Source: a virus
Virus record (IMG/VR): IMGVR_UViG_3300010885_043803
Span: 28,747 to 92,746 of that record
DNA: 64,000 nucleotides
Strand: one strand, 5' to 3'
Positions 1 through 64,000 of the stretch are shown here, in pieces. The position numbers were made by a program, and so were the translations under genes. The notes below the pieces were generated by a model. It was not told the origin of the DNA. It searched no databases and saw only the letters and a program-made list of their open reading frames with translations. Position 1 is the first letter of the stretch. The number at the start of each line of letters is the position of its first letter.

Positions 1-1
1 G

Positions 2-445
2 GGATGGACTTGTAGATTTTTAGACAACAAGCAACCCAAGTTTATCAGTGACAGCCAGCCAGGTTATGTATTTGGCACAGACTTGCAACACAGCGATTGG
101 CAGTATGTGATTGTTACTGAAGGAATTTTTGATGCACTCTCTATAGGCGGTCTAGCGTTAATGCACAATACTATAAGCGATGCTCAGGCAAGATTAATAC
201 GCAGTCTAGGAAAAGAAATTGTTGTAGTACCAGATCAAGACAAACCGGGTATGAAGTTGGTTGACCGCGCAGTAGAGCTTAACTGGGCAGTGAGTATACC
301 CAATTGGCCCGAGGACGTCAAAGATGTCAACGATGCAGTGATTAGATATGGCAAGTTGGCCACTTTGATGATGATTATGCAGGCAAAAGAAACATCCAAG
401 ATCAAAATAGAGATGCAAAAGAAAAAGGTACTAAAGCGTGTCTAA
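2..445 (+). CDS. DNA primase, C-terminal part (TOPRIM domain), 5' truncated by window
   Basis: The frame is open from base 2, so the N-terminus lies outside the window. The visible 147 residues hold a TOPRIM fold: the acidic strand VTEGIFDAL, then VVPDQDKPG with the DxD pair that binds metal in DnaG-type primases. Primases lay RNA primers for lagging-strand synthesis and, in T4-like phages, work with the gp41-type helicase; such a helicase lies 1.8 kb downstream. The 3' end overlaps the GTG start of the next gene. A bifunctional primase or another TOPRIM protein cannot be excluded without the missing N-terminus. Confidence 0.75.
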   Translation, partial: GWTCRFLDNKQPKFISDSQPGYVFGTDLQHSDWQYVIVTEGIFDALSIGGLALMHNTISDAQARLIRSLGKEIVVVPDQDKPGMKLVDRAVELNWAVSIPNWPEDVKDVNDAVIRYGKLATLMMIMQAKETSKIKIEMQKKKVLKRV

Positions 446-1538
446 TTCATGGTGCCCAGAAATATTTCGCAGTATCTATGTTGATAGATTTAATGATGAT
501 CAAATACGATTTGCACCCTGCTGTCAAGCACTGCCAACAATAGAACCTTTGTCTACATTTGATTTTGCCACCAATCAATATCTAACTGGTCTAAGAGAAC
601 AAATAGCACAAGGCAAAAAACCCACTGAGTGTGATTCATGTTGGAAAGTAGAACGTGTAGGGCAAAAAAGTCGTAGACAAAGTGCTATTGAATTCTTTTC
701 AATTGAGCCTAATATAGACGTGGTGTTAGAAAGTATTGATCACAGCGCCACATGGGCTTGCAATTCTGCTTGTGTAATGTGCAAACCACAGCATAGCAGT
801 ATGTGGGCCAGTGAGTTAAACTACAGTGCAGACGAATTGTACAAAGCTGGACGACGTTTTCAAAAAGCCAATAATTTTTTAGAGTACCTTGATATTACAA
901 ACATTAAGAAAATACATTTCAATGGCGGAGAGCCGTTGTTAAACAACGATCAAGTTGAGTTGTTGGAAAAACTAAAGACCAACAACAAGTTGTCATCTAC
1001 ATTTGTGAGCTATAATACAAACGGCACAGTTTATCCCTCACAAAAGATTTTGAATTTATGGGCAGAGACTCGTTTGGTAAAGTTGTTTTTTAGTTTAGAT
1101 GCAATTGGCCCTGCATTTAACTACATACGTTGGCCAGGAGATTGGAACCAAGTGCGTGACAATATTTTGAGACTGCGTGATACTGCACCATCAAATGTTA
1201 TGTTTGGGATCAACGCCACAGTAGGTGCTCATAATTTATTAGAGATTGGTGCAATGTATCAGTGGTTTGACGCAAATTTAAAAACCAACCGAGAAGGTGA
1301 CCCATCGGATTTTTGTTGGCAATTTGCCGATAACTTTCCAGTGTCTGCGGTGCCCGAGCAAGTTAAAAATAAAGCCATCGAACAATTGTCCAATGTTGAT
1401 GTATTGACTCCATTGGCAGACCATGTTAAATATAACCCACCCAGCAGTTATCCGTGGACACAAACGTTAGATACAATTGATCAACGACGCGGAACCGACT
1501 GGCGTACTGTGTTAGAAATTGGAAAATATGACTGTTAA
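438..1538 (+). CDS. radical SAM protein, twitch type
   Basis: 366 residues from a GTG start that overlaps the primase stop. The radical SAM cluster motif CNSACVMC (C108, C112, C115) should bind a 4Fe-4S cluster and SAM. Extra cysteines sit before it (APCCQ; CDSCW), and GGEPL follows, as in radical SAM folds. The C-terminal LDTIDQRRGTDW resembles LNELDRRRSTSW at the end of the radical SAM protein encoded at 54359-55792, so the two look like paralogues of one subfamily. The substrate is unknown; a peptide or nucleotide are both possible. It overlaps a methyltransferase, so the two may act together. Confidence 0.85.
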   Translation: MSNSWCPEIFRSIYVDRFNDDQIRFAPCCQALPTIEPLSTFDFATNQYLTGLREQIAQGKKPTECDSCWKVERVGQKSRRQSAIEFFSIEPNIDVVLESIDHSATWACNSACVMCKPQHSSMWASELNYSADELYKAGRRFQKANNFLEYLDITNIKKIHFNGGEPLLNNDQVELLEKLKTNNKLSSTFVSYNTNGTVYPSQKILNLWAETRLVKLFFSLDAIGPAFNYIRWPGDWNQVRDNILRLRDTAPSNVMFGINATVGAHNLLEIGAMYQWFDANLKTNREGDPSDFCWQFADNFPVSAVPEQVKNKAIEQLSNVDVLTPLADHVKYNPPSSYPWTQTLDTIDQRRGTDWRTVLEIGKYDC

Positions 1539-2253
1539 CTATCAATTTTACGAAACCACAACATGCAAGGCCGCCTGGGACAACTACATGGGCCTAGATA
1601 CTAGTATGCGTCCATTGAATGGCTTGTGTTTGATTTACTACGTGATCAAACATTTTCAACCACAGAGCATTTTAGAAATTGGATTTAGAGAAGGCATGAC
1701 ATTTGCCGCAATGCTAGAAGCATCCACGCCCGGTTGTCACTTAACTGGTATTGATATCAAACTCACAAGAGAACACTTTGACAAATACTTTAACAAGATA
1801 CAACTTACACACGATAGGCGTATTGATTTGTTTGAAATACCCAGTCAAAACTTTATTCCAGATCGCAAATATGATTTTGTCAATGTTGATGGATGTCACG
1901 AGTACCCACAGGTATTGACTGACCTAGCGACAGTGAGTCGTGTTGTGGAAAACAATGCAATCATCATGCTTGATGATTATGCCACACCCGGAGTGGACCA
2001 AGCCATTGATGATTTTATGAAGCTAGACACAGGATTTGTGCCGTTTTTAAAAGATCGTCAAGCAGTGTTTTTTCATCACGAGAGTCACGATGCTTCGGAG
2101 TTTCTTGACAATGTATTAGACAAAACATTCTTTGACTTAGCATCACTTTATAATGTACAATACAAAGGACACAACACTAAAGAAGTAAACTTTTGGCCAG
2201 CCATAAAAGATAACAAAATATTTTGGCTCATGTGTAACCGACTAAAAATATAA
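1528..2253 (+). CDS. class I SAM-dependent methyltransferase
   Basis: About 241 residues. The ATG at 1528 is preferred; an in-frame TTG three codons upstream is possible. SILEIGFREGMTF is the SAM-binding GxGxG-like loop, TGIDIK the acidic strand after beta-2, and FVNVDGCHEYP and IIMLDDY follow as in Methyltransferase_24/cephalosporin-hydroxylase-like enzymes. It overlaps the radical SAM gene and is followed within 2 bases by the helicase gene. The methyl acceptor is unknown; sugars or peptides are typical for the family. Confidence 0.75.
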   Translation: MTVNYQFYETTTCKAAWDNYMGLDTSMRPLNGLCLIYYVIKHFQPQSILEIGFREGMTFAAMLEASTPGCHLTGIDIKLTREHFDKYFNKIQLTHDRRIDLFEIPSQNFIPDRKYDFVNVDGCHEYPQVLTDLATVSRVVENNAIIMLDDYATPGVDQAIDDFMKLDTGFVPFLKDRQAVFFHHESHDASEFLDNVLDKTFFDLASLYNVQYKGHNTKEVNFWPAIKDNKIFWLMCNRLKI

Positions 2254-2254
2254 T

Positions 2255-3691
2255 ATGCTTAAAGAATACACAGTTGATATACAAAGATTGTTTTTGGAGA
2301 TGATGTTAGAGGACGCACAAAGTTATGTGCGTGTACAGAACATCTACAACCCACAGAACTTTGACAGGAGTTTACGTGCTGCCGCCGAGTTTATCAAAGA
2401 GCATACTGACAAGTTCAAGACCATGCCCGAGCGTACACAGATTGCAGCCGCAACCAGTGTAAAGCTTCAGCCGGTGCCAGATCTCAACGAAGGTCACTTT
2501 GAATGGTTTATGCAAGAGTTTGAAAGTTTTACCAAGCGCCAAGAACTTGAAAGGGCTATTCTTAAAGCGGCAGACTTGCTGGAAAAAGGTGAGTTTGACC
2601 CCGTTGAGAAACTGATCAAAGATGCTGTTCAAATATCCCTGACCAAGGACCTGGGCACAGATTTTTGGCTAGATCCGGAATCCATGTTCAGTCGATACTT
2701 TGATGCAGGTGGACAAGTAAGCACAGGATGGCCACAGCTGGACAAGTTGCTGTATGGTGGATTCAGTCGAGGTGAACTCAACATCTTTGCAGGTGGATCG
2801 GGATCAGGCAAGTCCTTGGTCATGATGAACATTGCGTTGAATTGGGTACAACTGGGACTGCATGGTGTTTATATCACGCTTGAACTTAGTGAAGAGCTCA
2901 CAGGTCTGCGCACAGCGGCCATGTTGACTAACATGAGCACCAAGGACATTCGCAAAGACAAAGAAACTGCATCGTTAAAAATCAAATTGGTTGGTAAAAA
3001 AGCAGGTAGTTATCAAGTCAAGGCATTGCCAGCACAAAGCAATATCAATGATATTCGCGCATTCTTGAAAGAGTATCAAATCAAAACAGGACGCAAAGTA
3101 GACTTCATGATGATTGACTACTTGGACTTGTTGATGCCGGTTAGTGCCAAAGTCAGTCCCAACGACTTGTTTGTTAAAGACAAGTACGTGAGTGAGGAAC
3201 TGCGTAACTTGGCCAAAGAGCTGGGTATCTTGATGGTAACAGCTTCGCAGTTGAACCGAAGTGCTGTGGAAGAAATTGAATTTGATCACTCGCACATTTC
3301 GGGCGGTATCTCCAAGATCAACACAGCAGACAACGTGTTCGGCATCTTTACCAGTCGTGCCATGAAAGAGCGTGGCAAGTATCAGATCCAGTGTATGAAG
3401 AGTCGTAGTTCTACAGGTGTGGGACAAAAGATTGATTTAGACTACAACATGGAAACCATGCGTATTACAGACAGTGGTGACGCAGAAGGCGAGGGTTTCA
3501 GTAAAAAGCCTTCAATGAATATCATGGAAAGTATCAAGGCAAAGGCCAGTGTTAGTGCGAGTACCAGTGAAACAAGTTCAACATCCTGGGAAAGAGCCAC
3601 AGGAACGCCAGCGTGGGAACAACCTCCCAAGGTAGAAGCTGAAGTTCAAAGTGCAAAACTAAAACAGTTGCTTGGACAAATTAAAAAATAA
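2255..3691 (+). CDS. replicative DNA helicase, DnaB/T4 gp41 type
   Basis: 478 residues. Walker A is GGSGSGKS (residues 180-187), Walker B lies in MMIDYLDLL, and TASQLNRSAVEE matches the H3 region of RecA-fold replicative helicases. The N-terminal ~150 residues are helical, as in the primase-binding part of the family. It unwinds the fork 5'-3' as a hexamer and pairs with the primase at the window start. The C-terminus is a low-complexity Ser/Thr/Ala/Lys tail. Its stop codon shares a base with the next start (TAATG). Confidence 0.92.
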   Translation: MLKEYTVDIQRLFLEMMLEDAQSYVRVQNIYNPQNFDRSLRAAAEFIKEHTDKFKTMPERTQIAAATSVKLQPVPDLNEGHFEWFMQEFESFTKRQELERAILKAADLLEKGEFDPVEKLIKDAVQISLTKDLGTDFWLDPESMFSRYFDAGGQVSTGWPQLDKLLYGGFSRGELNIFAGGSGSGKSLVMMNIALNWVQLGLHGVYITLELSEELTGLRTAAMLTNMSTKDIRKDKETASLKIKLVGKKAGSYQVKALPAQSNINDIRAFLKEYQIKTGRKVDFMMIDYLDLLMPVSAKVSPNDLFVKDKYVSEELRNLAKELGILMVTASQLNRSAVEEIEFDHSHISGGISKINTADNVFGIFTSRAMKERGKYQIQCMKSRSSTGVGQKIDLDYNMETMRITDSGDAEGEGFSKKPSMNIMESIKAKASVSASTSETSSTSWERATGTPAWEQPPKVEAEVQSAKLKQLLGQIKK

Positions 3692-4701
3692 TGTACGCAT
3701 ATCAAGATATACGTCATGTGCATTTAGAAATTTCTAGTCGGTGCAATGCAGAGTGCCCGCTGTGTCCTAGAAATTTTTATGGATATCCCTACAATGATGG
3801 GTACATTGAGCATGATATGACATTGGGTGAAGCACAACGTATATTCTCGGTTGATTTTATCAAACAGTTGGGCGCAGTACAAATCAATGGTAACTTTGGC
3901 GACATCGTCATGAATCATGATGCTATCTCCATTGTTGAATATTTGCGTAGTCATAACAATGTCATGGACATCACTGTTACCACAAACGCTGGCGCCAGAG
4001 ATAAAAAATTCTGGCGAGAACTGGCAAGATTACGATGCCGTGTTATTTTTTGTATTGAGGGGTTTGAAGACACTCATCATCTCTACAGACAAAATACACG
4101 CTATGAAGTCGTTATAAAAAACGCCAAGACATTTATTGACGCGGGCGGTACAGCTACCTGGAAAATGATAGACTTTGCGCATAACAAGCATCAGCAAGAA
4201 CCAGCTCGCCAACTATCTAAAGACATGGGGTTTAAGAACTTTCTTTTGGTAGATTACGGACGAGATACTGCCCCAGTATTTGACCACAGTGGCAATTTAA
4301 AACACGTCATTGGCAACCCCACAGAGACAAATTTTAAAAAAATGTTTTTTACGCGAACTGTCAACAGAGTATTTCTTAAAGATATCATTGATGATAGAAC
4401 CCCTGCTCCAATCAGTTGTGCAGTCAAGGGATCAAGTTCAGTGTACGTGTCCAGTACCGGTGATGCGTACCCATGTTGTTTCTTGGGATTTAATCCCAAA
4501 ACATATGGGCATGGTAATTATCATGCCGCTGCCAACAAACAAATATCTGAATTAATTTACGAAAACAATGCTATTGAACATGGGCTAGAACATGCTATTA
4601 AATGGTTTGATAATATTGTAAAGGCCTGGGAAATACCCGACTTCCTCAGTGGCCGCCCAATCATTTGTCATGACTATTGTTCCAAAAACGGTAAATATTG
4701 A
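3691..4701 (+). CDS. radical SAM protein with SPASM-like C-terminus
   Basis: 336 residues. The cluster motif CNAECPLC (C18, C22, C25) lies at the very N-terminus after HVHLEISSR. The C-terminal part has a cysteine pattern (ISCAVKGSSSVYVSS, YPCCF, ICHDYC) like an auxiliary-cluster SPASM/twitch region. The proteins encoded at 24964 and 58383 share this layout, including the 'Y(V/L/I)S(S/A)(T/S)G' strand, and form a second radical SAM subfamily here. Such enzymes often modify ribosomally made peptides or sugars. The substrate is unknown. Confidence 0.85.
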   Translation: MYAYQDIRHVHLEISSRCNAECPLCPRNFYGYPYNDGYIEHDMTLGEAQRIFSVDFIKQLGAVQINGNFGDIVMNHDAISIVEYLRSHNNVMDITVTTNAGARDKKFWRELARLRCRVIFCIEGFEDTHHLYRQNTRYEVVIKNAKTFIDAGGTATWKMIDFAHNKHQQEPARQLSKDMGFKNFLLVDYGRDTAPVFDHSGNLKHVIGNPTETNFKKMFFTRTVNRVFLKDIIDDRTPAPISCAVKGSSSVYVSSTGDAYPCCFLGFNPKTYGHGNYHAAANKQISELIYENNAIEHGLEHAIKWFDNIVKAWEIPDFLSGRPIICHDYCSKNGKY

Positions 4702-4717
4702 ACAAAGAGACGGTATC

Positions 4718-4975
4718 ATGCAAAAGAAAACTCGCAGTATTCTCGAAGAGCTAGACTCAATATATCAAGAACGTCAGCAGACCCGCGATCGACAATACAT
4801 TATTGAAAGTCGTGCTAGCAATGTCATTGCCAGTGCTATTCGTTTAATTGAACAAATTGAATCTACATTTACACCCGAGCAAGCAGATAATTTAAATCGA
4901 AAATTGCTAAACGCAATTAGAGACCGAGATCCTGGTAAATTTATTAGAACCGTGAGACGTACCAATGCTGGCTGA
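4718..4975 (+). CDS. hypothetical protein, small, helical
   Basis: 85 residues from the ATG at 4718, preceded by AAAGAGA. It starts MQKKTRSILEELDS and is rich in charged helical segments (Glu, Arg, Gln), with no membrane segment or recognisable motif. It overlaps the following nucleotidyltransferase/ligase-like gene by 11 bases, so the two are probably co-translated. I do not recognise a family. Confidence 0.6.
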   Translation: MQKKTRSILEELDSIYQERQQTRDRQYIIESRASNVIASAIRLIEQIESTFTPEQADNLNRKLLNAIRDRDPGKFIRTVRRTNAG

Positions 4976-6890
4976 AGGCGGTAATGTTTTTAAAGATCCT
5001 GCCGGTAATCCAGCAACTCAGCGTATAAATCAAGCTGATGTTCCTGCGACTATCGCATTTGTAGAAAAAGTACTGGGGATGAAATTCCCACAAGAGCGTT
5101 GGCTAGGATCAACTGGCCGTAAGCCCACATCTGGTGACCTTGACCTTGGGGTAGATACTAGCGAAGTAACCAAAGATCAAATTGCTGACAAGTTAACACA
5201 ATGGGCACAGTCACAAAAACAAGATCCACGTGAATGGGTTAAAAAAGCAGGCGAAGTACATTTTAAAACACCCATTGCTGGTGATGCTAAAAAAGGTTTT
5301 GTGCAAACAGATTTTATGTTCTTTCCCAATCTTGATTGGGGAACATTTTTTTATGGCGGCGCCGAAGGATCTAACTACAAGGGCATGAACCGCAATGTTC
5401 TAATGAGCAGTATTGCTAAATCCCTAGGACTCAAAGTGGGCGCCAATGGTATGTTCAGTCGTACTACAAATCAACTGGTCAAGGGCGGCATGGACCCCGA
5501 CTATGTGGCTCGAGTATTGCTAGGATCAAATGCAACTAAAGAAAATCTCAAGAATGTTGAAAGCATTTATGCCGCACTAGAAAATGATCCAGAGCGTGAT
5601 GCCAAGCTGAAAGATTTTAGAGAATATCTTGCACGAGAAGGACTCACTGAACCTGGTGCACCTGTGCAAGAAAATGAAGTCAGCTTTATGTCTCGCTTAC
5701 GTGATAGAATTGTAAATCAAGGCTATCACATTATCATTGAATCCGAAGCTCCGGCCAAGAAGAAAGATCCAAGGATCCCACATCCTGAAGACGCTTTCTT
5801 CTTAGGTGGTAGTGCAGCCGCATCAAAAGCCATACAAGGCATGGAAAATGCTATTGCCAATGCTGGTAAAACCACTATCAAGTGGGATGGTAAACCTGCA
5901 TTGATCTGGGGCAGATTGCCCAACGGCAAACTAGCAGTCATGGACAAATATATGTTTGACGCCAAGTATCCGGCACAAAGTCCCGAAGACTGGGTCAAGT
6001 ATGATCAACAAAAAAAATCTGGTAATTTAAGAAGCGACTTGTATCCCAAGCTCAAAGCCATATGGCCAGGATTAGATGCTGCCACAATAGGCCCTGGCTT
6101 TTATTGGGGTGACTTGATGTGGGCCGGAGAACTACAACCACAAGGCGGTAAGTACACATTCAAACCTAATTTTGTACAGTATTCAATCCCAACCAATAGC
6201 GAACTAGGTCAAACTATTCCCGGCAAAACTGGTGGCATTGTTGTTCATCAGCAGTTTGCTAATTTAGGCGATCAAGTAGCCCAGCCTTGGGATGGTCAGG
6301 GCTTGCAGAATGTTCGTGGAGGGGTTGATATTATCAAGCCCAATATTGGCATTACATTTAAACTAAAGCCACCTGCAAAATTAATTGCTGCCGCAAAACA
6401 AGCGGTTGGCACATACGGCGCAGCCGTGGATCAACTGTTGAATTCTCTACCGGCTAGCACACGAGCACAAATGCAGACCTATTTCAATCAACGCATTATT
6501 GGCGCTACAAAATTCAGTATGCCCAACTGGTTGAAAACCAAGTCTAGTGCTCGTCAGTACAGTGAACTAGTAACTGGTAATCCAGACGTCAATGGACAAT
6601 ACAATGCCAAAACTGGCAATATCCCCGGCAAACTCTACACACTTGACGCCAACAACAAACCAGTGCCCAGTCCGGCTCACCTGGGACTGCTGGCAATTTG
6701 GAACTCAATATACAATTTAAAATTAAACCTGGCACAACAGCTTGAACAACAAGTACAAGGGCTAGAGCAAAGCACTGGTGGTCAAGCCGAGGGCGAAGGA
6801 TTTGTTGTTCCTACACCAACTGGGCTAGTCAAGTTGGTGAATCGTGGGGTATTTTCAGCAGGAAATGCCGCACAAAATAATCCCAAGTAA
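4965..6890 (+). CDS. nucleotidyltransferase and ligase-like fusion protein
   Basis: 641 residues. The N-terminal domain shows the Pol-beta nucleotidyltransferase signature: GS at 48-49, DLDLGVD with D58 and D60, and a third carboxylate in VQTDFMF (D116). The second half carries covalent nucleotidyltransferase (ligase) motifs: TIKWDGKPALIW with K306-x-D-G, FYWGDLMWAGEL like motif III, GGIVVHQQF like motif IV and TFKLKPPAK like motif V. Nucleic-acid ligases and capping enzymes use such a Lys to form an NMP adduct. The combination suggests RNA or DNA end processing or repair. A bona fide DNA ligase is encoded separately at 21611. The function is inferred from motifs only. Confidence 0.6.
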   Translation: MLAEGGNVFKDPAGNPATQRINQADVPATIAFVEKVLGMKFPQERWLGSTGRKPTSGDLDLGVDTSEVTKDQIADKLTQWAQSQKQDPREWVKKAGEVHFKTPIAGDAKKGFVQTDFMFFPNLDWGTFFYGGAEGSNYKGMNRNVLMSSIAKSLGLKVGANGMFSRTTNQLVKGGMDPDYVARVLLGSNATKENLKNVESIYAALENDPERDAKLKDFREYLAREGLTEPGAPVQENEVSFMSRLRDRIVNQGYHIIIESEAPAKKKDPRIPHPEDAFFLGGSAAASKAIQGMENAIANAGKTTIKWDGKPALIWGRLPNGKLAVMDKYMFDAKYPAQSPEDWVKYDQQKKSGNLRSDLYPKLKAIWPGLDAATIGPGFYWGDLMWAGELQPQGGKYTFKPNFVQYSIPTNSELGQTIPGKTGGIVVHQQFANLGDQVAQPWDGQGLQNVRGGVDIIKPNIGITFKLKPPAKLIAAAKQAVGTYGAAVDQLLNSLPASTRAQMQTYFNQRIIGATKFSMPNWLKTKSSARQYSELVTGNPDVNGQYNAKTGNIPGKLYTLDANNKPVPSPAHLGLLAIWNSIYNLKLNLAQQLEQQVQGLEQSTGGQAEGEGFVVPTPTGLVKLVNRGVFSAGNAAQNNPK

Positions 6891-6909
6891 CTGTTTTTTT
6901 AGAGATCGA

Positions 6910-6916
6910 CTAAATA
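6910..6916 (+). promoter_or_regulatory. T4-type late promoter core CTAAATA
   Basis: CTAAATA lies 41 bases before the start of a probable structural gene, which also has a clear AAGGAG ribosome site. It matches the core of T4 late promoters (TATAAATA) recognised by the phage sigma factor gp55. Confidence 0.5.
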
Positions 6917-6957
6917 AAAGCAGACCCCAAGTGGTCATATATTAAGGAGATTTAAAA

Positions 6958-7428
6958 ATGGCATATTTTCCACCTTTCAATGGTGACGCACAACCAGTAT
7001 TTGCGTTAGACGTTAACAACGGTCCTCAGACCGGTAACATTGGTTCTACTGATGCGTTAGTTCAGCCTCAAGGCCCCAAGCTAGACTTCTTCAAAGTTCT
7101 AGTTAAAAACGGTTCTGCAACAGCAATTGATCTTCGCGATCAGTTGGGTAACTACAGCGGCGGCGGTACAGTGTTTAACCCAGGTGTTGTTGTTCAGATC
7201 AACCAACGTGTTCAACAAACTGCTACCATCGCTATCTACCAAGTAGAAGGCGCAAGCACTGGCCAGATCAGCTACGCTATCTACCCACAAGATGCTTACA
7301 CTGCTTCCACATTGCAGACAGCTATTCAAGCTCTTGGCAACATTCAGATCACAGCATCTGATGGTACTGTGACTGGTGTTGACGTTAGCGGCACAATTGT
7401 TACTGAGCCTGGCTTCCAACTAGCTTAA
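6958..7428 (+). CDS. probable virion structural protein
   Basis: 156 residues from an ATG with a strong AAGGAG site. The protein is rich in Gly, Ala, Thr, Gln and Val, has no cysteine and no membrane segment, and reads as beta-rich. A late-type promoter stands before it and a strong terminator follows, so it is a single-gene, probably highly expressed unit, as expected for a major structural or decoration protein. No family is recognised, so structural is an inference from context and composition. Confidence 0.55.
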   Translation: MAYFPPFNGDAQPVFALDVNNGPQTGNIGSTDALVQPQGPKLDFFKVLVKNGSATAIDLRDQLGNYSGGGTVFNPGVVVQINQRVQQTATIAIYQVEGASTGQISYAIYPQDAYTASTLQTAIQALGNIQITASDGTVTGVDVSGTIVTEPGFQLA

Positions 7429-7451
7429 TCGATTATACGTCGACCACACAA

Positions 7452-7476
7452 CCCTGGATTTATTCCAGGGTTTTTT
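7452..7476 (+). terminator. rho-independent terminator
   Basis: The arms CCCTGGA and TCCAGGG pair around a 5-base loop, followed by six T. It closes the single-gene unit upstream. Confidence 0.9.
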
Positions 7477-7485
7477 CTTGTCCGT

Positions 7486-7491
7486 TAAATA
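7486..7491 (+). promoter_or_regulatory. TAAATA late-type element, leaderless position
   Basis: TAAATA sits 6 bases before the ATG at 7498 with no Shine-Dalgarno sequence between. By T4 late promoter geometry transcription would start at about the ATG. Confidence 0.45.
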
Positions 7492-7497
7492 ACAGAC

Positions 7498-7929
7498 ATG
7501 ACTTATCGTATCTTTTGCAAAACTAAATTTGACATCACAGCCACTGGAGTGCGCAGTCATTATAGATCTGCACGTATGCCTTTTAAGGACGAACAGGGAC
7601 GGGATATTATTGACCAATCTACATGGAATCGCTCACGGAACAAACAACGTAATTGGGAAACTGTTAATCAAGTCATAAGCCTGCGCACATTGCCAGAGAA
7701 TATCAATGCACCTAAGCAGGTGATTGTGGATGATGTATCGTTTTGGGAGTTTAGTTTTGATATTGACAATATTGAAACAACCACATTAGATGACAACCCA
7801 GTTGGTGCGCTAGTACGAGACTGTCAGGGAGTACCAATGATACTAGGGCTTGACGAAACACCTGGACTAGCACCAATGCTTGATGCAAGCATTGATTCTA
7901 ATATATGGTTCTGGACCAACTTAGAATAA
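7498..7929 (+). CDS. hypothetical protein
   Basis: 143 residues, starting MTYRIFCKTKFDITATGVRS. Trp- and Asp-rich, mixed alpha/beta, no signal peptide, no membrane segment. It lies just after a terminator and a TAAATA element, in a run of late-type genes before a coiled-coil membrane protein, so a virion or assembly role is likely. I do not recognise the family. Confidence 0.6.
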   Translation: MTYRIFCKTKFDITATGVRSHYRSARMPFKDEQGRDIIDQSTWNRSRNKQRNWETVNQVISLRTLPENINAPKQVIVDDVSFWEFSFDIDNIETTTLDDNPVGALVRDCQGVPMILGLDETPGLAPMLDASIDSNIWFWTNLE

Positions 7930-7932
7930 ATA
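7927..7932 (+). promoter_or_regulatory. TAAATA late-type element, leaderless position
   Basis: AATAAATA ends 5 bases before the ATG at 7938. The TAA of the element is also the stop codon of the upstream gene. No Shine-Dalgarno sequence is visible. Confidence 0.45.
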
Positions 7933-7937
7933 ATTCT

Positions 7938-8201
7938 ATGTCCGACACCACTGAAATTGAAAAAAAGAGCCTTGAAGCGCACGTTGAATTGTGTGCTGAA
8001 AGATACCGCCAATTAGAATTCACTATTTCTGATATCAAAGCAGATGTGGCCGAACTAAAAAACATACTAAATGTGGTGCGTGATAAATTGTCTGAGATGA
8101 GTGACAAGAGAAACAATCAACTTATTACCTGGGCCATTAGTATAATGAGTATTATGCTTGGTACCATTGGTTACTTGACTGTTAATTACGTTTTAAAATA
8201 A
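7938..8201 (+). CDS. XhlA-like coiled-coil protein with C-terminal membrane anchor
   Basis: 87 residues from the ATG at 7938. An N-terminal amphipathic coiled coil (about 8-60, with heptads such as LEFTISDIKADVAELKNIL) leads to one C-terminal membrane segment (ITWAISIMSIMLGTIGYLTV). This is the layout of XhlA/hemolysin-associated phage proteins that assist holin-endolysin lysis. The similarity is architectural, so a lysis role is only a possibility. The next gene follows after one base. Confidence 0.6.
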   Translation: MSDTTEIEKKSLEAHVELCAERYRQLEFTISDIKADVAELKNILNVVRDKLSEMSDKRNNQLITWAISIMSIMLGTIGYLTVNYVLK

Positions 8202-8202
8202 C

Positions 8203-8733
8203 ATGAATATAACAGACAACACACTTCGACAATTAGAACAAGTGCTGTCGGCTGACTTTGAATCAGCCAAACAAAATTTAATTTTTAGTACTGAAAACGG
8301 TTATCAAGTTTTTGATCGTTATACCATATTAAAAAAACAAAATAATGTAACTGTTACAGAATACACTGGTGATCCTCTGCCTTTTACCAGCGTGAGAACA
8401 GCACTGAGCTGGTGCATAGCAGACAAATACAATCAGATTAAACTAGCCAACGAAATCAAACGATTAGATGAAAAGCGTTGGCGATTACGAAACGACGTGA
8501 GCTTTTCTCAAAAGCTCACTAGTAGATTTAAGGACCCCGGCACTCGGGAAACCGCACTACTTAAATTAGAAACCAAACAAGCTTTGCTTAACAATGTAGA
8601 AATTGGTTTAGAAAAATGTGCAAACTTAGCTAAATATTGGCAACTACGGGGATTCAACGATGAAATTGAACGAACTAAGCGCAGTGCGCAAAACAGAGAC
8701 AATCGCTCGAGTATTCGAGTCTTACCTAGGTAA
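8203..8733 (+). CDS. hypothetical protein
   Basis: 176 residues, starting MNITDNTLRQLEQVLSAD. A beta-containing first half is followed by a strongly helical, Lys/Arg/Glu-rich second half (from about NEIKRLDEKRWRLRNDV). No cysteine motif or membrane segment. It overlaps the next gene by 74 bases. A virion or assembly role is suggested only by position. Confidence 0.55.
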   Translation: MNITDNTLRQLEQVLSADFESAKQNLIFSTENGYQVFDRYTILKKQNNVTVTEYTGDPLPFTSVRTALSWCIADKYNQIKLANEIKRLDEKRWRLRNDVSFSQKLTSRFKDPGTRETALLKLETKQALLNNVEIGLEKCANLAKYWQLRGFNDEIERTKRSAQNRDNRSSIRVLPR

Positions 8734-9514
8734 GAAGGTAGACTTTCAGGCATTGTCAAACACACAGGCTCAACACATGTTACGCCGTGTTAGATCTTTG
8801 ATCAGTGAGCAGAGAAGTTCATCGGGCATTTACAAGAGCGAGAAAAATCCTGCTTACTTGAAATTAATGATGATGGAACAAGCTTTGGCCAGTCATATCA
8901 ATGAAGTTGGCACCACGCCAATGGCAATTGATGTCAACGATCCAAAGACCAAACAGATCATGCAAAAAGCCGGTAATGGTCAAACACTGAACCCTGAAGA
9001 ACAAAAAACCATGAACGCTATTGCTCTCATGAAAAAAGAGGGCAAGAAAGCAGGCATGAAGCGCATGGTCAAAGAAAGCGAAATTCAACAAGCTCAAGTT
9101 GTTCTAGCAAGCCAAGACATGCTGGATCGTATTCAGAAAATGACCGAAGATATCAGCGAAATGCAATTCAAAGATCTACCAGCATTGACTGACAGTATCA
9201 AGAATGACATGGGAACCGAACAAGCCACTGCATATCAAGCACAAGCCAGTGCCGCATTGAGCACATTACTAAGTGCATTGCAACAAGGCAAAACTCAACT
9301 AGAAGCGGCTCAGGGTGCTATTACTGGCACTGGTACTGACCTTGCAGTGCCAGGCGCTGATGATGACCTGGGTGCTGATCTAGACGCTGACGTAGATGCA
9401 GCCGCCTTGGCAGCACCAGACATGGGCGGAGATGAAGAAGATATATCAGTGGATGCTGATATTGACGCAGAAATTGAGCCAGCATCATCCCTGGGTAGAG
9501 AACGCAGAAAATGA
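8660..9514 (+). CDS. putative prohead core/scaffold-like acidic protein
   Basis: 284 residues, helical and rich in Met, Gln, Ala and Glu, ending in a long acidic Asp/Ala-rich stretch (for example DDDLGADLDADVDAAALAAP). A helical protein with an acidic, disordered C-terminal part is typical of phage scaffold or prohead core proteins, and the segment ASQDMLDRIQKMTEDISEMQ recalls proteins of marine T4-like phages. It overlaps both neighbours. The scaffold role is inferred. Confidence 0.45.
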   Translation: MKLNELSAVRKTETIARVFESYLGKKVDFQALSNTQAQHMLRRVRSLISEQRSSSGIYKSEKNPAYLKLMMMEQALASHINEVGTTPMAIDVNDPKTKQIMQKAGNGQTLNPEEQKTMNAIALMKKEGKKAGMKRMVKESEIQQAQVVLASQDMLDRIQKMTEDISEMQFKDLPALTDSIKNDMGTEQATAYQAQASAALSTLLSALQQGKTQLEAAQGAITGTGTDLAVPGADDDLGADLDADVDAAALAAPDMGGDEEDISVDADIDAEIEPASSLGRERRK

Positions 9515-9849
9515 GAATTGACGAAGTAGCTAGCCAGCCAGATACGGCCAGGCTGGCCGCTTTGGCAGAGTTCCTTCTAGGACGCAGTAATGATACAAAT
9601 GCGTCTAAAACAATTTCTACCGAAGCATTTATAAATTTAGCTGGCGACATGGGTATACCTTTGACTCATCAGCAATTGGTTAAATTTAGTCAAATGCCTC
9701 CACTGAATGGCATCATTGCCAATGTTGAACCAAATCAGATAACTTTCAAAGGTGCCGAGCCCGATGTTGACGATTCAGACATGAGCATCGACCAAGCTCG
9801 CGCCACTGTTGATAAAATGGCCAAAAGAGCCGCCAGCAAAGGAATATAA
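9511..9849 (+). CDS. hypothetical protein
   Basis: 112 residues, starting MRIDEVASQPDTARLAALAE. It is helical, with a short central beta part (IANVEPNQITFKG). The ATG overlaps the stop of the acidic scaffold-like gene (ATGA), so the pair is probably translationally coupled. No family is recognised. Confidence 0.6.
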   Translation: MRIDEVASQPDTARLAALAEFLLGRSNDTNASKTISTEAFINLAGDMGIPLTHQQLVKFSQMPPLNGIIANVEPNQITFKGAEPDVDDSDMSIDQARATVDKMAKRAASKGI

Positions 9850-9850
9850 C

Positions 9851-9967
9851 ATGCTAGAAACTATTTTTTTAATAGCCATTGGTGCCTTCATTGGGTGGAA
9901 TTTTCCTCAACCCGAGTTTGCTCGTAATATTCAGAAAAAAGCAGTTGACTTTTTTTCAAAAAAGTAG
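9851..9967 (+). CDS. small membrane protein, 38 residues
   Basis: Starts at the ATG right after the upstream stop. The product begins MLETIFLIAIGAFIGWNFPQ and ends in a Lys-rich tail: one membrane segment and a cytoplasmic basic end. Coupling to the upstream gene and the clean membrane profile support a real gene. Function unknown; small phage membrane proteins are often lysis or inner-membrane effectors. Confidence 0.6.
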   Translation: MLETIFLIAIGAFIGWNFPQPEFARNIQKKAVDFFSKK

Positions 9968-9973
9968 TATACT
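9945..9973 (+). promoter_or_regulatory. sigma70-type promoter
   Basis: TTGACT and TATACT are separated by 17 bases; the -35 lies inside the end of the small membrane protein gene. It would drive the His-rich exported protein and the isc genes. Confidence 0.65.
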
Positions 9974-10030
9974 AAACTGCTAGGCAAGGCGTTATATAAT
10001 AGTAACACCTACCTTAAAGGAGAGAGTACT

Positions 10031-10354
10031 ATGAAAAAAATATTTGTAAGCATGTTGTTAGCTGGGGTAATGATGCCAGCATTTGCACAGCATCACCAAC
10101 ACCAACATGGACATGGACATGGACATGGATACTGGCACCACCGTGGGCATGGCAGTGGATGGAATTGGGTTGTCCCAGCTGTTATTGGCGGTGCAGTGGT
10201 TTATGGTGTAACACGCCCTGATCCAGTTATTGTACAGCAACCAGTTATTGTGCAACCTCCTGTACAGGTAATACAACGACAAAATTGCAGTCCCTGGACA
10301 GAAACAGAAAATTCTGATGGTACAATTACCCGAACAAGAACATGCGCACAATAA
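10031..10354 (+). CDS. His-rich exported protein
   Basis: 107 residues with an AAAGGAGAG ribosome site. A signal peptide (MKKIFVSMLLAGVMMPAFAQ) precedes a His/Gly tract of alternating HG, then a segment WVVPAVIGGAVVYGVTRP that may sit in or on a membrane, then a Pro/Val/Gln linker and a two-cysteine tail. Such His-rich periplasmic proteins resemble bacterial metal-binding or scavenging proteins. It lies directly before Fe-S assembly genes, so metal handling is plausible but unproven. Confidence 0.65.
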   Translation: MKKIFVSMLLAGVMMPAFAQHHQHQHGHGHGHGYWHHRGHGSGWNWVVPAVIGGAVVYGVTRPDPVIVQQPVIVQPPVQVIQRQNCSPWTETENSDGTITRTRTCAQ

Positions 10355-10458
10355 CATTAAACAAAATAACCATTGTACCTATCACAGTGATCTGCACTTA
10401 TCTATTGTATAAGATAGGTCTTGAGCTATGGTGTATATCCTACGGACTGTTAAATTAA
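10342..10458 (+). CDS. small membrane protein, 38 residues
   Basis: The ATG at 10342 lies inside the end of the His-rich gene; the stop abuts the iscU start. The product has one hydrophobic span (ITIVPITVICTYLLYKIGL). It fills an otherwise empty gap exactly and is nested in an operon with overlapping genes, which supports it. No obvious Shine-Dalgarno sequence; translation may be coupled. Confidence 0.45.
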   Translation: MRTITLNKITIVPITVICTYLLYKIGLELWCISYGLLN

Positions 10459-10851
10459 ATGGCTTACAGCGAAAAAGTTGTTGATCATTACGAAAACCCC
10501 CGCAACGTGGGCTCCTTTGAAAAGGGCGACGAAGATGTGGGCACTGGCATGGTGGGTGCACCTGCCTGCGGCGATGTAATGAAACTACAAATAAAGGTGG
10601 ATCATGATACAGGTATTATTACAGATGCAAAATTTAAAACGTATGGCTGCGGCTCAGCGATCGCGAGCTCGAGTTTGGTTACTGAATGGGTCAAAGGAAA
10701 AACTCTTGACGAAGCCGGGTCAATTAAAAACTCCGAAATCGCTCAAGAGCTAGCTCTTCCACCGGTCAAAATACATTGCAGTATCCTTGCCGAAGATGCC
10801 ATCAAGGCCGCAGTAGAGGACTACAGAAAGAAGCATGCTAACAGTCACTGA
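10459..10851 (+). CDS. iscU: Fe-S cluster assembly scaffold IscU
   Basis: 130 residues, full length for IscU. The three cluster ligands are present (C37 in APACGD, C64 in YGCGSA, C107 in IHCSIL) with D39, and the HscA recognition motif LPPVK is intact at 100-104. IscU builds 2Fe-2S/4Fe-4S clusters on sulfur from IscS; the phage copy would have to borrow host IscS and HscA/B. It overlaps iscA by 17 bases. Probable customers are the phage's own radical SAM enzymes. Confidence 0.95.
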   Translation: MAYSEKVVDHYENPRNVGSFEKGDEDVGTGMVGAPACGDVMKLQIKVDHDTGIITDAKFKTYGCGSAIASSSLVTEWVKGKTLDEAGSIKNSEIAQELALPPVKIHCSILAEDAIKAAVEDYRKKHANSH

Positions 10852-11155
10852 CAGTGCGGCAAAGAAGATTCAGCAAGTAATTGCCAAACGTGGCCGGGGT
10901 CTGGGCATTCGGCTAGGTGTTAGAACCACAGGTTGCTCGGGGCTAGCTTATGTGTTAGAATATGTAGATAGTCCACAAGAAACTGATCAAACTGTCGAAT
11001 GCAATGGATGCAAGATATTCATTGATCCGAAAAGCTGTCCATATTTGCAAGGTGTAACTGTTGATTATGTACGCCAAGGTCTCAATGAAGGCTTTGAATT
11101 TAAAAATCCCAATGAACGTGACCGTTGCGGTTGCGGAGAAAGCTTTAGAATTTAA
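10835..11155 (+). CDS. iscA: A-type Fe-S carrier IscA/SufA/ErpA family
   Basis: 106 residues. The A-type signature cysteines are present: C34 in TTGCSGLAY and the pair C98/C100 in DRCGCGESF. These proteins carry Fe-S clusters from IscU to apo-enzymes. It starts inside iscU and ends on the first base of the next start codon, so all three genes are co-transcribed. IscA, ErpA and SufA cannot be separated by eye. Confidence 0.93.
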   Translation: MLTVTDSAAKKIQQVIAKRGRGLGIRLGVRTTGCSGLAYVLEYVDSPQETDQTVECNGCKIFIDPKSCPYLQGVTVDYVRQGLNEGFEFKNPNERDRCGCGESFRI

Positions 11156-11865
11156 TGATAACTCAACGCTACAATTATGCACCCCTTGATAGAACAACCA
11201 TTCAAGGCAAGCGACATTATTGTTTGCCCGACGGCAGTAAAGTACCTAGTGTCACTACTATCCTTGATAAAACTAAACCGGCTGAAGCTCGACAGGCATT
11301 GGCTAATTGGAAAAAGCGTGTAGGTGAAACCAAGGCACAGGAAATTACTACAGAAGCCGCAAATCGAGGCACACGCATGCATTCCTACTTGGAACATTAT
11401 GTATTGCAGGAAGACATGAAGCCCTTGCCAAATAATCCCTTTGCACAACCATCATGGTTCATGGCCGCAGAGGTTATTCTTAAAGGTCTATGTAATGTGG
11501 ATGAATTTTGGGGAGTAGAAGTTCCTGTTTACTACAGTGGCCTTTATGCTGGCACCAGTGACTGCGTTGGCGTCTGGAAGGGCCGTCCAGCCATCATGGA
11601 CTTTAAACAAACTAACAAACCCAAAAAGCGCGAATGGATCGAAGATTATTTCTTACAACTTGCGGCCTATGCTCAAGCACATGATAACATGCATGGCACA
11701 AGTATTGATCAGGGCGTAATTTTAATGGCCGCTCAGCCCAAACTCTTGGAAGATGGCACATATACCACGCCAGAATATCAAGAGTTTGTGGTAGAAAAAG
11801 AAGAATTTGCTCACTGGAAAGATCAGTGGAATCGGCGAGTTGAGTTCTACTATTTGTCTAGCTAA
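11155..11865 (+). CDS. PD-(D/E)XK nuclease (RecB/Cas4-like exonuclease)
   Basis: 236 residues. VPSVTTILDKTKP and AANRGTRMHSYLEH are the early motifs of RecB-family nucleases; GTSDCVGVWKGRPAIMDFK gives the catalytic D and DxK, and QLAAYA is the following QxxxY motif. It probably trims or degrades DNA in replication, recombination or host DNA breakdown. Cas4-like members bind a 4Fe-4S cluster through cysteines, but I see no clear four-cysteine set here. Confidence 0.8.
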   Translation: MITQRYNYAPLDRTTIQGKRHYCLPDGSKVPSVTTILDKTKPAEARQALANWKKRVGETKAQEITTEAANRGTRMHSYLEHYVLQEDMKPLPNNPFAQPSWFMAAEVILKGLCNVDEFWGVEVPVYYSGLYAGTSDCVGVWKGRPAIMDFKQTNKPKKREWIEDYFLQLAAYAQAHDNMHGTSIDQGVILMAAQPKLLEDGTYTTPEYQEFVVEKEEFAHWKDQWNRRVEFYYLSS

Positions 11866-11868
11866 ATA
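11863..11868 (+). promoter_or_regulatory. TAAATA late-type promoter element
   Basis: GCTAAATACT overlaps the stop of the nuclease gene and lies 21 bases before the tail spike start, with CGAGGA as a possible ribosome site between. Confidence 0.5.
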
Positions 11869-11889
11869 CTGGCAAACGAGGATTTCAAC

Positions 11890-13464
11890 GTGGCCATAGT
11901 ACAGATTTCAAGAATAACCAATCGTAAGGGTGCAACCGATAATTTGCCACAGCTGGCAGGTGCTGAGCTTGGGTGGTGTATTGACAGTCGTCGACTGTTC
12001 ATTGGCAATGGTACTTTGCAAGAAGGTGCCCCGGTTATTGGGAACACAGAAATCCTTACAGAATTTTCTGATATTACAGTTTTAAGTAACTACACATATC
12101 AAGATGTAGCTGTTGGATATATTGCGGAAACTGGCCCAAGCGCCAGCGACCCCACAATACGAACAGTACAAGCCAAACTTGATGATCAAGCTTGTGTGCG
12201 CGATTTTGGTGCAGTAGGTGATGGCATAACCGATGACACCGCAGCCATTAATCGAGCACTGTACCAACTGTATTGCCGAGAGTCAAATCCACAAATTAGA
12301 AGAAGTTTGTTTTTCCCAGCTGGTGTTTACTTGGTCACAGAATCTATTGTGATCCCAACTTATGCCAAGTTGATTGGCGAAGGTGCCGATTGCAGCGTTA
12401 TTCTATTGTCTACTGATGACAGCTCAATACCGGACTATGTTGCACAATATGGAGATAGTAGACTACAAACAGGCGTTAACATTGGTACCAATGGAGCCAC
12501 ACCACCTAGAAACATTGAAATTAGCTCAATGTCATTTCAATCAACTAATGTCACTGATATATTCTTGGTCAACTCTGCCACACAATGTTGGTTTGACAGT
12601 GTGAATTTTATTGGCCCAGTTACACAAACTGAAATTGAAGACAACGGATCAACCCCACTACCAGAAATTACTGGTGTGTCATTTGCTAGTAACGGAAGTC
12701 TTGTAACCAACGACATTACATTTGATAAATGCGGATTTAGCAACATCACCACCGGTATTGGTACCGGCAATGTTATTCGAGCAGTCACTGTAAGCAACAG
12801 CAAATTCAATATACTGTTTCAAGGCATTGTGCTAACCAATGACGGTGACGGCGGAGCAACTGGATTTAGATCAGTGCATAACATGTTTGACAATATCTAT
12901 GCTGAAGGTATTGTATATGATGACGTTAGTTTAAATGCATCGGCATATAACGTTTTTTACAATGTTGGTAATAGTATTGGTAGTGAAACACCCACAGGCC
13001 CTGTGATTACTTTTACAAATGACATTTGTGTATCTATCAATGACTTATTTGAACGCAGTGATGCAGATGCGTTCACCTACCCTAGAATATCTATAAGTAA
13101 CACTAGTTCTTCAACTGGTGGAACTCAATTAACGTTGGGTCGTTATACTCAAGAAAATGGTAAAACGTTTACACTTCAAAATGGTGTGTCCGGACAACCA
13201 ATTTTTAATGTGAACCTAACATACACGAAAGCATTTCAAATGGAATATACAATTACTCGAGACACTGATGTTCGTCATGGTGTATTTGTAGTGGTACCAT
13301 CTACAACAGGTACAGATCCCGCATACACAGATGACTTTACAGAATTTGGTAGCGTAGGGATTGAACTCTCAGCAATACAATCCGGAACACAAGTGTCCGT
13401 TGAATATGATTCAACAGTTAGCTTGCCCGGTACCTTAACTTATACCTTATCATATTTGGCCTGA
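11890..13464 (+). CDS. tail spike/fibre protein with pectate-lyase-like beta-helix
   Basis: 524 residues from a GTG start. The N-terminus (LPQLAGAELGWCIDSRRLFI) is like the particle-binding start of many phage fibres. From about residue 95, VRDFGAVGDGITDDTAAINR is the classic start of the Pectate_lyase_3 (right-handed beta-helix) domain, followed by repeats rich in Asn, Thr, Ser and Gly. Such spikes bind and often cleave host surface polysaccharide. No catalytic residues can be assigned by eye. It overlaps the next gene by one base. Confidence 0.85.
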   Translation: MAIVQISRITNRKGATDNLPQLAGAELGWCIDSRRLFIGNGTLQEGAPVIGNTEILTEFSDITVLSNYTYQDVAVGYIAETGPSASDPTIRTVQAKLDDQACVRDFGAVGDGITDDTAAINRALYQLYCRESNPQIRRSLFFPAGVYLVTESIVIPTYAKLIGEGADCSVILLSTDDSSIPDYVAQYGDSRLQTGVNIGTNGATPPRNIEISSMSFQSTNVTDIFLVNSATQCWFDSVNFIGPVTQTEIEDNGSTPLPEITGVSFASNGSLVTNDITFDKCGFSNITTGIGTGNVIRAVTVSNSKFNILFQGIVLTNDGDGGATGFRSVHNMFDNIYAEGIVYDDVSLNASAYNVFYNVGNSIGSETPTGPVITFTNDICVSINDLFERSDADAFTYPRISISNTSSSTGGTQLTLGRYTQENGKTFTLQNGVSGQPIFNVNLTYTKAFQMEYTITRDTDVRHGVFVVVPSTTGTDPAYTDDFTEFGSVGIELSAIQSGTQVSVEYDSTVSLPGTLTYTLSYLA

Positions 13465-13889
13465 TGTGGCCCGTTACTTTCGAAGAGCGCCTGCAAGAGT
13501 GGAATGACTTACGCAAGGAGCTCGGGTCCCTTACCTTAGAACAACAATTGCCAATTGTTAACGATTGGTGGTTTCGCGCACCCATGATCAATCAACATCT
13601 TCAATGGGATTCTCATCGCAACTGGCCTGGCCCCTGGGATCTTTTGGCCGAAGACTGCTGGTGCGATGTTGCAAGAGCACTAGGAATAGTGTATACTATT
13701 ATGATGGTTCCTGCTAACAGCAATTGCAGTATTACTATGGCCTGTTGCGATATTGGCAATTTAGTCCTTGTGGAGCAAGGAAAATATATACTGAATTGGG
13801 CGCCACAAACGATCTTAAATATCGATTCAACAAACATTCAGATACTGCGACAAGTTGACAGCAGTGAGCTACAACGACAATTAGGTTAA
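13464..13889 (+). CDS. hypothetical protein
   Basis: 141 residues, unusually rich in Trp (for example NDWWFRAPMINQHLQWDSH) with several Cys (AEDCWCDVA, MACCDIG). It is coupled to the tail spike gene (TGATG). No signal peptide. It could be a spike chaperone or accessory protein, but only the position suggests this. Confidence 0.6.
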   Translation: MWPVTFEERLQEWNDLRKELGSLTLEQQLPIVNDWWFRAPMINQHLQWDSHRNWPGPWDLLAEDCWCDVARALGIVYTIMMVPANSNCSITMACCDIGNLVLVEQGKYILNWAPQTILNIDSTNIQILRQVDSSELQRQLG

Positions 13890-13892
13890 TAA

Positions 13893-16211
13893 ATGACACA
13901 AATACAAGTACAAAAACGTGGTGGGCGTAAAGAACCACTAGACCTTGAAAAATTACATAAAGTAGTGTTTTGGGCAACACAAGGAATCACAGGAGTATCA
14001 GCAAGCGAAGTAGAAATCAAAAGTCATTTACAGTTTTACAACGGAATTCCAACAGCAAGCATTCAAGAAACATTGATCAAGTCAGCCGCTGATTTAATCA
14101 GCGAAGAAACGCCAAACTATCAGTATGTTGCCGGGCGCTTAATTTGTTACCACATTCGTAAACAAGTCTACGGTGACTTTACCCCATGCCACATTCGAGA
14201 ATTAGTTAAACGTAATGTAGCCAGTGGGTTCTACGATCATGAACTGTTAACAGCATACAGCACTGACGAGTGGGACAAGATCAATGCATTTATACGCCAT
14301 GATCGAGACGAGCAGTTGACATATGCTGCCATGGAACAGTTTCGCGGCAAATACCTAGTACAAAATCGCGTAACAAAAGAAATTTTTGAAACACCACAAG
14401 TGACCTATGCATTGATTGCTGCCACATTGTTTGTTAACTATCCATCTGAAACAAGATTGCAATGGGTCAAAGACTACTATGACGCAATTAGCACACATCA
14501 AATCAGTCTGCCTACACCTGTAATGTCTGGTGTTCGCACACCACAACGTCAGTTCTCCAGCTGTGTTCTAATCGAGACTGACGATAGCTTAGATTCAATC
14601 AATGCAACAACGTCTAGTATTGTAAAATATGTAAGTCAAAAGGCAGGTATTGGCATCGGCGCCGGTCGCATTCGTGCTCTTGGTTCACCTATTCGCAATG
14701 GTGATGCTTATCACACTGGTGTAATTCCCTTTTATAAAATGTTCCAGGCGGCTACACGCAGTTGCAGCCAAGGTGGAGTGCGCAATGGCGCGGCTACGTT
14801 GTATTATCCGATCTGGCATCTTGAAGTTGAGGATCTGTTGGTCCTAAAAAATAACAAAGGCACCGACGACAACCGTGTACGTCATATGGACTACGGCGTA
14901 CAGTTTAACAAAGTCATGTATGAACGTTTGCTGACCAATGGAAACATATCATTGTTCTCTCCCAATGATGTTCCCGAAATGTTTGATGCATTCTACAAAG
15001 ATGTTGACCGTTTCCGTGATCTATACGAAGCGGCTGAACGCAATACAAAAATACGCAAGAAAAAGATCAAGGCAATTGATTTGTTTACAATGTTCATGCA
15101 AGAACGTAAAGACACTGGTCGTGTGTACTTGATGAATGTAGACCACGCCAACAATCATGGCGCATTTATTCCTGAACTAGCACCGATACGTCAAAGCAAT
15201 CTGTGCTGTGAAATTAATTTGCCTACAAAACCACTAAACGATATTAATGACCCCAATGGAGAAATTGCATTATGCACACTCAGCGCATTGAACTGGGGAG
15301 TGTTTAAAGAGCCGCAAGACATGGAAAGTGCTTGCACATTGGCAGTGCGTGGACTTGATGCATTGTTGACTTATCAAGACTATCCAGTTCTCGCGGCAAA
15401 AATGGCCACAGACAATCGTCGACCCTTGGGGGTTGGCATCATTAACTTGGCCTACTGGTTGGCCAAGAATGATCTAAGCTACAGCGATCCAGCCGCATTG
15501 GCCAAGGTCGACGAGTGGGCTCAACACTGGAGCTATTACTTGATCAAAGCCAGTGCTGATCTTGCCCAAGAGTTTGGAGCATGCCCCAAGAGCAACGAAA
15601 CAAAATACCATAATGGCGTTCTCCCAGTAGACACATACAAGCAAGAAGTTGATGAGCTTGTACCACACCGTGATGTAGTTGACTGGGCCGGATTACGTGA
15701 GCAACTTAAACGTACCGGAATTCGAAACAGTACACTGATGGCGTTAATGCCAGCAGAAACAAGTGCTCAAATTAGTAATGCCACCAATGGTATTGAACCA
15801 CCACGTAGCTATGTTTCGATCAAACAAAGTAAAGATGGTGTGCTAAAACAAGTGGTGCCAGAGTATCGTAGATTAAAAAACAAATATGAACTTTTATGGG
15901 ATCAAAAATCTCCTGAAGGCTATTTGAAAATTTGTGCAGTTTTGCAAAAATATATTGATCAAGGTATCAGTGTCAATACCAGCTACAATCCACAATTTTA
16001 CGATGAAGAAAAAATTACCATGAGTGACATGCTCAAGCATTTGGTAATGTTCTACAAGTACGGCGGAAAGCAACTTTACTACTTCAATACCTATGATGGA
16101 TCCGGCGAAATTGATATCGACCGACTAGCACAATCCAAATCTATCTTAATTGAAAGCGTTGACACATCGTTAATAGCAGACGATGCAGATTGCGACAGTT
16201 GTAAAATTTAA
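13893..16211 (+). CDS. nrdA: ribonucleoside-diphosphate reductase, class Ia large subunit
   Basis: 772 residues. An N-terminal ATP-cone (about 1-95, VQKRGGRKEPLDLEKLH) is followed by the catalytic barrel. C224 in FSSCVL and the N436-x-C438-x-E440 triad in NLCCEIN match the E. coli active site, and the C-terminal CDSC pair is the thiol shuttle. It reduces NDPs to dNDPs for phage DNA synthesis. nrdB and a glutaredoxin follow, forming a complete class Ia set. No intein or gap is apparent. Confidence 0.96.
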   Translation: MTQIQVQKRGGRKEPLDLEKLHKVVFWATQGITGVSASEVEIKSHLQFYNGIPTASIQETLIKSAADLISEETPNYQYVAGRLICYHIRKQVYGDFTPCHIRELVKRNVASGFYDHELLTAYSTDEWDKINAFIRHDRDEQLTYAAMEQFRGKYLVQNRVTKEIFETPQVTYALIAATLFVNYPSETRLQWVKDYYDAISTHQISLPTPVMSGVRTPQRQFSSCVLIETDDSLDSINATTSSIVKYVSQKAGIGIGAGRIRALGSPIRNGDAYHTGVIPFYKMFQAATRSCSQGGVRNGAATLYYPIWHLEVEDLLVLKNNKGTDDNRVRHMDYGVQFNKVMYERLLTNGNISLFSPNDVPEMFDAFYKDVDRFRDLYEAAERNTKIRKKKIKAIDLFTMFMQERKDTGRVYLMNVDHANNHGAFIPELAPIRQSNLCCEINLPTKPLNDINDPNGEIALCTLSALNWGVFKEPQDMESACTLAVRGLDALLTYQDYPVLAAKMATDNRRPLGVGIINLAYWLAKNDLSYSDPAALAKVDEWAQHWSYYLIKASADLAQEFGACPKSNETKYHNGVLPVDTYKQEVDELVPHRDVVDWAGLREQLKRTGIRNSTLMALMPAETSAQISNATNGIEPPRSYVSIKQSKDGVLKQVVPEYRRLKNKYELLWDQKSPEGYLKICAVLQKYIDQGISVNTSYNPQFYDEEKITMSDMLKHLVMFYKYGGKQLYYFNTYDGSGEIDIDRLAQSKSILIESVDTSLIADDADCDSCKI

Positions 16212-16228
16212 AAAAAAAGGATAACAAC

Positions 16229-17356
16229 ATGACAGTATTCAACCCTTCCAAAAATCGCGACCACACCACTTCCTTGGCGTTTTTAGATCCACAAGGATCA
16301 CTGGGGATTCAACGATATGAAACCTTAAAATACAAACAGTTTGACAAACTAACCGACAAACAACTGGGATTCTTTTGGCGTCCCGAAGAAGTGGATGTGC
16401 TTCGTGATGCCAAAGATTTTAAAGATCTAACAGACCACGAACGACACATTTTTACGTCAAATCTAAAACGCCAAATTTTGTTAGACAGCGTTCAAGGTCG
16501 TGGTCCCAACTTGGCATTATTGCCATTGGCAACAATACCAGAACTAGAAACTTGGATCGAAACCTGGGCCTTTAGCGAAACTGTGCATAGCCGCAGTTAT
16601 ACACACATTATTAGAAACATTTATTCTAACCCTAGTCAAGTGTTTGACGAGTTATTAGACATTGAAGAAATTGTTCAATGTGCCAAATCTATCAGCAAGT
16701 ATTATGATGACTTATATGACGCTAGCCTAGCATATCAATATCTAGGCGTAGGCAAGCATGTAATCAATGGTAACACAGTTGTAGTTGACAGATACGAACT
16801 TAAGAAGAAACTATGGCTGGCCATTAACAGTGTCAATGCACTCGAAGGTATTCGTTTTTATGTGAGCTTTGCTTGCTCATGGGCATTTGCTGAACTCAAG
16901 AAGATGGAAGGCAACGCCAAGATTATCAAACTGATCTGCCGCGATGAAAACATACACCTAGGTAGTACACAAACTCTGATCAAGTTGTTGCCACAAGATG
17001 ATCCAGACTACGTTAAGATCAAAGAAGAATGTCAGGCCGATGTTGTTGCCTTGTTTGCCGAAGTGGTGCAACAAGAAAAAAATTGGGCACAGTATTTGTT
17101 CAAAGATGGCAGCATGATTGGTTTGAACAAACAACTACTTGATGACTATGTTGAATGGATTGCGCATAAACGCATGACTGCTCTTGGATTGCCCAGTCCC
17201 TATCGCGGTGGAAGTAATCCATTGCCTTGGACTGCCAAGTGGATTGCCGGTGCCGATGTACAAGTTGCACCCCAAGAAACTGAAATTACCAGTTACGTGA
17301 TTGGTGGTACCAAACAAGACGTTGATCAAAATACATTTTCTGGACTAAGTTTATAA
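16229..17356 (+). CDS. nrdB: ribonucleoside-diphosphate reductase, class Ia small subunit
   Basis: 375 residues with an AAGGATAA ribosome site. The diiron ligand region is visible: WAFSETVHSRSYTHI (Glu, His) and CRDENIHLG (ExxH). It makes the tyrosyl radical used by NrdA. It is 17 bases after nrdA and overlaps the glutaredoxin gene by one base (TAATG). Confidence 0.95.
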   Translation: MTVFNPSKNRDHTTSLAFLDPQGSLGIQRYETLKYKQFDKLTDKQLGFFWRPEEVDVLRDAKDFKDLTDHERHIFTSNLKRQILLDSVQGRGPNLALLPLATIPELETWIETWAFSETVHSRSYTHIIRNIYSNPSQVFDELLDIEEIVQCAKSISKYYDDLYDASLAYQYLGVGKHVINGNTVVVDRYELKKKLWLAINSVNALEGIRFYVSFACSWAFAELKKMEGNAKIIKLICRDENIHLGSTQTLIKLLPQDDPDYVKIKEECQADVVALFAEVVQQEKNWAQYLFKDGSMIGLNKQLLDDYVEWIAHKRMTALGLPSPYRGGSNPLPWTAKWIAGADVQVAPQETEITSYVIGGTKQDVDQNTFSGLSL

Positions 17357-17622
17357 TGTTAACAGTATATTCTAAAAATCATTGCCCGTTTTGTGATCAA
17401 GCAAAAGCCCTGCTTGAAAAATGGGAAATACCTTTTGAAGAAGTAAAAATCGATGCTGATGATTCTGCTCGAGAATTCATAGTCGGTGCCGGGCACCGAA
17501 CAGTCCCACAAATTTACCATGAAGGCAAATTATTTGTTGACGGTGGGTTTCAAGGTTTAAGTAAGCTGACTGCAGACAATGTCAAAGAACGTCTGGGACT
17601 TACTAACTTAGGAACTCTATGA
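17356..17622 (+). CDS. glutaredoxin
   Basis: 88 residues: NHCPFCDQAK carries the CPFC redox motif at 10-13 and RTVPQIY the cis-Pro loop, in a complete thioredoxin fold. It probably re-reduces the NrdA C-terminal cysteines with host glutathione. It is translationally coupled to nrdB and to the next gene. Confidence 0.93.
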   Translation: MLTVYSKNHCPFCDQAKALLEKWEIPFEEVKIDADDSAREFIVGAGHRTVPQIYHEGKLFVDGGFQGLSKLTADNVKERLGLTNLGTL

Positions 17623-17921
17623 ATATCGAATCAAACAAAGTTTTTATTTTTAAACTAATCACCAGCGAAGAAATTGTAGCTCGAGTTGAAGAACAACACC
17701 AGGACTTTTTAGTACTTTCACATCCCATTACCATGGTTGTAACACAACAAGGGTTACAAATGATACCTAGTTTATTTTCCGCAAATATTGAAGCAAATGT
17801 ACAGCTAAATAAAAGCAGTATTTCAATGGTAACTGAACCCAGGGAAGATATTGCTGACAGTTATCGTCAAGCAACAACTGGTATTTCAGTACCGCCAAGA
17901 AAACAAATTATTACAGGATAA
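17619..17921 (+). CDS. hypothetical protein, possibly Sm-like fold
   Basis: 100 residues. VFIFKLITSEEIVARVEEQ followed by FLVLSHPITMVV looks like the strand pattern of small Sm/LSm-like proteins seen in marine T4-like phages, but this is a weak, visual match. It overlaps the glutaredoxin stop (ATGA). It could equally be an unrelated small beta protein. Confidence 0.5.
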   Translation: MNIESNKVFIFKLITSEEIVARVEEQHQDFLVLSHPITMVVTQQGLQMIPSLFSANIEANVQLNKSSISMVTEPREDIADSYRQATTGISVPPRKQIITG

Positions 17922-17926
17922 CTTTA

Positions 17927-18196
17927 ATGCCAGCAGTGTGCAGACTTGGCGATCCAGACAACGGCAAGGGTCGAATTCTTGAGGGTGTAAATTCCGTGTA
18001 TGTCAATGGCAAACCCATTGCCGTCGTTGGAGCCAAGGTAAGTCCTCATGGTAAAGGTAAGCATCGATCTGCTAAAGTACAACAGGGAAGTGGCACGGTA
18101 TTTGCCGGTGGCAAAGCAGTAACTTTTGTTGGCGCCATGGACAATTGCGGACATACTAGAAGCTCTGGCAGTGGCGATGTATTTGTGGGCGGTTGA
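17927..18196 (+). CDS. PAAR-domain spike tip protein
   Basis: 89 residues, Gly-rich: MPAVCRLGDPDNGKG, then VNGKPIAVVGAKVSPHGKG, then VFAGGKAVTFVGAMDNCGH, ending GSGDVFVGG. This is the PAAR/T4 gp5.4 fold, a metal-stabilised cone that sharpens the central spike of contractile tails and type VI secretion systems. It marks the phage as having a contractile tail. The next gene starts two bases later, so the large protein downstream may attach to the spike or baseplate. Confidence 0.88.
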   Translation: MPAVCRLGDPDNGKGRILEGVNSVYVNGKPIAVVGAKVSPHGKGKHRSAKVQQGSGTVFAGGKAVTFVGAMDNCGHTRSSGSGDVFVGG

Positions 18197-18198
18197 CC

Positions 18199-21100
18199 AT
18201 GGGTGCATTGTCATCAGTGATGGCCACTGCTGGTGCAGGTTTATTACCTAATCCCCCTCAGGATGTTGGCACCACAATAATCGCACCAAACAACATTGCA
18301 AATGCTGTGGCAACATATGGCAATGTTTCAATTATATCAACATTTCAAAGTATTTGCTCTACTGCACTAGGTGCAGTAAGTGGCGGAAATCTATCTCAAA
18401 CAAACTTATTAGGCTTGTTGGCCCTGGGCTCCAACACATTCCCTGCACTAACCAGTGTGTTACCGGAAAATACCGCACCCACTAGTGTACTGGTTTCTGG
18501 TTTAGCTAGCCCCTGGGACAGTTCTATTTCTTACATAGCCGGCGACGTAGTTTCCTATAATGGCAATGTGTTTATTGCCAAGGTTGCAAGCAAAAATCAA
18601 ACACCCACAACTGGCACATACTGGAATCTTTACATTGTATGTTATAGCTTACCAACGGTTGTTGGAATTGATTCAACAACAGTGTCCGGCAACGGGGACC
18701 AGTCAAAATTTTGTCAAGCTTTTATGGCTGCTCAGGGATATATTTCCCAGGCCAATGCAACTATTAATTCAGTAAAAAACAGTGCGATCTTGGCCGAAAC
18801 ATTTACACCAGCAAATGGTGGCATGGACAATTTGACCACTGGTGGGTTGAATCAAGTAACCAGCGACATTGCCGGGCTTGGTGCAGATTTAAAGAAACTG
18901 GGAAACTTGATTAATCTAGCACAGTTGGATTATTGGGGACTGCCTGGAGAGTTGTTGGCACAACTTGGGCGTGTGGGCAATGGTATATTACCAGGGCTGG
19001 CCACTCCATTAACCACTGCCGGTATAACAACACAACAAATTTCCAGTTTGTCCAAAGGGTCAAACACACTAGATGCGCAAGCAGAAAAAACTGCATATAC
19101 AGTAATGACAAAAATCACTGGGTCGGTTCTTTCCCAGGTACTAGCTGTGTTTGGGGTTACAACTAGTAACATAGCCAACATGGCACAGTTGTTGAATCCA
19201 AAAGTTATAATGCCAACTGCTTACAGCAAATTGTTGTGTCCAACAAAAGATGGACTTGTGCCAATCTATGTCAACGGCGCCACAAATCAAAATCTAATTA
19301 CCACAGTAGACGATGCCAACATCGTTGCTTACTCGGGACAAACTGGTACCAATGGTTACAACACACTTAAATTAATTACTCCACCAGATCAAGCCCTGGC
19401 AAACAAAGCATTTGCCCAAGCAATGCAACAGGTAAAAAATGTTTCAACATCGTTGTTGCCTGGTATTAGCACAGCAATGTTGGCGGTAGAATCAAACACT
19501 GGATTGACTGCGGTTAAGAATTTGACCAAACCAGTTCCGGCCACTGTGATTACTGCATACCAACAACAATTAGGTCAAGGATCGGGTCCTAACGGCACAC
19601 TGGTTATTGGTGACATTTTGGGAGTAGCATATAAAGAATCTATTTCCACTAGCCTTACCACTATTGCCAACGCAGTTTCTTCCATTAGCGCATCTTCTCT
19701 CAACAGTGTTTATACCAATATGTCAGATACCTTGGCTGGTACATTTGGGCCATCAACTGGTCCTGTGATTATCCCCAGTGGTCCCGGAGCTGGTACGTAC
19801 ACTACCTGGAACGAAGCATTTAGTACAGCATTGACACCAGCGGCTGCCTCGGCAATTTCTACTATTGCATCCAGTAATGCCAGCAAGGTGACTGCAACCA
19901 ATACCCAGTATACTTCAATTATAACCGAAATCGTTAAAGAAATAACAAATCAAAACCGAGCACAAATTGATTTTACTGCGTTCGAAGCTAATTCAACTTC
20001 GAGCACAATGAGTTTTTCAACAAACTTACATGAGTATGGAAACGATCCAGACGCAAATGATGTTTTGCTCAAGTTTACTAACACCGCTACACTAGGTGGT
20101 CAGTCGTTGATTAGTAGTTTGCGCGAAGGCAGAAACATCGAAGCATTGCAAAATGCTGGAATCAAGCTTGACACACAACTAGACTCTGCTCCGGGACCGG
20201 TGATTAGCAACACAACAACATCTGCAACACCTTGGTCTCGGGCATCACAGTATTGGAGCAGAAGCTCCACGCTATCAAACACTTTTCGAAACTGGGGCAT
20301 TTTACGCTCGTGGAAAGGGCAACAGATTCCAAATTGGGGATCAGACGGCACCACAGAACAGACTGGCACAGTATCCGTAAAGGCCAGTGGTACCAATGTG
20401 GATGTTGTTATTGTTGATGCAGTGCTTGATCCTGCACATCCTGAGTTTGCAGTAAATGCAGATGGTACAGGTGGATCACGAGTAAAATACTACAACTGGT
20501 TTGATGCAAATATACCGGGCGATCCCTCTGCTGGTAGTCGATATAACCCACCCATAACAACCAATGCACCGAGTTCTGCTGATGACAGCAGGCATGCTTG
20601 CCATGTAGCCGGCATCGCAGTCGGAAACACACAAGGGTGGGCACCAAAGGCAAACATTTTTAACATATCACCCCAGTATGTAACTGGTGGTGTTCCTTAT
20701 TTGTATTTGTATCAGTACATATTGGCCTGGCACAACAAAAAGAAAGCCACTGGCAACACCAATCCAACTATTCTCAACAACAGTTGGTACAGTCGTTACA
20801 CAATTCCTTATACCAGCATTACTTCCTTGACATATCGAGGAGTAACTTACGCAGGGCCGTTTACTCTTGTTCAACTGTTGGGCTATGGCATTACCAATGA
20901 TGGGGCTGGTAACTGTATTGTTGCCCTGCAAAATTCAACTATGGATGCACAAATAAAAGCATGTATCAACGCCGGTATTATTTTTGTAGGATGTGCTGGC
21001 AATAACGATACAAGAATTGCAACATCCAGTGATGCAGACTTTAATAACACATTGACTGCCACCGGCTTCAATGGCGGCAGTCCAATTTATTATGCTCGTG

Positions 21101-21531
21101 GTAGTTCGCCAGTTGCCACACAAAATGTTATATGTGTTGGCGCAATTCGCGCACCAAAGAATGATGGCAAGGCTAGTTCAAGTAACTGTGGTCCTCGTGT
21201 TGATTTGTTTGCACCTGGTGCATTCATTACCAGCGCCTGGCTGACTGCCAATGGTGCATCCGGACAACCTACTCCGGTACCAGATCCAAGAAACACAGCT
21301 TATTACATTGGCAAGGATACTGGAACCAGCATGGCAGCTCCGCAGGTCACTGGCATACTTGCCGCGGCATTGGAGGTCAACCCAACCATGACACAAGCAC
21401 AAGCATTGGCATACATTCAAAATGCGGCTGCACCAAATCAAATCCCGGATACTGCAGGCGGATATGCTGATACATTCAGTTTACAAGGAGCACCAAACAA
21501 ATATCTTGCACTACCATCTGATTTAAAGTAA
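18199..21531 (+). CDS. large structural protein with C-terminal subtilisin-like (S8) protease domain
   Basis: 1,110 residues from the ATG at 18199 (a TTG two codons upstream overlaps the PAAR stop). Residues ~1-730 are Ala/Thr/Ser/Asn-rich and repetitive, like a tail protein. From about 735 the subtilase triad is visible: D740 in VVIVDAVLD, H799 in SRHACHVAGIAVG, and S1044 in GTSMAAPQVTG, with NNSW and GIIFVGCAGN around the oxyanion Asn. The canonical HGTHVAG is HACHVAG here. It may digest envelope or capsule protein during entry, or mature virion proteins. Confidence 0.85.
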   Translation: MGALSSVMATAGAGLLPNPPQDVGTTIIAPNNIANAVATYGNVSIISTFQSICSTALGAVSGGNLSQTNLLGLLALGSNTFPALTSVLPENTAPTSVLVSGLASPWDSSISYIAGDVVSYNGNVFIAKVASKNQTPTTGTYWNLYIVCYSLPTVVGIDSTTVSGNGDQSKFCQAFMAAQGYISQANATINSVKNSAILAETFTPANGGMDNLTTGGLNQVTSDIAGLGADLKKLGNLINLAQLDYWGLPGELLAQLGRVGNGILPGLATPLTTAGITTQQISSLSKGSNTLDAQAEKTAYTVMTKITGSVLSQVLAVFGVTTSNIANMAQLLNPKVIMPTAYSKLLCPTKDGLVPIYVNGATNQNLITTVDDANIVAYSGQTGTNGYNTLKLITPPDQALANKAFAQAMQQVKNVSTSLLPGISTAMLAVESNTGLTAVKNLTKPVPATVITAYQQQLGQGSGPNGTLVIGDILGVAYKESISTSLTTIANAVSSISASSLNSVYTNMSDTLAGTFGPSTGPVIIPSGPGAGTYTTWNEAFSTALTPAAASAISTIASSNASKVTATNTQYTSIITEIVKEITNQNRAQIDFTAFEANSTSSTMSFSTNLHEYGNDPDANDVLLKFTNTATLGGQSLISSLREGRNIEALQNAGIKLDTQLDSAPGPVISNTTTSATPWSRASQYWSRSSTLSNTFRNWGILRSWKGQQIPNWGSDGTTEQTGTVSVKASGTNVDVVIVDAVLDPAHPEFAVNADGTGGSRVKYYNWFDANIPGDPSAGSRYNPPITTNAPSSADDSRHACHVAGIAVGNTQGWAPKANIFNISPQYVTGGVPYLYLYQYILAWHNKKKATGNTNPTILNNSWYSRYTIPYTSITSLTYRGVTYAGPFTLVQLLGYGITNDGAGNCIVALQNSTMDAQIKACINAGIIFVGCAGNNDTRIATSSDADFNNTLTATGFNGGSPIYYARGSSPVATQNVICVGAIRAPKNDGKASSSNCGPRVDLFAPGAFITSAWLTANGASGQPTPVPDPRNTAYYIGKDTGTSMAAPQVTGILAAALEVNPTMTQAQALAYIQNAAAPNQIPDTAGGYADTFSLQGAPNKYLALPSDLK

Positions 21532-21553
21532 TACTGTTGTACTACTTTAACGG

Positions 21554-21582
21554 TTGACAACTAATTCTAATTTCCGTATAAT
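21554..21582 (+). promoter_or_regulatory. sigma70-type promoter
   Basis: Perfect TTGACA and TATAAT with a 17-base spacer in the only gap before the DNA ligase gene. GGAG at 21601-21604 precedes the ATG at 21611. Confidence 0.85.
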
Positions 21583-21610
21583 ACTAATACTTAACTAAAT
21601 GGAGATTTAG

Positions 21611-22990
21611 ATGGATGTGCTAGTGCTCAGCGATACTAAGTTTGATGGACAAAAATTGGCCGCAGGCTGGATTTACGACCTTGAAAGCAGTGACAGTCGA
21701 ATTCACAAAGAAAAGGTGATTGAAAAAGCCTTGATGGCCGCAAAGTTAGGCAGTGCAGATGCACAATGTTTTTTGTTTAACTGTTACCAAGCATACAATC
21801 CATTTTATACTTTTAATGTTAAAAAAGTGCCTGACAGCAAAGGTAGAACCGGATGCTTTAATCCTTGGACAAAATTTTGGGCCTTACTAGAAAGCCTTCG
21901 CACTCGCAGTGTCACTGGCGGCAATGCACGATCTGCCATTGCTGAACTCATGGAAGAGTTTGATAGTGATGAGTGGAATGATGTATGTGCCAGAGTAATC
22001 AAAAAAGACCTGCGCTGTGGCATTAGCGAAAAAACACTTAACAAAGTCCTGGGCAAAACCGAGTGGAAGATTCCCACATTCAGCTGTCAGCTCGCACAAG
22101 ACAGTACAGACCAACCCAAAAAGCTTCGTGGCATCAAACGATTAGAAGTCAAGCTTGACGGTGTTCGTGTGATTGCAGTAGTTTCTGGTACCAGTATTGC
22201 ACTGTATAGTCGCAATGGCAAAGTATTTGAAAACTTTCCACAAATTGAAGATGCTATTCGTGAACAACGCCGAGCATTTCAACATGGTCGAGGTACCGGC
22301 GGCAACTTTGTACTAGATGGCGAGATTGTGGGCGAAACTTTTCAACAGCTCATGCGCCAAGCACATCGTAAATCAGATGCTCAAACTGATGGTATGGTAT
22401 ATCATATTTTTGATATTATTCCGTTTGAAGCACTCAAAGAAGGCCATTGTAATTTACAACAACACAAACGAATTGAGTGGCTCGAAAGTGCTCGAAACGC
22501 ACTAGCAGAAGAGACTAGTTGTTTGCGCATCATGAATGGGCTTAATGTAGATTTAGACACTGGCGAAGGGCATGACATCATGCGGCGTTTTGCTGACGAT
22601 GCTGTAGCCCAAGGCTTTGAAGGAATCATGATCAAAAGCATGGATGCACCGTATGAATGCAAACGCAGTGATTTTTGGATGAAATGGAAGCCCACCATTA
22701 CAGTGGACTTAAATATCATTGGCGTTGAAGAAGGCACAGGTCGTAACCTGGGCCGATTAGGTGCAATTGTTTGTGAAGGAGTTGATAATGGACGTCGTAT
22801 TAATGTTAATGTTGGCAGTGGTTTGTCTGATAGCGATCGTGATGAATATTGGACCAACCGGGATGACTTACTTGGCCACATTGTGGAAGTCCAAGCAGAC
22901 GCAGTCACCCAAAACCAAGACGGAACATACTCATTGAGATTTCCACGCTTTTTGAGATTCCGTGATTTTGATCCAGGAGATAAAATTTGA
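21611..22990 (+). CDS. ATP-dependent DNA ligase
   Basis: 459 residues, the size of T4 gp30. The adenylation motif is KLDGVRV (K181, D183, G184); LDGEIVGE is motif III, FEGIMIKS motif IV and WMKWKP motif V, with a C-terminal OB-fold region. It seals nicks in replication and repair. It has its own strong promoter and leads a run of overlapping genes to about 25.8 kb. Confidence 0.95.
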   Translation: MDVLVLSDTKFDGQKLAAGWIYDLESSDSRIHKEKVIEKALMAAKLGSADAQCFLFNCYQAYNPFYTFNVKKVPDSKGRTGCFNPWTKFWALLESLRTRSVTGGNARSAIAELMEEFDSDEWNDVCARVIKKDLRCGISEKTLNKVLGKTEWKIPTFSCQLAQDSTDQPKKLRGIKRLEVKLDGVRVIAVVSGTSIALYSRNGKVFENFPQIEDAIREQRRAFQHGRGTGGNFVLDGEIVGETFQQLMRQAHRKSDAQTDGMVYHIFDIIPFEALKEGHCNLQQHKRIEWLESARNALAEETSCLRIMNGLNVDLDTGEGHDIMRRFADDAVAQGFEGIMIKSMDAPYECKRSDFWMKWKPTITVDLNIIGVEEGTGRNLGRLGAIVCEGVDNGRRINVNVGSGLSDSDRDEYWTNRDDLLGHIVEVQADAVTQNQDGTYSLRFPRFLRFRDFDPGDKI

Positions 22991-23232
22991 ACCAAGTATT
23001 TGTTAACACACTAAAAAATATACTGACCGAAAAGCTCACTAAAGAAGAATTCTTGGCCGAGCTTGAGCGCAGTCCCGATGAGTTTTGTTCTTTACGACTC
23101 AACGAGCTTGATGATTATTCCAAAGAAATTGTCTGGGAATGTATCAAGGTTATTGATAAAGAAAACTTCAATGGCACTGACGTTGAGTCCAAGTATAGCC
23201 GTTTAATAAGAGAACACTTTGGATTAGCATGA
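22987..23232 (+). CDS. hypothetical protein
   Basis: 81 residues from a TTG start that overlaps the ligase stop; helical and acidic (for example LTKEEFLAELERSPDEF). Coupling on both sides supports a real gene. No known family. Confidence 0.55.
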   Translation: MNQVFVNTLKNILTEKLTKEEFLAELERSPDEFCSLRLNELDDYSKEIVWECIKVIDKENFNGTDVESKYSRLIREHFGLA

Positions 23233-23504
23233 ACATTTGGATAGCAGTCCGTAATCCTCTACGTCATCGGCCATTCCGTAATCTTTGGGTACGGAGTAAA
23301 CAAGTTACCCAACACAAAGTTTGGGAAATTCAACTAAGTCAATATGCATATAACTGCTTGGAGTTCCAAGCCAATCTTGCTTGGTGGGGAGAAGACCATG
23401 CCGGCCCCAGAATTACTATTAATATCTTTGGGTTAACTCTGGACATTTGCATGTACGACACACGACACTGGAATGATGAAACCAACAGTTGGGCTACTCT
23501 CTGA
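23229..23504 (+). CDS. hypothetical protein
   Basis: 91 residues, Trp-rich and beta-like (NIWIAVRNPLRHRPFRN; ITINIFGLTLDICMYD). Starts in an ATGA overlap with the upstream gene and overlaps the next by 32 bases. No family recognised. Confidence 0.55.
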   Translation: MNIWIAVRNPLRHRPFRNLWVRSKQVTQHKVWEIQLSQYAYNCLEFQANLAWWGEDHAGPRITINIFGLTLDICMYDTRHWNDETNSWATL

Positions 23505-24363
23505 TTTTGAACTGTCATCGTACAAGCATCGTCAAGAAGATTTTCTTTTACCAGATACGCCAAGCACATGTTTGAATCGTAAACATTTTAAAACATATCC
23601 TCACAAAGTCAACTATACTTTTAACAGTCGTGGATATCGTGATAATGAATGGCCTGACTCTGCAAAAGAATTAACCGAGGCATTTTGGTGTATTGGTGAT
23701 AGTTCAGTAATGGGCGTTGGTGCGCCTATTAGCCATTCATGGCCAGTTGTGCTGTCAGAGATGACTAATAAACGTTGTATCAACATAAGCATGCTCGGTG
23801 CCAGTAACGAATGGATTGCTCGGCAGGTCAATAAATTACTTGACCAACTAGAAGTTGATACTGTTGTGATATGTTGGAGTTATGTACATCGTCGTGAACA
23901 GGCGCTCCAACACGCACTTGAAGACTTGTGGGAAACTTTCTATGCATCTGTTAAAGATGCAACTTGGCCTGTTGTTGGTTTTAAAGAGTTTGACACATTG
24001 CCGGATAATATCAAACTTGAAATTAAACAACAGCATGACTTTGTTGGCTTTAGAGTAGAATCGCACTTGATGGATGAACATAGAATACTTGGTGGTGTTT
24101 GTGTAGATGAAGAACTGAATTTAATATTAACATTAAAGTTGATTCAAGAGATAGAACTACGCAAAGGTAATACCAAGATACTGCATACGTTTGTTCCAAA
24201 TTTTATAAACAAGGAATATCACAGCAAGTTTGCGCAAATGTTTGAACGCATTACTTCACAGTCAGTATTAGAAATTAAAAAAATAGATTTTGCCCGGGAC
24301 TATCATCACTTTGATATTAAAACTTCTAGACAGTTTGCAAAGCAAATCGTGGGGAGACTCTAA
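23473..24363 (+). CDS. SGNH/GDSL-like hydrolase family protein
   Basis: 296 residues. CIGDSSVMGVGAP gives the GDS nucleophile block, TVVICWSYVHRRE lies where the third block of the fold is expected, and ARDYHHFDIKT could supply the Asp/His pair. SGNH proteins cleave or transfer acyl groups on sugars and lipids. The protein is followed at once by a second, shorter SGNH-type gene, suggesting a pair acting on the same glycan. Canonical Gly and Asn blocks are not clear-cut. Confidence 0.65.
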   Translation: MMKPTVGLLSDFELSSYKHRQEDFLLPDTPSTCLNRKHFKTYPHKVNYTFNSRGYRDNEWPDSAKELTEAFWCIGDSSVMGVGAPISHSWPVVLSEMTNKRCINISMLGASNEWIARQVNKLLDQLEVDTVVICWSYVHRREQALQHALEDLWETFYASVKDATWPVVGFKEFDTLPDNIKLEIKQQHDFVGFRVESHLMDEHRILGGVCVDEELNLILTLKLIQEIELRKGNTKILHTFVPNFINKEYHSKFAQMFERITSQSVLEIKKIDFARDYHHFDIKTSRQFAKQIVGRL

Positions 24364-24974
24364 TGAAAATACTAATAGTAGGTGACAGTTTTGCATCTGA
24401 TTGGTCTATAAAGTACAAAGACTATCCGGGCTGGACAAACTTAATAGCAAATGATTACGATGTAACTATTTTAAGCCAGCCTGGATGCGGGGAATACAAA
24501 ATTCTCAAACAATTACAATCAGTTAACATTGATCGGTATGACTTGATTATAATTTCTCATACAAGCCCTGGTAGAATTCACACACCAAAACATCCTGTAC
24601 ATAGTCAAGACCTGTTGCATAAAAATTCAGATTTAATCTATACAGACCTTGAGTATCATGCATTAAAATTTACAAATTTATTCAATAGCTCGTTGTCCAC
24701 AGCACACGATTTCTTTGTGTATCACTACGATGAAGAGTATTATGATCACGTTTATCAGTTACTACGTGACGAAATTACTAAATTGGTTGCATCCCGATCA
24801 ACGCTGATAGTTAACCACCTGCCTTGCTTGTCCACTTACACCGGCAGCAACGTCTTGGATTTTTCCCCGATGCTTGAGACCCATCGAGGTATCATCAATC
24901 ACTTTTCTCAACCTGGCAATCAAATAATTTATCAGGCTGTAAAAAAATACATAGAGCAATATTGTGCAACCTAA
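24363..24974 (+). CDS. SGNH-type hydrolase-like protein
   Basis: 203 residues. MKILIVGDSFASDW is a classic GDS start after a short beta strand, and YDLIIISHTSPGRI matches the third block. The end (NHFSQPGNQIIYQAV) resembles the N-H-hydrophobic end of the fold. Its start overlaps the previous gene (TAATG) and its end overlaps the radical SAM gene. Activity unproven. Confidence 0.65.
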   Translation: MKILIVGDSFASDWSIKYKDYPGWTNLIANDYDVTILSQPGCGEYKILKQLQSVNIDRYDLIIISHTSPGRIHTPKHPVHSQDLLHKNSDLIYTDLEYHALKFTNLFNSSLSTAHDFFVYHYDEEYYDHVYQLLRDEITKLVASRSTLIVNHLPCLSTYTGSNVLDFSPMLETHRGIINHFSQPGNQIIYQAVKKYIEQYCAT

Positions 24975-25824
24975 AGATATAAAGTGGATCCATGTCGAAG
25001 CAAGTTCTAGGTGCAATGCCAGTTGCCCGGGTTGCTCACGAAACAACAATGGATACGGCACGAACCCAGCACTGATTGAAAAAGATATTGACATTGATCA
25101 GTACACTGATTTTATAAAACAGTTTCCCAGCCTTGAAGGCATACAGTTTTGTGGTAATTTGGGCGACCCCATTGCTCATCATGATTTTTTAAAATTAGTA
25201 GAAGTTTCAAAACCACTCTGTAAAAAAATACAAATACATTCCAATGGTGGTCTAAAATCAGCAACTTGGTGGGGCAAGTTGGCCGCATTACTGTCGGGCA
25301 TAGAACATGACGTTTGGTTTGGGCTTGATGGGATCGGGGAAGTACATCAGCAGTATCGTCAAGGAACCAACTTTGATCGTGTTATTGCCAATGCCACTGC
25401 ATTTATCAATGCCGGTGGTTACGCCACTTGGCAATTTATACCATTCAAACACAACGAACATCAGATCAAAGATTGCATGCGAATGAGCCAACGGCTTAAA
25501 TTTAAAAAATTCAAGTTGATACGTTCGTTTAGGTCGGATCTTACCATGGTTAGAGACTGGCGTACCGGTGAGTATCTATACGACTTAGAGCCGTCTACTG
25601 TAACACAAAAAATATTTTTCAATCCAAAGAAACACCTGGTTGAGTTTGACCGTTGTATGCACTTGTCAATGCCCAGCATTTACTTGTCATCCACAGGAAA
25701 AGCTAGCACATGTTGTTATTTTGTTAACCATGTGTCATTTGATCAAGTTGATAAACTGTTTGACAGCGTACAAATTGATCTGGCCAACCCTGACCCTGTG
25801 TGTTTGAGCAACTGTGGCTCTTGA
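24964..25824 (+). CDS. radical SAM protein with SPASM-like C-terminus
   Basis: 286 residues from a GTG start overlapping the SGNH gene. The cluster motif CNASCPGC (C17, C21, C24) follows IHVEASSR, as in the 3691 gene. The C-terminal cysteines (DRCMHLS, STCCYF, CLSNCGS) and SIYLSSTG strand mark the same subfamily. Linked to two SGNH genes, so a glycan or glycopeptide substrate is conceivable. Confidence 0.85.
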   Translation: MQPKDIKWIHVEASSRCNASCPGCSRNNNGYGTNPALIEKDIDIDQYTDFIKQFPSLEGIQFCGNLGDPIAHHDFLKLVEVSKPLCKKIQIHSNGGLKSATWWGKLAALLSGIEHDVWFGLDGIGEVHQQYRQGTNFDRVIANATAFINAGGYATWQFIPFKHNEHQIKDCMRMSQRLKFKKFKLIRSFRSDLTMVRDWRTGEYLYDLEPSTVTQKIFFNPKKHLVEFDRCMHLSMPSIYLSSTGKASTCCYFVNHVSFDQVDKLFDSVQIDLANPDPVCLSNCGS

Positions 25825-25848
25825 CATAGCAAAATTTCTGTGTATAAT
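25821..25848 (+). promoter_or_regulatory. sigma70-type promoter, leaderless position
   Basis: TTGACA and TATAAT with a 16-base spacer. The -10 ends 6 bases before the ATG at 25855, so transcription should begin at or next to the start codon. Confidence 0.65.
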
Positions 25849-25854
25849 GTTGAC

Positions 25855-26112
25855 ATGGCTACATTGCACAGATTTAGAATTTATGTAAATTCAACCGCAC
25901 AGTGGTATTCTGTTATGAATGAATGCCGTGATTGGTTTGGAAAAAATTGGAAAACCCAGCCAAAAGTTCGCAAAAAATTAGAGACATGGCGCCGCCACAG
26001 TGGAGAGCCTATATGTGTGTGGTTTGAGGTTCCCGATGAACGATGGGCCACCTGGGTGTCGACTAAATTTGCACTAGAAGTTGTATCCGAAACACGCTTC
26101 AAGGACCGCTAA
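25855..26112 (+). CDS. hypothetical protein
   Basis: 85 residues from the ATG at 25855; no Shine-Dalgarno sequence, and the -10 box of a strong promoter lies 6 bases upstream. Aromatic-rich and basic (MATLHRFRIYVNS; RDWFGKNWKTQPKVRKKLET). Small, compact, no membrane segment. Unknown family. Confidence 0.6.
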   Translation: MATLHRFRIYVNSTAQWYSVMNECRDWFGKNWKTQPKVRKKLETWRRHSGEPICVWFEVPDERWATWVSTKFALEVVSETRFKDR

Positions 26113-26115
26113 ATA
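26110..26115 (+). promoter_or_regulatory. TAAATA late-type element, leaderless position
   Basis: GCTAAATA ends 5 bases before the ATG at 26121, using the stop codon TAA of the previous gene. No ribosome site. Confidence 0.45.
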
Positions 26116-26120
26116 ATTTA

Positions 26121-27632
26121 ATGATCTTGACTATACTAATGTTTGTGGTGGCACTATGTCTAAGCGCAGTGGCCGCTTTTTATTCCATTGTGGGCTTGAC
26201 CGCAATCTTTGCCGCCGCTGTCATGCCCATTGTTCTCATGGGCAGTATCCTTGAAGTAGCCAAACTCACAGTCACAGTGTGGTTACACGAGCACTGGGAT
26301 CGAGCTCGCTGGTTAATGAAGATTTATCTGAGCACAGCAGTGGTAGTGCTGATGGTAATCACCAGCATGGGCATCTTTGGCTTCTTAAGCAAAGCTCACA
26401 GCGATCAAAGCATGGTGTCGGGAGATGTGCAAGCAAAAATTGCAGTTTACGATGAGAAAATTAAAACATCACGAGAGAACATAGATGCAAACCGCAAAGC
26501 ACTTAAACAAATGGATGAGGCAGTGGACCAAGTCATGGCAAGAAGCACTTCAGAAACGGGTGCAGATAAAGCCGTGGCTCTCCGTAGGACGCAACAAAAG
26601 GAACGTCAGCGTCTCCTTGCTGAAATTGAAGCCGAACAGAAAAGAGTTAGCGTACTTGCTGAAGAGCGAGCGCCGATTGCCGCCGAGGTTAGAAAAGTAG
26701 AAGCCGAAGTAGGACCAATAAAATATATCGCCGCATTAATTTACGGTGATAACACTGATACTAACATGCTTGAAGCCGCGGTTCGTTGGGTCATTATATT
26801 ATTGGTCATTGTGTTTGACCCTTTGGCTGTGATGATGTTGTTGGCCGCAACTGAAAGTCGTAAATGGTTGCGTCAAGATCAAACAAAACCTAAATATGAA
26901 CAAGATGATGGCCCGTTGACTCAAGAGCAAGTTGAACAAATAAAAGAATCCACTAAAGAAGATTTGCCCATTGGTGAACTAGTAATCAAGGATGAACTAT
27001 TTCCATCAGACCCATCACCCCCGGGATGGATGTACAACACTACCACAACAACATACCCATCCACTGAAGAAGAAGTTGAAGAATTAAAAACCGAATTTGA
27101 TCGTAGCAAACATGCATACCTTGATCAACAATTTCAACCCTTTGAAAACTTACAGCCAATGGCACATCGTCCTGAATCAGAAAATGAATCAGATACTGTA
27201 ACAGACGATGAACATGATTTAGAAGATAATGACGCAGTCAAGCAAGCCAAGTCACAGTGGAAGATAGATAATCCGGGTGAAACTTTAAAAGAACAGCGTC
27301 GATTATTTGAGCGTGGAATCATTGATCGACTGCCTTGGGAAGACTACTTGCCAAACCCAGCAGTTGGTAATGTGCCGTTTGGTGAGAAATTCCCAACTGC
27401 GCCTGCACGTGGAGATATGTTTACACACGTTGGTTATGTACCTTCTAAGTTGTACAAATTCAATGGTGAAAAGTGGATTGAAATTATCAAAGACACTACA
27501 GATCAATATACATACAATCAGTCTTATATTGATTATTTGATCAATGCTGTTAGCAGTGGCCATTATGATGCAGACCTTTTAACCGAGGGCGAACAAGCCC
27601 AAATTGAATCTCGTTTACAACAGGACAATTAA
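26121..27632 (+). CDS. large membrane protein with coiled coil
   Basis: 503 residues. Three hydrophobic spans near the N-terminus (MILTILMFVVALCLSAVAAF onwards, to about residue 95), a coiled coil (about 105-195), one more span (WVIILLVIVFDPLAVMMLL) and a long soluble acidic tail ending in a small folded part (KLYKFNGEKWIEI). Similar membrane proteins occur in T4-like marine phages; function unknown. The stop overlaps the clpX start. An inner-membrane effector is possible. Confidence 0.65.
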   Translation: MILTILMFVVALCLSAVAAFYSIVGLTAIFAAAVMPIVLMGSILEVAKLTVTVWLHEHWDRARWLMKIYLSTAVVVLMVITSMGIFGFLSKAHSDQSMVSGDVQAKIAVYDEKIKTSRENIDANRKALKQMDEAVDQVMARSTSETGADKAVALRRTQQKERQRLLAEIEAEQKRVSVLAEERAPIAAEVRKVEAEVGPIKYIAALIYGDNTDTNMLEAAVRWVIILLVIVFDPLAVMMLLAATESRKWLRQDQTKPKYEQDDGPLTQEQVEQIKESTKEDLPIGELVIKDELFPSDPSPPGWMYNTTTTTYPSTEEEVEELKTEFDRSKHAYLDQQFQPFENLQPMAHRPESENESDTVTDDEHDLEDNDAVKQAKSQWKIDNPGETLKEQRRLFERGIIDRLPWEDYLPNPAVGNVPFGEKFPTAPARGDMFTHVGYVPSKLYKFNGEKWIEIIKDTTDQYTYNQSYIDYLINAVSSGHYDADLLTEGEQAQIESRLQQDN

Positions 27633-28819
27633 TGATATCTCCCATTGATATTTGCAGTTTTTGCGGCAAACACAAGGACAGTGTACAAAAATTAATAGTC
27701 AGTGACACCGTGGCCATTTGCAATGAATGTGTTGACTTGTGCCGGGACCTTCTCAAAGATATTGTACCCACAGAAGAAGTTGAATCTGCCATTGATCGTT
27801 CAGATCCCAGGATACTAAAAAAATATCTAGATGAATATGTTATTGGGCAAGACTCGGCCAAGGTTGTTCTTGCAGTAGCAGTCATTAATCATTACAAGCG
27901 ACTACAACGCAAAGAAACAGATCCCGAAGTTACAAAAGCCAATATTCTCATGCTTGGCCCCACTGGTTCGGGCAAAACATTGTTGGCACGTACAGTGGCC
28001 AAATATCTTGATGTACCTTTTGTTATTGCCGACGCCACAAGTATTACTGAAGCAGGCTACGTGGGCGATGACGTTGAAATGCTTATTGCTCGTTTGTATG
28101 CGGCATCGGGTAACAGTGTAGAAAAAACACAACGTGGAATTGTGTTTGTTGATGAAATTGATAAAATTGCTCGCAAAGGCGAAAGCGCAAGTATTACCCG
28201 TGATGTGTCGGGTGAAGGCGTGCAACAAGCATTGCTCAAGCTAGTTGAAGGTACTGTTTGCCGTATTCCGGCAACAGGCAACCGTAAGCATCCCAATAGT
28301 GACATGATTGAAATTGACACAGCTAATATTTTGTTCATTGCCGGCGGTGCATTTGTTGGGCTAGATTCAGTGATTCGCAGTCGAGTACATGGATCATCTA
28401 TTGGGTTTAGTAGTCTGGTAACTAAAAATATCGAAGTTAACCTTGCCGACGTTAGCCCCGACGACTTGGTTAAATTTGGCATGATCCCTGAGTTTGTAGG
28501 ACGTTTTCCGGTTGTGGTAAGTCTCAATGAGCTTGATCGTGCTGACTTGAATCGAATACTAGTAGAGGTAAAGAACAATTATATTGAGCAATATCGATGG
28601 TTATTTCAGCAAGACAACGTGGACTTTGAAATTACAGAAGATGCACGTTTTGCCTTGGTTGATCGAGCTATGACCACTGGCACTGGAGCTCGAGCATTGC
28701 ATAGTGAATTGGAGAGAGTTCTATTACCGCACATGTTTGATCTAGCACGTTATCGCAATGATGGTATCAAGACCCTGGTCATTGATCAGCAGTTGGTAAA
28801 TAATCCTAAAGCACTTTAA
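27632..28819 (+). CDS. clpX: ClpX ATPase, unfoldase of the ClpXP protease
   Basis: 395 residues. N-terminal zinc-binding domain (CSFCGK and CNECVDLC), Walker A GPTGSGKT (109-116), pore loop GYVG, Walker B FVDEIDKI, and an intact IGF loop (SSIGFSS) that docks on ClpP. It unfolds substrates and feeds them to ClpP; a phage clpP lies at 49286 and clpS at 29895. It could replace or compete with host ClpX and change substrate choice. Confidence 0.96.
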   Translation: MISPIDICSFCGKHKDSVQKLIVSDTVAICNECVDLCRDLLKDIVPTEEVESAIDRSDPRILKKYLDEYVIGQDSAKVVLAVAVINHYKRLQRKETDPEVTKANILMLGPTGSGKTLLARTVAKYLDVPFVIADATSITEAGYVGDDVEMLIARLYAASGNSVEKTQRGIVFVDEIDKIARKGESASITRDVSGEGVQQALLKLVEGTVCRIPATGNRKHPNSDMIEIDTANILFIAGGAFVGLDSVIRSRVHGSSIGFSSLVTKNIEVNLADVSPDDLVKFGMIPEFVGRFPVVVSLNELDRADLNRILVEVKNNYIEQYRWLFQQDNVDFEITEDARFALVDRAMTTGTGARALHSELERVLLPHMFDLARYRNDGIKTLVIDQQLVNNPKAL

Positions 28820-28833
28820 CGAAAGGATATATC

Positions 28834-29055
28834 TTGAAATTACATGGTAGAGCTGTAATAGTTTCAGACGGTAATGTAGAAAAAGCACTGCGCAAGTTTA
28901 AAAAGAAGATTGCAACTTCTGGGTTGTTGCAAGATCTAAGGGACAAAGAATTTTATGTAAAACCCACGACACGCCGTAAAACACAAAAAAGTCTTGCTAA
29001 AAAACGTTGGGAACGCTATGTCAACGGCCAACAACTCCCGCCAAAATTGTTTTAA
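28834..29055 (+). CDS. rpsU: ribosomal protein bS21
   Basis: 73 residues from a TTG start with a GAAAGGA site. GNVEKALRKFKKKIATSG, REF-like KEFYVKPTTRRK and a basic C-terminal tail are the bS21 signature. bS21 sits by the 16S 3' end, near the anti-Shine-Dalgarno sequence, and affects initiation. Ribosomal proteins, especially bS21, are known in some aquatic phages. It may take over host ribosomes and bias them to phage mRNAs. Confidence 0.92.
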   Translation: MKLHGRAVIVSDGNVEKALRKFKKKIATSGLLQDLRDKEFYVKPTTRRKTQKSLAKKRWERYVNGQQLPPKLF

Positions 29056-29309
29056 TGTATATTGAGTTTGAATTGCCCAACAGCAATGTGTCAACTTACG
29101 TAGCAGACCAACAATTATCTCGGGCACTAGTTGAGTGGTCAGAAAAATACAATATTCCTTACACTACCAAATTGGTCAAACTCAAAAAAAGAGTAACATT
29201 TAACGAAGATCGTTACTATGAGTTTTTTATACTAACTTGGGTACCAAAAACAAAACATAGTTTTTGGCTAAACTACCGAGTGATACGTGACCTAAATAAC
29301 AAACTTTAA
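29055..29309 (+). CDS. hypothetical protein
   Basis: 84 residues from the ATG overlapping the rpsU stop (TAATG). Mixed alpha/beta: MYIEFELPNSNVSTYVADQ, then basic strands (KLKKRVTFNEDRYYEFFIL). No family recognised; coupled to bS21. Confidence 0.6.
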   Translation: MYIEFELPNSNVSTYVADQQLSRALVEWSEKYNIPYTTKLVKLKKRVTFNEDRYYEFFILTWVPKTKHSFWLNYRVIRDLNNKL

Positions 29310-29322
29310 CATAGTTTTCGCG

Positions 29323-29396
29323 TATAATAAATAACAATGTAGCGCCGATGGTCGGGCTACACTTATAGTCAACTTGCTTATTAAAGGAGAAATGAC
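29323..29396 (+). promoter_or_regulatory. hsp20 promoter and structured leader
   Basis: A TATAAT (29323-29328) overlaps a TAAATA element (29328-29333); no good -35 is seen. Right after the expected start, TGTAGC (29338-29343) pairs with GCTACA (29356-29361). AACTTGCTTA then precedes AAAGGAG, an arrangement repeated before the phasin gene. A heat-responsive leader is possible but not shown. Confidence 0.45.
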
Positions 29397-29843
29397 ATGA
29401 CTAAAATCACATCTTTTGATCTAACCCCCTTCTACCGTACATCAATTGGCGTAGACCGCTTGTTTGATCGTATTATCAACCAAATTGATAATACGGCTAC
29501 AGCAGGCACTAACTATCCCCCATACAATATTGTAAAAACTGGTGAGCATACCTTTGAACTACAATTAGCATTGGCTGGGTTTACACAAGGCGAAGTTGAA
29601 ATCACTGTCAAAGATGGTGTAATTTCAATCACGGGCGAGAAGAAAACTTCAAGTCTGCCCGAAGGACATGAGTACTACTACCAGGGTATCAGTGCTCGTA
29701 AGTTCTTCCGTAGTTGGCCTTTGGGTGATTACGTGGAAGTTGTTGACGCTTTGATGCGTGATGGTATTTTAACTGTTCGTCTTGAACAACGAGTACCCGA
29801 TGCCATGAAACCGAAAACAATTGAGATCGCATATCAAAACTAA
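29397..29843 (+). CDS. small heat shock protein, Hsp20/IbpA family
   Basis: 148 residues. FDLTPFYRTSIGVDRLFDRI is the N-terminal arm of IbpA-type proteins; the alpha-crystallin domain follows (YNIVKTGEHTFELQLALAG, EVEITVKDGVISITGEK, ISARKFFRSWPLGDYVEV), and DGILTVRLEQ leads to the C-terminal tail. It holds unfolded proteins for refolding. Phage Hsp20 is known from cyanophages and may assist virion assembly. Strong AAAGGAG site. Confidence 0.93.
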   Translation: MTKITSFDLTPFYRTSIGVDRLFDRIINQIDNTATAGTNYPPYNIVKTGEHTFELQLALAGFTQGEVEITVKDGVISITGEKKTSSLPEGHEYYYQGISARKFFRSWPLGDYVEVVDALMRDGILTVRLEQRVPDAMKPKTIEIAYQN

Positions 29844-29861
29844 ACTTTAACGTAAATACAC

Positions 29862-29877
29862 GGGGGCTTCGGCCCCC
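29862..29877 (+). terminator. UUCG hairpin, probable terminator
   Basis: GGGGGC and GCCCCC close a TTCG tetraloop between hsp20 and clpS; only a weak T-run follows, so read-through into clpS is likely. Confidence 0.6.
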
Positions 29878-29894
29878 ATTTAAAAGGATTCGAA

Positions 29895-30209
29895 ATGTCG
29901 CAAGCTGAACCAAAAACACGCACACGACTTAGCCCAAATGTTGATATCAAAGAACCACCGTTGTATCGTGTGATTTATATAAATGACAACAAAACCACTG
30001 TGGATTTTGTAATTGGAAGTCTGATAGAGTTTTTTGATTATAACGAAAACACTGCTGAACAAATTACTATAAACATTCATGAAGCAGGATCGGCTATTGT
30101 TGCAGTTCTTCCTTATGAAATTGCTGAACAAAAAGGTATAGAAGTAACTGTGAGTGCTCGTGGTCGAGGATACCCGCTACAGATCAAGCTGGAACCCGAT
30201 ACAGCTTAA
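29895..30209 (+). CDS. clpS: ClpS adaptor (N-end rule)
   Basis: 104 residues. YRVIYINDNKTTVDFVIGSL contains the ND and Thr residues of the N-degron pocket, and INIHEAGSAIVAVLPYEIAE the conserved His and the ClpA-contact surface, as in ClpS. ClpS hands N-degron proteins to ClpAP. The window has no ClpA, only ClpX and ClpP, so the phage ClpS must use host ClpA, or has another partner. Converges with the following minus-strand gene. Confidence 0.9.
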   Translation: MSQAEPKTRTRLSPNVDIKEPPLYRVIYINDNKTTVDFVIGSLIEFFDYNENTAEQITINIHEAGSAIVAVLPYEIAEQKGIEVTVSARGRGYPLQIKLEPDTA

Positions 30210-30991
30210 AGTTCTACTCGTCGTGGATAGTAGGCTACTTGGCGAAACTCTGTGTCTCCCCTACCGCGGCAGTTGTTGACATATCGTACCCCATCAATAA
30301 CTGAGTCAATTACACCATGGTAGTGGCCTATGCACCATGTTTTGATTTTGTTTTCGGTGTCAGCAGAAAATATGTTTTGCAGTCGTGTGTTGCCCATGAT
30401 ATTCATTCTGTAGGTGCCATCAAGTAAAGTATCATGTTCAACTAACTTAAACATTGGAATCGTATGAGTTACAATTACAATTTCTTTAATATCGGGGTGC
30501 ATTTGTAATCTTGACACTGATCTACACAAGTATTCGGCCTCGGAAGTGGCTAGTCCGTCAATGATATATGGAACAATTTCGTTACACTTGTATTGATCGC
30601 AGAACCATTTAAAACTTTGATACGTGTCAATGCTGGGATCAAAGTTCCAGTCCCACCAACCATTTGTGCCTAAAAACGCCACACCATTGTATACTACAAC
30701 ATTATCATGCAAGTAAACACATCCATCGACACTGTTGACTATTTCATGAATACGTTCGGGACCATGAGCTAAATCATCCCAGTTATGTTTGTGTTCTTCG
30801 TTGCCATCTATAAAAATAGTAAGTTTATAGCACTTGCTAATTTTTTCAAGTGTGGTTTTCAGCACTGTGGGGTCACGAGCAACATCACCTGCAACAACGC
30901 ATATTGGACTAGTGGCTTGCCCACTCCACTCAAACTCAGTGTCCCAAGTTTCGATATGCAAATCAGAAATAAGATCAAACGCAATTTTCAT
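30206..30991 (-). CDS. calcineurin-like metallophosphoesterase
   Basis: About 261 residues from the second of two ATGs. FDLISDLHIE (DxH), VVAGDVARD (GD), IDGNEEHK (GN-E-H), IVTHTIPM and CIGHYHG give the full dinuclear metal site. Substrates of the family include nucleotides, phosphoproteins and phospholipids; none can be chosen here. A TTAAATA element lies just upstream in leaderless position. Convergent with clpS, divergent with the next gene. Confidence 0.85.
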   Translation of the reverse strand: MKIAFDLISDLHIETWDTEFEWSGQATSPICVVAGDVARDPTVLKTTLEKISKCYKLTIFIDGNEEHKHNWDDLAHGPERIHEIVNSVDGCVYLHDNVVVYNGVAFLGTNGWWDWNFDPSIDTYQSFKWFCDQYKCNEIVPYIIDGLATSEAEYLCRSVSRLQMHPDIKEIVIVTHTIPMFKLVEHDTLLDGTYRMNIMGNTRLQNIFSADTENKIKTWCIGHYHGVIDSVIDGVRYVNNCRGRGDTEFRQVAYYPRRVEL

Positions 30992-30997
30992 CATACA

Positions 30998-31003
30998 TAT
31001 TTA
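30998..31003 (-). promoter_or_regulatory. TAAATA late-type element, leaderless position
   Basis: TTAAATA on the minus strand ends 6 bases before the ATG at 30991, and 3 before the ATG at 30994. Confidence 0.4.
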
Positions 31004-31017
31004 AAAGGAATTTAAAC

Positions 31018-31398
31018 ATGAACATAATATTTGGCAAAGACGCCACTGTCGCAGTAAGCGAGAAGTATATTGTATTAGAACTAGACTCAGTTAAGATACC
31101 AGGACTGTCAGAAGTTATTCCAGCATACTGTTTGTTAGATGCACAAAAAATTCCACTGACTGAAGTAGTAACATTGGACCAATTTCGTGACCTGCATGTT
31201 AACTTGATTAAAAATTATCGACTACAAAACTGGAAGTATTGCACTGATGCGATTGATCATCTCAAAGGTAAATGGTCAGGCGAGTTGGATAGCTTTTATA
31301 CTATGTTACTTGAAAGAATTGAAGACTTTAAAATCAACCCGCCTGGCGACACCTGGGATTGGACTATTTCCGGCGGCATGTCAACAGCATCTGTCTAA
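31018..31398 (+). CDS. hypothetical protein
   Basis: 126 residues with an AAAAGGA site; begins MNIIFGKDATVAVSEKYIVL. Mixed alpha/beta, no membrane segment, acidic. Divergent from the metallophosphoesterase gene and convergent with the next, which it overlaps by 35 bases. Unknown family. Confidence 0.6.
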   Translation: MNIIFGKDATVAVSEKYIVLELDSVKIPGLSEVIPAYCLLDAQKIPLTEVVTLDQFRDLHVNLIKNYRLQNWKYCTDAIDHLKGKWSGELDSFYTMLLERIEDFKINPPGDTWDWTISGGMSTASV

Positions 31399-32677
31399 GT
31401 TGTTGTTGGGTATTCTGATCGTGGAACTTCATCAGTAACACATCTTGTAAATTTGGATCCTTGCTGGCCAGTTTTCTAAATTCAATCCACCTTTGACCTT
31501 GCTTGTGTTGTTGGCAGTGTGTTTTTGCAATTGCATAATTGTCTAAAAACTCTTGAATAATTGATTTTGAAAACTCTTCAGAGAAAAACAAGTCTCGGTT
31601 ATGCTTGGTTATTTTGTTAAGTTCCAAGTCAAGAGACTGTTTTTGTTCGGCAGTTAGACTTGTAATGTCTTTCATGACCTTGACAATTTTATGTAAACGT
31701 TTGACCGGGTCAATTTCTAGATCATAAGATTCGTCAATCAAGTCACCAAATGTTTTAAATCCGTATCTGCGCAGATAGTCAAGACTGGCATGTGTGGCAG
31801 CAAGTATAAACGGTTTCCCGCATGCTATTGGACGTAGTATTTTTTCAGTTAGCTGTAATCTTGGATCATCATACAATGTTTCAAGCACAACATCAAACCA
31901 ACATTCATTGTAATCTAGACTAGAGTAATCGGCACTGGATGTTGCAAATGATAAGTTTTGTTCTAATACTTCAAGGTCTCTAGTGGAACGAAAGTCTGTG
32001 TTACGGTACTGATGATCATGATAATGTACACCGTTGTCGATTGGATTAAATTTAATTTTGCTTGTGGTGTCAAGCCTGTTCTCTAACACCAAGCTTGTAA
32101 ACAACAACCGATACTCTCTAGTACCAGACCAAGCACGATTGTAAATGTTAAAATCATACTGGTAACTGCTGTTGCTACGATCAAGCTTTGAGTCATGTTG
32201 TGCATATCGATACCAGTCTCGGGCAATTATTGCATGAGCCCACCAGTAGACACCTACTAGACCCACAGCTTCGTACTTTGCGACTTCGGGGCTTCTAAGC
32301 TCGCTGTGTAGCAGTATGTTTTTATCATAGAGTGTGCTATTTCGGTGCATGAACCCAATGTTTAACTGGCTCCAGTTATCAATAACCCTGGGACTTTTTA
32401 AAAATGTATTATTAGCACTTGGTGAGAAACGATCAAACCAGGCCGGCATGTGTTTGGCAACGTACTCGGGGGTATAAAAATCAAAATTAAGAGGTTCTTG
32501 ATCATGCACGACTACCAACAACGAATTCATCCATTCTGCCCAAGTTTGAGTAGGCAATTCAACAACATCAATATCTTCAAGATTTCTACTGCCTGGTGGA
32601 TTAAAGTGATAAATTATCGTATAGTGGTCTAATTGATCACTAAGATAATCATACATTTGACTAAAAGGAATATTCAT
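31364..32677 (-). CDS. glycosyltransferase-like protein, family A (paralogue 1)
   Basis: 437 residues. Its C-terminal half has LTEKILRPIACGKPFILAAT, then a pattern with RRYGFKTFGDLIDESYDLE. Three other proteins here (encoded at 40951, 47329 and 48306) share the order 'EK-hydrophobic-(R/K)P...(K/R)...GF(K/A)TF'. The arrangement recalls the donor-binding half of fucosyl- and exostosin-type glycosyltransferases. Its start codon shares the palindrome TTCATGAA with the divergent gene. Activity is inferred. Confidence 0.6.
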   Translation of the reverse strand: MNIPFSQMYDYLSDQLDHYTIIYHFNPPGSRNLEDIDVVELPTQTWAEWMNSLLVVVHDQEPLNFDFYTPEYVAKHMPAWFDRFSPSANNTFLKSPRVIDNWSQLNIGFMHRNSTLYDKNILLHSELRSPEVAKYEAVGLVGVYWWAHAIIARDWYRYAQHDSKLDRSNSSYQYDFNIYNRAWSGTREYRLLFTSLVLENRLDTTSKIKFNPIDNGVHYHDHQYRNTDFRSTRDLEVLEQNLSFATSSADYSSLDYNECWFDVVLETLYDDPRLQLTEKILRPIACGKPFILAATHASLDYLRRYGFKTFGDLIDESYDLEIDPVKRLHKIVKVMKDITSLTAEQKQSLDLELNKITKHNRDLFFSEEFSKSIIQEFLDNYAIAKTHCQQHKQGQRWIEFRKLASKDPNLQDVLLMKFHDQNTQQQLRQMLLTCRRK

Positions 32678-33920
32678 GAATAACAATGTAATTGGTTTCG
32701 TTGGACTCGGTAAATTGGGTCTTGATTGCGCCGAAGTTTTCGCCGAGCACTACACTACAGTAGGCTATGATATTTACCCACGCATGAGCGACAGTGTCAG
32801 AGTTTTAGACACCATTGGTGATGTAACTCGCGAGTCCGATTGGATATTCATCGCAGTACCAACACCGCACACAGAAGGCTATGACGGAAGTGTTCCAAGT
32901 AGTCACATGGAACCAAAAGATTTTGGGCATGAAGCAGTGGAATCAGTATTGATTGAAATCAACAAGCATGCCGACAAGCCCAAAAATATTGTTTTAATTT
33001 CTACAGTATTGCCAGGAACCACATCACGATACTTTGAAAAGCTCATTGATAAACAACACAACTTTTTCTACAATCCTTATCTAATTGCCATGGGCAGTGT
33101 AAAGTGGGACATGGTCAACCCAGAAATGGTCATGATTGGTACACGTAACGACAACAAAGAGCTGGCACAACAACTCATTGACATTTACAAACCACTGATG
33201 AAAAACAATCCACGATATATCACAGGAACGTGGGAAGAGTGTGAAGCTATTAAAATTTTCTACAACACATTCATCAGCGCCAAAGTGGGCTTGGTTAACA
33301 TGATCCAAGACTTTGCACTCAAAATTGGCAATATCAATGTTGACGTAGTTACTGACGCATTGGCACAGAGCAACATGCGTATCATGGGACCCAAATACAT
33401 GACTGCTGGCATGGGAGATGCAGGTGCATGTCATCCACGAGACAACATTGCCTTGCGTTGGCTTGCACAAGAGTATGACATTGGTTATGACTTGTTTGAC
33501 ACCATCATGCATGCTCGCGAAATTCAAGCCAAAAATCTTGCTCTGTTCTTGGTTAACCAAGCCAAGGAACACAACTTGCCAATAGTGATACACGGTAAGG
33601 CATATAAACCAAATGTTCCTTATTGCATTGGTAGCTATAGTACCTTGGTTGGTTACTATGTGAAAGAAGCCGGGCAGGGTGTGGTATATGTTGACCCGCT
33701 AGCGGACGACCCAACTGAAGTTGTCAGCGACATTAACGGCCCAGCAGTTATTTTGATGGCACACAATCGTACCATCACCTTTGGCTACACCGGAGAACAA
33801 GCATCTGATCCTGATTATTTCCAATTCAAGGCCGGATCTGTCATTGTTGATCCATTCCGTCGAGAATCTGATCGAGTAGGGATGACTGTGATTCATTATG
33901 GCAACACACGAAATACGTAA
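32676..33920 (+). CDS. nucleotide-sugar dehydrogenase, UDP-glucose/GDP-mannose family
   Basis: 414 residues. IGFVGLGKLGLD is the N-terminal NAD-binding loop; STVLPGTTSRYFEKL and MGDAGACHPRDNIAL (catalytic Cys, usually in GxCxPKD) mark the family, and GKAYKPNVP fits the C-terminal domain. It oxidises a nucleotide sugar to its uronic acid. Ribosome site AAAAGGAATATTC lies within the divergent gene. The neighbours suggest glycan synthesis. The donor sugar cannot be told by eye. Confidence 0.85.
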   Translation: MNNNVIGFVGLGKLGLDCAEVFAEHYTTVGYDIYPRMSDSVRVLDTIGDVTRESDWIFIAVPTPHTEGYDGSVPSSHMEPKDFGHEAVESVLIEINKHADKPKNIVLISTVLPGTTSRYFEKLIDKQHNFFYNPYLIAMGSVKWDMVNPEMVMIGTRNDNKELAQQLIDIYKPLMKNNPRYITGTWEECEAIKIFYNTFISAKVGLVNMIQDFALKIGNINVDVVTDALAQSNMRIMGPKYMTAGMGDAGACHPRDNIALRWLAQEYDIGYDLFDTIMHAREIQAKNLALFLVNQAKEHNLPIVIHGKAYKPNVPYCIGSYSTLVGYYVKEAGQGVVYVDPLADDPTEVVSDINGPAVILMAHNRTITFGYTGEQASDPDYFQFKAGSVIVDPFRRESDRVGMTVIHYGNTRNT

Positions 33921-34416
33921 GTTAAAAATTAACAAGTTCTGGGATGATGAATTTAAATCTCTTGACTATGTAAACGAAGAGTTCAATGATCTTGACAGTG
34001 TAAAAAATTGGATTGACATTGGGTATCCCAACAAGTTTACTGGGGACATGTGTGACATGCGCAGTCCCCAACCAAGTTGGAATTCAACTTTTATCAAATA
34101 CTTTGAAGAACTTGGCTGGAAAGACATTGGAACTAGTTACTATCGCATGATGCCCGGTACTGTGTTGCCAACACACAGTGATTTGTATATCAAGTACATA
34201 GATTTGTTTAACTTACATGGCAAAGAAAGTACCATACACAGAGCCATTGTATTTTTAGAAGATTGGAAACCGGGTCATTACTTTGAAGGATGCGGCAAAC
34301 CAACAGTTGAATGGGCAGCCGGGGATGGTGTAGTGTGGGCATATGATGCTCCTCATCTGGCCGCCAACATTGGTCTTGAACCTCGATATACATTGCAAAT
34401 TACTGGACACATATGA
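33898..34416 (+). CDS. 2-oxoglutarate/Fe(II) oxygenase-like protein
   Basis: 172 residues. TVLPTHSDLYIKY carries an HxD, and HLAANIGLEPRYTLQITG a distal His and Arg, the usual iron and 2-oxoglutarate binding set on a jelly-roll fold. Such enzymes hydroxylate amino acids, peptides or sugars. It overlaps the dehydrogenase and the amidinotransferase, suggesting a shared modification pathway. Confidence 0.7.
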   Translation: MATHEIRKLKINKFWDDEFKSLDYVNEEFNDLDSVKNWIDIGYPNKFTGDMCDMRSPQPSWNSTFIKYFEELGWKDIGTSYYRMMPGTVLPTHSDLYIKYIDLFNLHGKESTIHRAIVFLEDWKPGHYFEGCGKPTVEWAAGDGVVWAYDAPHLAANIGLEPRYTLQITGHI

Positions 34417-35330
34417 TTTCAAGCTATAACGAATGGGATCGTCTTAAACGAATAGTTGTTGGCTCGGCGACTGATGCAAACTGGCCTGTGTATGATCCCG
34501 TGTTTGCCAAAGAGGCTGAAAAAACTACTTGGAAAGAATCCCCAGTTCCGCGTGGGCCAGTATCACAATACATAATCGATGAAGCCAACGAAGATTTAGA
34601 TAATCTGGCAAGCACTCTGACAAGCTTGGGAGTAGATGTTGTGCGGCCTGATCCACTTAACTTTCAATCGCATGATGGCATGTACAATTATTGTCCACGT
34701 GACAGACTGCTTGTACATGGATCAACTATAGTTGATCCTGCTATGATGTATCCTTGTAGGGATATGGAATTGCAATGCTATCATGACATTGTGGACGAAG
34801 CAGAACACTATTACTTTATGCCTAGAAATGAAGGCTTTGTTTTAGATGCAGCCAACGTGTGTCGGTTGGACGATAAGATGTTGTTCCTAGAATCAGCCAG
34901 TGGTAATCGCAAAGCCTACGAATGGTTGTGCGACGTGTTTCCAAATGTTGAAATTGAAATATGCAATTTTTATGCAGGAGTACACATTGACTCAACCATT
35001 GTGCCCTTGCGCGAAGGGGTGGTCATGCTCAATGCCAGTCGTGTAAATTTTGATACGGTGCCCCGAGTATTTGATGGATGGCACAAAATTTGGGTAAACG
35101 ATGTAGTAGCACAAGAGTTTCACAAGTATCCATATGCGTCAAAATGGATAGCAATGAACATGTTGGTAGTTGATCCTCACACAATTATTTGTGATCAGCA
35201 CCAAACTGAATTGATCAAAACACTTAAAAGTTATCGATTTGAAGTTATACCAATGGAATTGCGTCATAGTCGTACCCTGGGCGGTGGATTTCATTGTGTT
35301 ACACTAGATTTATGGAGAGAGCATGTTTGA
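34413..35330 (+). CDS. amidinotransferase-like protein (pentein fold)
   Basis: 305 residues. Pentein signatures: FVLDAANVCRLDDKMLFL, YAGVHIDSTIVPLREGV (catalytic His-x-Asp) and the end SRTLGGGFHCVTLDLW with the catalytic Cys. Closest in kind to glycine or inosamine-phosphate amidinotransferases, which move the amidino group of arginine to an amine. It is coupled to a 2OG oxygenase, so a guanidino-containing product is possible. Arginine deiminase-type hydrolysis is the alternative. Confidence 0.85.
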   Translation: MISSYNEWDRLKRIVVGSATDANWPVYDPVFAKEAEKTTWKESPVPRGPVSQYIIDEANEDLDNLASTLTSLGVDVVRPDPLNFQSHDGMYNYCPRDRLLVHGSTIVDPAMMYPCRDMELQCYHDIVDEAEHYYFMPRNEGFVLDAANVCRLDDKMLFLESASGNRKAYEWLCDVFPNVEIEICNFYAGVHIDSTIVPLREGVVMLNASRVNFDTVPRVFDGWHKIWVNDVVAQEFHKYPYASKWIAMNMLVVDPHTIICDQHQTELIKTLKSYRFEVIPMELRHSRTLGGGFHCVTLDLWREHV

Positions 35331-36378
35331 TACAAATCAACTAGAAAAATTAATCGAAACTGAAATAAAAAAAGCAGTTGATCAAATAATAATTCGTACA
35401 CTAGATAATTTGTCGGTGGATCCAAACTGGATTGCTAGACTTGAAAAAATTATAGCGCAAAGTTACAAACAAAAAGTTTCAGAGCATCTGAGCGGTATAG
35501 ACATTGACTCACAAATTGTTGACTATATTGAAACTGGAGTAGATCGCTGGGCTCATAAATTTCGACAAAATTTTCAAACAAATGGCATCACTGATACCGC
35601 AACCAGTACACAACTTTCAGTTGAAGATGGGTTGGTTGTTGTTGAGAACCAACTGGCTGCCACTGGATTGCACGTTGGCAACGATGCCAGTATAAATGGC
35701 ACATTGGATGTCAATAACCTTATTCTTCGTGGGACTGTAAACGTTGATAATCATTCATGGAATGAATTATCAACTAAAGCAGCCAACAAAACATTGGCAT
35801 TACTAACCGCGCAATGGAAAACAGAGTTAGCGCAAGCCACTCTAGAACATGCAAAAACTTCGGGTATTAATTTTAAATCAGTTTTTATAGATGACAAGCC
35901 GCTGGTCAAAGATGACACTTTAAATGCAGGGATTAGAAAGACCAACATTGAGACTGTTGGTACTTTGAATAATTTGAGAACTAGCGGGACTACAAATTTA
36001 AGCAACACTCTCACTGTGGTTGATAACCGTATTGGCGTAAATACTGAACATCCCGAAATGGCGTTGAGTGTATGGGATGAGGAAGTGGCATTGGTGGCTG
36101 GTAAACTCAGCAAGGATCATGCATACATTGGTACCAGCAGACCACAAACGTTATCCATTGGTGTAAATCGTAACAAGAGTATTGACATCAACAGCGATGG
36201 GTTGGTTACTGTACAGCAATTTAGAATTGACCGTTGGCAAATTGGACATACAAATCAAGCGCCGAGCTGGAGTGGTACTCGAGGTGATATCATGTTTAAC
36301 AACGATCCCAAACCAGAACAGCCACCAGGCTGGGTGTGTTTGGGTGGATTTCGTTGGCAATCTTTATGGAATAAGTAA
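35323..36378 (+). CDS. tail fibre-like structural protein
   Basis: 351 residues. A coiled N-terminus is followed by fibre-type repeats; VDNRIGVNTEHPEMALSVWD is the 'IGIGT.P...L.V' motif common in phage fibre tips, and the end GDIMFNNDPKPEQPPGWVCL is a typical C-terminal fibre cap. Probably trimeric and receptor-binding. Overlaps both neighbours. Confidence 0.8.
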   Translation: MFDTNQLEKLIETEIKKAVDQIIIRTLDNLSVDPNWIARLEKIIAQSYKQKVSEHLSGIDIDSQIVDYIETGVDRWAHKFRQNFQTNGITDTATSTQLSVEDGLVVVENQLAATGLHVGNDASINGTLDVNNLILRGTVNVDNHSWNELSTKAANKTLALLTAQWKTELAQATLEHAKTSGINFKSVFIDDKPLVKDDTLNAGIRKTNIETVGTLNNLRTSGTTNLSNTLTVVDNRIGVNTEHPEMALSVWDEEVALVAGKLSKDHAYIGTSRPQTLSIGVNRNKSIDINSDGLVTVQQFRIDRWQIGHTNQAPSWSGTRGDIMFNNDPKPEQPPGWVCLGGFRWQSLWNK

Positions 36379-36932
36379 TGAGAATTAATTGGGTTTTTTC
36401 AGCATCATATAACCCCGAACCCGGTGTTGACCTTGAAGCAATAAAACAAACCGGACCAACTTGGGGTTCCTGGCGCAGTTGGAGAGCATGTAACACCGAT
36501 AATGTTATTTGTCATAATAGACCTAAAACAATAGATCTAGTAGATCGTCAATTTCACAAATCGTGCAATTTCTACATACCTCGAAAACATTTTCAAGAGA
36601 TAGGGCGCCCAGTTGGTGTAAAATTTTATGATGGTGAATTTTTAGAGTTAGTTGATGACCTAGAAGATATTGTTACCATGCACTTAGTAGCACCAAAATC
36701 AGACATCGTGTTATTAACTGGGTTTGATCTATCAACTCAAGCCACTCCACAAGATCGGTACGCACAACATCGACTCAAAAATCGTCTGGGTTTGATGCGT
36801 AGTGCATTTGTAAATAACCCAGAAATACAGTGGGTTTTAGTAGATCACAACAAAGAAGTAGACAAGGCTTTTTCAGATTTGTCAAATTTAACTTGCGATG
36901 TAATGAAAAATGTGTTAAACTTATTGAAGTAA
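36378..36932 (+). CDS. hypothetical protein
   Basis: 184 residues, coupled to the fibre gene (TAATG). WGSWRSWRACNTDNVICHN is a Trp-rich block, then KFYDGEFLELVDDLEDIV and IVLLTGFDLS. It could be a fibre chaperone or hinge protein because of its position, but no family is recognised. Confidence 0.6.
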   Translation: MRINWVFSASYNPEPGVDLEAIKQTGPTWGSWRSWRACNTDNVICHNRPKTIDLVDRQFHKSCNFYIPRKHFQEIGRPVGVKFYDGEFLELVDDLEDIVTMHLVAPKSDIVLLTGFDLSTQATPQDRYAQHRLKNRLGLMRSAFVNNPEIQWVLVDHNKEVDKAFSDLSNLTCDVMKNVLNLLK

Positions 36933-36950
36933 TATACTTCAAGGATTGAC

Positions 36951-37961
36951 ATGACTCGTATTGGCTTCTGTTGCAAATGGCTTAATGATCCTGCAGAATG
37001 CGGTGGCATGAAAGTCAATGCTGTAGACCGTGAGCTAAACGGCCGATCAACCACAATGCGTTGGTTGCGTGAACATCCGGACGAAGCCGAACAGCGGCAA
37101 TGGGACATCATGAATCACAACACTGCGGCAGCGATCAAAATGATCGAACGTGTGGCTACCTTGCCTGCGGGCCGCAGAATGGTTCGTTTGGGCAGTGAAA
37201 TGCTACAGGGCTACACTGAACCCAGTTGGATTGACTGGTGGCAACAGCCGGACGTGCAACGACATTTAGAACGTATCTTTGCACCCATTGGCGAAACTGC
37301 TCGTAGGCTGGATGTTAGATTGAGTTTTCACCCAGGACAGTTCTGTGTTTTGGCCAGTGAGAATCCCGGCATCGTAAATAGAAGTATACAGGAGTTTGAA
37401 TATCATGCAGATATGGTTCGCTGGATGGGATACGGCAAGACTTTCCAGGACTTTAAAATTAACGTCCACATCTCGGGTAAACAAGGTCCCGCCGGGATTC
37501 GCTCTGCCCTTCAGCGACTCAGCCCCGAAGCAAGAAACTGCATCACCATCGAAAACGACGAAAACGCCTGGGGAATTGACTCAAGCCTTGAACTTGCCCG
37601 AGACTGTGCCCTCGTGCTTGATCTACACCATCACTGGATCCGTACAGGAGACTACATTCAAGCCTCCGACGATCGAGTTAAAGGCATAATTGATAGCTGG
37701 CGCGGAATAAGACCTGCCTTGCACTACAGTGTCAGTCGGGAAGACTATCTGGTCGGACATGCCCCAGATACATTGCCGGACATGTCTGTATTGTTGGCTC
37801 AGGGCTGTAAAAAGCAAAAACTGCGAGCACACAGCGACTTCTATTGGAATTCGGCAGTGACTGATTGGGCATTGACCTTTGCTGATCAATTTGACATCCA
37901 ATGCGAAGCAAAAGGCAAGAATCTAGCCAGCGAACAGGTGTATGAACGATATATTTCTTAA
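36951..37961 (+). CDS. uvsE: UV damage endonuclease UvdE/UvsE
   Basis: 336 residues. RIGFCCKWLN, RLSFHPGQFCVLASE, FKINVHISGKQG, CITIENDENAWG and LVLDLHHHW are the metal-binding barrel motifs of UV endonucleases, which nick DNA 5' to pyrimidine dimers. Typical of sunlit habitats. The sequence is GC-richer than its neighbours, which may show recent transfer. Confidence 0.93.
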   Translation: MTRIGFCCKWLNDPAECGGMKVNAVDRELNGRSTTMRWLREHPDEAEQRQWDIMNHNTAAAIKMIERVATLPAGRRMVRLGSEMLQGYTEPSWIDWWQQPDVQRHLERIFAPIGETARRLDVRLSFHPGQFCVLASENPGIVNRSIQEFEYHADMVRWMGYGKTFQDFKINVHISGKQGPAGIRSALQRLSPEARNCITIENDENAWGIDSSLELARDCALVLDLHHHWIRTGDYIQASDDRVKGIIDSWRGIRPALHYSVSREDYLVGHAPDTLPDMSVLLAQGCKKQKLRAHSDFYWNSAVTDWALTFADQFDIQCEAKGKNLASEQVYERYIS

Positions 37962-38229
37962 CACATTTGCATGGATCCAAGATGACTTTAAATCTAACCG
38001 AGTTCGCTTTGTTGTTGAGCTTGTTGCTTGGGCTGTTAGTATTGGTTGCAGTATTACTATGGCACTCACAGTCCCTAATCCTCCGCTTCTCGCTCTCTAT
38101 CCTATTTGGATCTCTGGCTGTGCTATGTATGCTTGGGCTAGTTGGACTAGGAAATCTTTTGGTATGTTGGCTAACTATTGTTTGCTGACCACCATCGACA
38201 GTGTTGGATTAATTCGTATGCTCACCTAA
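37942..38229 (+). CDS. small membrane protein
   Basis: 95 residues starting inside the uvsE end. Three hydrophobic spans (FVVELVAWAVSIGCSITMAL; LLALYPIWISGCAMYAW; GMLANYCLLTTIDSVGL). Similar proteins occur in T4-like marine phages. Function unknown. Confidence 0.65.
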   Translation: MNDIFLNTFAWIQDDFKSNRVRFVVELVAWAVSIGCSITMALTVPNPPLLALYPIWISGCAMYAWASWTRKSFGMLANYCLLTTIDSVGLIRMLT

Positions 38230-38246
38230 GCACTGCTATAATTGAC

Positions 38247-38254
38247 TATAAATA
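38247..38254 (+). promoter_or_regulatory. T4 late promoter consensus TATAAATA
   Basis: The full eight-base T4 late consensus, 6 bases before the ATG at 38261; a weak AGGA lies between. Confidence 0.6.
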
Positions 38255-38260
38255 GGAACG

Positions 38261-38902
38261 ATGAAAACCATTGCTTTATTTGTACACCAACCAAAATGCT
38301 CAATTCAAAGTGGTAACGGGATAATACAAGCACTGACTCCATATTACCGTTTTAAAATTTTTACCCGCTACGAAGTTGAGCGGGATTTTTTTGATGATGT
38401 AGATTGTGTTTGTATTCCAGGTGGTATTGGCGATGCAAGTAGCTTTGAATACTTGCTGAGAGACAACGGCTCGCGTATTCAAGACTTTGTCGGCCAAGGT
38501 GGTGCATACCTGGGAATCTGCATGGGTGCTTATTGGGCTGGTAGTAATTATCTTGACATTCTTCAAGATGTTGATGCCGAACAGTACATGACAAGACCCG
38601 GAACCGACACACATAGACCACATGCTAAAAACGTCAGTATAACCTGGAATAATCAAGCCATGAAAATGTTTTGGTATGATGGTTGTGCTCTTGTAGGCAA
38701 CGAGTCAAAATTTACAACAATAGCTCGATATGTTGGAAACAACGATCCCATGGCCATTGTGCAAAATCGTGTGGGATTAATTGGTTGCCATCCCGAAAGC
38801 ACTGCACATTGGTATTCTTCGTATAGTTGGATGCATGGTCAGTATCATCACGGCAAACATCATCAACTGTTGTTGAAGTTTGTCGACGAACTTTTATTGT
38901 AA
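38261..38902 (+). CDS. BPL_N/class I glutamine amidotransferase-like protein
   Basis: 213 residues. VCIPGGIGDASSFEYLL, then LGICMGAYWAG with the nucleophile elbow Cys, and IGCHPESTAHW with the His/Glu pair. This is the BPL_N subfamily of the GATase-like fold (like the N-terminal half of eukaryotic biotin-protein ligase). True substrate unknown. Confidence 0.75.
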   Translation: MKTIALFVHQPKCSIQSGNGIIQALTPYYRFKIFTRYEVERDFFDDVDCVCIPGGIGDASSFEYLLRDNGSRIQDFVGQGGAYLGICMGAYWAGSNYLDILQDVDAEQYMTRPGTDTHRPHAKNVSITWNNQAMKMFWYDGCALVGNESKFTTIARYVGNNDPMAIVQNRVGLIGCHPESTAHWYSSYSWMHGQYHHGKHHQLLLKFVDELLL

Positions 38903-38925
38903 CATAATTTTAACTGTTTTTGTCT

Positions 38926-38931
38926 TAAATA
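38926..38931 (+). promoter_or_regulatory. TAAATA late-type element, leaderless position
   Basis: CTTAAATA ends 4 bases before the ATG at 38936, with no ribosome site. Confidence 0.45.
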
Positions 38932-38935
38932 CTAG

Positions 38936-39730
38936 ATGAAGACATACCGCAGTATCTTTGTCAGTGATGTACATCTTGGCACCAAAGATAGTCAGGCAAG
39001 CCGTCTTAACAATTTTCTCAAACACAACACTTGTGATACCCTATACCTAATAGGAGATATCATTGACGCCTGGCGTATACAACAAAACAAGTGGCGTTGG
39101 AAGCAGAGTCACACCAATTTGGTTCGCCGTGTTCTGGGACATGCCAAGCGCGGCACCAGGGTCGTGTATGTTGCTGGTAATCATGATGAATTTTTAAGAC
39201 CCATGATTCCTTATGGGTTCAGTTTTGGACTTATTGAAATAACAAATCAAACAACTCATATAGGTGCCGATGGCCGACGTTACTTAGTCACGCACGGTGA
39301 CTTGTTTGATGGCATTACCAGATTGGCACCTTGGATAGCATTTTTAGGAGACAAAGCATATGATATCATTCTTTCGCTTAATAGCAAATTCAATTGGATA
39401 CGTCATCGTCTTGGTTTTGGGTACTTTAGTCTTAGTCAGTACCTTAAAAGGCGAGTAAAAAAGGCTGTTGATTTTATCTTTCACTTTGAAAGGAATCTAG
39501 CAGGCTATTGTAAGAAGCGTGGATTCGATGGTGTAATATGCGGACATATACATCATGCTGAAATAAAAACAATAGACGGTGTCGCATATATGAACGACGG
39601 AGACTGGGTTGAATCATGCACGGCACTTGTAGAACACTGGGATGGTCGATGGGAAATCGTAACTTGGACCAAGGAGAGTGATGATGTGGGTACTGATAAT
39701 ACTGGCAGTTCATATAAACAATTCAGATGA
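38936..39730 (+). CDS. UDP-2,3-diacylglucosamine diphosphatase (LpxH)-like phosphoesterase
   Basis: 264 residues. FVSDVHLGT, LIGDIIDAW, VAGNHDEF, VTHGDLFD and ICGHIHHAEI form a complete metal site, with the LpxH-type spacing and SLNSKFNWIRHRLGF insertion. LpxH removes UMP in lipid A synthesis at the membrane face. A phage copy could alter lipid A flux or surface. Other UDP-sugar phosphoesterases are possible. Confidence 0.8.
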   Translation: MKTYRSIFVSDVHLGTKDSQASRLNNFLKHNTCDTLYLIGDIIDAWRIQQNKWRWKQSHTNLVRRVLGHAKRGTRVVYVAGNHDEFLRPMIPYGFSFGLIEITNQTTHIGADGRRYLVTHGDLFDGITRLAPWIAFLGDKAYDIILSLNSKFNWIRHRLGFGYFSLSQYLKRRVKKAVDFIFHFERNLAGYCKKRGFDGVICGHIHHAEIKTIDGVAYMNDGDWVESCTALVEHWDGRWEIVTWTKESDDVGTDNTGSSYKQFR

Positions 39731-39857
39731 CGTGCCAGGGCGGGTGGAGCTGACATTCCAGGATCAGCAAACTTGCCAACAGGTTTTAAGTACAATCAAG
39801 TACAAATTGAAGTTTAATAATTTCAAGGTGGTGGCAGAATGCAAGAAACAAAACTAA
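39681..39857 (+). CDS. small exported or anchored protein, 58 residues
   Basis: Starts at the ATG 39681 behind AAGGAG, overlaps the end of the LpxH-like gene and the start of the GT2 gene. The product begins MMWVLIILAVHIN (short hydrophobic leader) and has two Cys in the mature part (QQTCQQVL; VVAECKKQN), which could form a disulfide. The good ribosome site and bridging position support it. Function unknown. Confidence 0.55.
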   Translation: MMWVLIILAVHINNSDDVPGRVELTFQDQQTCQQVLSTIKYKLKFNNFKVVAECKKQN

Positions 39858-40558
39858 GTGAAAAAATTACCATCGTAGTGCCATGCAAGAATGAGGAAAA
39901 CTATATTCATTACTTGTTAGAATCACTAAGACAACAAAATATTGGCAATACCAAGGTGATCATTGCCGACTGCTCTACTGACAATACTAGACAAGTCATA
40001 CATGACAACAGTGCAGGATTAAATGTCGAAGTCATTGAAGGCGGCCCGGTTTCTATTGCCAAGAATCGCGGTGCCCGATTAGTCACCACACCCTATATCT
40101 TGTTCATCGACGCCGATGTACGTTTTTTTAAGAATACTGTGATACAAGATGCTGTAAGTGAGATTGAATCAAAGAATTTAGATCTTGTTGGATTGAATAT
40201 TAAATGCTATGACCGAGACTCAAGAGCCGCGCTTGGATTTATGCTTTTTAATACTATAAATCACACACTGAAATTCTTCTCTCCATTTGCTGTAGGTGCA
40301 TTCATGTTAACTCGTAGAGATCGCTTTGAAGAATTTGGTGGATTTCCTGAGAAGTTCTCAACATCCGAGGACTACTTCTTGTCAAGAAAGTACAGCCCTA
40401 AAAAGTTTAAGATTGTCCGACATCACTTTGGACAAGATAGTCGTAGATTCAAGAAGATGGGTTACCTTGGTATGGGCAAGTATCTAATAAAGAATTTTAT
40501 CAATCGCAACAATCGAGCATATTGGGACAAGCTAGATTCAACAAAATATTGGAATTAA
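39839..40558 (+). CDS. family 2 glycosyltransferase
   Basis: 239 residues. ITIVVPCKNEENYIHYLLES is the GT2 start, ADCSTDNTRQV the nucleotide site, and ILFIDADVRF the DxD. FSTSEDYFLSRKY is the ED motif near the acceptor base. It moves a sugar from an NDP-sugar. A C-terminal amphipathic region may touch the membrane. Fits the glycan-rich surroundings. Confidence 0.88.
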   Translation: MQETKLSEKITIVVPCKNEENYIHYLLESLRQQNIGNTKVIIADCSTDNTRQVIHDNSAGLNVEVIEGGPVSIAKNRGARLVTTPYILFIDADVRFFKNTVIQDAVSEIESKNLDLVGLNIKCYDRDSRAALGFMLFNTINHTLKFFSPFAVGAFMLTRRDRFEEFGGFPEKFSTSEDYFLSRKYSPKKFKIVRHHFGQDSRRFKKMGYLGMGKYLIKNFINRNNRAYWDKLDSTKYWN

Positions 40559-40606
40559 AATTCGGACACAGGATAGCATGTCGCTGGATTTGCGTAACCA
40601 GTAAAG

Positions 40607-40628
40607 TGCCCCTTGCGGGGCATTTTTT
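40607..40628 (+). terminator. rho-independent terminator
   Basis: TGCCCC and GGGGCA with a TTGC loop and a run of six T; ends the GT2 unit and faces the convergent Lys/Pro-rich gene. Confidence 0.9.
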
Positions 40629-40941
40629 ATTTTTCATTAGTCTTTTTAGTAGCCCGAGGCTTAGACGATGTCTTTTTAGCAACAGGTGTCTTTTTAGCAA
40701 CAGGTTTTTTTTCTGCTGTGATGGCAGGCTTTTCTTCTACCACTGGCTTTTCTTCTACCACTGGCTTTTCTTCTACCACTGGCTTTTCTTCTACCACTGG
40801 CGTTACTGCCGGCGTAGTTTCAACTACCAACGGTGCTAGTGTTGTGGGCACAGGCGCTTCAACCTTGTAAGGCGCTGGTTCCTGCGTTGCTTCTGTTTGC
40901 ACTGGCTTGCCAAACAAGAATTCTTTGATTTTCGTAAACAT
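40627..40941 (-). CDS. Lys/Pro-rich repeat protein
   Basis: 104 residues. A folded or anchoring start (MFTKIKEFLFGKP) leads into a disordered region with four exact VVEEKP repeats and then KKPVAKKTPVAKKT-type repeats, like histone H1 or KTxPxK tails. It may bind nucleic acid or act as a linker. Upstream on its strand: TAAATA, then AGGAGA, then ATG, an ordinary late promoter with leader. Function unknown. Confidence 0.65.
   Translation of the reverse strand: MFTKIKEFLFGKPVQTEATQEPAPYKVEAPVPTTLAPLVVETTPAVTPVVEEKPVVEEKPVVEEKPVVEEKPAITAEKKPVAKKTPVAKKTSSKPRATKKTNEK
40729..40800 (-). repeat. tandem repeat, 4 x 18 bp
   Basis: Four identical 18-base units (CTTTTCTTCTACCACTGG on the plus strand), each coding for VVEEKP on the minus strand. 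Identity at the DNA level suggests recent slippage expansion. Confidence 0.95.
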
Positions 40942-40950
40942 AATGTTCTC

Positions 40951-41985
40951 CTATAAAGTATTTACACAAGATGCAATATCTTTGCACATTTCAACCTGCC
41001 AATTAAAATTCATGACATGATTGAAATTGTGCTCAACGACCGGGGCAATTTTTTGCTGTATCACAGCAGGATCTTGTGTGTGCAAATATGCAACCTGGTC
41101 CAGCATCATGTTCATTCGTTTTCCTGCATCGGGCTCTAAATCATATGATTCGTCAACAACATCATTGAATGTTTTAAAACCCAGCAGTTTTAGATTTTGC
41201 AAATAGCGTTGGCCACCTTCAACTAAAAACAGCCTACGAGCCAACATGGGTTTGATTATTTTTTCTGTAAAAAAGCTCCAGTTATTGTTGTTTGTAGTTT
41301 CCGCCACAATTGAATAGTGGGTTTGATTATATATGTCTACTGGTATAATTTGACTCAAACTAACTATCACACCGTTTACTGTTACTTCTTGTACAGTAAA
41401 GTTTATTTCGGTGTTGGGACGATCAATTATTTCAACAGGCCAAGAAAATTCTTCATCATGGTATTTTGTTAAGTCTAAGTCTTGTGCTGTGGGGAAATAT
41501 TTTACTATGTTATAGTCATGACTGATATTGTTAAAAATATAATCTCGATAGGGTTTTTTTCTTCCCAATAGCACGTCAAAACACCGCGACTTTTTAGAAT
41601 CACTTAACCGAGACAGAATTTCTGGAAATTGCTTGTAAAAGTGTACAGTGCTCCAAAACCAATACGAACAGAACTTGGCCCTGGCGTTTTGCAATGAATA
41701 ATTTAGTTTGCCCCCAAGAAAGAATACCACGTTGTTAAAATCAAACTTTTTGCAAATTTCATCGTCAAATAGTTCAAACATCATGATGATTACCAATTTG
41801 GATTCGCGTACTGCCGCTGACACAAGCTCATCTGCGGCTTTGTCAAATACCATGAGTTCAATGATGCTGATTTTGTTTGATTGTTGCAACCAAGAGTCCC
41901 AGTCTGTGTGAGTGGTATAGTTAGCTAACCCTGATTCTTTGAGCCACCATTGGCCTTGGTCACCGTGGAGGTAAATGTTATGCAT
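40951..41985 (-). CDS. glycosyltransferase-like protein, family A (paralogue 2)
   Basis: 344 residues from the ATG at 41985, chosen because a TAAATA element lies 5 bases upstream. The C-terminal half has FFTEKIIKPMLARRLFLVEG and LLGFKTFNDVVDESYDLEP, matching the other three family members. The N-terminal half differs, as expected for acceptor-specific parts. Glycosyl transfer is inferred. Confidence 0.6.
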   Translation of the reverse strand: MHNIYLHGDQGQWWLKESGLANYTTHTDWDSWLQQSNKISIIELMVFDKAADELVSAAVRESKLVIIMMFELFDDEICKKFDFNNVVFFLGGKLNYSLQNARAKFCSYWFWSTVHFYKQFPEILSRLSDSKKSRCFDVLLGRKKPYRDYIFNNISHDYNIVKYFPTAQDLDLTKYHDEEFSWPVEIIDRPNTEINFTVQEVTVNGVIVSLSQIIPVDIYNQTHYSIVAETTNNNNWSFFTEKIIKPMLARRLFLVEGGQRYLQNLKLLGFKTFNDVVDESYDLEPDAGKRMNMMLDQVAYLHTQDPAVIQQKIAPVVEHNFNHVMNFNWQVEMCKDIASCVNTL

Positions 41986-41990
41986 AATGA

Positions 41991-42003
41991 TATTTACTAA
42001 ATA
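41991..42003. promoter_or_regulatory. back-to-back divergent TAAATA promoters
   Basis: Minus-strand TAAATA (41996-41991) and plus-strand TAAATA (41998-42003) are one base apart. Each stands 5-6 bases from its own ATG, so the whole intergenic region is 24 bases. Confidence 0.55.
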
Positions 42004-42009
42004 TAACAT

Positions 42010-42711
42010 ATGAGTGAAATTGTTTACACACTTGTAGTGACACATATTACTATACTGTGTGTGACACTATTCTTGCACCGTGGTCAAGCACATAGAGCAG
42101 TGACCTTCCACCCGGCAATAGAGCATTTTATGCGTTTCTGGTTATGGATGACAACCGGACAAATTACCAAGCAGTGGGTCGCTGTGCATCGCAAGCATCA
42201 TAGATTCACTGAACAACCGGGCGACCCGCACAGCCCGCACGTATTTGGATTTTGGAGAGTGCTGTTCAAGGGTGCTTTCTTGTATCATTCGGCAACCAAA
42301 GATTCTAAAATGGTCGCACAGTACGGGTCGGGTACTCCGGATGATTGGATGGAACGTAATGTCTACACTCCACATAGTCGACTGGGAATTATTCTGTTAT
42401 TGTTGATAAATTTACTTTGTTTTTCCTGGTGGGGGTTATTGATATGGGGTATGCAAATGATTTGGATACCATTCTGGGCCGCTGGTGTTGTCAACGGTGT
42501 TGGTCATTGGTTGGGTTATAGAAACGGCGAAACCCGAGATCACAGTACTAACTTCAGTCCTTGGGGTATTATTATAGGTGGTGAGGAATTACACAACAAT
42601 CATCACTTGGATCCTGCCAGTGCTAAATTAAGCCGCAAGTGGTGGGAATTTGATATTGGGTGGACATGGATTTGTCTACTAGAACGATTTGAACTAGCCA
42701 CAGTTCGGTAA
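42010..42711 (+). CDS. fatty acid (acyl-CoA) desaturase
   Basis: 233 residues. Three histidine boxes: HRGQAHR (23-29), HRKHH (60-64) and EELHNNHH, in the order and spacing of membrane diiron delta-9 desaturases, with four hydrophobic spans. Shorter than bacterial enzymes (about 300). It would add double bonds to host acyl chains and alter membrane fluidity. No ribosome site; TAAATA lies 6 bases upstream. Confidence 0.88.
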   Translation: MSEIVYTLVVTHITILCVTLFLHRGQAHRAVTFHPAIEHFMRFWLWMTTGQITKQWVAVHRKHHRFTEQPGDPHSPHVFGFWRVLFKGAFLYHSATKDSKMVAQYGSGTPDDWMERNVYTPHSRLGIILLLLINLLCFSWWGLLIWGMQMIWIPFWAAGVVNGVGHWLGYRNGETRDHSTNFSPWGIIIGGEELHNNHHLDPASAKLSRKWWEFDIGWTWICLLERFELATVR

Positions 42712-42750
42712 AAATTAGTGCCCGTTTACTAATAAAAATTGTGATTTATA

Positions 42751-42769
42751 TTGCAATGCAACATAAATA
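42751..42769 (+). promoter_or_regulatory. 19-bp promoter element TTGCAATGCAACATAAATA (copy 1)
   Basis: A near-palindromic TTGCAATGCAA joined to a TAAATA core. An identical copy lies on the minus strand at 50290-50308. It precedes the phasin gene by 70 bases. Confidence 0.7.
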
Positions 42770-42839
42770 AGTGTACAATAGAAATACAAGATGCCTGTAT
42801 TGGGTCTTGTTCGTAAACTTGCTTAATAAGGAGAAAACT

Positions 42840-43109
42840 ATGTTTACAGCCGACACACTTATCGATACCGTACAAACCGGTAAAAAAACTTTGGTGAACA
42901 CTTTTATCACCAACGAAACAGCCAAAGACGCAATGATCAAATTCATTGACGCTCAGTCAGACTACACCAAAAAGGCCGCCAAAGTTAGCATGGACACATT
43001 TACTACACTATCTAGTGAAATGGTCAAAGCCAGTCAAAACGCCATGAAATTTGATTACGTCAAATTTGGTGAAGGCATTATGAAGGCTTACACCGCCAAA
43101 GCCAATTAA
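42840..43109 (+). CDS. phasin-family-like protein
   Basis: 89 residues with a strong AAGGAGA site. Helical: ADTLIDTVQTGKKTLVNTFI, then AAKVSMDTFTTLSSEMVKAS and NAMKFDYVKFGEGIMKAYT, as in short phasins that coat polyhydroxyalkanoate granules. The leader shares AACTTGCTTA and the following purine-rich site with hsp20. May control host storage granules or act as a general chaperone. Family match by pattern only. Confidence 0.6.
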   Translation: MFTADTLIDTVQTGKKTLVNTFITNETAKDAMIKFIDAQSDYTKKAAKVSMDTFTTLSSEMVKASQNAMKFDYVKFGEGIMKAYTAKAN

Positions 43110-43126
43110 ATCTGACCAAAATCAGG

Positions 43127-43155
43127 TTGACCAGTAATCCTGTTCATGTTATATT
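43127..43155 (+). promoter_or_regulatory. sigma70-type promoter, leaderless position
   Basis: TTGACC and TATATT, spacer 17. The -10 ends 5 bases before the ATG at 43161. Confidence 0.6.
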
Positions 43156-43160
43156 ACAGC

Positions 43161-43373
43161 ATGAGCAGGATTTTTATTATTGTCTCTATATTGATAGCAG
43201 GGTGCGCACAGGCTCCAAAAGTACCTGTTGATGTTGCCCTAATTCCCAACGATTGTGCGAACCGGCATGCCATTATTCGATGGCTTGAATCGGTGCTTGA
43301 AACGGATAAAAGCAATGAAAGTGCTATTAAAGCCCGCATTTGGACTTTGCGTTATAGCTGTCAGCCTGTTTAA
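43161..43373 (+). CDS. small lipoprotein
   Basis: 70 residues from the ATG at 43161 (another ATG 15 bases earlier lies upstream of the -10). MSRIFIIVSILIAGC is a lipoprotein signal with the lipobox ending in Cys. The mature part is short and helical with two Cys. It overlaps the next lipoprotein gene by 59 bases. An outer-spanin-like lysis role is possible, not shown. Confidence 0.6.
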   Translation: MSRIFIIVSILIAGCAQAPKVPVDVALIPNDCANRHAIIRWLESVLETDKSNESAIKARIWTLRYSCQPV

Positions 43374-43650
43374 TACTGGATGCGCAACTGGGCAATATCA
43401 ACCCATGGCAGTAGACGACCTTGATCGATTTCAAATTGATTGTCGCATCAAAGAACAACAAATCCGTTTCCTTCAAGGCATGAGAGCCACGCAGGATGAT
43501 AGATTTCTTGCAGGCGCAAACAATTTGGTTCGTCCCTGGGCCATAGCAACTAATTTCCCAGAATACAAACACCGTGTGTTAGTCAACAACGGATATACTA
43601 ACTGGAGCATCAATCAACTGTTGATGCGCATATCGCACGATTGCCCATGA
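43315..43650 (+). CDS. lipoprotein
   Basis: 111 residues from the ATG at 43315, nested in the end of the upstream gene in another frame. MKVLLKPAFGLCVIAVSLF leads to the lipobox NTGC. The mature part carries two more Cys and a Trp/Asn-rich end. Such overlap of two exported proteins is like Rz/Rz1 genes, but both here look like lipoproteins. Confidence 0.6.
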   Translation: MKVLLKPAFGLCVIAVSLFNTGCATGQYQPMAVDDLDRFQIDCRIKEQQIRFLQGMRATQDDRFLAGANNLVRPWAIATNFPEYKHRVLVNNGYTNWSINQLLMRISHDCP

Positions 43651-44210
43651 AAAAAATTATACCTTTGATGCTGTTGGCTTCTACAGCCCTGGCTGATGAT
43701 AACTGTGTGTTACAAGAACGCACAGTAACCACAAACTCCACTGTGATTTTGGAACGTAGCACTATTCGTCGTGATGTTGTGCCGTACGGTGCCAACCAAA
43801 AGAAATGCATAGTTGATTTTCGTGTGAGAATCAAAGGGGAGTGGTACACTGCATTTGGTGAACACATTTGGTCGGGCGACACTCCCAGTTCACAAGCCTG
43901 TGCTGTTGCAGTCAATCGTGCAGAAGCAGATGCCATTTCCAGAGTTGCCCGCAGTAGTGTCACAAACGAACGAACCTTGGTGTGCAAGGATAGACCAGAA
44001 TTAAAAACTCTACGTAACAGTCAAATTGGCACAGTTGGTGATGCTGGACAGTTTAGGCCACACCCAGACTATCCAAAACGATTTTACCATAATGGTGTCC
44101 AGTGTCGCTGGTTCGTAGAACCCTCATTCACTGGCAATGATGTGCGCATGTTCCAGGGAGTGGTTTGTGAAGTCCAAGATCAGAAATGGGTAGTTGTGGA
44201 CAAATTTTAA
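43647..44210 (+). CDS. exported hypothetical protein
   Basis: 187 residues from the ATG at 43647. Signal peptide MKKIIPLMLLASTALA, then a Cys-containing periplasmic protein (six Cys in the mature part, for example DNCVLQER and VVCEVQ). Beta-rich by eye. Overlaps the lipoprotein gene. Function unknown. Confidence 0.65.
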   Translation: MKKIIPLMLLASTALADDNCVLQERTVTTNSTVILERSTIRRDVVPYGANQKKCIVDFRVRIKGEWYTAFGEHIWSGDTPSSQACAVAVNRAEADAISRVARSSVTNERTLVCKDRPELKTLRNSQIGTVGDAGQFRPHPDYPKRFYHNGVQCRWFVEPSFTGNDVRMFQGVVCEVQDQKWVVVDKF

Positions 44211-44211
44211 C

Positions 44212-44240
44212 TTGACTGGATATTGCGTTTCTTGTACAAT
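44212..44240 (+). promoter_or_regulatory. sigma70-type promoter
   Basis: TTGACT and TACAAT with a 17-base spacer; AGGAGG at 44261-44266 follows before the ATG at 44272. Confidence 0.65.
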
Positions 44241-44271
44241 TGTGTTATGTTAAAATTACCAGGAGGTAAAA

Positions 44272-44400
44272 ATGGGCAAATTTATAGCAGGCACAATTTT
44301 TGGAATTGCGCTAGCCACAGTGGGATTCAGTGGCATCGCTAGAATCATGGATCGAGGTGTTGACACTGTAAAAACACAAACTCAGGAAATTGCACGATGA
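44272..44400 (+). CDS. small membrane protein, 42 residues
   Basis: Strong AGGAGG site and a good promoter. One N-terminal membrane span (MGKFIAGTIFGIALATVGF) and a charged tail. ATGA overlap with the entericidin-like gene. Function unknown. Confidence 0.7.
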   Translation: MGKFIAGTIFGIALATVGFSGIARIMDRGVDTVKTQTQEIAR

Positions 44401-44519
44401 AACATTTGATTATGATTGCTGTATTAGCAGTGCTCACAGGATGTGGAACTATGGGCGGTATGGTCGGTGGTGCAGGCGACGACCTTAAAAAAGCCGGCGA
44501 TTGGATTAAAACTCGTTAA
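44397..44519 (+). CDS. entericidin-like lipoprotein, 40 residues
   Basis: MKHLIMIAVLAVLTGC is a lipoprotein signal; the mature part (CGTMGGMVGGAGDDLKKAG onwards) matches the short Gly-rich, amphipathic entericidin A/B pattern. Entericidins are bacteriolytic lipoproteins kept in toxin/antidote pairs. A phage copy could affect envelope stability or lysis. The family match is by pattern in a very short protein. Confidence 0.65.
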   Translation: MKHLIMIAVLAVLTGCGTMGGMVGGAGDDLKKAGDWIKTR

Positions 44520-44527
44520 GGATAATC

Positions 44528-45103
44528 ATGAAAAACTTTATTGTATTGGCTGTTGTATCAACGCTGGCAGCTTGTAGTTCTGCTCCCAAAGACACGTTTG
44601 AACGCAGGGCTTACGAAGAACAACGACAGCAAGAGAAGAACGTTGAACGTGCAATTGATCAAGCACCCAAGTGGATGACTGAACTTCCCAAGTCAGCTTC
44701 TGCGGTGTACCAAAATGGTACCTCTGTTAGCCCCGATATGAGCATGAGCGTTAGCAAGGCCAAGACTGTGGCCTTTGGTAAAATTTGTATGGCAGCAGGC
44801 GGCAAAGTAAATCAGCAAAGCAAAATTTATCGCACCGACAGTGACAATGCCAGCACTGAATTTTCTGAACTGGCTATCAAGAGCTTTTGTCCCAATGTGG
44901 ACATCACTGGAGTAGAGGTAGTAGAAACCAAGATGGTATCTGAGGGCAGTCGATTTAGAACTTACGTACTGATTGCATTGCCCACCGGACCGGCCAATCC
45001 CATGGCACGTGAGCGAGATGCACGAGAACAACGCAGGATCGCTGAAACACGCAGTCGTGAAGCATTTAAAGAGATGGAACAAACATCCAAACAGCCACAG
45101 TGA
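44528..45103 (+). CDS. lipoprotein, LPP20-like
   Basis: 191 residues. MKNFIVLAVVSTLAAC ends in a lipobox. PKWMTELPKSASAVYQNGT, then SKAKTVAFGKICMAAGGKVN, resemble LPP20-type envelope lipoproteins; an Arg/Glu coiled tail follows. Last gene before a bidirectional terminator. Role unknown. Confidence 0.65.
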   Translation: MKNFIVLAVVSTLAACSSAPKDTFERRAYEEQRQQEKNVERAIDQAPKWMTELPKSASAVYQNGTSVSPDMSMSVSKAKTVAFGKICMAAGGKVNQQSKIYRTDSDNASTEFSELAIKSFCPNVDITGVEVVETKMVSEGSRFRTYVLIALPTGPANPMARERDAREQRRIAETRSREAFKEMEQTSKQPQ

Positions 45104-45120
45104 GTTAAGTGGTGCATGAC

Positions 45121-45144
45121 AAAACCGGGCATTGCCCGGTTTTT
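45121..45144. terminator. bidirectional rho-independent terminator
   Basis: ACCGGGC and GCCCGGT around ATT with A- and T-runs on either side; serves the lipoprotein gene and the convergent metalloprotease gene. Confidence 0.92.
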
Positions 45145-45147
45145 CTC

Positions 45148-45879
45148 TTAATAAGTTAAGTGTTCATTTGTTTTGAAAGGCTTGCCCAAGCAGGCATTGT
45201 CAAGCTGACACATCACTTTGTGTCTTAGGCGCCGAATAATTTTGTGTTTGGTGTCCCAGTTGAATGCTTTTAAGTATCGATAATAAGATGTGCGTTTGTG
45301 ACGTCGTGCATTACAGCTTGCCAGGTACTGACCAATGGTGTCGGGATCGTACCCAAATCTCTCAATCATTTCGCAGGCAATGTTAAAACTAAATGCGCCC
45401 ATTTCATCAGTGTCACCGTAGTACTCTTGTTCTCGACGATCTTTAGCACGTTCAGCTGTGCTCAGATATCCAGGTATGGCTTTGAACTTTCTTGCTCGAT
45501 ATTGCCGCATGTGTACAACTTCGTGCAATATAGTATCAGCAAACAAACGACACATCCGTTGAAATCGATATTTTGTTAGATATATCTTTTCGTCAAGAAT
45601 GTTGTAGTTGAAGTTGACCTCTATGGGTCTTGACTGGTGCTTGCAATCGATATTGCTATAGTACATGCCACCAATGTAAATCCAACCTGGGTCGGTGGTT
45701 GTGTCTTTGAGATTCTTTACACGGATGGGAAGATTACGCCGAATATGGCTGCTCAAGATTTTTTGAATTTGTGCCACAGGTATTTCGCGATTGGTCACTT
45801 GGTTGCATATTGAATACAACAAGCTATACAAATTATCACGAGTTAACAAAGCCCAATTATACGGTTTTCGATTTGACAC
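45148..45879 (-). CDS. zinc metallopeptidase-like protein (HExxH)
   Basis: 243 residues from a GTG with GGGAGA upstream. DTILHEVVHMRQYRARKF has the HExxH zinc motif, and EQEYYGDTDEMGAFSF could give the third ligand. The layout is like SprT/WSS1-type proteases found in T4-like phages. SprT-type proteins deal with DNA-protein crosslinks, but the target here is unknown. Confidence 0.75.
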   Translation of the reverse strand: MSNRKPYNWALLTRDNLYSLLYSICNQVTNREIPVAQIQKILSSHIRRNLPIRVKNLKDTTTDPGWIYIGGMYYSNIDCKHQSRPIEVNFNYNILDEKIYLTKYRFQRMCRLFADTILHEVVHMRQYRARKFKAIPGYLSTAERAKDRREQEYYGDTDEMGAFSFNIACEMIERFGYDPDTIGQYLASCNARRHKRTSYYRYLKAFNWDTKHKIIRRLRHKVMCQLDNACLGKPFKTNEHLTY

Positions 45880-45935
45880 AGTTATCTCCCACGTACATTA
45901 TTACTTAGTGTACTAGAAGATTTGGGCATAGTCAA

Positions 45936-47297
45936 TTAATCGCTGACCTGATAACCAATTTTGCCCTTGTCTTCTTGAGCCGAGCTCTTGGTTCTAAGCT
46001 TGACTTGGCCGTCAATTTGAGCAGGCCAGAACGCTTTGGTAACAAGTTTGCCATTCTTGATGTTACTGTAAATCTGCACAAAGTTAAATCCCAAACTGGT
46101 TAGAATAGCTTCGCGGAAGTTAGGCACAGCACCTGCATTGACCAGTTTCATTACGTCGTTAATCACAGCATAAAATACCTTGCCGCCATCGGTGGCATTG
46201 CCATTTGCCACTTGCGGGCTTAGTCTAGAAGCAGTGGCTTTCATTAATTTCGGAGGTAACTTTCCTCCGTTGTGCTTAAAGCTAGTGACAATGTCTTGCA
46301 CTTCGTCTGGCTGCCAGGGCAAATATGGGCGCCAGGCTTCGGGCACTAATTCGGGCTGATATTGATAAAACCAGTTCATCAGCGCAAATGGTTGCGTTAC
46401 ACCACTGAGTCCTGGTTCTTGTGCTTTCTTGATAAAGCTATAGGCTTCGGGATATTTTTTCTTTAAAAAATCCGGTACCTTGAGTGATGTCAGTGCTGGT
46501 GGTGCGCCTTTTCCAGCAGCCTTGCTGGACATGGCAAGAGCATTACCTGTTGCACGATTTAACAATCCATAACTGTCAGCAATGGGGTTATTGCTGGCCT
46601 TGGGAAAATACAACAACAAGCTTCCTAGATCTTGACCAACCCACTCTAAAAATGATTCTCGCTTGGGAAAGTCAGCAACACCATTCAACACACTCATTAC
46701 ACCCAAGAATTCACTTGCGTACAATTCAATGGCTTTTTGTTCTTGTGCGCTGAGATTGGGTGGTACTGTTGGTACTTGACCTTGCGTGATTTGTTTGGCC
46801 ATGGCAATAACAGCATCGCCTACTTGACCCAGGTCTTTTAAATGAGAGCTAGCAATTTTATTGTAGATATCACTGGCAGGAAAACCACCAAAGTCCAAAA
46901 TGGTTTGTACGCCAGACTCTAACTTTTCAGGGTCTACGTCAGTGCTGGGGAAAACATCTGACGGCTTGATAGGAATGCCTTCACTTTCTTTGCTGCCAAA
47001 TTCTACAGTTTTTTGCAGTTCAGTATTCTTAACTGGAGTACCATCAATGGTTTGCATGTTAATCACACCCGACGGCCCGCTTTTTAACCAAGCAGTTACA
47101 TTTTTTGCTTCTTTGGGATCAATGGTTACTTCATCACCACTGACAGTGGTAAATGGCAGTTTATTGATGACCTTGTAAAGAAATAACTCTTGGCGAGTGA
47201 ATGGCTTTCCAGTCTTGGGATTTTTGACCCCACTTAGCTTGTTAGCCGGTATTTCGTTTGCCCCTAGCTTGGCCTCGGTTAAATCTTGTAATCGCAT
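45936..47297 (-). CDS. hypothetical protein, large, late-type
   Basis: 453 residues from the ATG at 47297, with AATAAATA 4 bases upstream. Starts MRLQDLTEAKLGANEIPANK and ends with a basic part (VKLRTKSSAQEDKGKIGYQV). Soluble, helical, Pro- and Lys-rich, few Cys. A virion role is possible because of its late-type promoter. No family recognised. Confidence 0.6.
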   Translation of the reverse strand: MRLQDLTEAKLGANEIPANKLSGVKNPKTGKPFTRQELFLYKVINKLPFTTVSGDEVTIDPKEAKNVTAWLKSGPSGVINMQTIDGTPVKNTELQKTVEFGSKESEGIPIKPSDVFPSTDVDPEKLESGVQTILDFGGFPASDIYNKIASSHLKDLGQVGDAVIAMAKQITQGQVPTVPPNLSAQEQKAIELYASEFLGVMSVLNGVADFPKRESFLEWVGQDLGSLLLYFPKASNNPIADSYGLLNRATGNALAMSSKAAGKGAPPALTSLKVPDFLKKKYPEAYSFIKKAQEPGLSGVTQPFALMNWFYQYQPELVPEAWRPYLPWQPDEVQDIVTSFKHNGGKLPPKLMKATASRLSPQVANGNATDGGKVFYAVINDVMKLVNAGAVPNFREAILTSLGFNFVQIYSNIKNGKLVTKAFWPAQIDGQVKLRTKSSAQEDKGKIGYQVSD

Positions 47298-47301
47298 GGT
47301 G

Positions 47302-47319
47302 TATTTATTACAATAAATA
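47302..47319. promoter_or_regulatory. divergent TAAATA late-type promoters
   Basis: Minus-strand AATAAATA (core 47307-47302, 4 bases from the ATG at 47297) faces away from plus-strand TAAATA (47314-47319, 9 bases from the ATG at 47329). Confidence 0.5.
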
Positions 47320-47328
47320 GATGCCACT

Positions 47329-48309
47329 ATGATAACAATTCCTATTAGAACCTGTGGAGATCACTGGATCAACGTTGAAGAAGTTAAAACACAGCTTGAA
47401 AACGCTGGTAGCGCAAGTGCTATTGAATTAGACTTTTTTTGCGAAGGCAGTAGTCTCGACGCCCTGGGCATCACACCAGTGGTATTAGATCATTGCTTGA
47501 AACACAACATAAGTCCTGACAAAATAATCATTGCCAACTGGCCTAACTCAGTTGAAGACATACCTTTCCAGCGCAAATATATGCCCTTGATGAGTCACTT
47601 TTTTTGGCTCAGCGAGCGTTACTGGTGCGACATTGTACCTTCAACACATCAGTACAGATTTGGTTATTTTGTCGGAAGGCGGACTCCGTCACGAGCCACA
47701 ATGTTGTACGAACTCTATCATCAACATCGTGACAATTTCCTGTTCAGTGTTATGGGTCAGTTGCCACCCATGCCCTGGGATACAGCGCCAGATGGCAACT
47801 ATGCTGAACAACTAGACCAGTGGGTCAACCCTAATAAACAAGAACAATTTGTACAGTGGTGGCGTAACTGTCCCGTGCCCAGTATCGACAGCACATTTAT
47901 CAATCATCAATATGATCCAAGGTTTAATACCAATCAAAGTTTGATATCTCATTACGACCAGTTTGATATTGAACTGGTTGCTGAAACATTTACCCTGGGC
48001 ACAGCATTCTTTCCCACAGAAAAAACAATACGTCCCTTGGTGACCGGGAAGCCCATAATTGTATACGGGCCTGCAAATTATTTGTCCCGACTAAAAAATC
48101 TTGGATTTAAAACATTTAACAGTGCATGGGACGAAAGTTATGATCAATATCAAGGTCCTGAGAGATGGCATAAAATACACAATGTGATTAGCACATTCTT
48201 GAGTAACCCTCAAGATGAACAGCTAGACATAGTTGCCAGTGTGCAACCAATTGTTGAACACAATCGTCGTAATTTAATAAAAATAATTGGAAAATATAAA
48301 CCTTTATGA
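47329..48309 (+). CDS. glycosyltransferase-like protein, family A (paralogue 3)
   Basis: 326 residues. TEKTIRPLVTGKPIIVYGPA and NLGFKTFNSAWDESYDQYQG match the conserved block of the family. The N-terminal half (CEGSSLDALGI; IIIANWPNSVEDIPF) is a divergent Rossmann-like part. It overlaps paralogue 4 by four bases, forming a pair that may act in sequence. Confidence 0.6.
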   Translation: MITIPIRTCGDHWINVEEVKTQLENAGSASAIELDFFCEGSSLDALGITPVVLDHCLKHNISPDKIIIANWPNSVEDIPFQRKYMPLMSHFFWLSERYWCDIVPSTHQYRFGYFVGRRTPSRATMLYELYHQHRDNFLFSVMGQLPPMPWDTAPDGNYAEQLDQWVNPNKQEQFVQWWRNCPVPSIDSTFINHQYDPRFNTNQSLISHYDQFDIELVAETFTLGTAFFPTEKTIRPLVTGKPIIVYGPANYLSRLKNLGFKTFNSAWDESYDQYQGPERWHKIHNVISTFLSNPQDEQLDIVASVQPIVEHNRRNLIKIIGKYKPL

Positions 48310-49298
48310 TTGTACATACTGTTGACGAAGGCTGGGGACTTGATTGGCCAATCAAACAATTTGAAAAAGAAATTCTGGACCAGTACCTAGCACCAATAAG
48401 AAACGACTCCTCAAAAACTGTGTTGATCAACAGTGTGTGGTATACCACTGATTTACATCAACAAACATTATCACAACTAAGACACATGGATTTTAATCGA
48501 ATTGTTCTTGTGTCTACACTAGACTGTTCTATCCCACAGCCGGACTGGTTTGCAGAATTCAATTGTGAAGTAATTGGAGTTGGGTATTATCCGGGTGAAG
48601 GTTACATTGATTTGTGGGCTCTTGTTGTTGACAAATATTTTAATCTTGAAAAATACACGTTTGGAGATGCATCGGCAATTGACACGGCATACATGTGCTT
48701 GAACAGAAAACCCCACCATCACCGACGTCGTTTATATAAACAGTTAACAAGTGCAAATCTGCTGGATCAAGGCATAGTAAGTCTAGGTGGCGACGAAAAC
48801 TATCCTGCACAACGCATATTGACACTTGATGACGGAATGTCATATATTGCACCAAACCCCGGCAAAGAACAACACGGCATTGCTAATGACATTGCCAGTC
48901 TAGGACACCCAGAAAATTGGCAAAGACACTTTTTAAATGTGGTGACTGAAACAGTATGGGATATCAGCAAACTGCATTTTGTCAGTGAAAAAATATTTAA
49001 ACCCATTGTTGGGGAAAAGCCGTTTATATTGTACGATCCCACCGGCGGAGACACATGGTTTCGCGACAGAGGATTTGCTACCTTCTATCAAGATTTCGGT
49101 GACATAACTGACTTGGACATTGCCAAAGATACAAATCAACCGCTGTTTTTACAAGCTCTTTGCAAGCAACCAAAAAGTTATTTGAGCTCCAAATACGTTG
49201 CATTGCAAGACAAAATCCTGTACAATAAACATAGATTCAGTGAATACGTAGCTGAACAAAAGACCAAAATTAAACAAGGAATACAATGCCAAATCTAG
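48306..49298 (+). CDS. glycosyltransferase-like protein, family A (paralogue 4)
   Basis: 330 residues. [20 protein letters not shown] and [19 protein letters not shown] are the family block in its most divergent form here (no DESYD). [18 protein letters not shown] is a His/Arg-rich segment that could bind the sugar-nucleotide phosphate. Overlaps clpP by 13 bases. Confidence 0.6.
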
Positions 49299-49879
49299 TA
49301 CCAATGGTTCTTGAACAAACAAGCAAGGGTGAACGCAGTTACGACATCTACAGTCGCTTGCTAAGAGATCGTGTTATTTTGCTTGAAGGTGAAGTGCATG
49401 ATCAAATGGCAAATTTAGTTGTTGCTCAGTTGTTGTATCTAGAGAGTGAAGACCCAGACAAAGACATCAGCTTGTATATCAACAGTCCCGGTGGGTCAGT
49501 GACAGCTGGAATGGCCATTTACGATGCCATGCAGTTTATCCGTTCTGATGTGCAAACCATTGTCATGGGACAGGCCTGCTCCATGGGGTCATTGTTGGCA
49601 CAATCTGGTGCCAGGGGCAAGCGCAGTATTCTACCCAATGCTCGTCACATGATTCACCAGCCCTCGGGTGGCGCACGTGGTCAGGCCACTGACATGGAAA
49701 TTCAAGTACGAGAGATTTTAGCTATGAAGAAGAGTTTAACCCAGATCTATGTTGATCACAACAGTGCTGAGAAAACCTTTGACGAACTCAGCCGAGACAT
49801 GGAACGTGATAACTTTATGACAGCCGAACAGGCTGTGGCTTATGGGCTAGCCGATAAAGTCATCAATCGACGCAGTTAA
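49286..49879 (+). CDS. clpP: ATP-dependent Clp protease proteolytic subunit
   Basis: 197 residues. The serine protease triad is intact: S99 in QACSMGSL, H124 in HMIHQP, D171 in [20 protein letters not shown] and the head-to-tail handle region are also present. With phage ClpX (intact IGF loop) it could form a ClpXP machine, or mix with host subunits. It is far (20 kb) from clpX and coupled to a glycosyltransferase-like gene. Confidence 0.96.
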
Positions 49880-49977
49880 ATCCAGCCTGCAAATTCATCG
49901 GGATCAATGATGGGATGAACTTCCCATCCGTCCCGAGCCCAACGTAATAGCATCAAAAGTGAGTCCAAATAGTTCAT
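49876..49977 (-). CDS. micro-protein, 33 residues
   Basis: Behind AAAGGAG with an 8-base spacing. The product starts [20 protein letters not shown]: one amphipathic or membrane helix, then a Pro/Asp/Trp end. Third of three minus-strand micro-genes; ends inside the clpP stop. Unknown function. Confidence 0.55.
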
Positions 49978-49990
49978 TAATACAACTCCT

Positions 49991-50095
49991 TTACTTCCAA
50001 TAATGGTATCTGCTGGCGGGACTTTGGCGATATTCGTGGATTATCTCTGCCCAAGACATTAATCCGTTAATGAATTTATTTAGAATATGTTTCAT
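49991..50095 (-). CDS. micro-protein, 34 residues
   Basis: Starts in an ATGA overlap with the 51-residue gene upstream. The product (MKHILNKFINGLMSWAEIIH start, then EYRQSP) is an amphipathic helix with a Tyr/His/Trp-rich end. Coupled position supports translation. Unknown family. Confidence 0.55.
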   Translation of the reverse strand: MKHILNKFINGLMSWAEIIHEYRQSPASRYHYWK

Positions 50096-50247
50096 AATCC
50101 GTAGTCCTTTTGATTATAACGTTCGATCCAGTAATTGACTTCGCCTTCACTTTGAATGTTTTTTGATTTTAAATACTGCTCTAAACGAGTTTGATAATCT
50201 TGTTTGGGGAACATTTCTGCTAATCTCTCTAATAGTCGTGCTATCAT
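50092..50247 (-). CDS. small protein, 51 residues, DUF3563-like pattern
   Basis: AAGGAG precedes the ATG at 50247. MIARLLERLAEMFPKQ, then RLEQYLKSKNIQSEGEVNYW: a short amphipathic helix followed by a second helix pair, loosely like DUF3563 proteins of betaproteobacteria. First gene of the micro-gene operon under the 19-bp promoter element. Function unknown. Confidence 0.6.
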   Translation of the reverse strand: MIARLLERLAEMFPKQDYQTRLEQYLKSKNIQSEGEVNYWIERYNQKDYGL

Positions 50248-50268
50248 ATTTTCTCCTTGTTAATGTAG

Positions 50269-50336
50269 ATACTCGTGGTTTCTACGGAGTATTTATGTTG
50301 CATTGCAACAACACTCGTGGTTTCTACTGAGTGTTG
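50269..50336. repeat. pair of covarying stem-loops with a shared loop
   Basis: Copy 1: ATACTC/GAGTAT (50269-50274, 50287-50292). Copy 2: ACACTC/GAGTGT, extending to eight pairs (50309-50316, 50329-50336). Both enclose GTGGTTTCTAC plus one base. One stem position changes from T:A to C:G, which keeps pairing. Confidence 0.75.
50290..50308 (-). promoter_or_regulatory. 19-bp promoter element TTGCAATGCAACATAAATA (copy 2)
   Basis: Identical to the element at 42751-42769, here driving the minus-strand micro-gene operon (first ATG 42 bases downstream). It lies between the two stem-loops and overlaps the first. Confidence 0.7.
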
Positions 50337-50370
50337 CACAAACACAACACCAAAAAACACCAGATTTCAG

Positions 50371-50399
50371 TTGACCAGAATCTGCTCATTTGCTATAAT
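50371..50399 (+). promoter_or_regulatory. sigma70-type early promoter
   Basis: TTGACC and TATAAT, spacer 17, with AGAA after the -35 and CATTTGC before the -10. The same extended pattern recurs at 50874 and, less exactly, at 51972. Confidence 0.85.
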
Positions 50400-50430
50400 A
50401 GAAGCATAGTAAGAAACAAAGGAACTTTAG

Positions 50431-50709
50431 ATGTCATACGTAATCGTTGCTAGAGGTACAGGTCTTATCGTTACAGACGGTCCTAACAAAACTCGTGCCT
50501 ACAAAACTTATGGTGCCGCCCGTGCCACTCGCACCCGTCTCTGCCGCAAAGCAGGTTGGAGTGCCGGTGATTTGAGCATTGTGGCTCGCGACACTTATGT
50601 GGCGCCCAAAATCACAGTTAAGAATTTGATGACGGGCAAGCCCGTGGAAATTGACGCAGACACCCCTTGGTGTTGCAATCCTGCCAGCGAAACTTATTGG
50701 AGCATGTGA
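50431..50709 (+). CDS. hypothetical protein
   Basis: 92 residues behind AAAGGAAC. SYVIVARGTGLIVTDGPNKT begins a small basic alpha/beta protein; GAARATRTRLCRKAGW is a basic helix. Acidic, Cys-containing C-terminus (DTPWCCNP). Under a strong early promoter. No family recognised. Confidence 0.65.
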   Translation: MSYVIVARGTGLIVTDGPNKTRAYKTYGAARATRTRLCRKAGWSAGDLSIVARDTYVAPKITVKNLMTGKPVEIDADTPWCCNPASETYWSM

Positions 50710-50710
50710 T

Positions 50711-50854
50711 ATGAAGGTTGTTTATAACAGTTTATTGTCGGGTTGGTTCATTGTGCGCGGCGCACATCAAACCCCCATCTCGGGACGTTTTGAAACCAAA
50801 GAACAGGCCCTGGCCCACTTGCGCCGACGCGACCCTTTTCATACTGGGTTGTAA
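50711..50854 (+). CDS. hypothetical protein, 47 residues
   Basis: ATG one base after the upstream stop. MKVVYNSLLSGWFIVRGAHQ then a basic helix (EQALAHLRRRDPF). Probably a small beta-beta-alpha protein like DUF-type 'WYVVRG' phage proteins. Coupled to the previous gene. Confidence 0.6.
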   Translation: MKVVYNSLLSGWFIVRGAHQTPISGRFETKEQALAHLRRRDPFHTGL

Positions 50855-50873
50855 AAATACAACACATTTCTGG

Positions 50874-50902
50874 TTGACCAGAAATACATCATTTGCTATA
50901 AT
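50874..50902 (+). promoter_or_regulatory. sigma70-type early promoter
   Basis: TTGACC and TATAAT, spacer 17, in the extended pattern TTGACCAGAA...CATTTGCTATAATAGAA shared with 50371. Confidence 0.85.
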
Positions 50903-50934
50903 AGAAACATACAGTAACGAAACAGGAGCGAAGC

Positions 50935-51165
50935 ATGAACGAGCGACTAGCTCAACTCAAAGCCGCTACAGAAAAGGTAACTGTTCGTAATCCTGACCAG
51001 TTTGCCGAAGTGTTTGGCAGGCTCATGATGAATGATTTAGCAAAGATCCTGGAAGACATCCAAAACAACGAAATTGGTGAGGTCAAAATGAACATGGACA
51101 CTCACTTGGGTTGGCAGATCGCACTTGCTGAAGTTAATGTTAGACTGCAGAAATATTTCAAATAA
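50935..51165 (+). CDS. hypothetical protein
   Basis: 76 residues behind AGGAGCG. Helical and acidic: MNERLAQLKAATEKVTVRN, then RLMMNDLAKILEDIQNNEIG. No motif. Early-type unit with the next genes. Confidence 0.6.
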   Translation: MNERLAQLKAATEKVTVRNPDQFAEVFGRLMMNDLAKILEDIQNNEIGEVKMNMDTHLGWQIALAEVNVRLQKYFK

Positions 51166-51176
51166 AGGAGTTTAAA

Positions 51177-51623
51177 ATGGGCACACGTTCAAGAATTGGC
51201 GTCATGCATGGCGACATTTGCAAATCAGTTTACTGTCATTGGGACGGCTATTTGGCTCACAATGGCCAGATCTTGCAAGAGCACTATGACAGTGCCAAGG
51301 CCAATAACTTGGTGGCACTAGGCGACTTGTCCACCCTGCGTGAAAACGTCATGGTTCCCGATGGTGTTGATCATAGTTTTGAAAAGCCCTTGGCTGGTAT
51401 CACGGTGTTTTACGGTCGTGACCGTGGCGAGACTGATGTAGAATTCAAAGTGGCACATTCTTTTGACGAGTTCTTGACACAGGTTGATAACTGTGGTGGC
51501 GAGTATTACTATGTCATGCAAAATGGTCAATGGTACTGTGGTAGCATGTACGGTGAGCTCAACGGGCGTTTGGTTCTGTTGAGTGAGGCATTGGAATCTC
51601 TCAAAGTAGCGGAGGAAGCATGA
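51177..51623 (+). CDS. conserved phage protein of unknown function
   Basis: 148 residues with AAAGGAG. The start (MGTRSRIGVMHGDICKSVYC, then HWDGYL) is a pattern I recognise from many unrelated phages; it has Cys/His/Trp near the N-terminus and a beta-rich body (GEYYYVMQNGQWYCG). Function unknown. Confidence 0.7.
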   Translation: MGTRSRIGVMHGDICKSVYCHWDGYLAHNGQILQEHYDSAKANNLVALGDLSTLRENVMVPDGVDHSFEKPLAGITVFYGRDRGETDVEFKVAHSFDEFLTQVDNCGGEYYYVMQNGQWYCGSMYGELNGRLVLLSEALESLKVAEEA

Positions 51624-51772
51624 TTCGAGTAATACTTGGACTGATCATAGTCATGTCTGGCGTGGGCGGAATTGAAACCAGCACAGATGATTTTGAGCTG
51701 TTCTACTCGGCGCTGATAGCAAGTTTTGGTATATTAGTGATGTATATTGGTGTAAACACTGTCAAGGAGTGA
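51620..51772 (+). CDS. small membrane protein, 50 residues
   Basis: GGAGGA site and ATGA overlap. Two hydrophobic spans (MIRVILGLIIVMSGVGG and LIASFGILVMYIGV) joined by an acidic loop (a hairpin). Function unknown; a holin-like or signalling role is conceivable. Confidence 0.65.
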   Translation: MIRVILGLIIVMSGVGGIETSTDDFELFYSALIASFGILVMYIGVNTVKE

Positions 51773-51774
51773 TC

Positions 51775-51975
51775 ATGGGTTATCATGTTTTCAAACACAA
51801 CCAGGAATATAGCCCGCGCCCGGGCCTTGAAGGTCCGTTCCACTATCCCAACGGTCAGGTCTTGTACTATGACCCGCGGGCCGGCGAATACTGGGACCCA
51901 AGAACCGATTTTTATGTAGATTCTCAAGATGTTGCACGTTTACAACAGCAGATCTTTGATGTAATCAGCGGTTGA
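51775..51975 (+). CDS. hypothetical protein, 66 residues
   Basis: ATG at 51775 chosen because AAGGAG lies 5 bases upstream. Tyr/Pro/Asp-rich: MGYHVFKHNQEYSPRPGLEG, then YYDPRAGEYWDPRTDFYV. Repeated YDP/WDP turns. No family known. Confidence 0.6.
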   Translation: MGYHVFKHNQEYSPRPGLEGPFHYPNGQVLYYDPRAGEYWDPRTDFYVDSQDVARLQQQIFDVISG

Positions 51976-52000
51976 CCAGAAATTCCCATTTTGCTATAAT
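51972..52000 (+). promoter_or_regulatory. sigma70-type early promoter
   Basis: TTGACC and TATAAT, spacer 17, overlapping the stop codon of the previous gene. Confidence 0.85.
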
Positions 52001-52030
52001 ACTTGTATTGTAATTAAAAAGGAGTTTGAA

Positions 52031-52357
52031 ATGACTGCACTTGACAACATTGAATTCATTCACAACACCGCATTGGCCGAGGCACAGAAGGCCGAAGCTG
52101 AATTTCGTGCCCGCCATGGTGAACCTGGCTACTGTGGGTTTGCTTGGGTTGTAGTACACGAAAAGGCCAGTACCAAGTTGGGTCGTGCATTGAAACAACT
52201 GGGTTTCCGCAAAGAGTATGGCGGTGGTTTGAGCCTGTGGAACCCCGGCGGCAGTTTTACGCAGAGCATGGATATCAAAGAAGCAGGTGCTGAAGCCTAC
52301 GCCAGTGTTCTACGTCAACATGGCATCAATGCCTACATGTCAAGCCGTGCTGACTAA
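52031..52357 (+). CDS. conserved phage protein of unknown function
   Basis: 108 residues with AAGGAG. Contains EFRARHGEPGYCGFAWVVV and GFRKEYGGGLSLWNPGG, features I have seen in phages of several hosts; compact alpha/beta. Function unknown. It leads an overlapping run of small genes. Confidence 0.65.
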   Translation: MTALDNIEFIHNTALAEAQKAEAEFRARHGEPGYCGFAWVVVHEKASTKLGRALKQLGFRKEYGGGLSLWNPGGSFTQSMDIKEAGAEAYASVLRQHGINAYMSSRAD

Positions 52358-52369
52358 TCGGAGATAACA

Positions 52370-52645
52370 ATGACCAATATCAAAGACATCAATTCTGCAA
52401 TCATGTTTGGTAACTTCACCAACACCGAGCTTATCAGTATCATTGATGCTGTGAAATATGCTCGGGCTCAACTCACACAGAAAACCAAACGTAGTCTCAT
52501 GCTGGGGGACACTGTGAAGTTTACCAGCACCAAGCACGGTATGCCCATGCAAGGCACTGTGAACAAGATTGCTATCAAGTACATCACAGTTCGTACCGCA
52601 CAAGGCTTGTGGCGAGTCCCTGCCAACATGTTGGAAGTTGTATGA
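52370..52645 (+). CDS. small protein with KOW/SH3-like barrel
   Basis: 91 residues. A helical start (TELISIIDAVKYARAQL) leads to LGDTVKFTSTKHGMPMQGTV, then KYITVRTAQGLWRVPANML, a beta-barrel like KOW or SH3 units. May bind RNA, DNA or protein. Widespread in T4-like phages by pattern. Confidence 0.65.
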   Translation: MTNIKDINSAIMFGNFTNTELISIIDAVKYARAQLTQKTKRSLMLGDTVKFTSTKHGMPMQGTVNKIAIKYITVRTAQGLWRVPANMLEVV

Positions 52646-52866
52646 ACCAACGAGCTCTAGAGCTTGCAATAGAAGCAGGAATGTATGTTGACGTTAACGG
52701 TAACCCGTGGCCCCGATGGATGGGGGCCGAAGAATGTGAGCAGGCTTACCAAAAGTATGCCGAGTTGATTGTGAGACAATGCGCCCTTACAGCTGGCTTG
52801 ATGGAACATGAAGGCCGCAAAGGTATTGGCGCACAAATATTAGATAATTTTGGAGTTGAAGAATGA
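52642..52866 (+). CDS. hypothetical protein, 74 residues
   Basis: Starts in an ATGA overlap. Helical with two Cys: MNQRALELAIEAGMYVDVNG, then EECEQAYQKYAELIVRQCAL. No motif. Coupled on both sides. Confidence 0.6.
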   Translation: MNQRALELAIEAGMYVDVNGNPWPRWMGAEECEQAYQKYAELIVRQCALTAGLMEHEGRKGIGAQILDNFGVEE

Positions 52867-53108
52867 CACTATCTCAAAAAGACATTGATGAATTGTTGCA
52901 GTGGTCAGGTGCCGTGGCAATCATTGCCGGACACGTCCTCAATGCAGTGGGTCCCGAGGCATATCCTTGGAATATTGCAACCTTTGCTGTGGGCACCGTG
53001 ATGTTCTTGACATGGGCAATTAGAGTAAACAACAAACCACAGATGCTGGTCAATGTTGTGGCATTTGCTATCGGACTTGCGGGTTTGGTCAAGGCGTTTG
53101 TACAATGA
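52863..53108 (+). CDS. small membrane protein, 81 residues
   Basis: Three hydrophobic spans (SGAVAIIAGHVLNAVG, IATFAVGTVMFLTWAI, VVAFAIGLAGLVKAFV). Coupled to both neighbours. Resembles small phage YgaP-like or holin-like spans only in topology; function unknown. Confidence 0.65.
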   Translation: MTLSQKDIDELLQWSGAVAIIAGHVLNAVGPEAYPWNIATFAVGTVMFLTWAIRVNNKPQMLVNVVAFAIGLAGLVKAFVQ

Positions 53109-53452
53109 AGGTATTTTTAGAAACCACTGAGTGGGAAACAAGCACACCCAATCACGTTTACTTCATGGACGATGGTCGAAGCAAAATGTTTGCTTATGTA
53201 AAGTTTGGTCAAGGCAAGCCGTTTAAATTCAAAAACCCAATACGCATTGACACTAGAGGTCGTAAGTTTAAAGAAGTACCAAATACTTGGAACTTTTCTC
53301 TAAAGGAAGATGAACCCGAAGGTCGCGTATGGACAGTAAAAGGCAGCAAAGGTGATGAGTACACGGTATCAGAAATCAACGGTAACTATTCTTGTACCTG
53401 CTCGGGTTTCAAGTTTCGCGGTGACTGTAAACATGTAAAATCCGTGCAGTAA
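53105..53452 (+). CDS. SWIM zinc-finger protein
   Basis: 115 residues. SCTCSGFKFRGDCKHVKS is the SWIM motif (CxC then CxH) at the C-terminus; the rest is a beta-rich basic domain. SWIM fingers bind DNA or protein. Last gene of the early-type run before a terminator. Confidence 0.8.
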   Translation: MKVFLETTEWETSTPNHVYFMDDGRSKMFAYVKFGQGKPFKFKNPIRIDTRGRKFKEVPNTWNFSLKEDEPEGRVWTVKGSKGDEYTVSEINGNYSCTCSGFKFRGDCKHVKSVQ

Positions 53453-53466
53453 AATTTTAAACATAA

Positions 53467-53488
53467 AAATGCCCCTTTCGGGGCATTT
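53467..53488. terminator. bidirectional rho-independent terminator
   Basis: GCCCC and GGGGC, extended by A:T pairs, around TTTC (GAAA on the minus strand). Serves the SWIM gene and, with TTTTTAT, the convergent pqqA-like gene. Confidence 0.88.
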
Positions 53489-53491
53489 ATA

Positions 53492-53563
53492 TTATCGATT
53501 TGCGATATACATTGTGATTTCGAAACCGTAGCGCATTTCAGTTGCTTCTGGCTTTGTCCACAT
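53492..53563 (-). CDS. pqqA: PqqA-like precursor peptide, 23 residues
   Basis: Behind AAAGGAG with a 7-base spacing. The product begins MWTKP and contains GFEITMY, ending IANR. This is the PqqA pattern, including the Glu and Tyr (E15 and Y19, spacing ExxxY) that PqqE crosslinks to start PQQ synthesis. It has its own promoter and terminator. No PqqB-F set is visible here, but a radical SAM gene lies 0.8 kb away on the same strand. It could feed a host PQQ pathway, act as a decoy, or be substrate for a phage enzyme. Confidence 0.8.
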
Positions 53564-53607
53564 AGTAGTTCTCCTTTTAACAAATATACTGCATTAGTAT
53601 GTACCAC

Positions 53608-53613
53608 TATTAT
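53608..53613 (-). promoter_or_regulatory. -10-like TATAAT before the PqqA-like gene
   Basis: CAGTATAAT on the minus strand, about 45 bases before the ATG; the -35 is poor, so an activator may be needed. Confidence 0.45.
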
Positions 53614-53627
53614 ACTGGAGAAACTGC

Positions 53628-53762
53628 CTATTTCACATAGTGAATATCATTAATCTTATATCGTTTTTCTACGTATCTCTGTTCGGTAATACTGTTTAGC
53701 AGTAAGAATAACAGCACCAATAAACGGAAGCAATTTTCCTTTAAAAAGTTATGGTCTCGCAT
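53628..53762 (-). CDS. small membrane protein, 44 residues
   Basis: ATG at 53762, directly after a long hairpin. The product has a polar start, one strong span (FRLLVLLFLLLNSI) and a basic tail. The ribosome site is weak (ACAAAG). Upstream of the PqqA-like gene on the same strand. Moderate support from the hydrophobic pattern. Confidence 0.4.
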   Translation of the reverse strand: MRDHNFLKENCFRLLVLLFLLLNSITEQRYVEKRYKINDIHYVK

Positions 53763-53843
53763 CTTTGTCTGTGTGCCGGACTTGCGTCGTGTTGACGGCA
53801 CACAGAACCCTTTTACAGGTTAGCTACTCCCCATGAATATTTA
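53763..53843 (-). promoter_or_regulatory. late-type promoter and structured leader
   Basis: AATAAATA (core TAAATA 53843-53838, overlapping the ahpD stop) predicts a transcript starting GGGGAGTAGC at 53832. The leader then has a perfect ten-base stem, CTGTGTGCCG (53805-53796) with CGGCACACAG (53778-53769), loop 17 bases, six bases before an ATG. GGGGAGTAGC and GCAAGTCC recall yybP-ykoY RNA, but the usual closing helix is missing. Confidence 0.4.
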
Positions 53844-54362
53844 TTAGCTATTCAATACCTTGGCAACACTATTCATAACGCTGGCAATACGACCAATGTC
53901 ACGAAGCTGTTCTACTGTATAGCCTTCCTTCTTGAGTGTTTCGTAATGTGCCTTAACACAGAAATGGCACTTGCCAACAATGCTTGCGGCCAAGCTATAG
54001 GCTTCAAATCGAGCTTTAGTTGTGCCGCCATGTGACGCAATAGCATTCATACGTAACTGAGCGGGTAGTCCTTTTAGAGCAGGGTCGTCTGCCATTTCAA
54101 CGTAAGGATACCATACGTTGTTTTGAGCCATGATGCTGGCGGCAGTAAGGGCGGCATCGGCTTCTTTGCGATCTGCAATCTGGCTATGGACCCATGTCCA
54201 AAGCTTGCTGTTGCCTGTGGCAAAAGCCGCCGCCAATGCCACAGCTTCGGCTTCATCCACAGGCAATGCACTGCGTTTGATCACAGCGTCAATATTGAGC
54301 TTGGTATCCTTTGCGTATTCGGGAATACTGGATTCTTTTAATGCGTCTACCCATTGGGTCAT
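53844..54362 (-). CDS. ahpD: AhpD-like alkylhydroperoxidase
   Basis: 172 residues. SIVGKCHFCVKAHYETLKKEG has the CxxC plus His of the AhpD/carboxymuconolactone-decarboxylase fold. AhpD reduces AhpC or peroxides directly. It is the last gene of the minus-strand unit after the radical SAM gene, which overlaps it by four bases, and ahpC is upstream. Bacterial in look, probably acquired from a host. Confidence 0.88.
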   Translation of the reverse strand: MTQWVDALKESSIPEYAKDTKLNIDAVIKRSALPVDEAEAVALAAAFATGNSKLWTWVHSQIADRKEADAALTAASIMAQNNVWYPYVEMADDPALKGLPAQLRMNAIASHGGTTKARFEAYSLAASIVGKCHFCVKAHYETLKKEGYTVEQLRDIGRIASVMNSVAKVLNS

Positions 54363-55792
54363 TTTGTTTCTCCTAAAATAATATTGTGTTTTGCAAATTC
54401 ATCCACCAGCCAGGGAAAAGTTTTTGGCCAGCTGGTTGATCTACGTCGATCTAACTCGTTAAGGTACAAATACAAGTTGAATATCTCCTTGACGTTTGGA
54501 TTACTGCTACAAGACTGTTTGGCAATGCCTTCAAGATACTGACGACTAGACAAGTCCTCGGGAGTTGATGTTGGCTTCAGTGCCAGGGCTTTTTCAAAAT
54601 CTTCTTTGAATATAGCACCAAACATATCAATTGACTGATTGTTTCTTCCTTGCACAGAATTTTGATAGTGATGAACTCTACGAGTTTTATTCCAGTGATT
54701 TATTTTATCTATCAATGTTGGCAAAGTTTTTATGGTAAGCGGTGTTACTGTGGAACCAATGATCAAATTGATCCAGTGCTGTGATAACAAATATTCAAAA
54801 TTTCTTTCCCATACTGTTAGGTTCAAGGGAAAGCGAACATACTCTTGCTCGGGACCCCAACAATCCAAACTGGCAGTTACTTCAAATTCTCTGAGATGGT
54901 TGGTGTCGATTAGTTTCTTCACACGTTCGACTATCTTCACAAGATGTGGTAATCGTGTGTTTAAATTTGTGAATATTTGCAATTTGAGTTCTGGTGCGGG
55001 GTGCTGTTCAAATAAATCCAAGCACTGTTCAAACTCGTCTTGGTATAACGGCTCACCACCCAGCACGTTAAACACTGTTAGATTATGTACATTTTTTTTC
55101 AGCCACTCAAACAACTTGTTTTTATTGTCTTTGAGGTCTGGGCTCTTCTTAAAGCTCGGCGATAAGAAACTGGTTTCAAGACTTTCATGTACATACAAAC
55201 CGTGTTTTTTGTTTTCGGCGTCCCACAGGCTTGAATACAATGGACCACAATACATGCATTTTAAGTTGCAGGTATTGTCAAAATAAACTTCAAGTATCCT
55301 TGGAGTTACATGCACAGCATGCAGATCAATATCCAGCTCAGGTGGTGCATGCATTCCGGGGAAGTCTAAGTTGGTGATTCGATCACTGGCACCGCCAACA
55401 GCTTCAATGTCACGACAGTATTCACATCCGCCGCCAGGCCACTTCCCTTCAAGCATTTTTGTTCTTGCTTGCATTTTTTCTGGGGTGTTGTGAAAATCAA
55501 ATGTGTCGGGATCAAACTTGCTGCCAAATGTTCTATGGCAACTTGAAGTCATGCCAGTGGTTAAAAACAAAGTGCTCCAGTTCCATTTTAGTTGACACGC
55601 TGTAGCAGTTTTAATCGGAAAAATTTTATGTGATAGTTTGGATGACTTTTTAAACAAGCCCGGGACATAACCAAACCGAGTCTTGCACTCTTGTTGAATA
55701 AGTTCGGGTAAAAATCTAAACTGCTCCTCGGACTCACAGTCGGGCCAGGACTGATCTCGAATCTCTTGATAAAACTCTTTCCAAGAAGACAT
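54359..55792 (-). CDS. radical SAM protein, twitch type
   Basis: 477 residues. CNLKCMYC (C175, C179, C182) follows ILEVYFDNT; N-terminal cysteines (SSCHRT, GGCEYC) and the end LNELDRRRSTSW mark it as a paralogue of the protein at 438-1538. VLGGEPL fits the GGE motif. It lies between ahpC and ahpD and is the radical SAM gene nearest to the PqqA-like gene. Substrate unknown. Confidence 0.88.
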   Translation of the reverse strand: MSSWKEFYQEIRDQSWPDCESEEQFRFLPELIQQECKTRFGYVPGLFKKSSKLSHKIFPIKTATACQLKWNWSTLFLTTGMTSSCHRTFGSKFDPDTFDFHNTPEKMQARTKMLEGKWPGGGCEYCRDIEAVGGASDRITNLDFPGMHAPPELDIDLHAVHVTPRILEVYFDNTCNLKCMYCGPLYSSLWDAENKKHGLYVHESLETSFLSPSFKKSPDLKDNKNKLFEWLKKNVHNLTVFNVLGGEPLYQDEFEQCLDLFEQHPAPELKLQIFTNLNTRLPHLVKIVERVKKLIDTNHLREFEVTASLDCWGPEQEYVRFPLNLTVWERNFEYLLSQHWINLIIGSTVTPLTIKTLPTLIDKINHWNKTRRVHHYQNSVQGRNNQSIDMFGAIFKEDFEKALALKPTSTPEDLSSRQYLEGIAKQSCSSNPNVKEIFNLYLYLNELDRRRSTSWPKTFPWLVDEFAKHNIILGETK

Positions 55793-55815
55793 TGATTTTT
55801 ACCCTTTTGATCTAA

Positions 55816-56355
55816 TTAAAGTGTTTCGCCGCCAACTGTACGATTGCAAGCACACAGTTCACCTGTTTGCAGTGCATCCAATACACGCAGAGTTTCTTCT
55901 GGGCTACGACCAACGTTGAGGTTGTTAACAGTAACGTGCTGAATTTCGTTGTTAGGATCAACAATGAATGTTGCACGAAGTGCGGCACCTGCAGGAGCAT
56001 AGAGCACACCTAGTTGTTCAATCAAGCTGAGTTCACCGCGCTGTGTATCAGCAAACTGGTGATGTGTGATCTTTTGTAGATCGGGGTGTGCTTTTTGCCA
56101 TGCTACCTTGCAGAACTCGTTGTCTGTGCTACCCGTTAGCAATACTGCATCACGGTCGGCAAAATCTTGTGCCAACTTGTCATACGCCACAATTTCAGTG
56201 GGGCAAACAAATGTAAAATCTTTTGGATAGTAAACAATTACTTTCCACTTGCCTTCAAACGAGCGTTCAGTAATGGTGTAAAAAGCATCTTCTGGTTGCC
56301 CAGGACGCACGCCAGTGATGGCAAAAGTGGTGAGTTGGTCGCCTACAGTTTTCAT
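55816..56355 (-). CDS. ahpC: 2-Cys peroxiredoxin AhpC
   Basis: 179 residues. FVCPTE holds the peroxidatic Cys and ELCACN the resolving Cys; GVRPGQPEDAF and DFTFVCPTEI are typical. It reduces peroxides, with AhpD or AhpF as electron donor; AhpD is two genes downstream, AhpF is absent. Promoter with a 5' hairpin upstream. Would protect the infected cell from oxidative stress. Confidence 0.95.
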   Translation of the reverse strand: MKTVGDQLTTFAITGVRPGQPEDAFYTITERSFEGKWKVIVYYPKDFTFVCPTEIVAYDKLAQDFADRDAVLLTGSTDNEFCKVAWQKAHPDLQKITHHQFADTQRGELSLIEQLGVLYAPAGAALRATFIVDPNNEIQHVTVNNLNVGRSPEETLRVLDALQTGELCACNRTVGGETL

Positions 56356-56385
56356 TTTTGATTTCCTTTAAGTTAAAAATTGATA

Positions 56386-56437
56386 CTCAGTGTTTGTACT
56401 GAGGGTTTATTGTACACATATATATCAATGAAATCAA
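56386..56437 (-). promoter_or_regulatory. ahpC promoter with 5' hairpin
   Basis: On the minus strand TTGATT and TACAAT are 17 bases apart. The transcript would start at about 56402, at the inverted repeat CTCAGT/ACTGAG (56403-56398, 56391-56386), either a stabilising RNA hairpin or an operator. Confidence 0.55.
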
Positions 56438-56490
56438 GCAAAATCTATGAATTTGCTTGAAATTATTTTTATGACGATAATAGACAAAAT

Positions 56491-56512
56491 AAAAGGCGCA
56501 CCGGCGCCTTTT
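56491..56512 (-). terminator. rho-independent terminator of the porin gene
   Basis: AAAAGGCGC and GCGCCTTTT, nine perfect pairs, around CGGT. Confidence 0.92.
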
Positions 56513-56532
56513 ATCATAAGTGCAATCTAATT

Positions 56533-57810
56533 TTAGAATGCTTTGCGCATGCCAATTGCAAATGCGTCAATGGCTTGTCCCTTGGCAGGAGCACCTGCTG
56601 TCATACCAAAGATTGGGCCCATATTGGCGTTACCTTGGTTGTCAGCACGACTATACAATGCAAACACTGCAAACGTTTTAGAAAAATTGTATTGACCATA
56701 CACAGAAGTCAAGTTAACTTTGTTTGCGTCAACTGTTTTGTCCACAACTGCTGTGTACTGTGCGGCAACACGAGTTCGATCATTGACTTTATAACTGACA
56801 CCAAGAGCATTGGCATCAAAATCATTGCCATACGCAGTACCAACTGGAGCATTGCGTGCGGCAGTGATAATACCGCTAGCAGAAATGCTCATTGGAGTCG
56901 TCATGCAGTTACCACCAGATTTGGTTTCACTGCACTGGCCCCATCGAGCACCAAAGTAACCATACTTGAATGTAAGGTCTTTATATGTGTATGCGGCACC
57001 GGCCATTTGGGTTTTTAGCTGGGTAGCACCGGTGTTGTCGTTAACATCTTGTACGCCAACTAGTGCTGAGAATGGACCTTTTTCATATTCGACCACAACG
57101 TTGCGTTGACCTTGTTGTTCGAATTCGTTGCTGGCAGTTGGACCATTCTGGTTCATTCCCCACATGGCATGAACAGTGACACCGTTGTAAGTTGGTGACT
57201 TCCAGCCAATACCGTTGCTGTAGTTGTTGGGACCACCGTTGATACCGGACACATTCAAGTCTGGATTAAGTGGAGCAACTACACCACTCAACATACGATT
57301 ACCGGATGAACCGTGTCCGGTCAATGTACCGTTGACTGCACCAATACCACCAGAGGCAATACCAAGCGCATCCAAACGTGTGGACATGTAAAATTGTGGA
57401 GTCAATTGACGTCCAAGTGTAAAGTTACCAACTGTTGGTGTGATTATTTCCAAGTTGGCTTTGCGATAAAACAACGAGGTAGAACCACCCGAAATAGCAT
57501 AACCATTACCAGGGTTGGTACCACCAACACCGCTTAACGACGAGCTAACATTACCACTGTTGGTATTAACTGCGGTTTCCAAGTTAACTGATGCTTTGTA
57601 CCCACCAGCAATGTCGTGTGTTCCACGGAAGCCCAATGAGCTGTTGCCTAAAACAGAACTGGACATATTAAATGCGTTGAGTCCCGGGGCATTGTGTGCA
57701 ACACCGGCAATATTCAAATTGCCATAAATTTGAAGTGGTGCTTCTTGCGACTGCGCCTGCGCAGTAGAGAACCCCGCGGCAATAAGCAGAGGTAGAAGTA
57801 GTTTTTTCAT
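56533..57810 (-). CDS. outer-membrane porin, Burkholderiales type
   Basis: 425 residues. Signal peptide MKKLLLPLLIAAGFSTAQA, then LQIYGNLNIAGVAHN and a beta-barrel rich in Gly, Asn, Thr with NLETAVNTNSGN, and a final ...MRKAF with C-terminal Phe, as BamA substrates need. A 16-strand general porin like those of betaproteobacteria. Phage porins can replace a receptor or shift permeability. Has its own promoter and terminator, as a cargo gene. Confidence 0.9.
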   Translation of the reverse strand: MKKLLLPLLIAAGFSTAQAQSQEAPLQIYGNLNIAGVAHNAPGLNAFNMSSSVLGNSSLGFRGTHDIAGGYKASVNLETAVNTNSGNVSSSLSGVGGTNPGNGYAISGGSTSLFYRKANLEIITPTVGNFTLGRQLTPQFYMSTRLDALGIASGGIGAVNGTLTGHGSSGNRMLSGVVAPLNPDLNVSGINGGPNNYSNGIGWKSPTYNGVTVHAMWGMNQNGPTASNEFEQQGQRNVVVEYEKGPFSALVGVQDVNDNTGATQLKTQMAGAAYTYKDLTFKYGYFGARWGQCSETKSGGNCMTTPMSISASGIITAARNAPVGTAYGNDFDANALGVSYKVNDRTRVAAQYTAVVDKTVDANKVNLTSVYGQYNFSKTFAVFALYSRADNQGNANMGPIFGMTAGAPAKGQAIDAFAIGMRKAF

Positions 57811-57849
57811 TTCGTTTCCTTTTGATTTGAATTCACGACAACTGTCGAA

Positions 57850-57888
57850 GTCGTATTATATTATATAGCACACTTAGAAAGTATACAA
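57850..57888 (-). promoter_or_regulatory. porin promoter with 5' hairpin
   Basis: TTGTAT and TATAAT 17 bases apart on the minus strand (with a second overlapping TATAAT). An ACGAC/GTCGT hairpin (57854-57850, 57839-57835) begins at the expected start. Confidence 0.55.
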
Positions 57889-58035
57889 GAAATTTACTGT
57901 CGTGTGGAAAAATTATTTAGGTATGCTTCACCAAAACTACGGTATTTGGCAAGATCTATGCTTGTTTTATTCTGCGATCTGTTATAAACTAGAATCACGA
58001 TGCAAGGACATCGACTTAAATTAAAGGAACTTTTT

Positions 58036-58305
58036 ATGAAACACATGAATCCAGAAACCAAAACTTTCAAGGTCTTCTCTGCCCTACGCAACGGCGAGAG
58101 TCTTACTCCTGCCGAAGCCAAAAAGCGTTTTGGTGTAGGTAACTTGGCTGCCGAAGCCAGCCGTATTCGTCAGCATGGCTTTGCTGTTTACGCCAACAGC
58201 CGTAAAGCAGGTAATGGTGTTCAGGTCACTGAGTATGTAATTGGCAAGCCAAGCCGTAAAATTGTAGCCGCTGGTTACAAGGCCTTGGCTTTAGGTTTGG
58301 TCTAA
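58036..58305 (+). CDS. small DNA-binding-like (helix-turn-helix) protein
   Basis: 89 residues from the ATG at 58036 with AAAGGA. VFSALRNGESLTPAEAKKRF, then GNLAAEASRIRQHGFAVYA, is a winged-helix/HTH pattern; the C-terminal part is basic. A possible transcription regulator. Followed by a strong terminator. GC-richer and Lys/Ala-rich. The region before it (57889-58035) holds only a weak -10 (TATAAA). Confidence 0.65.
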   Translation: MKHMNPETKTFKVFSALRNGESLTPAEAKKRFGVGNLAAEASRIRQHGFAVYANSRKAGNGVQVTEYVIGKPSRKIVAAGYKALALGLV

Positions 58306-58314
58306 CCCACTCGC

Positions 58315-58369
58315 TGAACTGCCCAAACAGTTCACAATGTGAAAAAGCCACCGCCCCGGTGGCTTTTTC
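58315..58369 (+). terminator. double hairpin ending in a rho-independent terminator
   Basis: TGAACTG/CAGTTCA (58315-58321, 58328-58334) and AGCCACC/GGTGGCT (58346-58352, 58358-58364) followed by five T. Confidence 0.9.
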
Positions 58370-58371
58370 TT

Positions 58372-58377
58372 TAAATA
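58372..58377 (+). promoter_or_regulatory. TAAATA late-type element, leaderless position
   Basis: TTAAATA, right after the terminator, ends 5 bases before the ATG at 58383; no ribosome site. Confidence 0.5.
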
Positions 58378-58382
58378 GTGCA

Positions 58383-59288
58383 ATGAATATTACAGGATTT
58401 CACATAGAGCCCACTAACATGTGTACACTTAAATGTGCTGGGTGTGCTCGCACCAGATTTATCGATCAATGGCCACAGCACTGGCGCAATCAAAATTTGA
58501 GTATCACCGCCCTGACGCAATTCCTTGATATCGATATAACAGGGTTGTCAGTAGATTTTTGTGGTGATTATGGTGATCCTATCTATCATCCTGAATTTAT
58601 TGAGATGGTCAGGGCAGTCAAGCAACGCGGGGCACGAGTTACCATTACTACCAATGGCAGTTATCACAAAGCTGATTGGTGGCAGGAGTTATGTAATCAC
58701 CTAGATGGTGTTGACATCATCAGATTTAGCATAGACGGTCTTCCCGATAACTTTACTCAGTATCGTAAAAATGCCGACTGGGAATCAATTAAAGTGGGAA
58801 TTGATGTGTGCAGAAAAAATACAGTTCAACTGGTCTGGAAATTTATTCCGTTTGCCTACAACTATTGTCAAATTGATCAAGCACAACAGTTGGCTACTAA
58901 TTTAGGCATGCAATTTGCTCTGGACGCCAGCGATAGGTTTGATGCAGTTACTATGCACTACCGGCCACCTGCTGAGTTCTTGCGCAGTAGGTCACATGTG
59001 CAGGAACAAGTTAAACAAGGAATCCAACACACAGTAACACCCAAGTGTAGTAATGGCAGGATGCACTACATTTCGGCAAGTGGGCATTATGTTTCATGTT
59101 GCTATCTAGCCGATCATAGATTTTACTACAAAACTGATTTTGGAAAGAACAAGCAGTCTTATCAAATTGATCAAACCACTCTTACCCAACTAATCAATCA
59201 ATCAAGGATGGTCGAATTTTATCAAAGCATTGATACAAGTCCACATATTGCATGCCAATTTAACTGCCCAACCACAAAAACATCTTGA
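58383..59288 (+). CDS. radical SAM protein with SPASM-like C-terminus
   Basis: 301 residues. CTLKCAGC (C14, C18, C21) follows FHIEPTNM; the C-terminus has PKCSNGRMHYISASG, SCCYLA and CQFNCPT, the layout of the 3691 and 24964 proteins. Single-gene late-type unit between a terminator and a sigma70 promoter. Substrate unknown. Confidence 0.87.
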   Translation: MNITGFHIEPTNMCTLKCAGCARTRFIDQWPQHWRNQNLSITALTQFLDIDITGLSVDFCGDYGDPIYHPEFIEMVRAVKQRGARVTITTNGSYHKADWWQELCNHLDGVDIIRFSIDGLPDNFTQYRKNADWESIKVGIDVCRKNTVQLVWKFIPFAYNYCQIDQAQQLATNLGMQFALDASDRFDAVTMHYRPPAEFLRSRSHVQEQVKQGIQHTVTPKCSNGRMHYISASGHYVSCCYLADHRFYYKTDFGKNKQSYQIDQTTLTQLINQSRMVEFYQSIDTSPHIACQFNCPTTKTS

Positions 59289-59313
59289 CTTATAAATGCA
59301 TTTTGTGTATAAT
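59285..59313 (+). promoter_or_regulatory. sigma70-type promoter
   Basis: TTGACT and TATAAT with a 17-base spacer, overlapping the radical SAM stop; GGAG at 59332 precedes the next ATG. Confidence 0.8.
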
Positions 59314-59345
59314 ACACTGAGTATAGTATTTTGGAGATTTTACGT

Positions 59346-59522
59346 ATGCACGATGCCAAAAGATGGGTAGTAGTAATTGAAGAGGATCCCGAAACCGGAG
59401 ATGGTATTTTGACGTTTCCGCCTGACTTGTTAGAAGCCGCAGGGTGGCATGAAGGTGATGTACTCAATTGGGAAGATAACAAAGACGGTTCATGGACGTT
59501 AACCAAAAAGGATATGAAATGA
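59346..59522 (+). CDS. AbrB/MazE-like small protein
   Basis: 58 residues from the ATG at 59346. RWVVVIEEDPETGDGILTFP, then LLEAAGWHEGDVLNWE, is a swapped-hairpin AbrB-type strand pattern ('P..LL...GW..GD.L.W'), common in antitoxins and phage regulators. No toxin gene is next to it. ATGA overlap with the next gene. Confidence 0.7.
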   Translation: MHDAKRWVVVIEEDPETGDGILTFPPDLLEAAGWHEGDVLNWEDNKDGSWTLTKKDMK

Positions 59523-60244
59523 AAGTTTACATCGGCAAATATCGAAATCACTGGATTTCACCTTACACTGTGTTGGATTACATGTTCTTTTGGACAGACT
59601 GGTCAAAGTGTAGTCGCAACAAAAGTCTGCAATCTGCCATTGATGAGATGGATGGCAAATACAAATATGTAGAACATCCTGAGTGGGTAGAAAAGTGGTC
59701 AGATCGACTTGAGCCCATTAGCCGAGGCATCCAGTGGGTGTTGGATCGAGTACATCCAAAGATTGATTATGTAAAGATTGACAAATGGGATACTTGGAGC
59801 ATGGATCATACCTTGGCTCATATTGTGTTGCCCATGTTGAAACAACTGCAAGCAACCAAACATGGTAGCCCATTGGTAGATGACGAAGATGTTCCTGAAG
59901 AACTTCGTTCTACCAGTGCCCCTCCTAAAGAAAACGAGTGGGACACAGACGGCAATCACTTTAAACGCTGGGACTGGGCGTTTGACGAAATGATCTTTGC
60001 ATTTGAATGCAAGATAGATGATTCTTGGCAAGATGCTTTCCGTTCAGGCGATCATGACCTACTGTGGATTCCTGTGGATGCAAACGGCAATGAAGTCCCC
60101 AAGGGCGAGCACAAGTACTACCAAATGTCTCATGGCCCCAACGACACTTACAAATGCGACTACGAAGGCATGAAAGTGGTAGAAGCACGTATTCAAAACG
60201 GTTTCCGTTTATTTGGCAAATACTATCAAGCCCTGTGGGATTGA
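59519..60244 (+). CDS. conserved phage protein of unknown function
   Basis: 241 residues from the ATG overlapping the upstream stop. KIDKWDTWSMDHTLAHIVLP, then DDEDVPEEL and FKRWDWAFDEMIFAFECKI, are strongly conserved in many phages. Trp/Asp/His-rich, which could bind metal. Function unknown. Confidence 0.75.
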   Translation: MKVYIGKYRNHWISPYTVLDYMFFWTDWSKCSRNKSLQSAIDEMDGKYKYVEHPEWVEKWSDRLEPISRGIQWVLDRVHPKIDYVKIDKWDTWSMDHTLAHIVLPMLKQLQATKHGSPLVDDEDVPEELRSTSAPPKENEWDTDGNHFKRWDWAFDEMIFAFECKIDDSWQDAFRSGDHDLLWIPVDANGNEVPKGEHKYYQMSHGPNDTYKCDYEGMKVVEARIQNGFRLFGKYYQALWD

Positions 60245-60261
60245 TAAAAACTGGAGTTTGC

Positions 60262-60504
60262 ATGAATTTGGCAACCATGGTAAAGCAACTTAATCAACCC
60301 AAAGAAAATAAAAAAGTTTCCAAGCAAAGATATGATCTTTGGAGATCTGGGTACATGTTTGACGCTCTTAAAGGACTACGATACGGCCAAAGTTTTTGTA
60401 ATCACTTTAATATCACAGATTATATACTGTATTATGATATCAAGTCAGAGCGGTGTCATAGGTATATTTGCAAAAATTATGTCCAACAAAGAATCACGAC
60501 GTGA
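60262..60504 (+). CDS. hypothetical protein, 80 residues
   Basis: GGAG and an ATG at 60262. Basic and Tyr-rich: KVSKQRYDLWRSGYMFDALK, then ITDYILYYDIKSERCHRYIC. Overlaps the next gene. No family recognised. Confidence 0.55.
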   Translation: MNLATMVKQLNQPKENKKVSKQRYDLWRSGYMFDALKGLRYGQSFCNHFNITDYILYYDIKSERCHRYICKNYVQQRITT

Positions 60505-60728
60505 GTGTAACAGAACAACCACGTACTAAAGAAAGTTTCAAATACACATGTGAAATATCCAAACCATTTGGACATCTCGATTATGTGATAGATTGGTGCA
60601 AGTCTGAACTGGCGCATGACTGGCGCTGGCAACTTGTGTCTGTTAGCACTGATCGGCGCCCAGGAATTTATGTATTTTACTTTGATAACGAGCAAGACGT
60701 ACTAGCATTCAATTTGAAGTGGCTGTAA
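60501..60728 (+). CDS. hypothetical protein, 75 residues
   Basis: GTG start in a GTGA overlap. SFKYTCEISKPFGHLDYVID, then WRWQLVSVSTDRRPGIYVFY: a compact alpha/beta fold, possibly with a Cys/His pair. Function unknown. Confidence 0.55.
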   Translation: MSVTEQPRTKESFKYTCEISKPFGHLDYVIDWCKSELAHDWRWQLVSVSTDRRPGIYVFYFDNEQDVLAFNLKWL

Positions 60729-60810
60729 TTAATCAAATTCGAACAAAAAATAAACTGTTGTTATTATACCTGTTTAGTGTGCTATATAAACTTGCGTCCG
60801 TAAAATTTCA

Positions 60811-60857
60811 CAAGAGCTTTTGTATATTTTCAGGCTCTTGGTGTGTGAAAACACACT
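60811..60857 (+). promoter_or_regulatory. hairpin-rich leader before the SleB-type gene
   Basis: CAAGAGC (60811-60817) pairs with GCTCTTG (60834-60840), then GTGTG pairs with CACAC. No T-run follows, so it is not a clear terminator. The rest of the gap 60729-60810 is AT-rich with -10-like boxes but no convincing promoter. Confidence 0.4.
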
Positions 60858-60875
60858 AACACAAAGGAGAAACCA

Positions 60876-61442
60876 ATGGAAAAATATATTAAACTATCAC
60901 TGCATACTGTGGTGTTTTTAATAATTGCCACTTTCGGCATAACGCTGATTAATGCAGTAACCCAAAACAAACTAAGCCGTTTGGCAGATGCCGACATCAG
61001 TTCAGTATCTACAATTGGCGAATTCAAGGCTGCGCTCAAAGACAAAGAGCGCCGATTGCAATGCATGACCCAAAACATATATTGGGAAGCTGCCAGTGAG
61101 CCTGCCGAAGGCAAGCTAGCAGTGGCACAGATTGTAATGAACCGGGTGGAGAGTGGAAAATTTCCCGATGACCCATGCCAAGTTGTACACCAAAAGAATG
61201 TGGTGTATCAACGAGTGCTGTGCCAATTTTCATGGTATTGTGAGCAAACTTTCAAGACTCGACCTATTCATAAGAACCTTTGGCTTGAAAGTGAAGAAGC
61301 CGCAAAGATGGTGATGTTTGATGGGTTCAGGATTCCTGAACTCAAAGATGCACTGTACTATCATGCTGACTATGTTAACCCACAATGGAACAAACGCCGT
61401 GTGGCCAAAATTGGTCGTCACATTTTTTATAAGGACCTGTAA
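60876..61442 (+). CDS. SleB-type cell wall hydrolase
   Basis: 188 residues with AAAGGAGA. An N-terminal span (VVFLIIATFGITLINAV) anchors or exports it; the Hydrolase_2/SleB domain follows: LQCMTQNIYWEAASEPAEGK (with the catalytic-type Glu), VAQIVMNRVESGKFP, VLCQFSWYC. SleB is a lytic transglycosylase-like enzyme. Likely endolysin (signal-anchor type) or entry enzyme. The next gene, a small membrane protein, starts on the base after its stop. Confidence 0.88.
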   Translation: MEKYIKLSLHTVVFLIIATFGITLINAVTQNKLSRLADADISSVSTIGEFKAALKDKERRLQCMTQNIYWEAASEPAEGKLAVAQIVMNRVESGKFPDDPCQVVHQKNVVYQRVLCQFSWYCEQTFKTRPIHKNLWLESEEAAKMVMFDGFRIPELKDALYYHADYVNPQWNKRRVAKIGRHIFYKDL

Positions 61443-61748
61443 ATGAAAAACTTTGATATTGAAAAAATCGTTACTACCTTTCAATCTTATATTGCCCCAA
61501 TCTCGGCAGCCACGCTGAGTTGGTTGGCAGTGATCTTGTTTCATTCAGCCACTTTGCCAACACTGATTGCTGTGCTAACTGGACTCAGTGATCGGATGCC
61601 CAGTGTAGACATGGTGATGTTGACCTGGGCAGGTCTCACTGCAATGTTTGCTCAGGCAGTGGTACAACGCAATTTCTTAAACATTGTGACCATTGCTCTG
61701 GGTTTTATTATCCAAAGTAGTCTCATGGTGTTGATTTTCTTCAAGTGA
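61443..61748 (+). CDS. small membrane protein, possible holin
   Basis: 101 residues with three hydrophobic spans (AATLSWLAVILFHSATLPTL; MLTWAGLTAMFAQAVV; IVTIALGFIIQSSLMVLI), coupled to the SleB-type gene. Size, spans and position suit a class I holin, but charge distribution is not decisive. Confidence 0.6.
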   Translation: MKNFDIEKIVTTFQSYIAPISAATLSWLAVILFHSATLPTLIAVLTGLSDRMPSVDMVMLTWAGLTAMFAQAVVQRNFLNIVTIALGFIIQSSLMVLIFFK

Positions 61749-61759
61749 TCTGTTATACT
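61731..61759 (+). promoter_or_regulatory. sigma70-type promoter, leaderless position
   Basis: TTGATT and TATACT with a 17-base spacer; the -10 ends 6 bases before the ATG at 61766 and no ribosome site lies between. Confidence 0.6.
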
Positions 61760-61765
61760 TGCTAG

Positions 61766-62497
61766 ATGAACTTACATAGATTTTTAGATAGACTTGAAGA
61801 GTGGTGGCGTTATCCACAGCCCACCAAAGCACAAAAGCAACTGCTGGGTCTGTACACTGATGTAATTGACACAGAGTTTACTGCTGTACGCCTGGCCAGT
61901 GAAGAGTCTGCTCGTTATGTGCTAAATCACATGCGAGCAGTTCCAAACTTTGACACTGATTATGATTTGCATGAGTGGGTCGCTACTACACAACTAGATC
62001 GTGGATTGTTGGCGCATGGGCAAATTTTAGAGTTTGGTGTAGCTACCGGAAGAACATTGAATCAATTTGCACATTGGTTACCACACAAAACTGTTTATGG
62101 GTTTGATGGGTTTGATGGTCTTCCCGAAGACTGGACATCCAGGATGCGCAAGGGATTTTTTGCCAGAGATCATTTGCCTCGTGTGCGCCGAAACTGTGAA
62201 CTTGTGGTGGGTTGGTTCAATGAAACACTGCCGGGTTTTGTTGAAAAACATCCGGAGCCAATTGCACTATTACATGTTGACTGTGACTTGTATTCGAGTA
62301 CAGTTACAATTTTAAACAACTTGAAAAACAACATTGTGCCAGGTACTGTGATTGTGTTTGATGAATACATTAACTATCCAGGCTGGCAATTGGATGAGTT
62401 TAAAGCCTGGCAAGAGCATTGTAAGGCGTATGGTGTCAGGTACAAATACATTGGCAGAGTTTCTAAACACCAAAAAGTAGCAGTAAAGGTGTTGTAA
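61766..62497 (+). CDS. TylF/MacO-type SAM-dependent methyltransferase
   Basis: 243 residues. QILEFGVATGRTLNQFA is the SAM loop, VYGFDGFDGLPEDW follows, and LLHVDCDLYSSTVTIL with VIVFDEYINYPGW are the metal and acceptor motifs of TylF-type sugar O-methyltransferases. It probably methylates a glycan or small molecule. Fits the sugar-related gene load of this phage. Confidence 0.85.
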   Translation: MNLHRFLDRLEEWWRYPQPTKAQKQLLGLYTDVIDTEFTAVRLASEESARYVLNHMRAVPNFDTDYDLHEWVATTQLDRGLLAHGQILEFGVATGRTLNQFAHWLPHKTVYGFDGFDGLPEDWTSRMRKGFFARDHLPRVRRNCELVVGWFNETLPGFVEKHPEPIALLHVDCDLYSSTVTILNNLKNNIVPGTVIVFDEYINYPGWQLDEFKAWQEHCKAYGVRYKYIGRVSKHQKVAVKVL

Positions 62498-62517
62498 AAA
62501 CGCAACACTGTGCTGGT

Positions 62518-62572
62518 TGACAACAATCAGAATTTTCGCGTATAATATGCATACGGTAGAAGATCCTACCGG
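62518..62572 (+). promoter_or_regulatory. sigma70-type promoter with 5' hairpin
   Basis: TTGACA and TATAAT, spacer 18. CGGTAG/CTACCG (62555-62560, 62567-62572) forms a hairpin at the expected 5' end of the mRNA. Confidence 0.8.
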
Positions 62573-62641
62573 CTAACCTAAAGACAATGACGTGGCGTGG
62601 GGTCACAGATTTGAATGGTTACGAACGAAAGGTACTCGACT

Positions 62642-63826
62642 ATGGCAACAGCCAACATCTCCTACGCGGCTCAACGCAACTCTGTTTATCAAAACTCTTC
62701 TTCTAATCTTGTTGACTTGGTACAACGTCTCAATGACACCGTTGCCGCCATGCCACTACAGGCACAACGCAACTGGCAAAGCAAGCTTGCCAAAGCATTG
62801 GCAACGTTCAAGCGAAACAACCCCGGACTCCGTAGCATCAACGATCCCAAATTCCGTTTGTGCAAGAGTTTGATGCGTAAACTCAAAGACATTCAGATTG
62901 ATACCACAATGCAACGTGAACCTAACTTGCAGTGGATCATAACCATCATTGAAAACTTCCGTGCATATCAGGCACAGCCCATTCAGGTATATGAAACTTC
63001 CACTGGGATGGGAGCATGGGATGGTCAACACACTTCGCTGGCCCTGTACTTGATTGCCACCCAAGCCCTGGGCATGCCTTTTGAAGATGTTGAAGTCCCA
63101 GTCAACATCTATGACATTGTGAGCCGTGGTGAGATTCGCGGCAACTTTATTAACAACAACACCACAGTGGGCAAGAATGCCGGCAAGAAGCCACTAGACA
63201 TCATTGACATTATTACACAAATGATCTATGGTGTAGAGGTTGACGGTGTTACCGAGCAAGAATGGGTAGATGCACATGCCAAGTGGCAAGCCATTGCGGC
63301 CGCAGGCATGTTTATGACTGCCGACAAGTTCAACGACACAGATCAAGTTGGTGCTATTAGTCGTCTCAACGAGATCAACGACTCTAGTGTCAACGTGGTA
63401 AAGAAGTTTGCTGTATACGGCAAGTATGTTGTGGGCTTGCAACAACGTCCTATTAACACTAAGGAAATTCCCATCATCATGGAGTTCCTTAACATCTGTG
63501 AACAGCAAGACATTACCTATACTGATACCGAGATTGAAGACTTGGCTCAGCATTGTGTTGACTTGTTTGACGCAAACTTTGATGCTAAAGGCCCGTATTG
63601 GGAACAGTGTCATCAAGCCAACATCAATGCGTGGAACAAGCACAACAAAGGACGTCCTAAAACTGACTGGACTGACCCTCCACGTAACAACAAGAACACC
63701 CCACAAGGTACGGCGTTCTTTTGGCACCAACTCAACTCAACTTGGGTTCCCACACAACCAGCTGGATTTAAGTTTCCCAAGATGCCGTTCAGTGTTTACA
63801 CACCTGATGTAAAGGACATGTTCTAA
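62642..63826 (+). CDS. ParB/sulfiredoxin-like domain protein
   Basis: 394 residues from the ATG at 62642. NLQWIITIIENFRAYQAQPI leads to YETSTGMGAWDGQHTSLALY, like the DGQHR turn of ParB/DGQR-type nucleases, then FINNNTTVGKNAGKKPLDII. The second half is helical. It may bind or cut DNA or regulate transcription. Conserved in large phages by pattern. Ends in TAATG with the next gene. Confidence 0.7.
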   Translation: MATANISYAAQRNSVYQNSSSNLVDLVQRLNDTVAAMPLQAQRNWQSKLAKALATFKRNNPGLRSINDPKFRLCKSLMRKLKDIQIDTTMQREPNLQWIITIIENFRAYQAQPIQVYETSTGMGAWDGQHTSLALYLIATQALGMPFEDVEVPVNIYDIVSRGEIRGNFINNNTTVGKNAGKKPLDIIDIITQMIYGVEVDGVTEQEWVDAHAKWQAIAAAGMFMTADKFNDTDQVGAISRLNEINDSSVNVVKKFAVYGKYVVGLQQRPINTKEIPIIMEFLNICEQQDITYTDTEIEDLAQHCVDLFDANFDAKGPYWEQCHQANINAWNKHNKGRPKTDWTDPPRNNKNTPQGTAFFWHQLNSTWVPTQPAGFKFPKMPFSVYTPDVKDMF

Positions 63827-64000
63827 TGACATTACCTGATGAAAGATATCGAGCAGTTGTTCAGACTCAAAAGTTTCTAGTTGAGATCTTGAACACGCCG
63901 CGTGTCCCAAAAGCAATTAAAGAACAGGCTAGATGGTGTCTTAGACACTATCCTACCGACTGGGATATGCAACGGACGGCACTTCAGGCGCCTGACGTAT
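63826..64000 (+). CDS. BPSL0761-like small protein, 3' truncated by window
   Basis: 58 visible residues, open at the window end. MTLPDERYRAVVQTQKFLVE, then IKEQARWCLRHYPT, matches the BPSL0761 family of betaproteobacteria and their phages ('M.PDER.RAV..TR.FL', 'LRHYP'). Coupled to the ParB-like gene. Function unknown; it supports a betaproteobacterial host. Confidence 0.7.
   Translation, partial: MTLPDERYRAVVQTQKFLVEILNTPRVPKAIKEQARWCLRHYPTDWDMQRTALQAPDV

Follow-up and report, generated by a model that had tools for sequence, protein, structure and literature searches.

A pqqA gene for the PQQ precursor peptide, with a candidate host-like control site, recurs unannotated in phages

A 23-codon open reading frame in a phage contig that looks like pqqA, the gene for the precursor peptide of the cofactor PQQ, raises the question of whether it is a genuine gene and, if so, what a virus would gain from the precursor of a pathway run by its host. 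The window analysed here is a stretch of 64,000 nucleotides, positions 28747-92746 of a 92,746-base IMG/VR record, and the whole record holds one PqqA only. The 23-residue peptide scored 35 bits against the Pfam profile PF08042 (cut-off 21.1, E 1.3e-8), the search that the first-pass annotation had proposed, and 38.2 bits against the NCBI PqqA equivalog TIGR02107 (cut-off 20, E 8.8e-10). Its suggestion of a PqqA-like peptide gene in a phage is thus borne out by both curated profiles, by the viral contig and by the flanking phage genes. That annotation gave no strand; we set it here as minus, the plus strand of the same interval having yielded no match when read as the coding strand.

Table 1 Features of the pqqA locus and its upstream neighbours, in window coordinates
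Feature	Coordinates	Strand	Remarks
Intrinsic terminator AAATGCCCCgaaaGGGGCATTT	53467..53488	-	9-bp stem, palindromic
pqqA	53492..53563	-	23-codon ORF, PQQ precursor peptide; PF08042 and TIGR02107 over cut-off; identical peptide elsewhere
Shine-Dalgarno AAAGGAG	53571..53577	-	7 nt before ATG
5' leader hairpin (ATACT aatgc AGTAT)	53584..53602	-	7 bp in related phages, ACATACT/AGTATGT
-10 hexamer TATAAT, putative pqqA promoter	53609..53614	-	best promoter-like site of the region
Operator-like dyad TTAATGATATTCACTAT	53637..53653	-	resembles host pqqA box CTMATGAWWWTCATKAG; host-derived matrix 10.9
AhpD-like gene (carboxymuconolactone decarboxylase family)	53844..54362	-	PF02627, 50 bits; usual peroxiredoxin partner
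Twitch-type radical SAM protein	54359..55792	-	477 aa; NF033640, 216.6 bits (cut-off 170); not PqqE
AhpC/TSA-type peroxiredoxin	55816..56355	-	179 aa; PF00578, 76 bits

The window peptide carries the cross-link pair, E15 and Y19, four residues apart within GFEITMY. This ExxxY pair is also kept in related phages, as the first-pass annotation had required, though its invariance in the pattern-scan sets arises by construction (the patterns demand the ExxxY codons) and proves nothing there. Pattern-free support comes from a profile search of peroxiredoxin-bearing records, in 4 of 4 matches over the cut-off, and from tblastn matches in isolates. The peptide recurs letter for letter in 8 other viral contigs, in 6 of them by way of 9-11 silent differences, and a Shine-Dalgarno-like motif lies upstream of 201 of the 202 viral pqqA ORFs collected. 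Identity maintained through silent differences, together with this motif, places the ORF beyond chance, and by sequence criteria it is confirmed as a genuine PqqA homologue in a phage.

The signals around the gene point the same way. The ribosome site noted earlier is present at its expected place (Table 1). Of the "own terminator" claimed for the gene, the terminator itself stands but the exclusive ownership does not: it is palindromic and also positioned for the convergent gene 53105-53452, and is therefore common to both. Taken with the elements upstream, pqqA is a predicted self-contained unit of operator-like dyad, TATAAT at fixed spacing, leader hairpin, Shine-Dalgarno sequence and terminator. 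Stems of at least 6 bp occurred in 34 of 53 and 56 of 112 phage upstream regions, against 9.6 and 20 in mononucleotide shuffles; since host upstream regions are enriched as well (32 of 113 against 14.8), we regard the leader hairpin as a minor point.

We then asked how widely the gene occurs. A degenerate-pattern search recovered at least 120 viral contigs with pqqA and a narrower pattern for the window's sub-type recovered 81; about 200 viral contigs carrying the gene were examined. Among 50,697 phage records, it was found in nine isolated Methylophilales phages (MEP301, MEP401, MEP402, Venkman, P19250A and four Melnitz phages) and in one environmental podovirus. The warning that such a gene is easily missed proved apt, as pqqA is without annotation in all nine cultured phages and in the phage regions examined, where the "hypothetical protein" labels belong to opposite-strand ORFs. 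The peptide encoded by P19250A matches, residue for residue, the PqqA form most often found in Methylophilaceae. A phage PqqA has been reported once before, in virus VP_266 from Lake Baikal (Coutinho et al. 2020, PMC7678222), in a paper according to which P19250A has none of the reported genes; P19250A encodes pqqA, and the statement needs correcting for this gene.

Several individual records deserve mention. One pqqA copy lies on a 356-kb viral contig, so that very large phages may carry the gene too. Two contigs that are 98.6% alike have different pqqA deletions (L158, 3113-3270; L159, 3169-3380): one retains promoter and terminator with the gene gone, the other the gene's first half with the terminator gone, so either the losses are recent or the contigs were misassembled at the hairpin. 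Two matches to "Acinetobacter phage MD-2021a" were set aside as probably bacterial DNA labelled as phage: the full pqqABCDE operon is present, with ppk and fur as neighbours; record CAKLQF020000010 is one such record holding the complete operon.

The window peptide belongs to a distinct sub-type. Host peptides of the same type read EMRFGFEVTMY, whereas the phage sub-type reads RYGFEIT, with two near-fixed changes, F12Y and V16I. Neither 187 Methylophilaceae genomes nor 399 genomes sampled at order level contained RYGFEIT, which is thus either phage-enriched or derived from an unsampled host. In view of this absence, the peptide may have a changed function. The IANR ending of the window peptide resembles pqqA of three stretches from the wider order-level sample (L440-L442). 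On codons free of the search-pattern constraint, dN/dS was ~0.33. We infer that the host of the window phage is a methylotrophic betaproteobacterium. Methylophilaceae genomes hold 1-12 pqqA copies, several of them unlinked to pqqBCDE; the family has been described as having 3-12 pqqA genes and typically single copies of the remaining pqq genes (PMC4109929).

The upstream region offered a further link to hosts. A recurrent block, TTAATGATTTTCACTATG, lies upstream of phage pqqA, and a related 17-bp dyad, CTMATGAWWWTCATKAG, is found in host pqqA upstream regions. Within 14 Methylophilaceae genomes there were 19 exact CTMATGAWWWTCATKAG sites, of which 15 lie shortly before pqqA, two ~185 bp before pqqB and two elsewhere; a reversed control pattern gave zero sites in the same genomes. 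Box sites occurred in 23 of the 120 genomes of a wider sample; all nine sites inspected in six stretches (L440-L445) lie just before pqqA, and at one further site (L446) pqqA was not found. Given these sites in the wider sample, the box is by this evidence not tied to Methylophilaceae and does not alone name the host.

In the window, the dyad is centred 82 nt before the ATG and 31 nt before the -10 hexamer. It is a degenerate match, whose score on a matrix built partly from hand-picked host sites is equalled by 1% of random viral 160-mers, and it sits at the phage-typical spacing of 31 bp. Host boxes (25 cases) are centred 53 bp from the -10; in phages the distance is 30-31 bp, seen in 16 cases under the strict score and in 40, drawn from 6 of 15 contig clusters, once half-sites are included, the phage counts being inflated by shared descent among related phages. 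The phage spacing is hence ~22 bp shorter, or about two helical turns. In hosts a further half-site lies downstream of the box, and phages may keep only the nearer half-site position. A half-site was present in 99 of 167 distinct phage upstream regions, where shuffles gave 3 on average. This count was made in the same sequences that yielded the motif, and the scan of whole host genomes offers a more independent test. Among the isolates, box scores were good for Melnitz, Venkman and Manatee Spring virus, weak for P19250A and MEP301, and nil for MEP402. Two other identities for the upstream element were considered and rejected: a T4 late promoter, TATAAATA, was seen in only 4 of 165 phage pqqA upstream regions, and a general phage promoter would not be confined as the block is, which at up to 4 mismatches occurs in the window only before pqqA, except at 26118 (3 mismatches). 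A search of literature lying mostly outside subscription journals returned no described pqqA operator.

Apparently, then, the phage has acquired the substrate that the pathway consumes and, along with it, the host's control site. We put at about an even chance the idea that pqqA was captured time and again by phages of methylotrophic betaproteobacteria together with this site, its helical phase kept but its position some two turns closer to the -10, and that infected cells make the precursor from phage DNA under host regulation; were it so, regulatory hijacking of a cofactor pathway would be widespread in phages and yet unannotated.

What, then, might the gene do? We consider it probable that phage pqqA is functional and that extra PQQ precursor is made during infection, processed by the host and placed under host-like control. 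In the known pathway, PqqE links Glu to Tyr in PqqD-bound PqqA, and PqqF/G, PqqB and PqqC then complete PQQ (PMC10906245). We infer the following scheme, in which the gene is expressed and answers to a host regulator, its product is handled by host enzymes, and the phage benefits. Phage pqqA, expressed during infection, would supply extra precursor peptide; host PqqD/PqqE would cross-link Glu15 to Tyr19, and host PqqF/G, PqqB and PqqC would convert the product to PQQ. Newly made methanol dehydrogenase, or another PQQ-dependent dehydrogenase, would then stay loaded, and host energy and reductant would continue to flow for the phage. As the dyad resembles the host pqqA control site, the gene is probably driven by the host regulator of PQQ synthesis. 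PqqA is the sole pathway component that is consumed stoichiometrically, one peptide per PQQ, and this would account both for phages with pqqA alone and for the several pqqA copies in the presumed hosts; phages that add pqqA alone match a pathway in which the consumable component is limiting. The first-pass annotation had offered boosting or diverting host PQQ; boosting is the best-supported function, with precursor supply favoured, and nothing points to diversion.

This reading has to be weighed against the possibility that pqqA is a passenger, a captured host gene of no benefit that hitch-hikes beside a peroxiredoxin-AhpD cassette. The contig has genes for ribonucleotide reductase, DNA ligase, an endolysin and a DnaB-like helicase, and one that resembles a UV endonuclease; pqqA is accordingly a host-type metabolic gene amid phage genes in a virus record, as expected of an auxiliary metabolic gene, and it occurs in isolated phages too. 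Upstream on the same strand lie genes for AhpD, the twitch radical SAM protein, the peroxiredoxin and a porin. Viral relatives of the peroxiredoxin number at least 599, and in the best 80 peroxiredoxin-bearing viral loci it is accompanied by AhpD in 77 and by pqqA in 4. The nearest relative of the window in its flanks (L138) keeps the peroxiredoxin, AhpD and the convergent gene, with another small ORF in place of the absent pqqA. Together with the presence of pqqA in just 4 of 50 whole peroxiredoxin-bearing viral records, this makes pqqA an optional insert next to a widespread phage cassette. Such rarity, and the different deletions in the near-identical L158 and L159, are what a passenger would show. 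Against it speak the purifying selection, the retained Shine-Dalgarno sequence and promoter, and the presence of pqqA in unrelated phage lineages that have no peroxiredoxin-AhpD cassette, and we consider it improbable.

Two features of these flanks are recorded in passing. The peroxiredoxin-AhpD pair abounds in viral contigs, yet the GenBank phage relatives found were all below 60% identity. The porin gene (56533-57810; PF13609, 101 bits) is replaced at the same place in L138 by a different, shorter outer-membrane-protein-like ORF (9276-9821); searching 369 genomes with the window porin as a host marker gave nothing at E<=1e-10.

Alternatively, the peptide might act as a decoy or brake, competing for host PqqD/PqqE, or the box might titrate the host regulator, either of which would lower PQQ synthesis. 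The near-fixed F12Y and V16I changes and a box copied without pqqBCDE could be taken in this sense, but both substitutions are conservative, and the P19250A peptide, being identical to host PqqA, should be a normal substrate. Lowered synthesis is also at odds with the co-occurrence of pqqA and methanol dehydrogenase in two viruses, one of our pqqA-bearing records (G010) and VP_266 (PMC7678222). We therefore regard a decoy or brake as very unlikely.

No pqqB, C, D or E adjoined any of ~200 viral pqqA copies, a test that was positive in 32 host loci; linkage to pqqBCDE is usual for pqqA, not required, and the window's contig carries no PqqE. As family matches, the five radical SAM enzymes reported earlier are upheld (the ORFs starting at 438, 3691, 24964, 54359 and 58359), and the best score of the phage radical SAM proteins against PqqE (TIGR02109) was 24.4 bits, where the cut-off is 381. 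Among 50 further viral records with pqqA, not one had a PqqE match at E<=1e-20. A PQQ alcohol dehydrogenase is lacking from the window's record, and of 50 pqqA-bearing viral records one (G010) encodes such an enzyme scoring over cut-off. Viral record IMGVR_UViG_3300025120_009955 encodes a 624-residue PQQ-dependent alcohol, probably methanol, dehydrogenase (L447, 3990-5861) and carries pqqA (L051) too.

The earlier proposal that the peptide is a substrate of the 54359 protein fares poorly on these data: that protein belongs to a general twitch radical SAM subfamily without association with pqqA in other phages, it falls far below the PqqE cut-off, and no homologue covering more than 9% of it was present in ~200 pqqA-bearing viral loci. 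A phage RiPP, in which one of the phage's own radical SAM proteins would turn the peptide into a new product, could draw on the five radical SAM-like ORFs, on the position of the 54359 gene two genes upstream on the same strand and on a sub-type seen in phages only, but it is the least likely reading, as the 54359 gene does not travel with pqqA, no PqqE equivalog is present, no PqqD-like gene was found near viral pqqA, cultured phages of 35-44 kb have pqqA with no radical SAM gene annotated close by, and the residues that PqqE needs are retained. A phage RiPP is thus disfavoured, and precursor supply to the host PQQ pathway is favoured.

Three observations appear to be new: the recurrence of pqqA, unannotated and without pqqBCDE, in ~200 viral contigs and nine cultured Methylophilales phages; the RYGFEIT sub-type, found in phages only; and a putative phage promoter dyad that resembles the host 17-bp box and lies closer to the -10. 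If precursor supply holds, a peptide too short for gene callers would be a common auxiliary gene of methylotroph phages and would link viral infection to aquatic methanol oxidation. With a compact, putative host operator now named, its regulator can be sought, and several pqqA phages in culture with their hosts make a laboratory test ready to hand.

These findings can be set beside three known systems. Methylophilaceae PqqA shares with the phage peptide its length, the MWTKP start, the EMRxGFExTMY core and the Glu/Tyr pair, as well as stand-alone copies outside pqqBCDE and a putative upstream box; the phage sub-type differs in Tyr12 and Ile16, in its phage flanks, and in a degenerate box that lies ~22 bp nearer the -10. 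VP_266, a T4-like virus with a predicted Methylophilaceae host, likewise has a viral pqqA with the same proposed role; it carries a methanol dehydrogenase and has 35% GC, whereas the window phage has no dehydrogenase on its record and ~42% GC, and no pqqA operator is described in the available sections of the report (PMC7678222). In cyanophages, pathway and regulator are different, and the PhoB system is backed by gel-shift binding where ours is read from sequence; there, too, phage genes such as pstS lie behind a host regulator's binding site, and some of the genes under host PhoB control are host-derived metabolic genes (PMC10976474 and work cited there).
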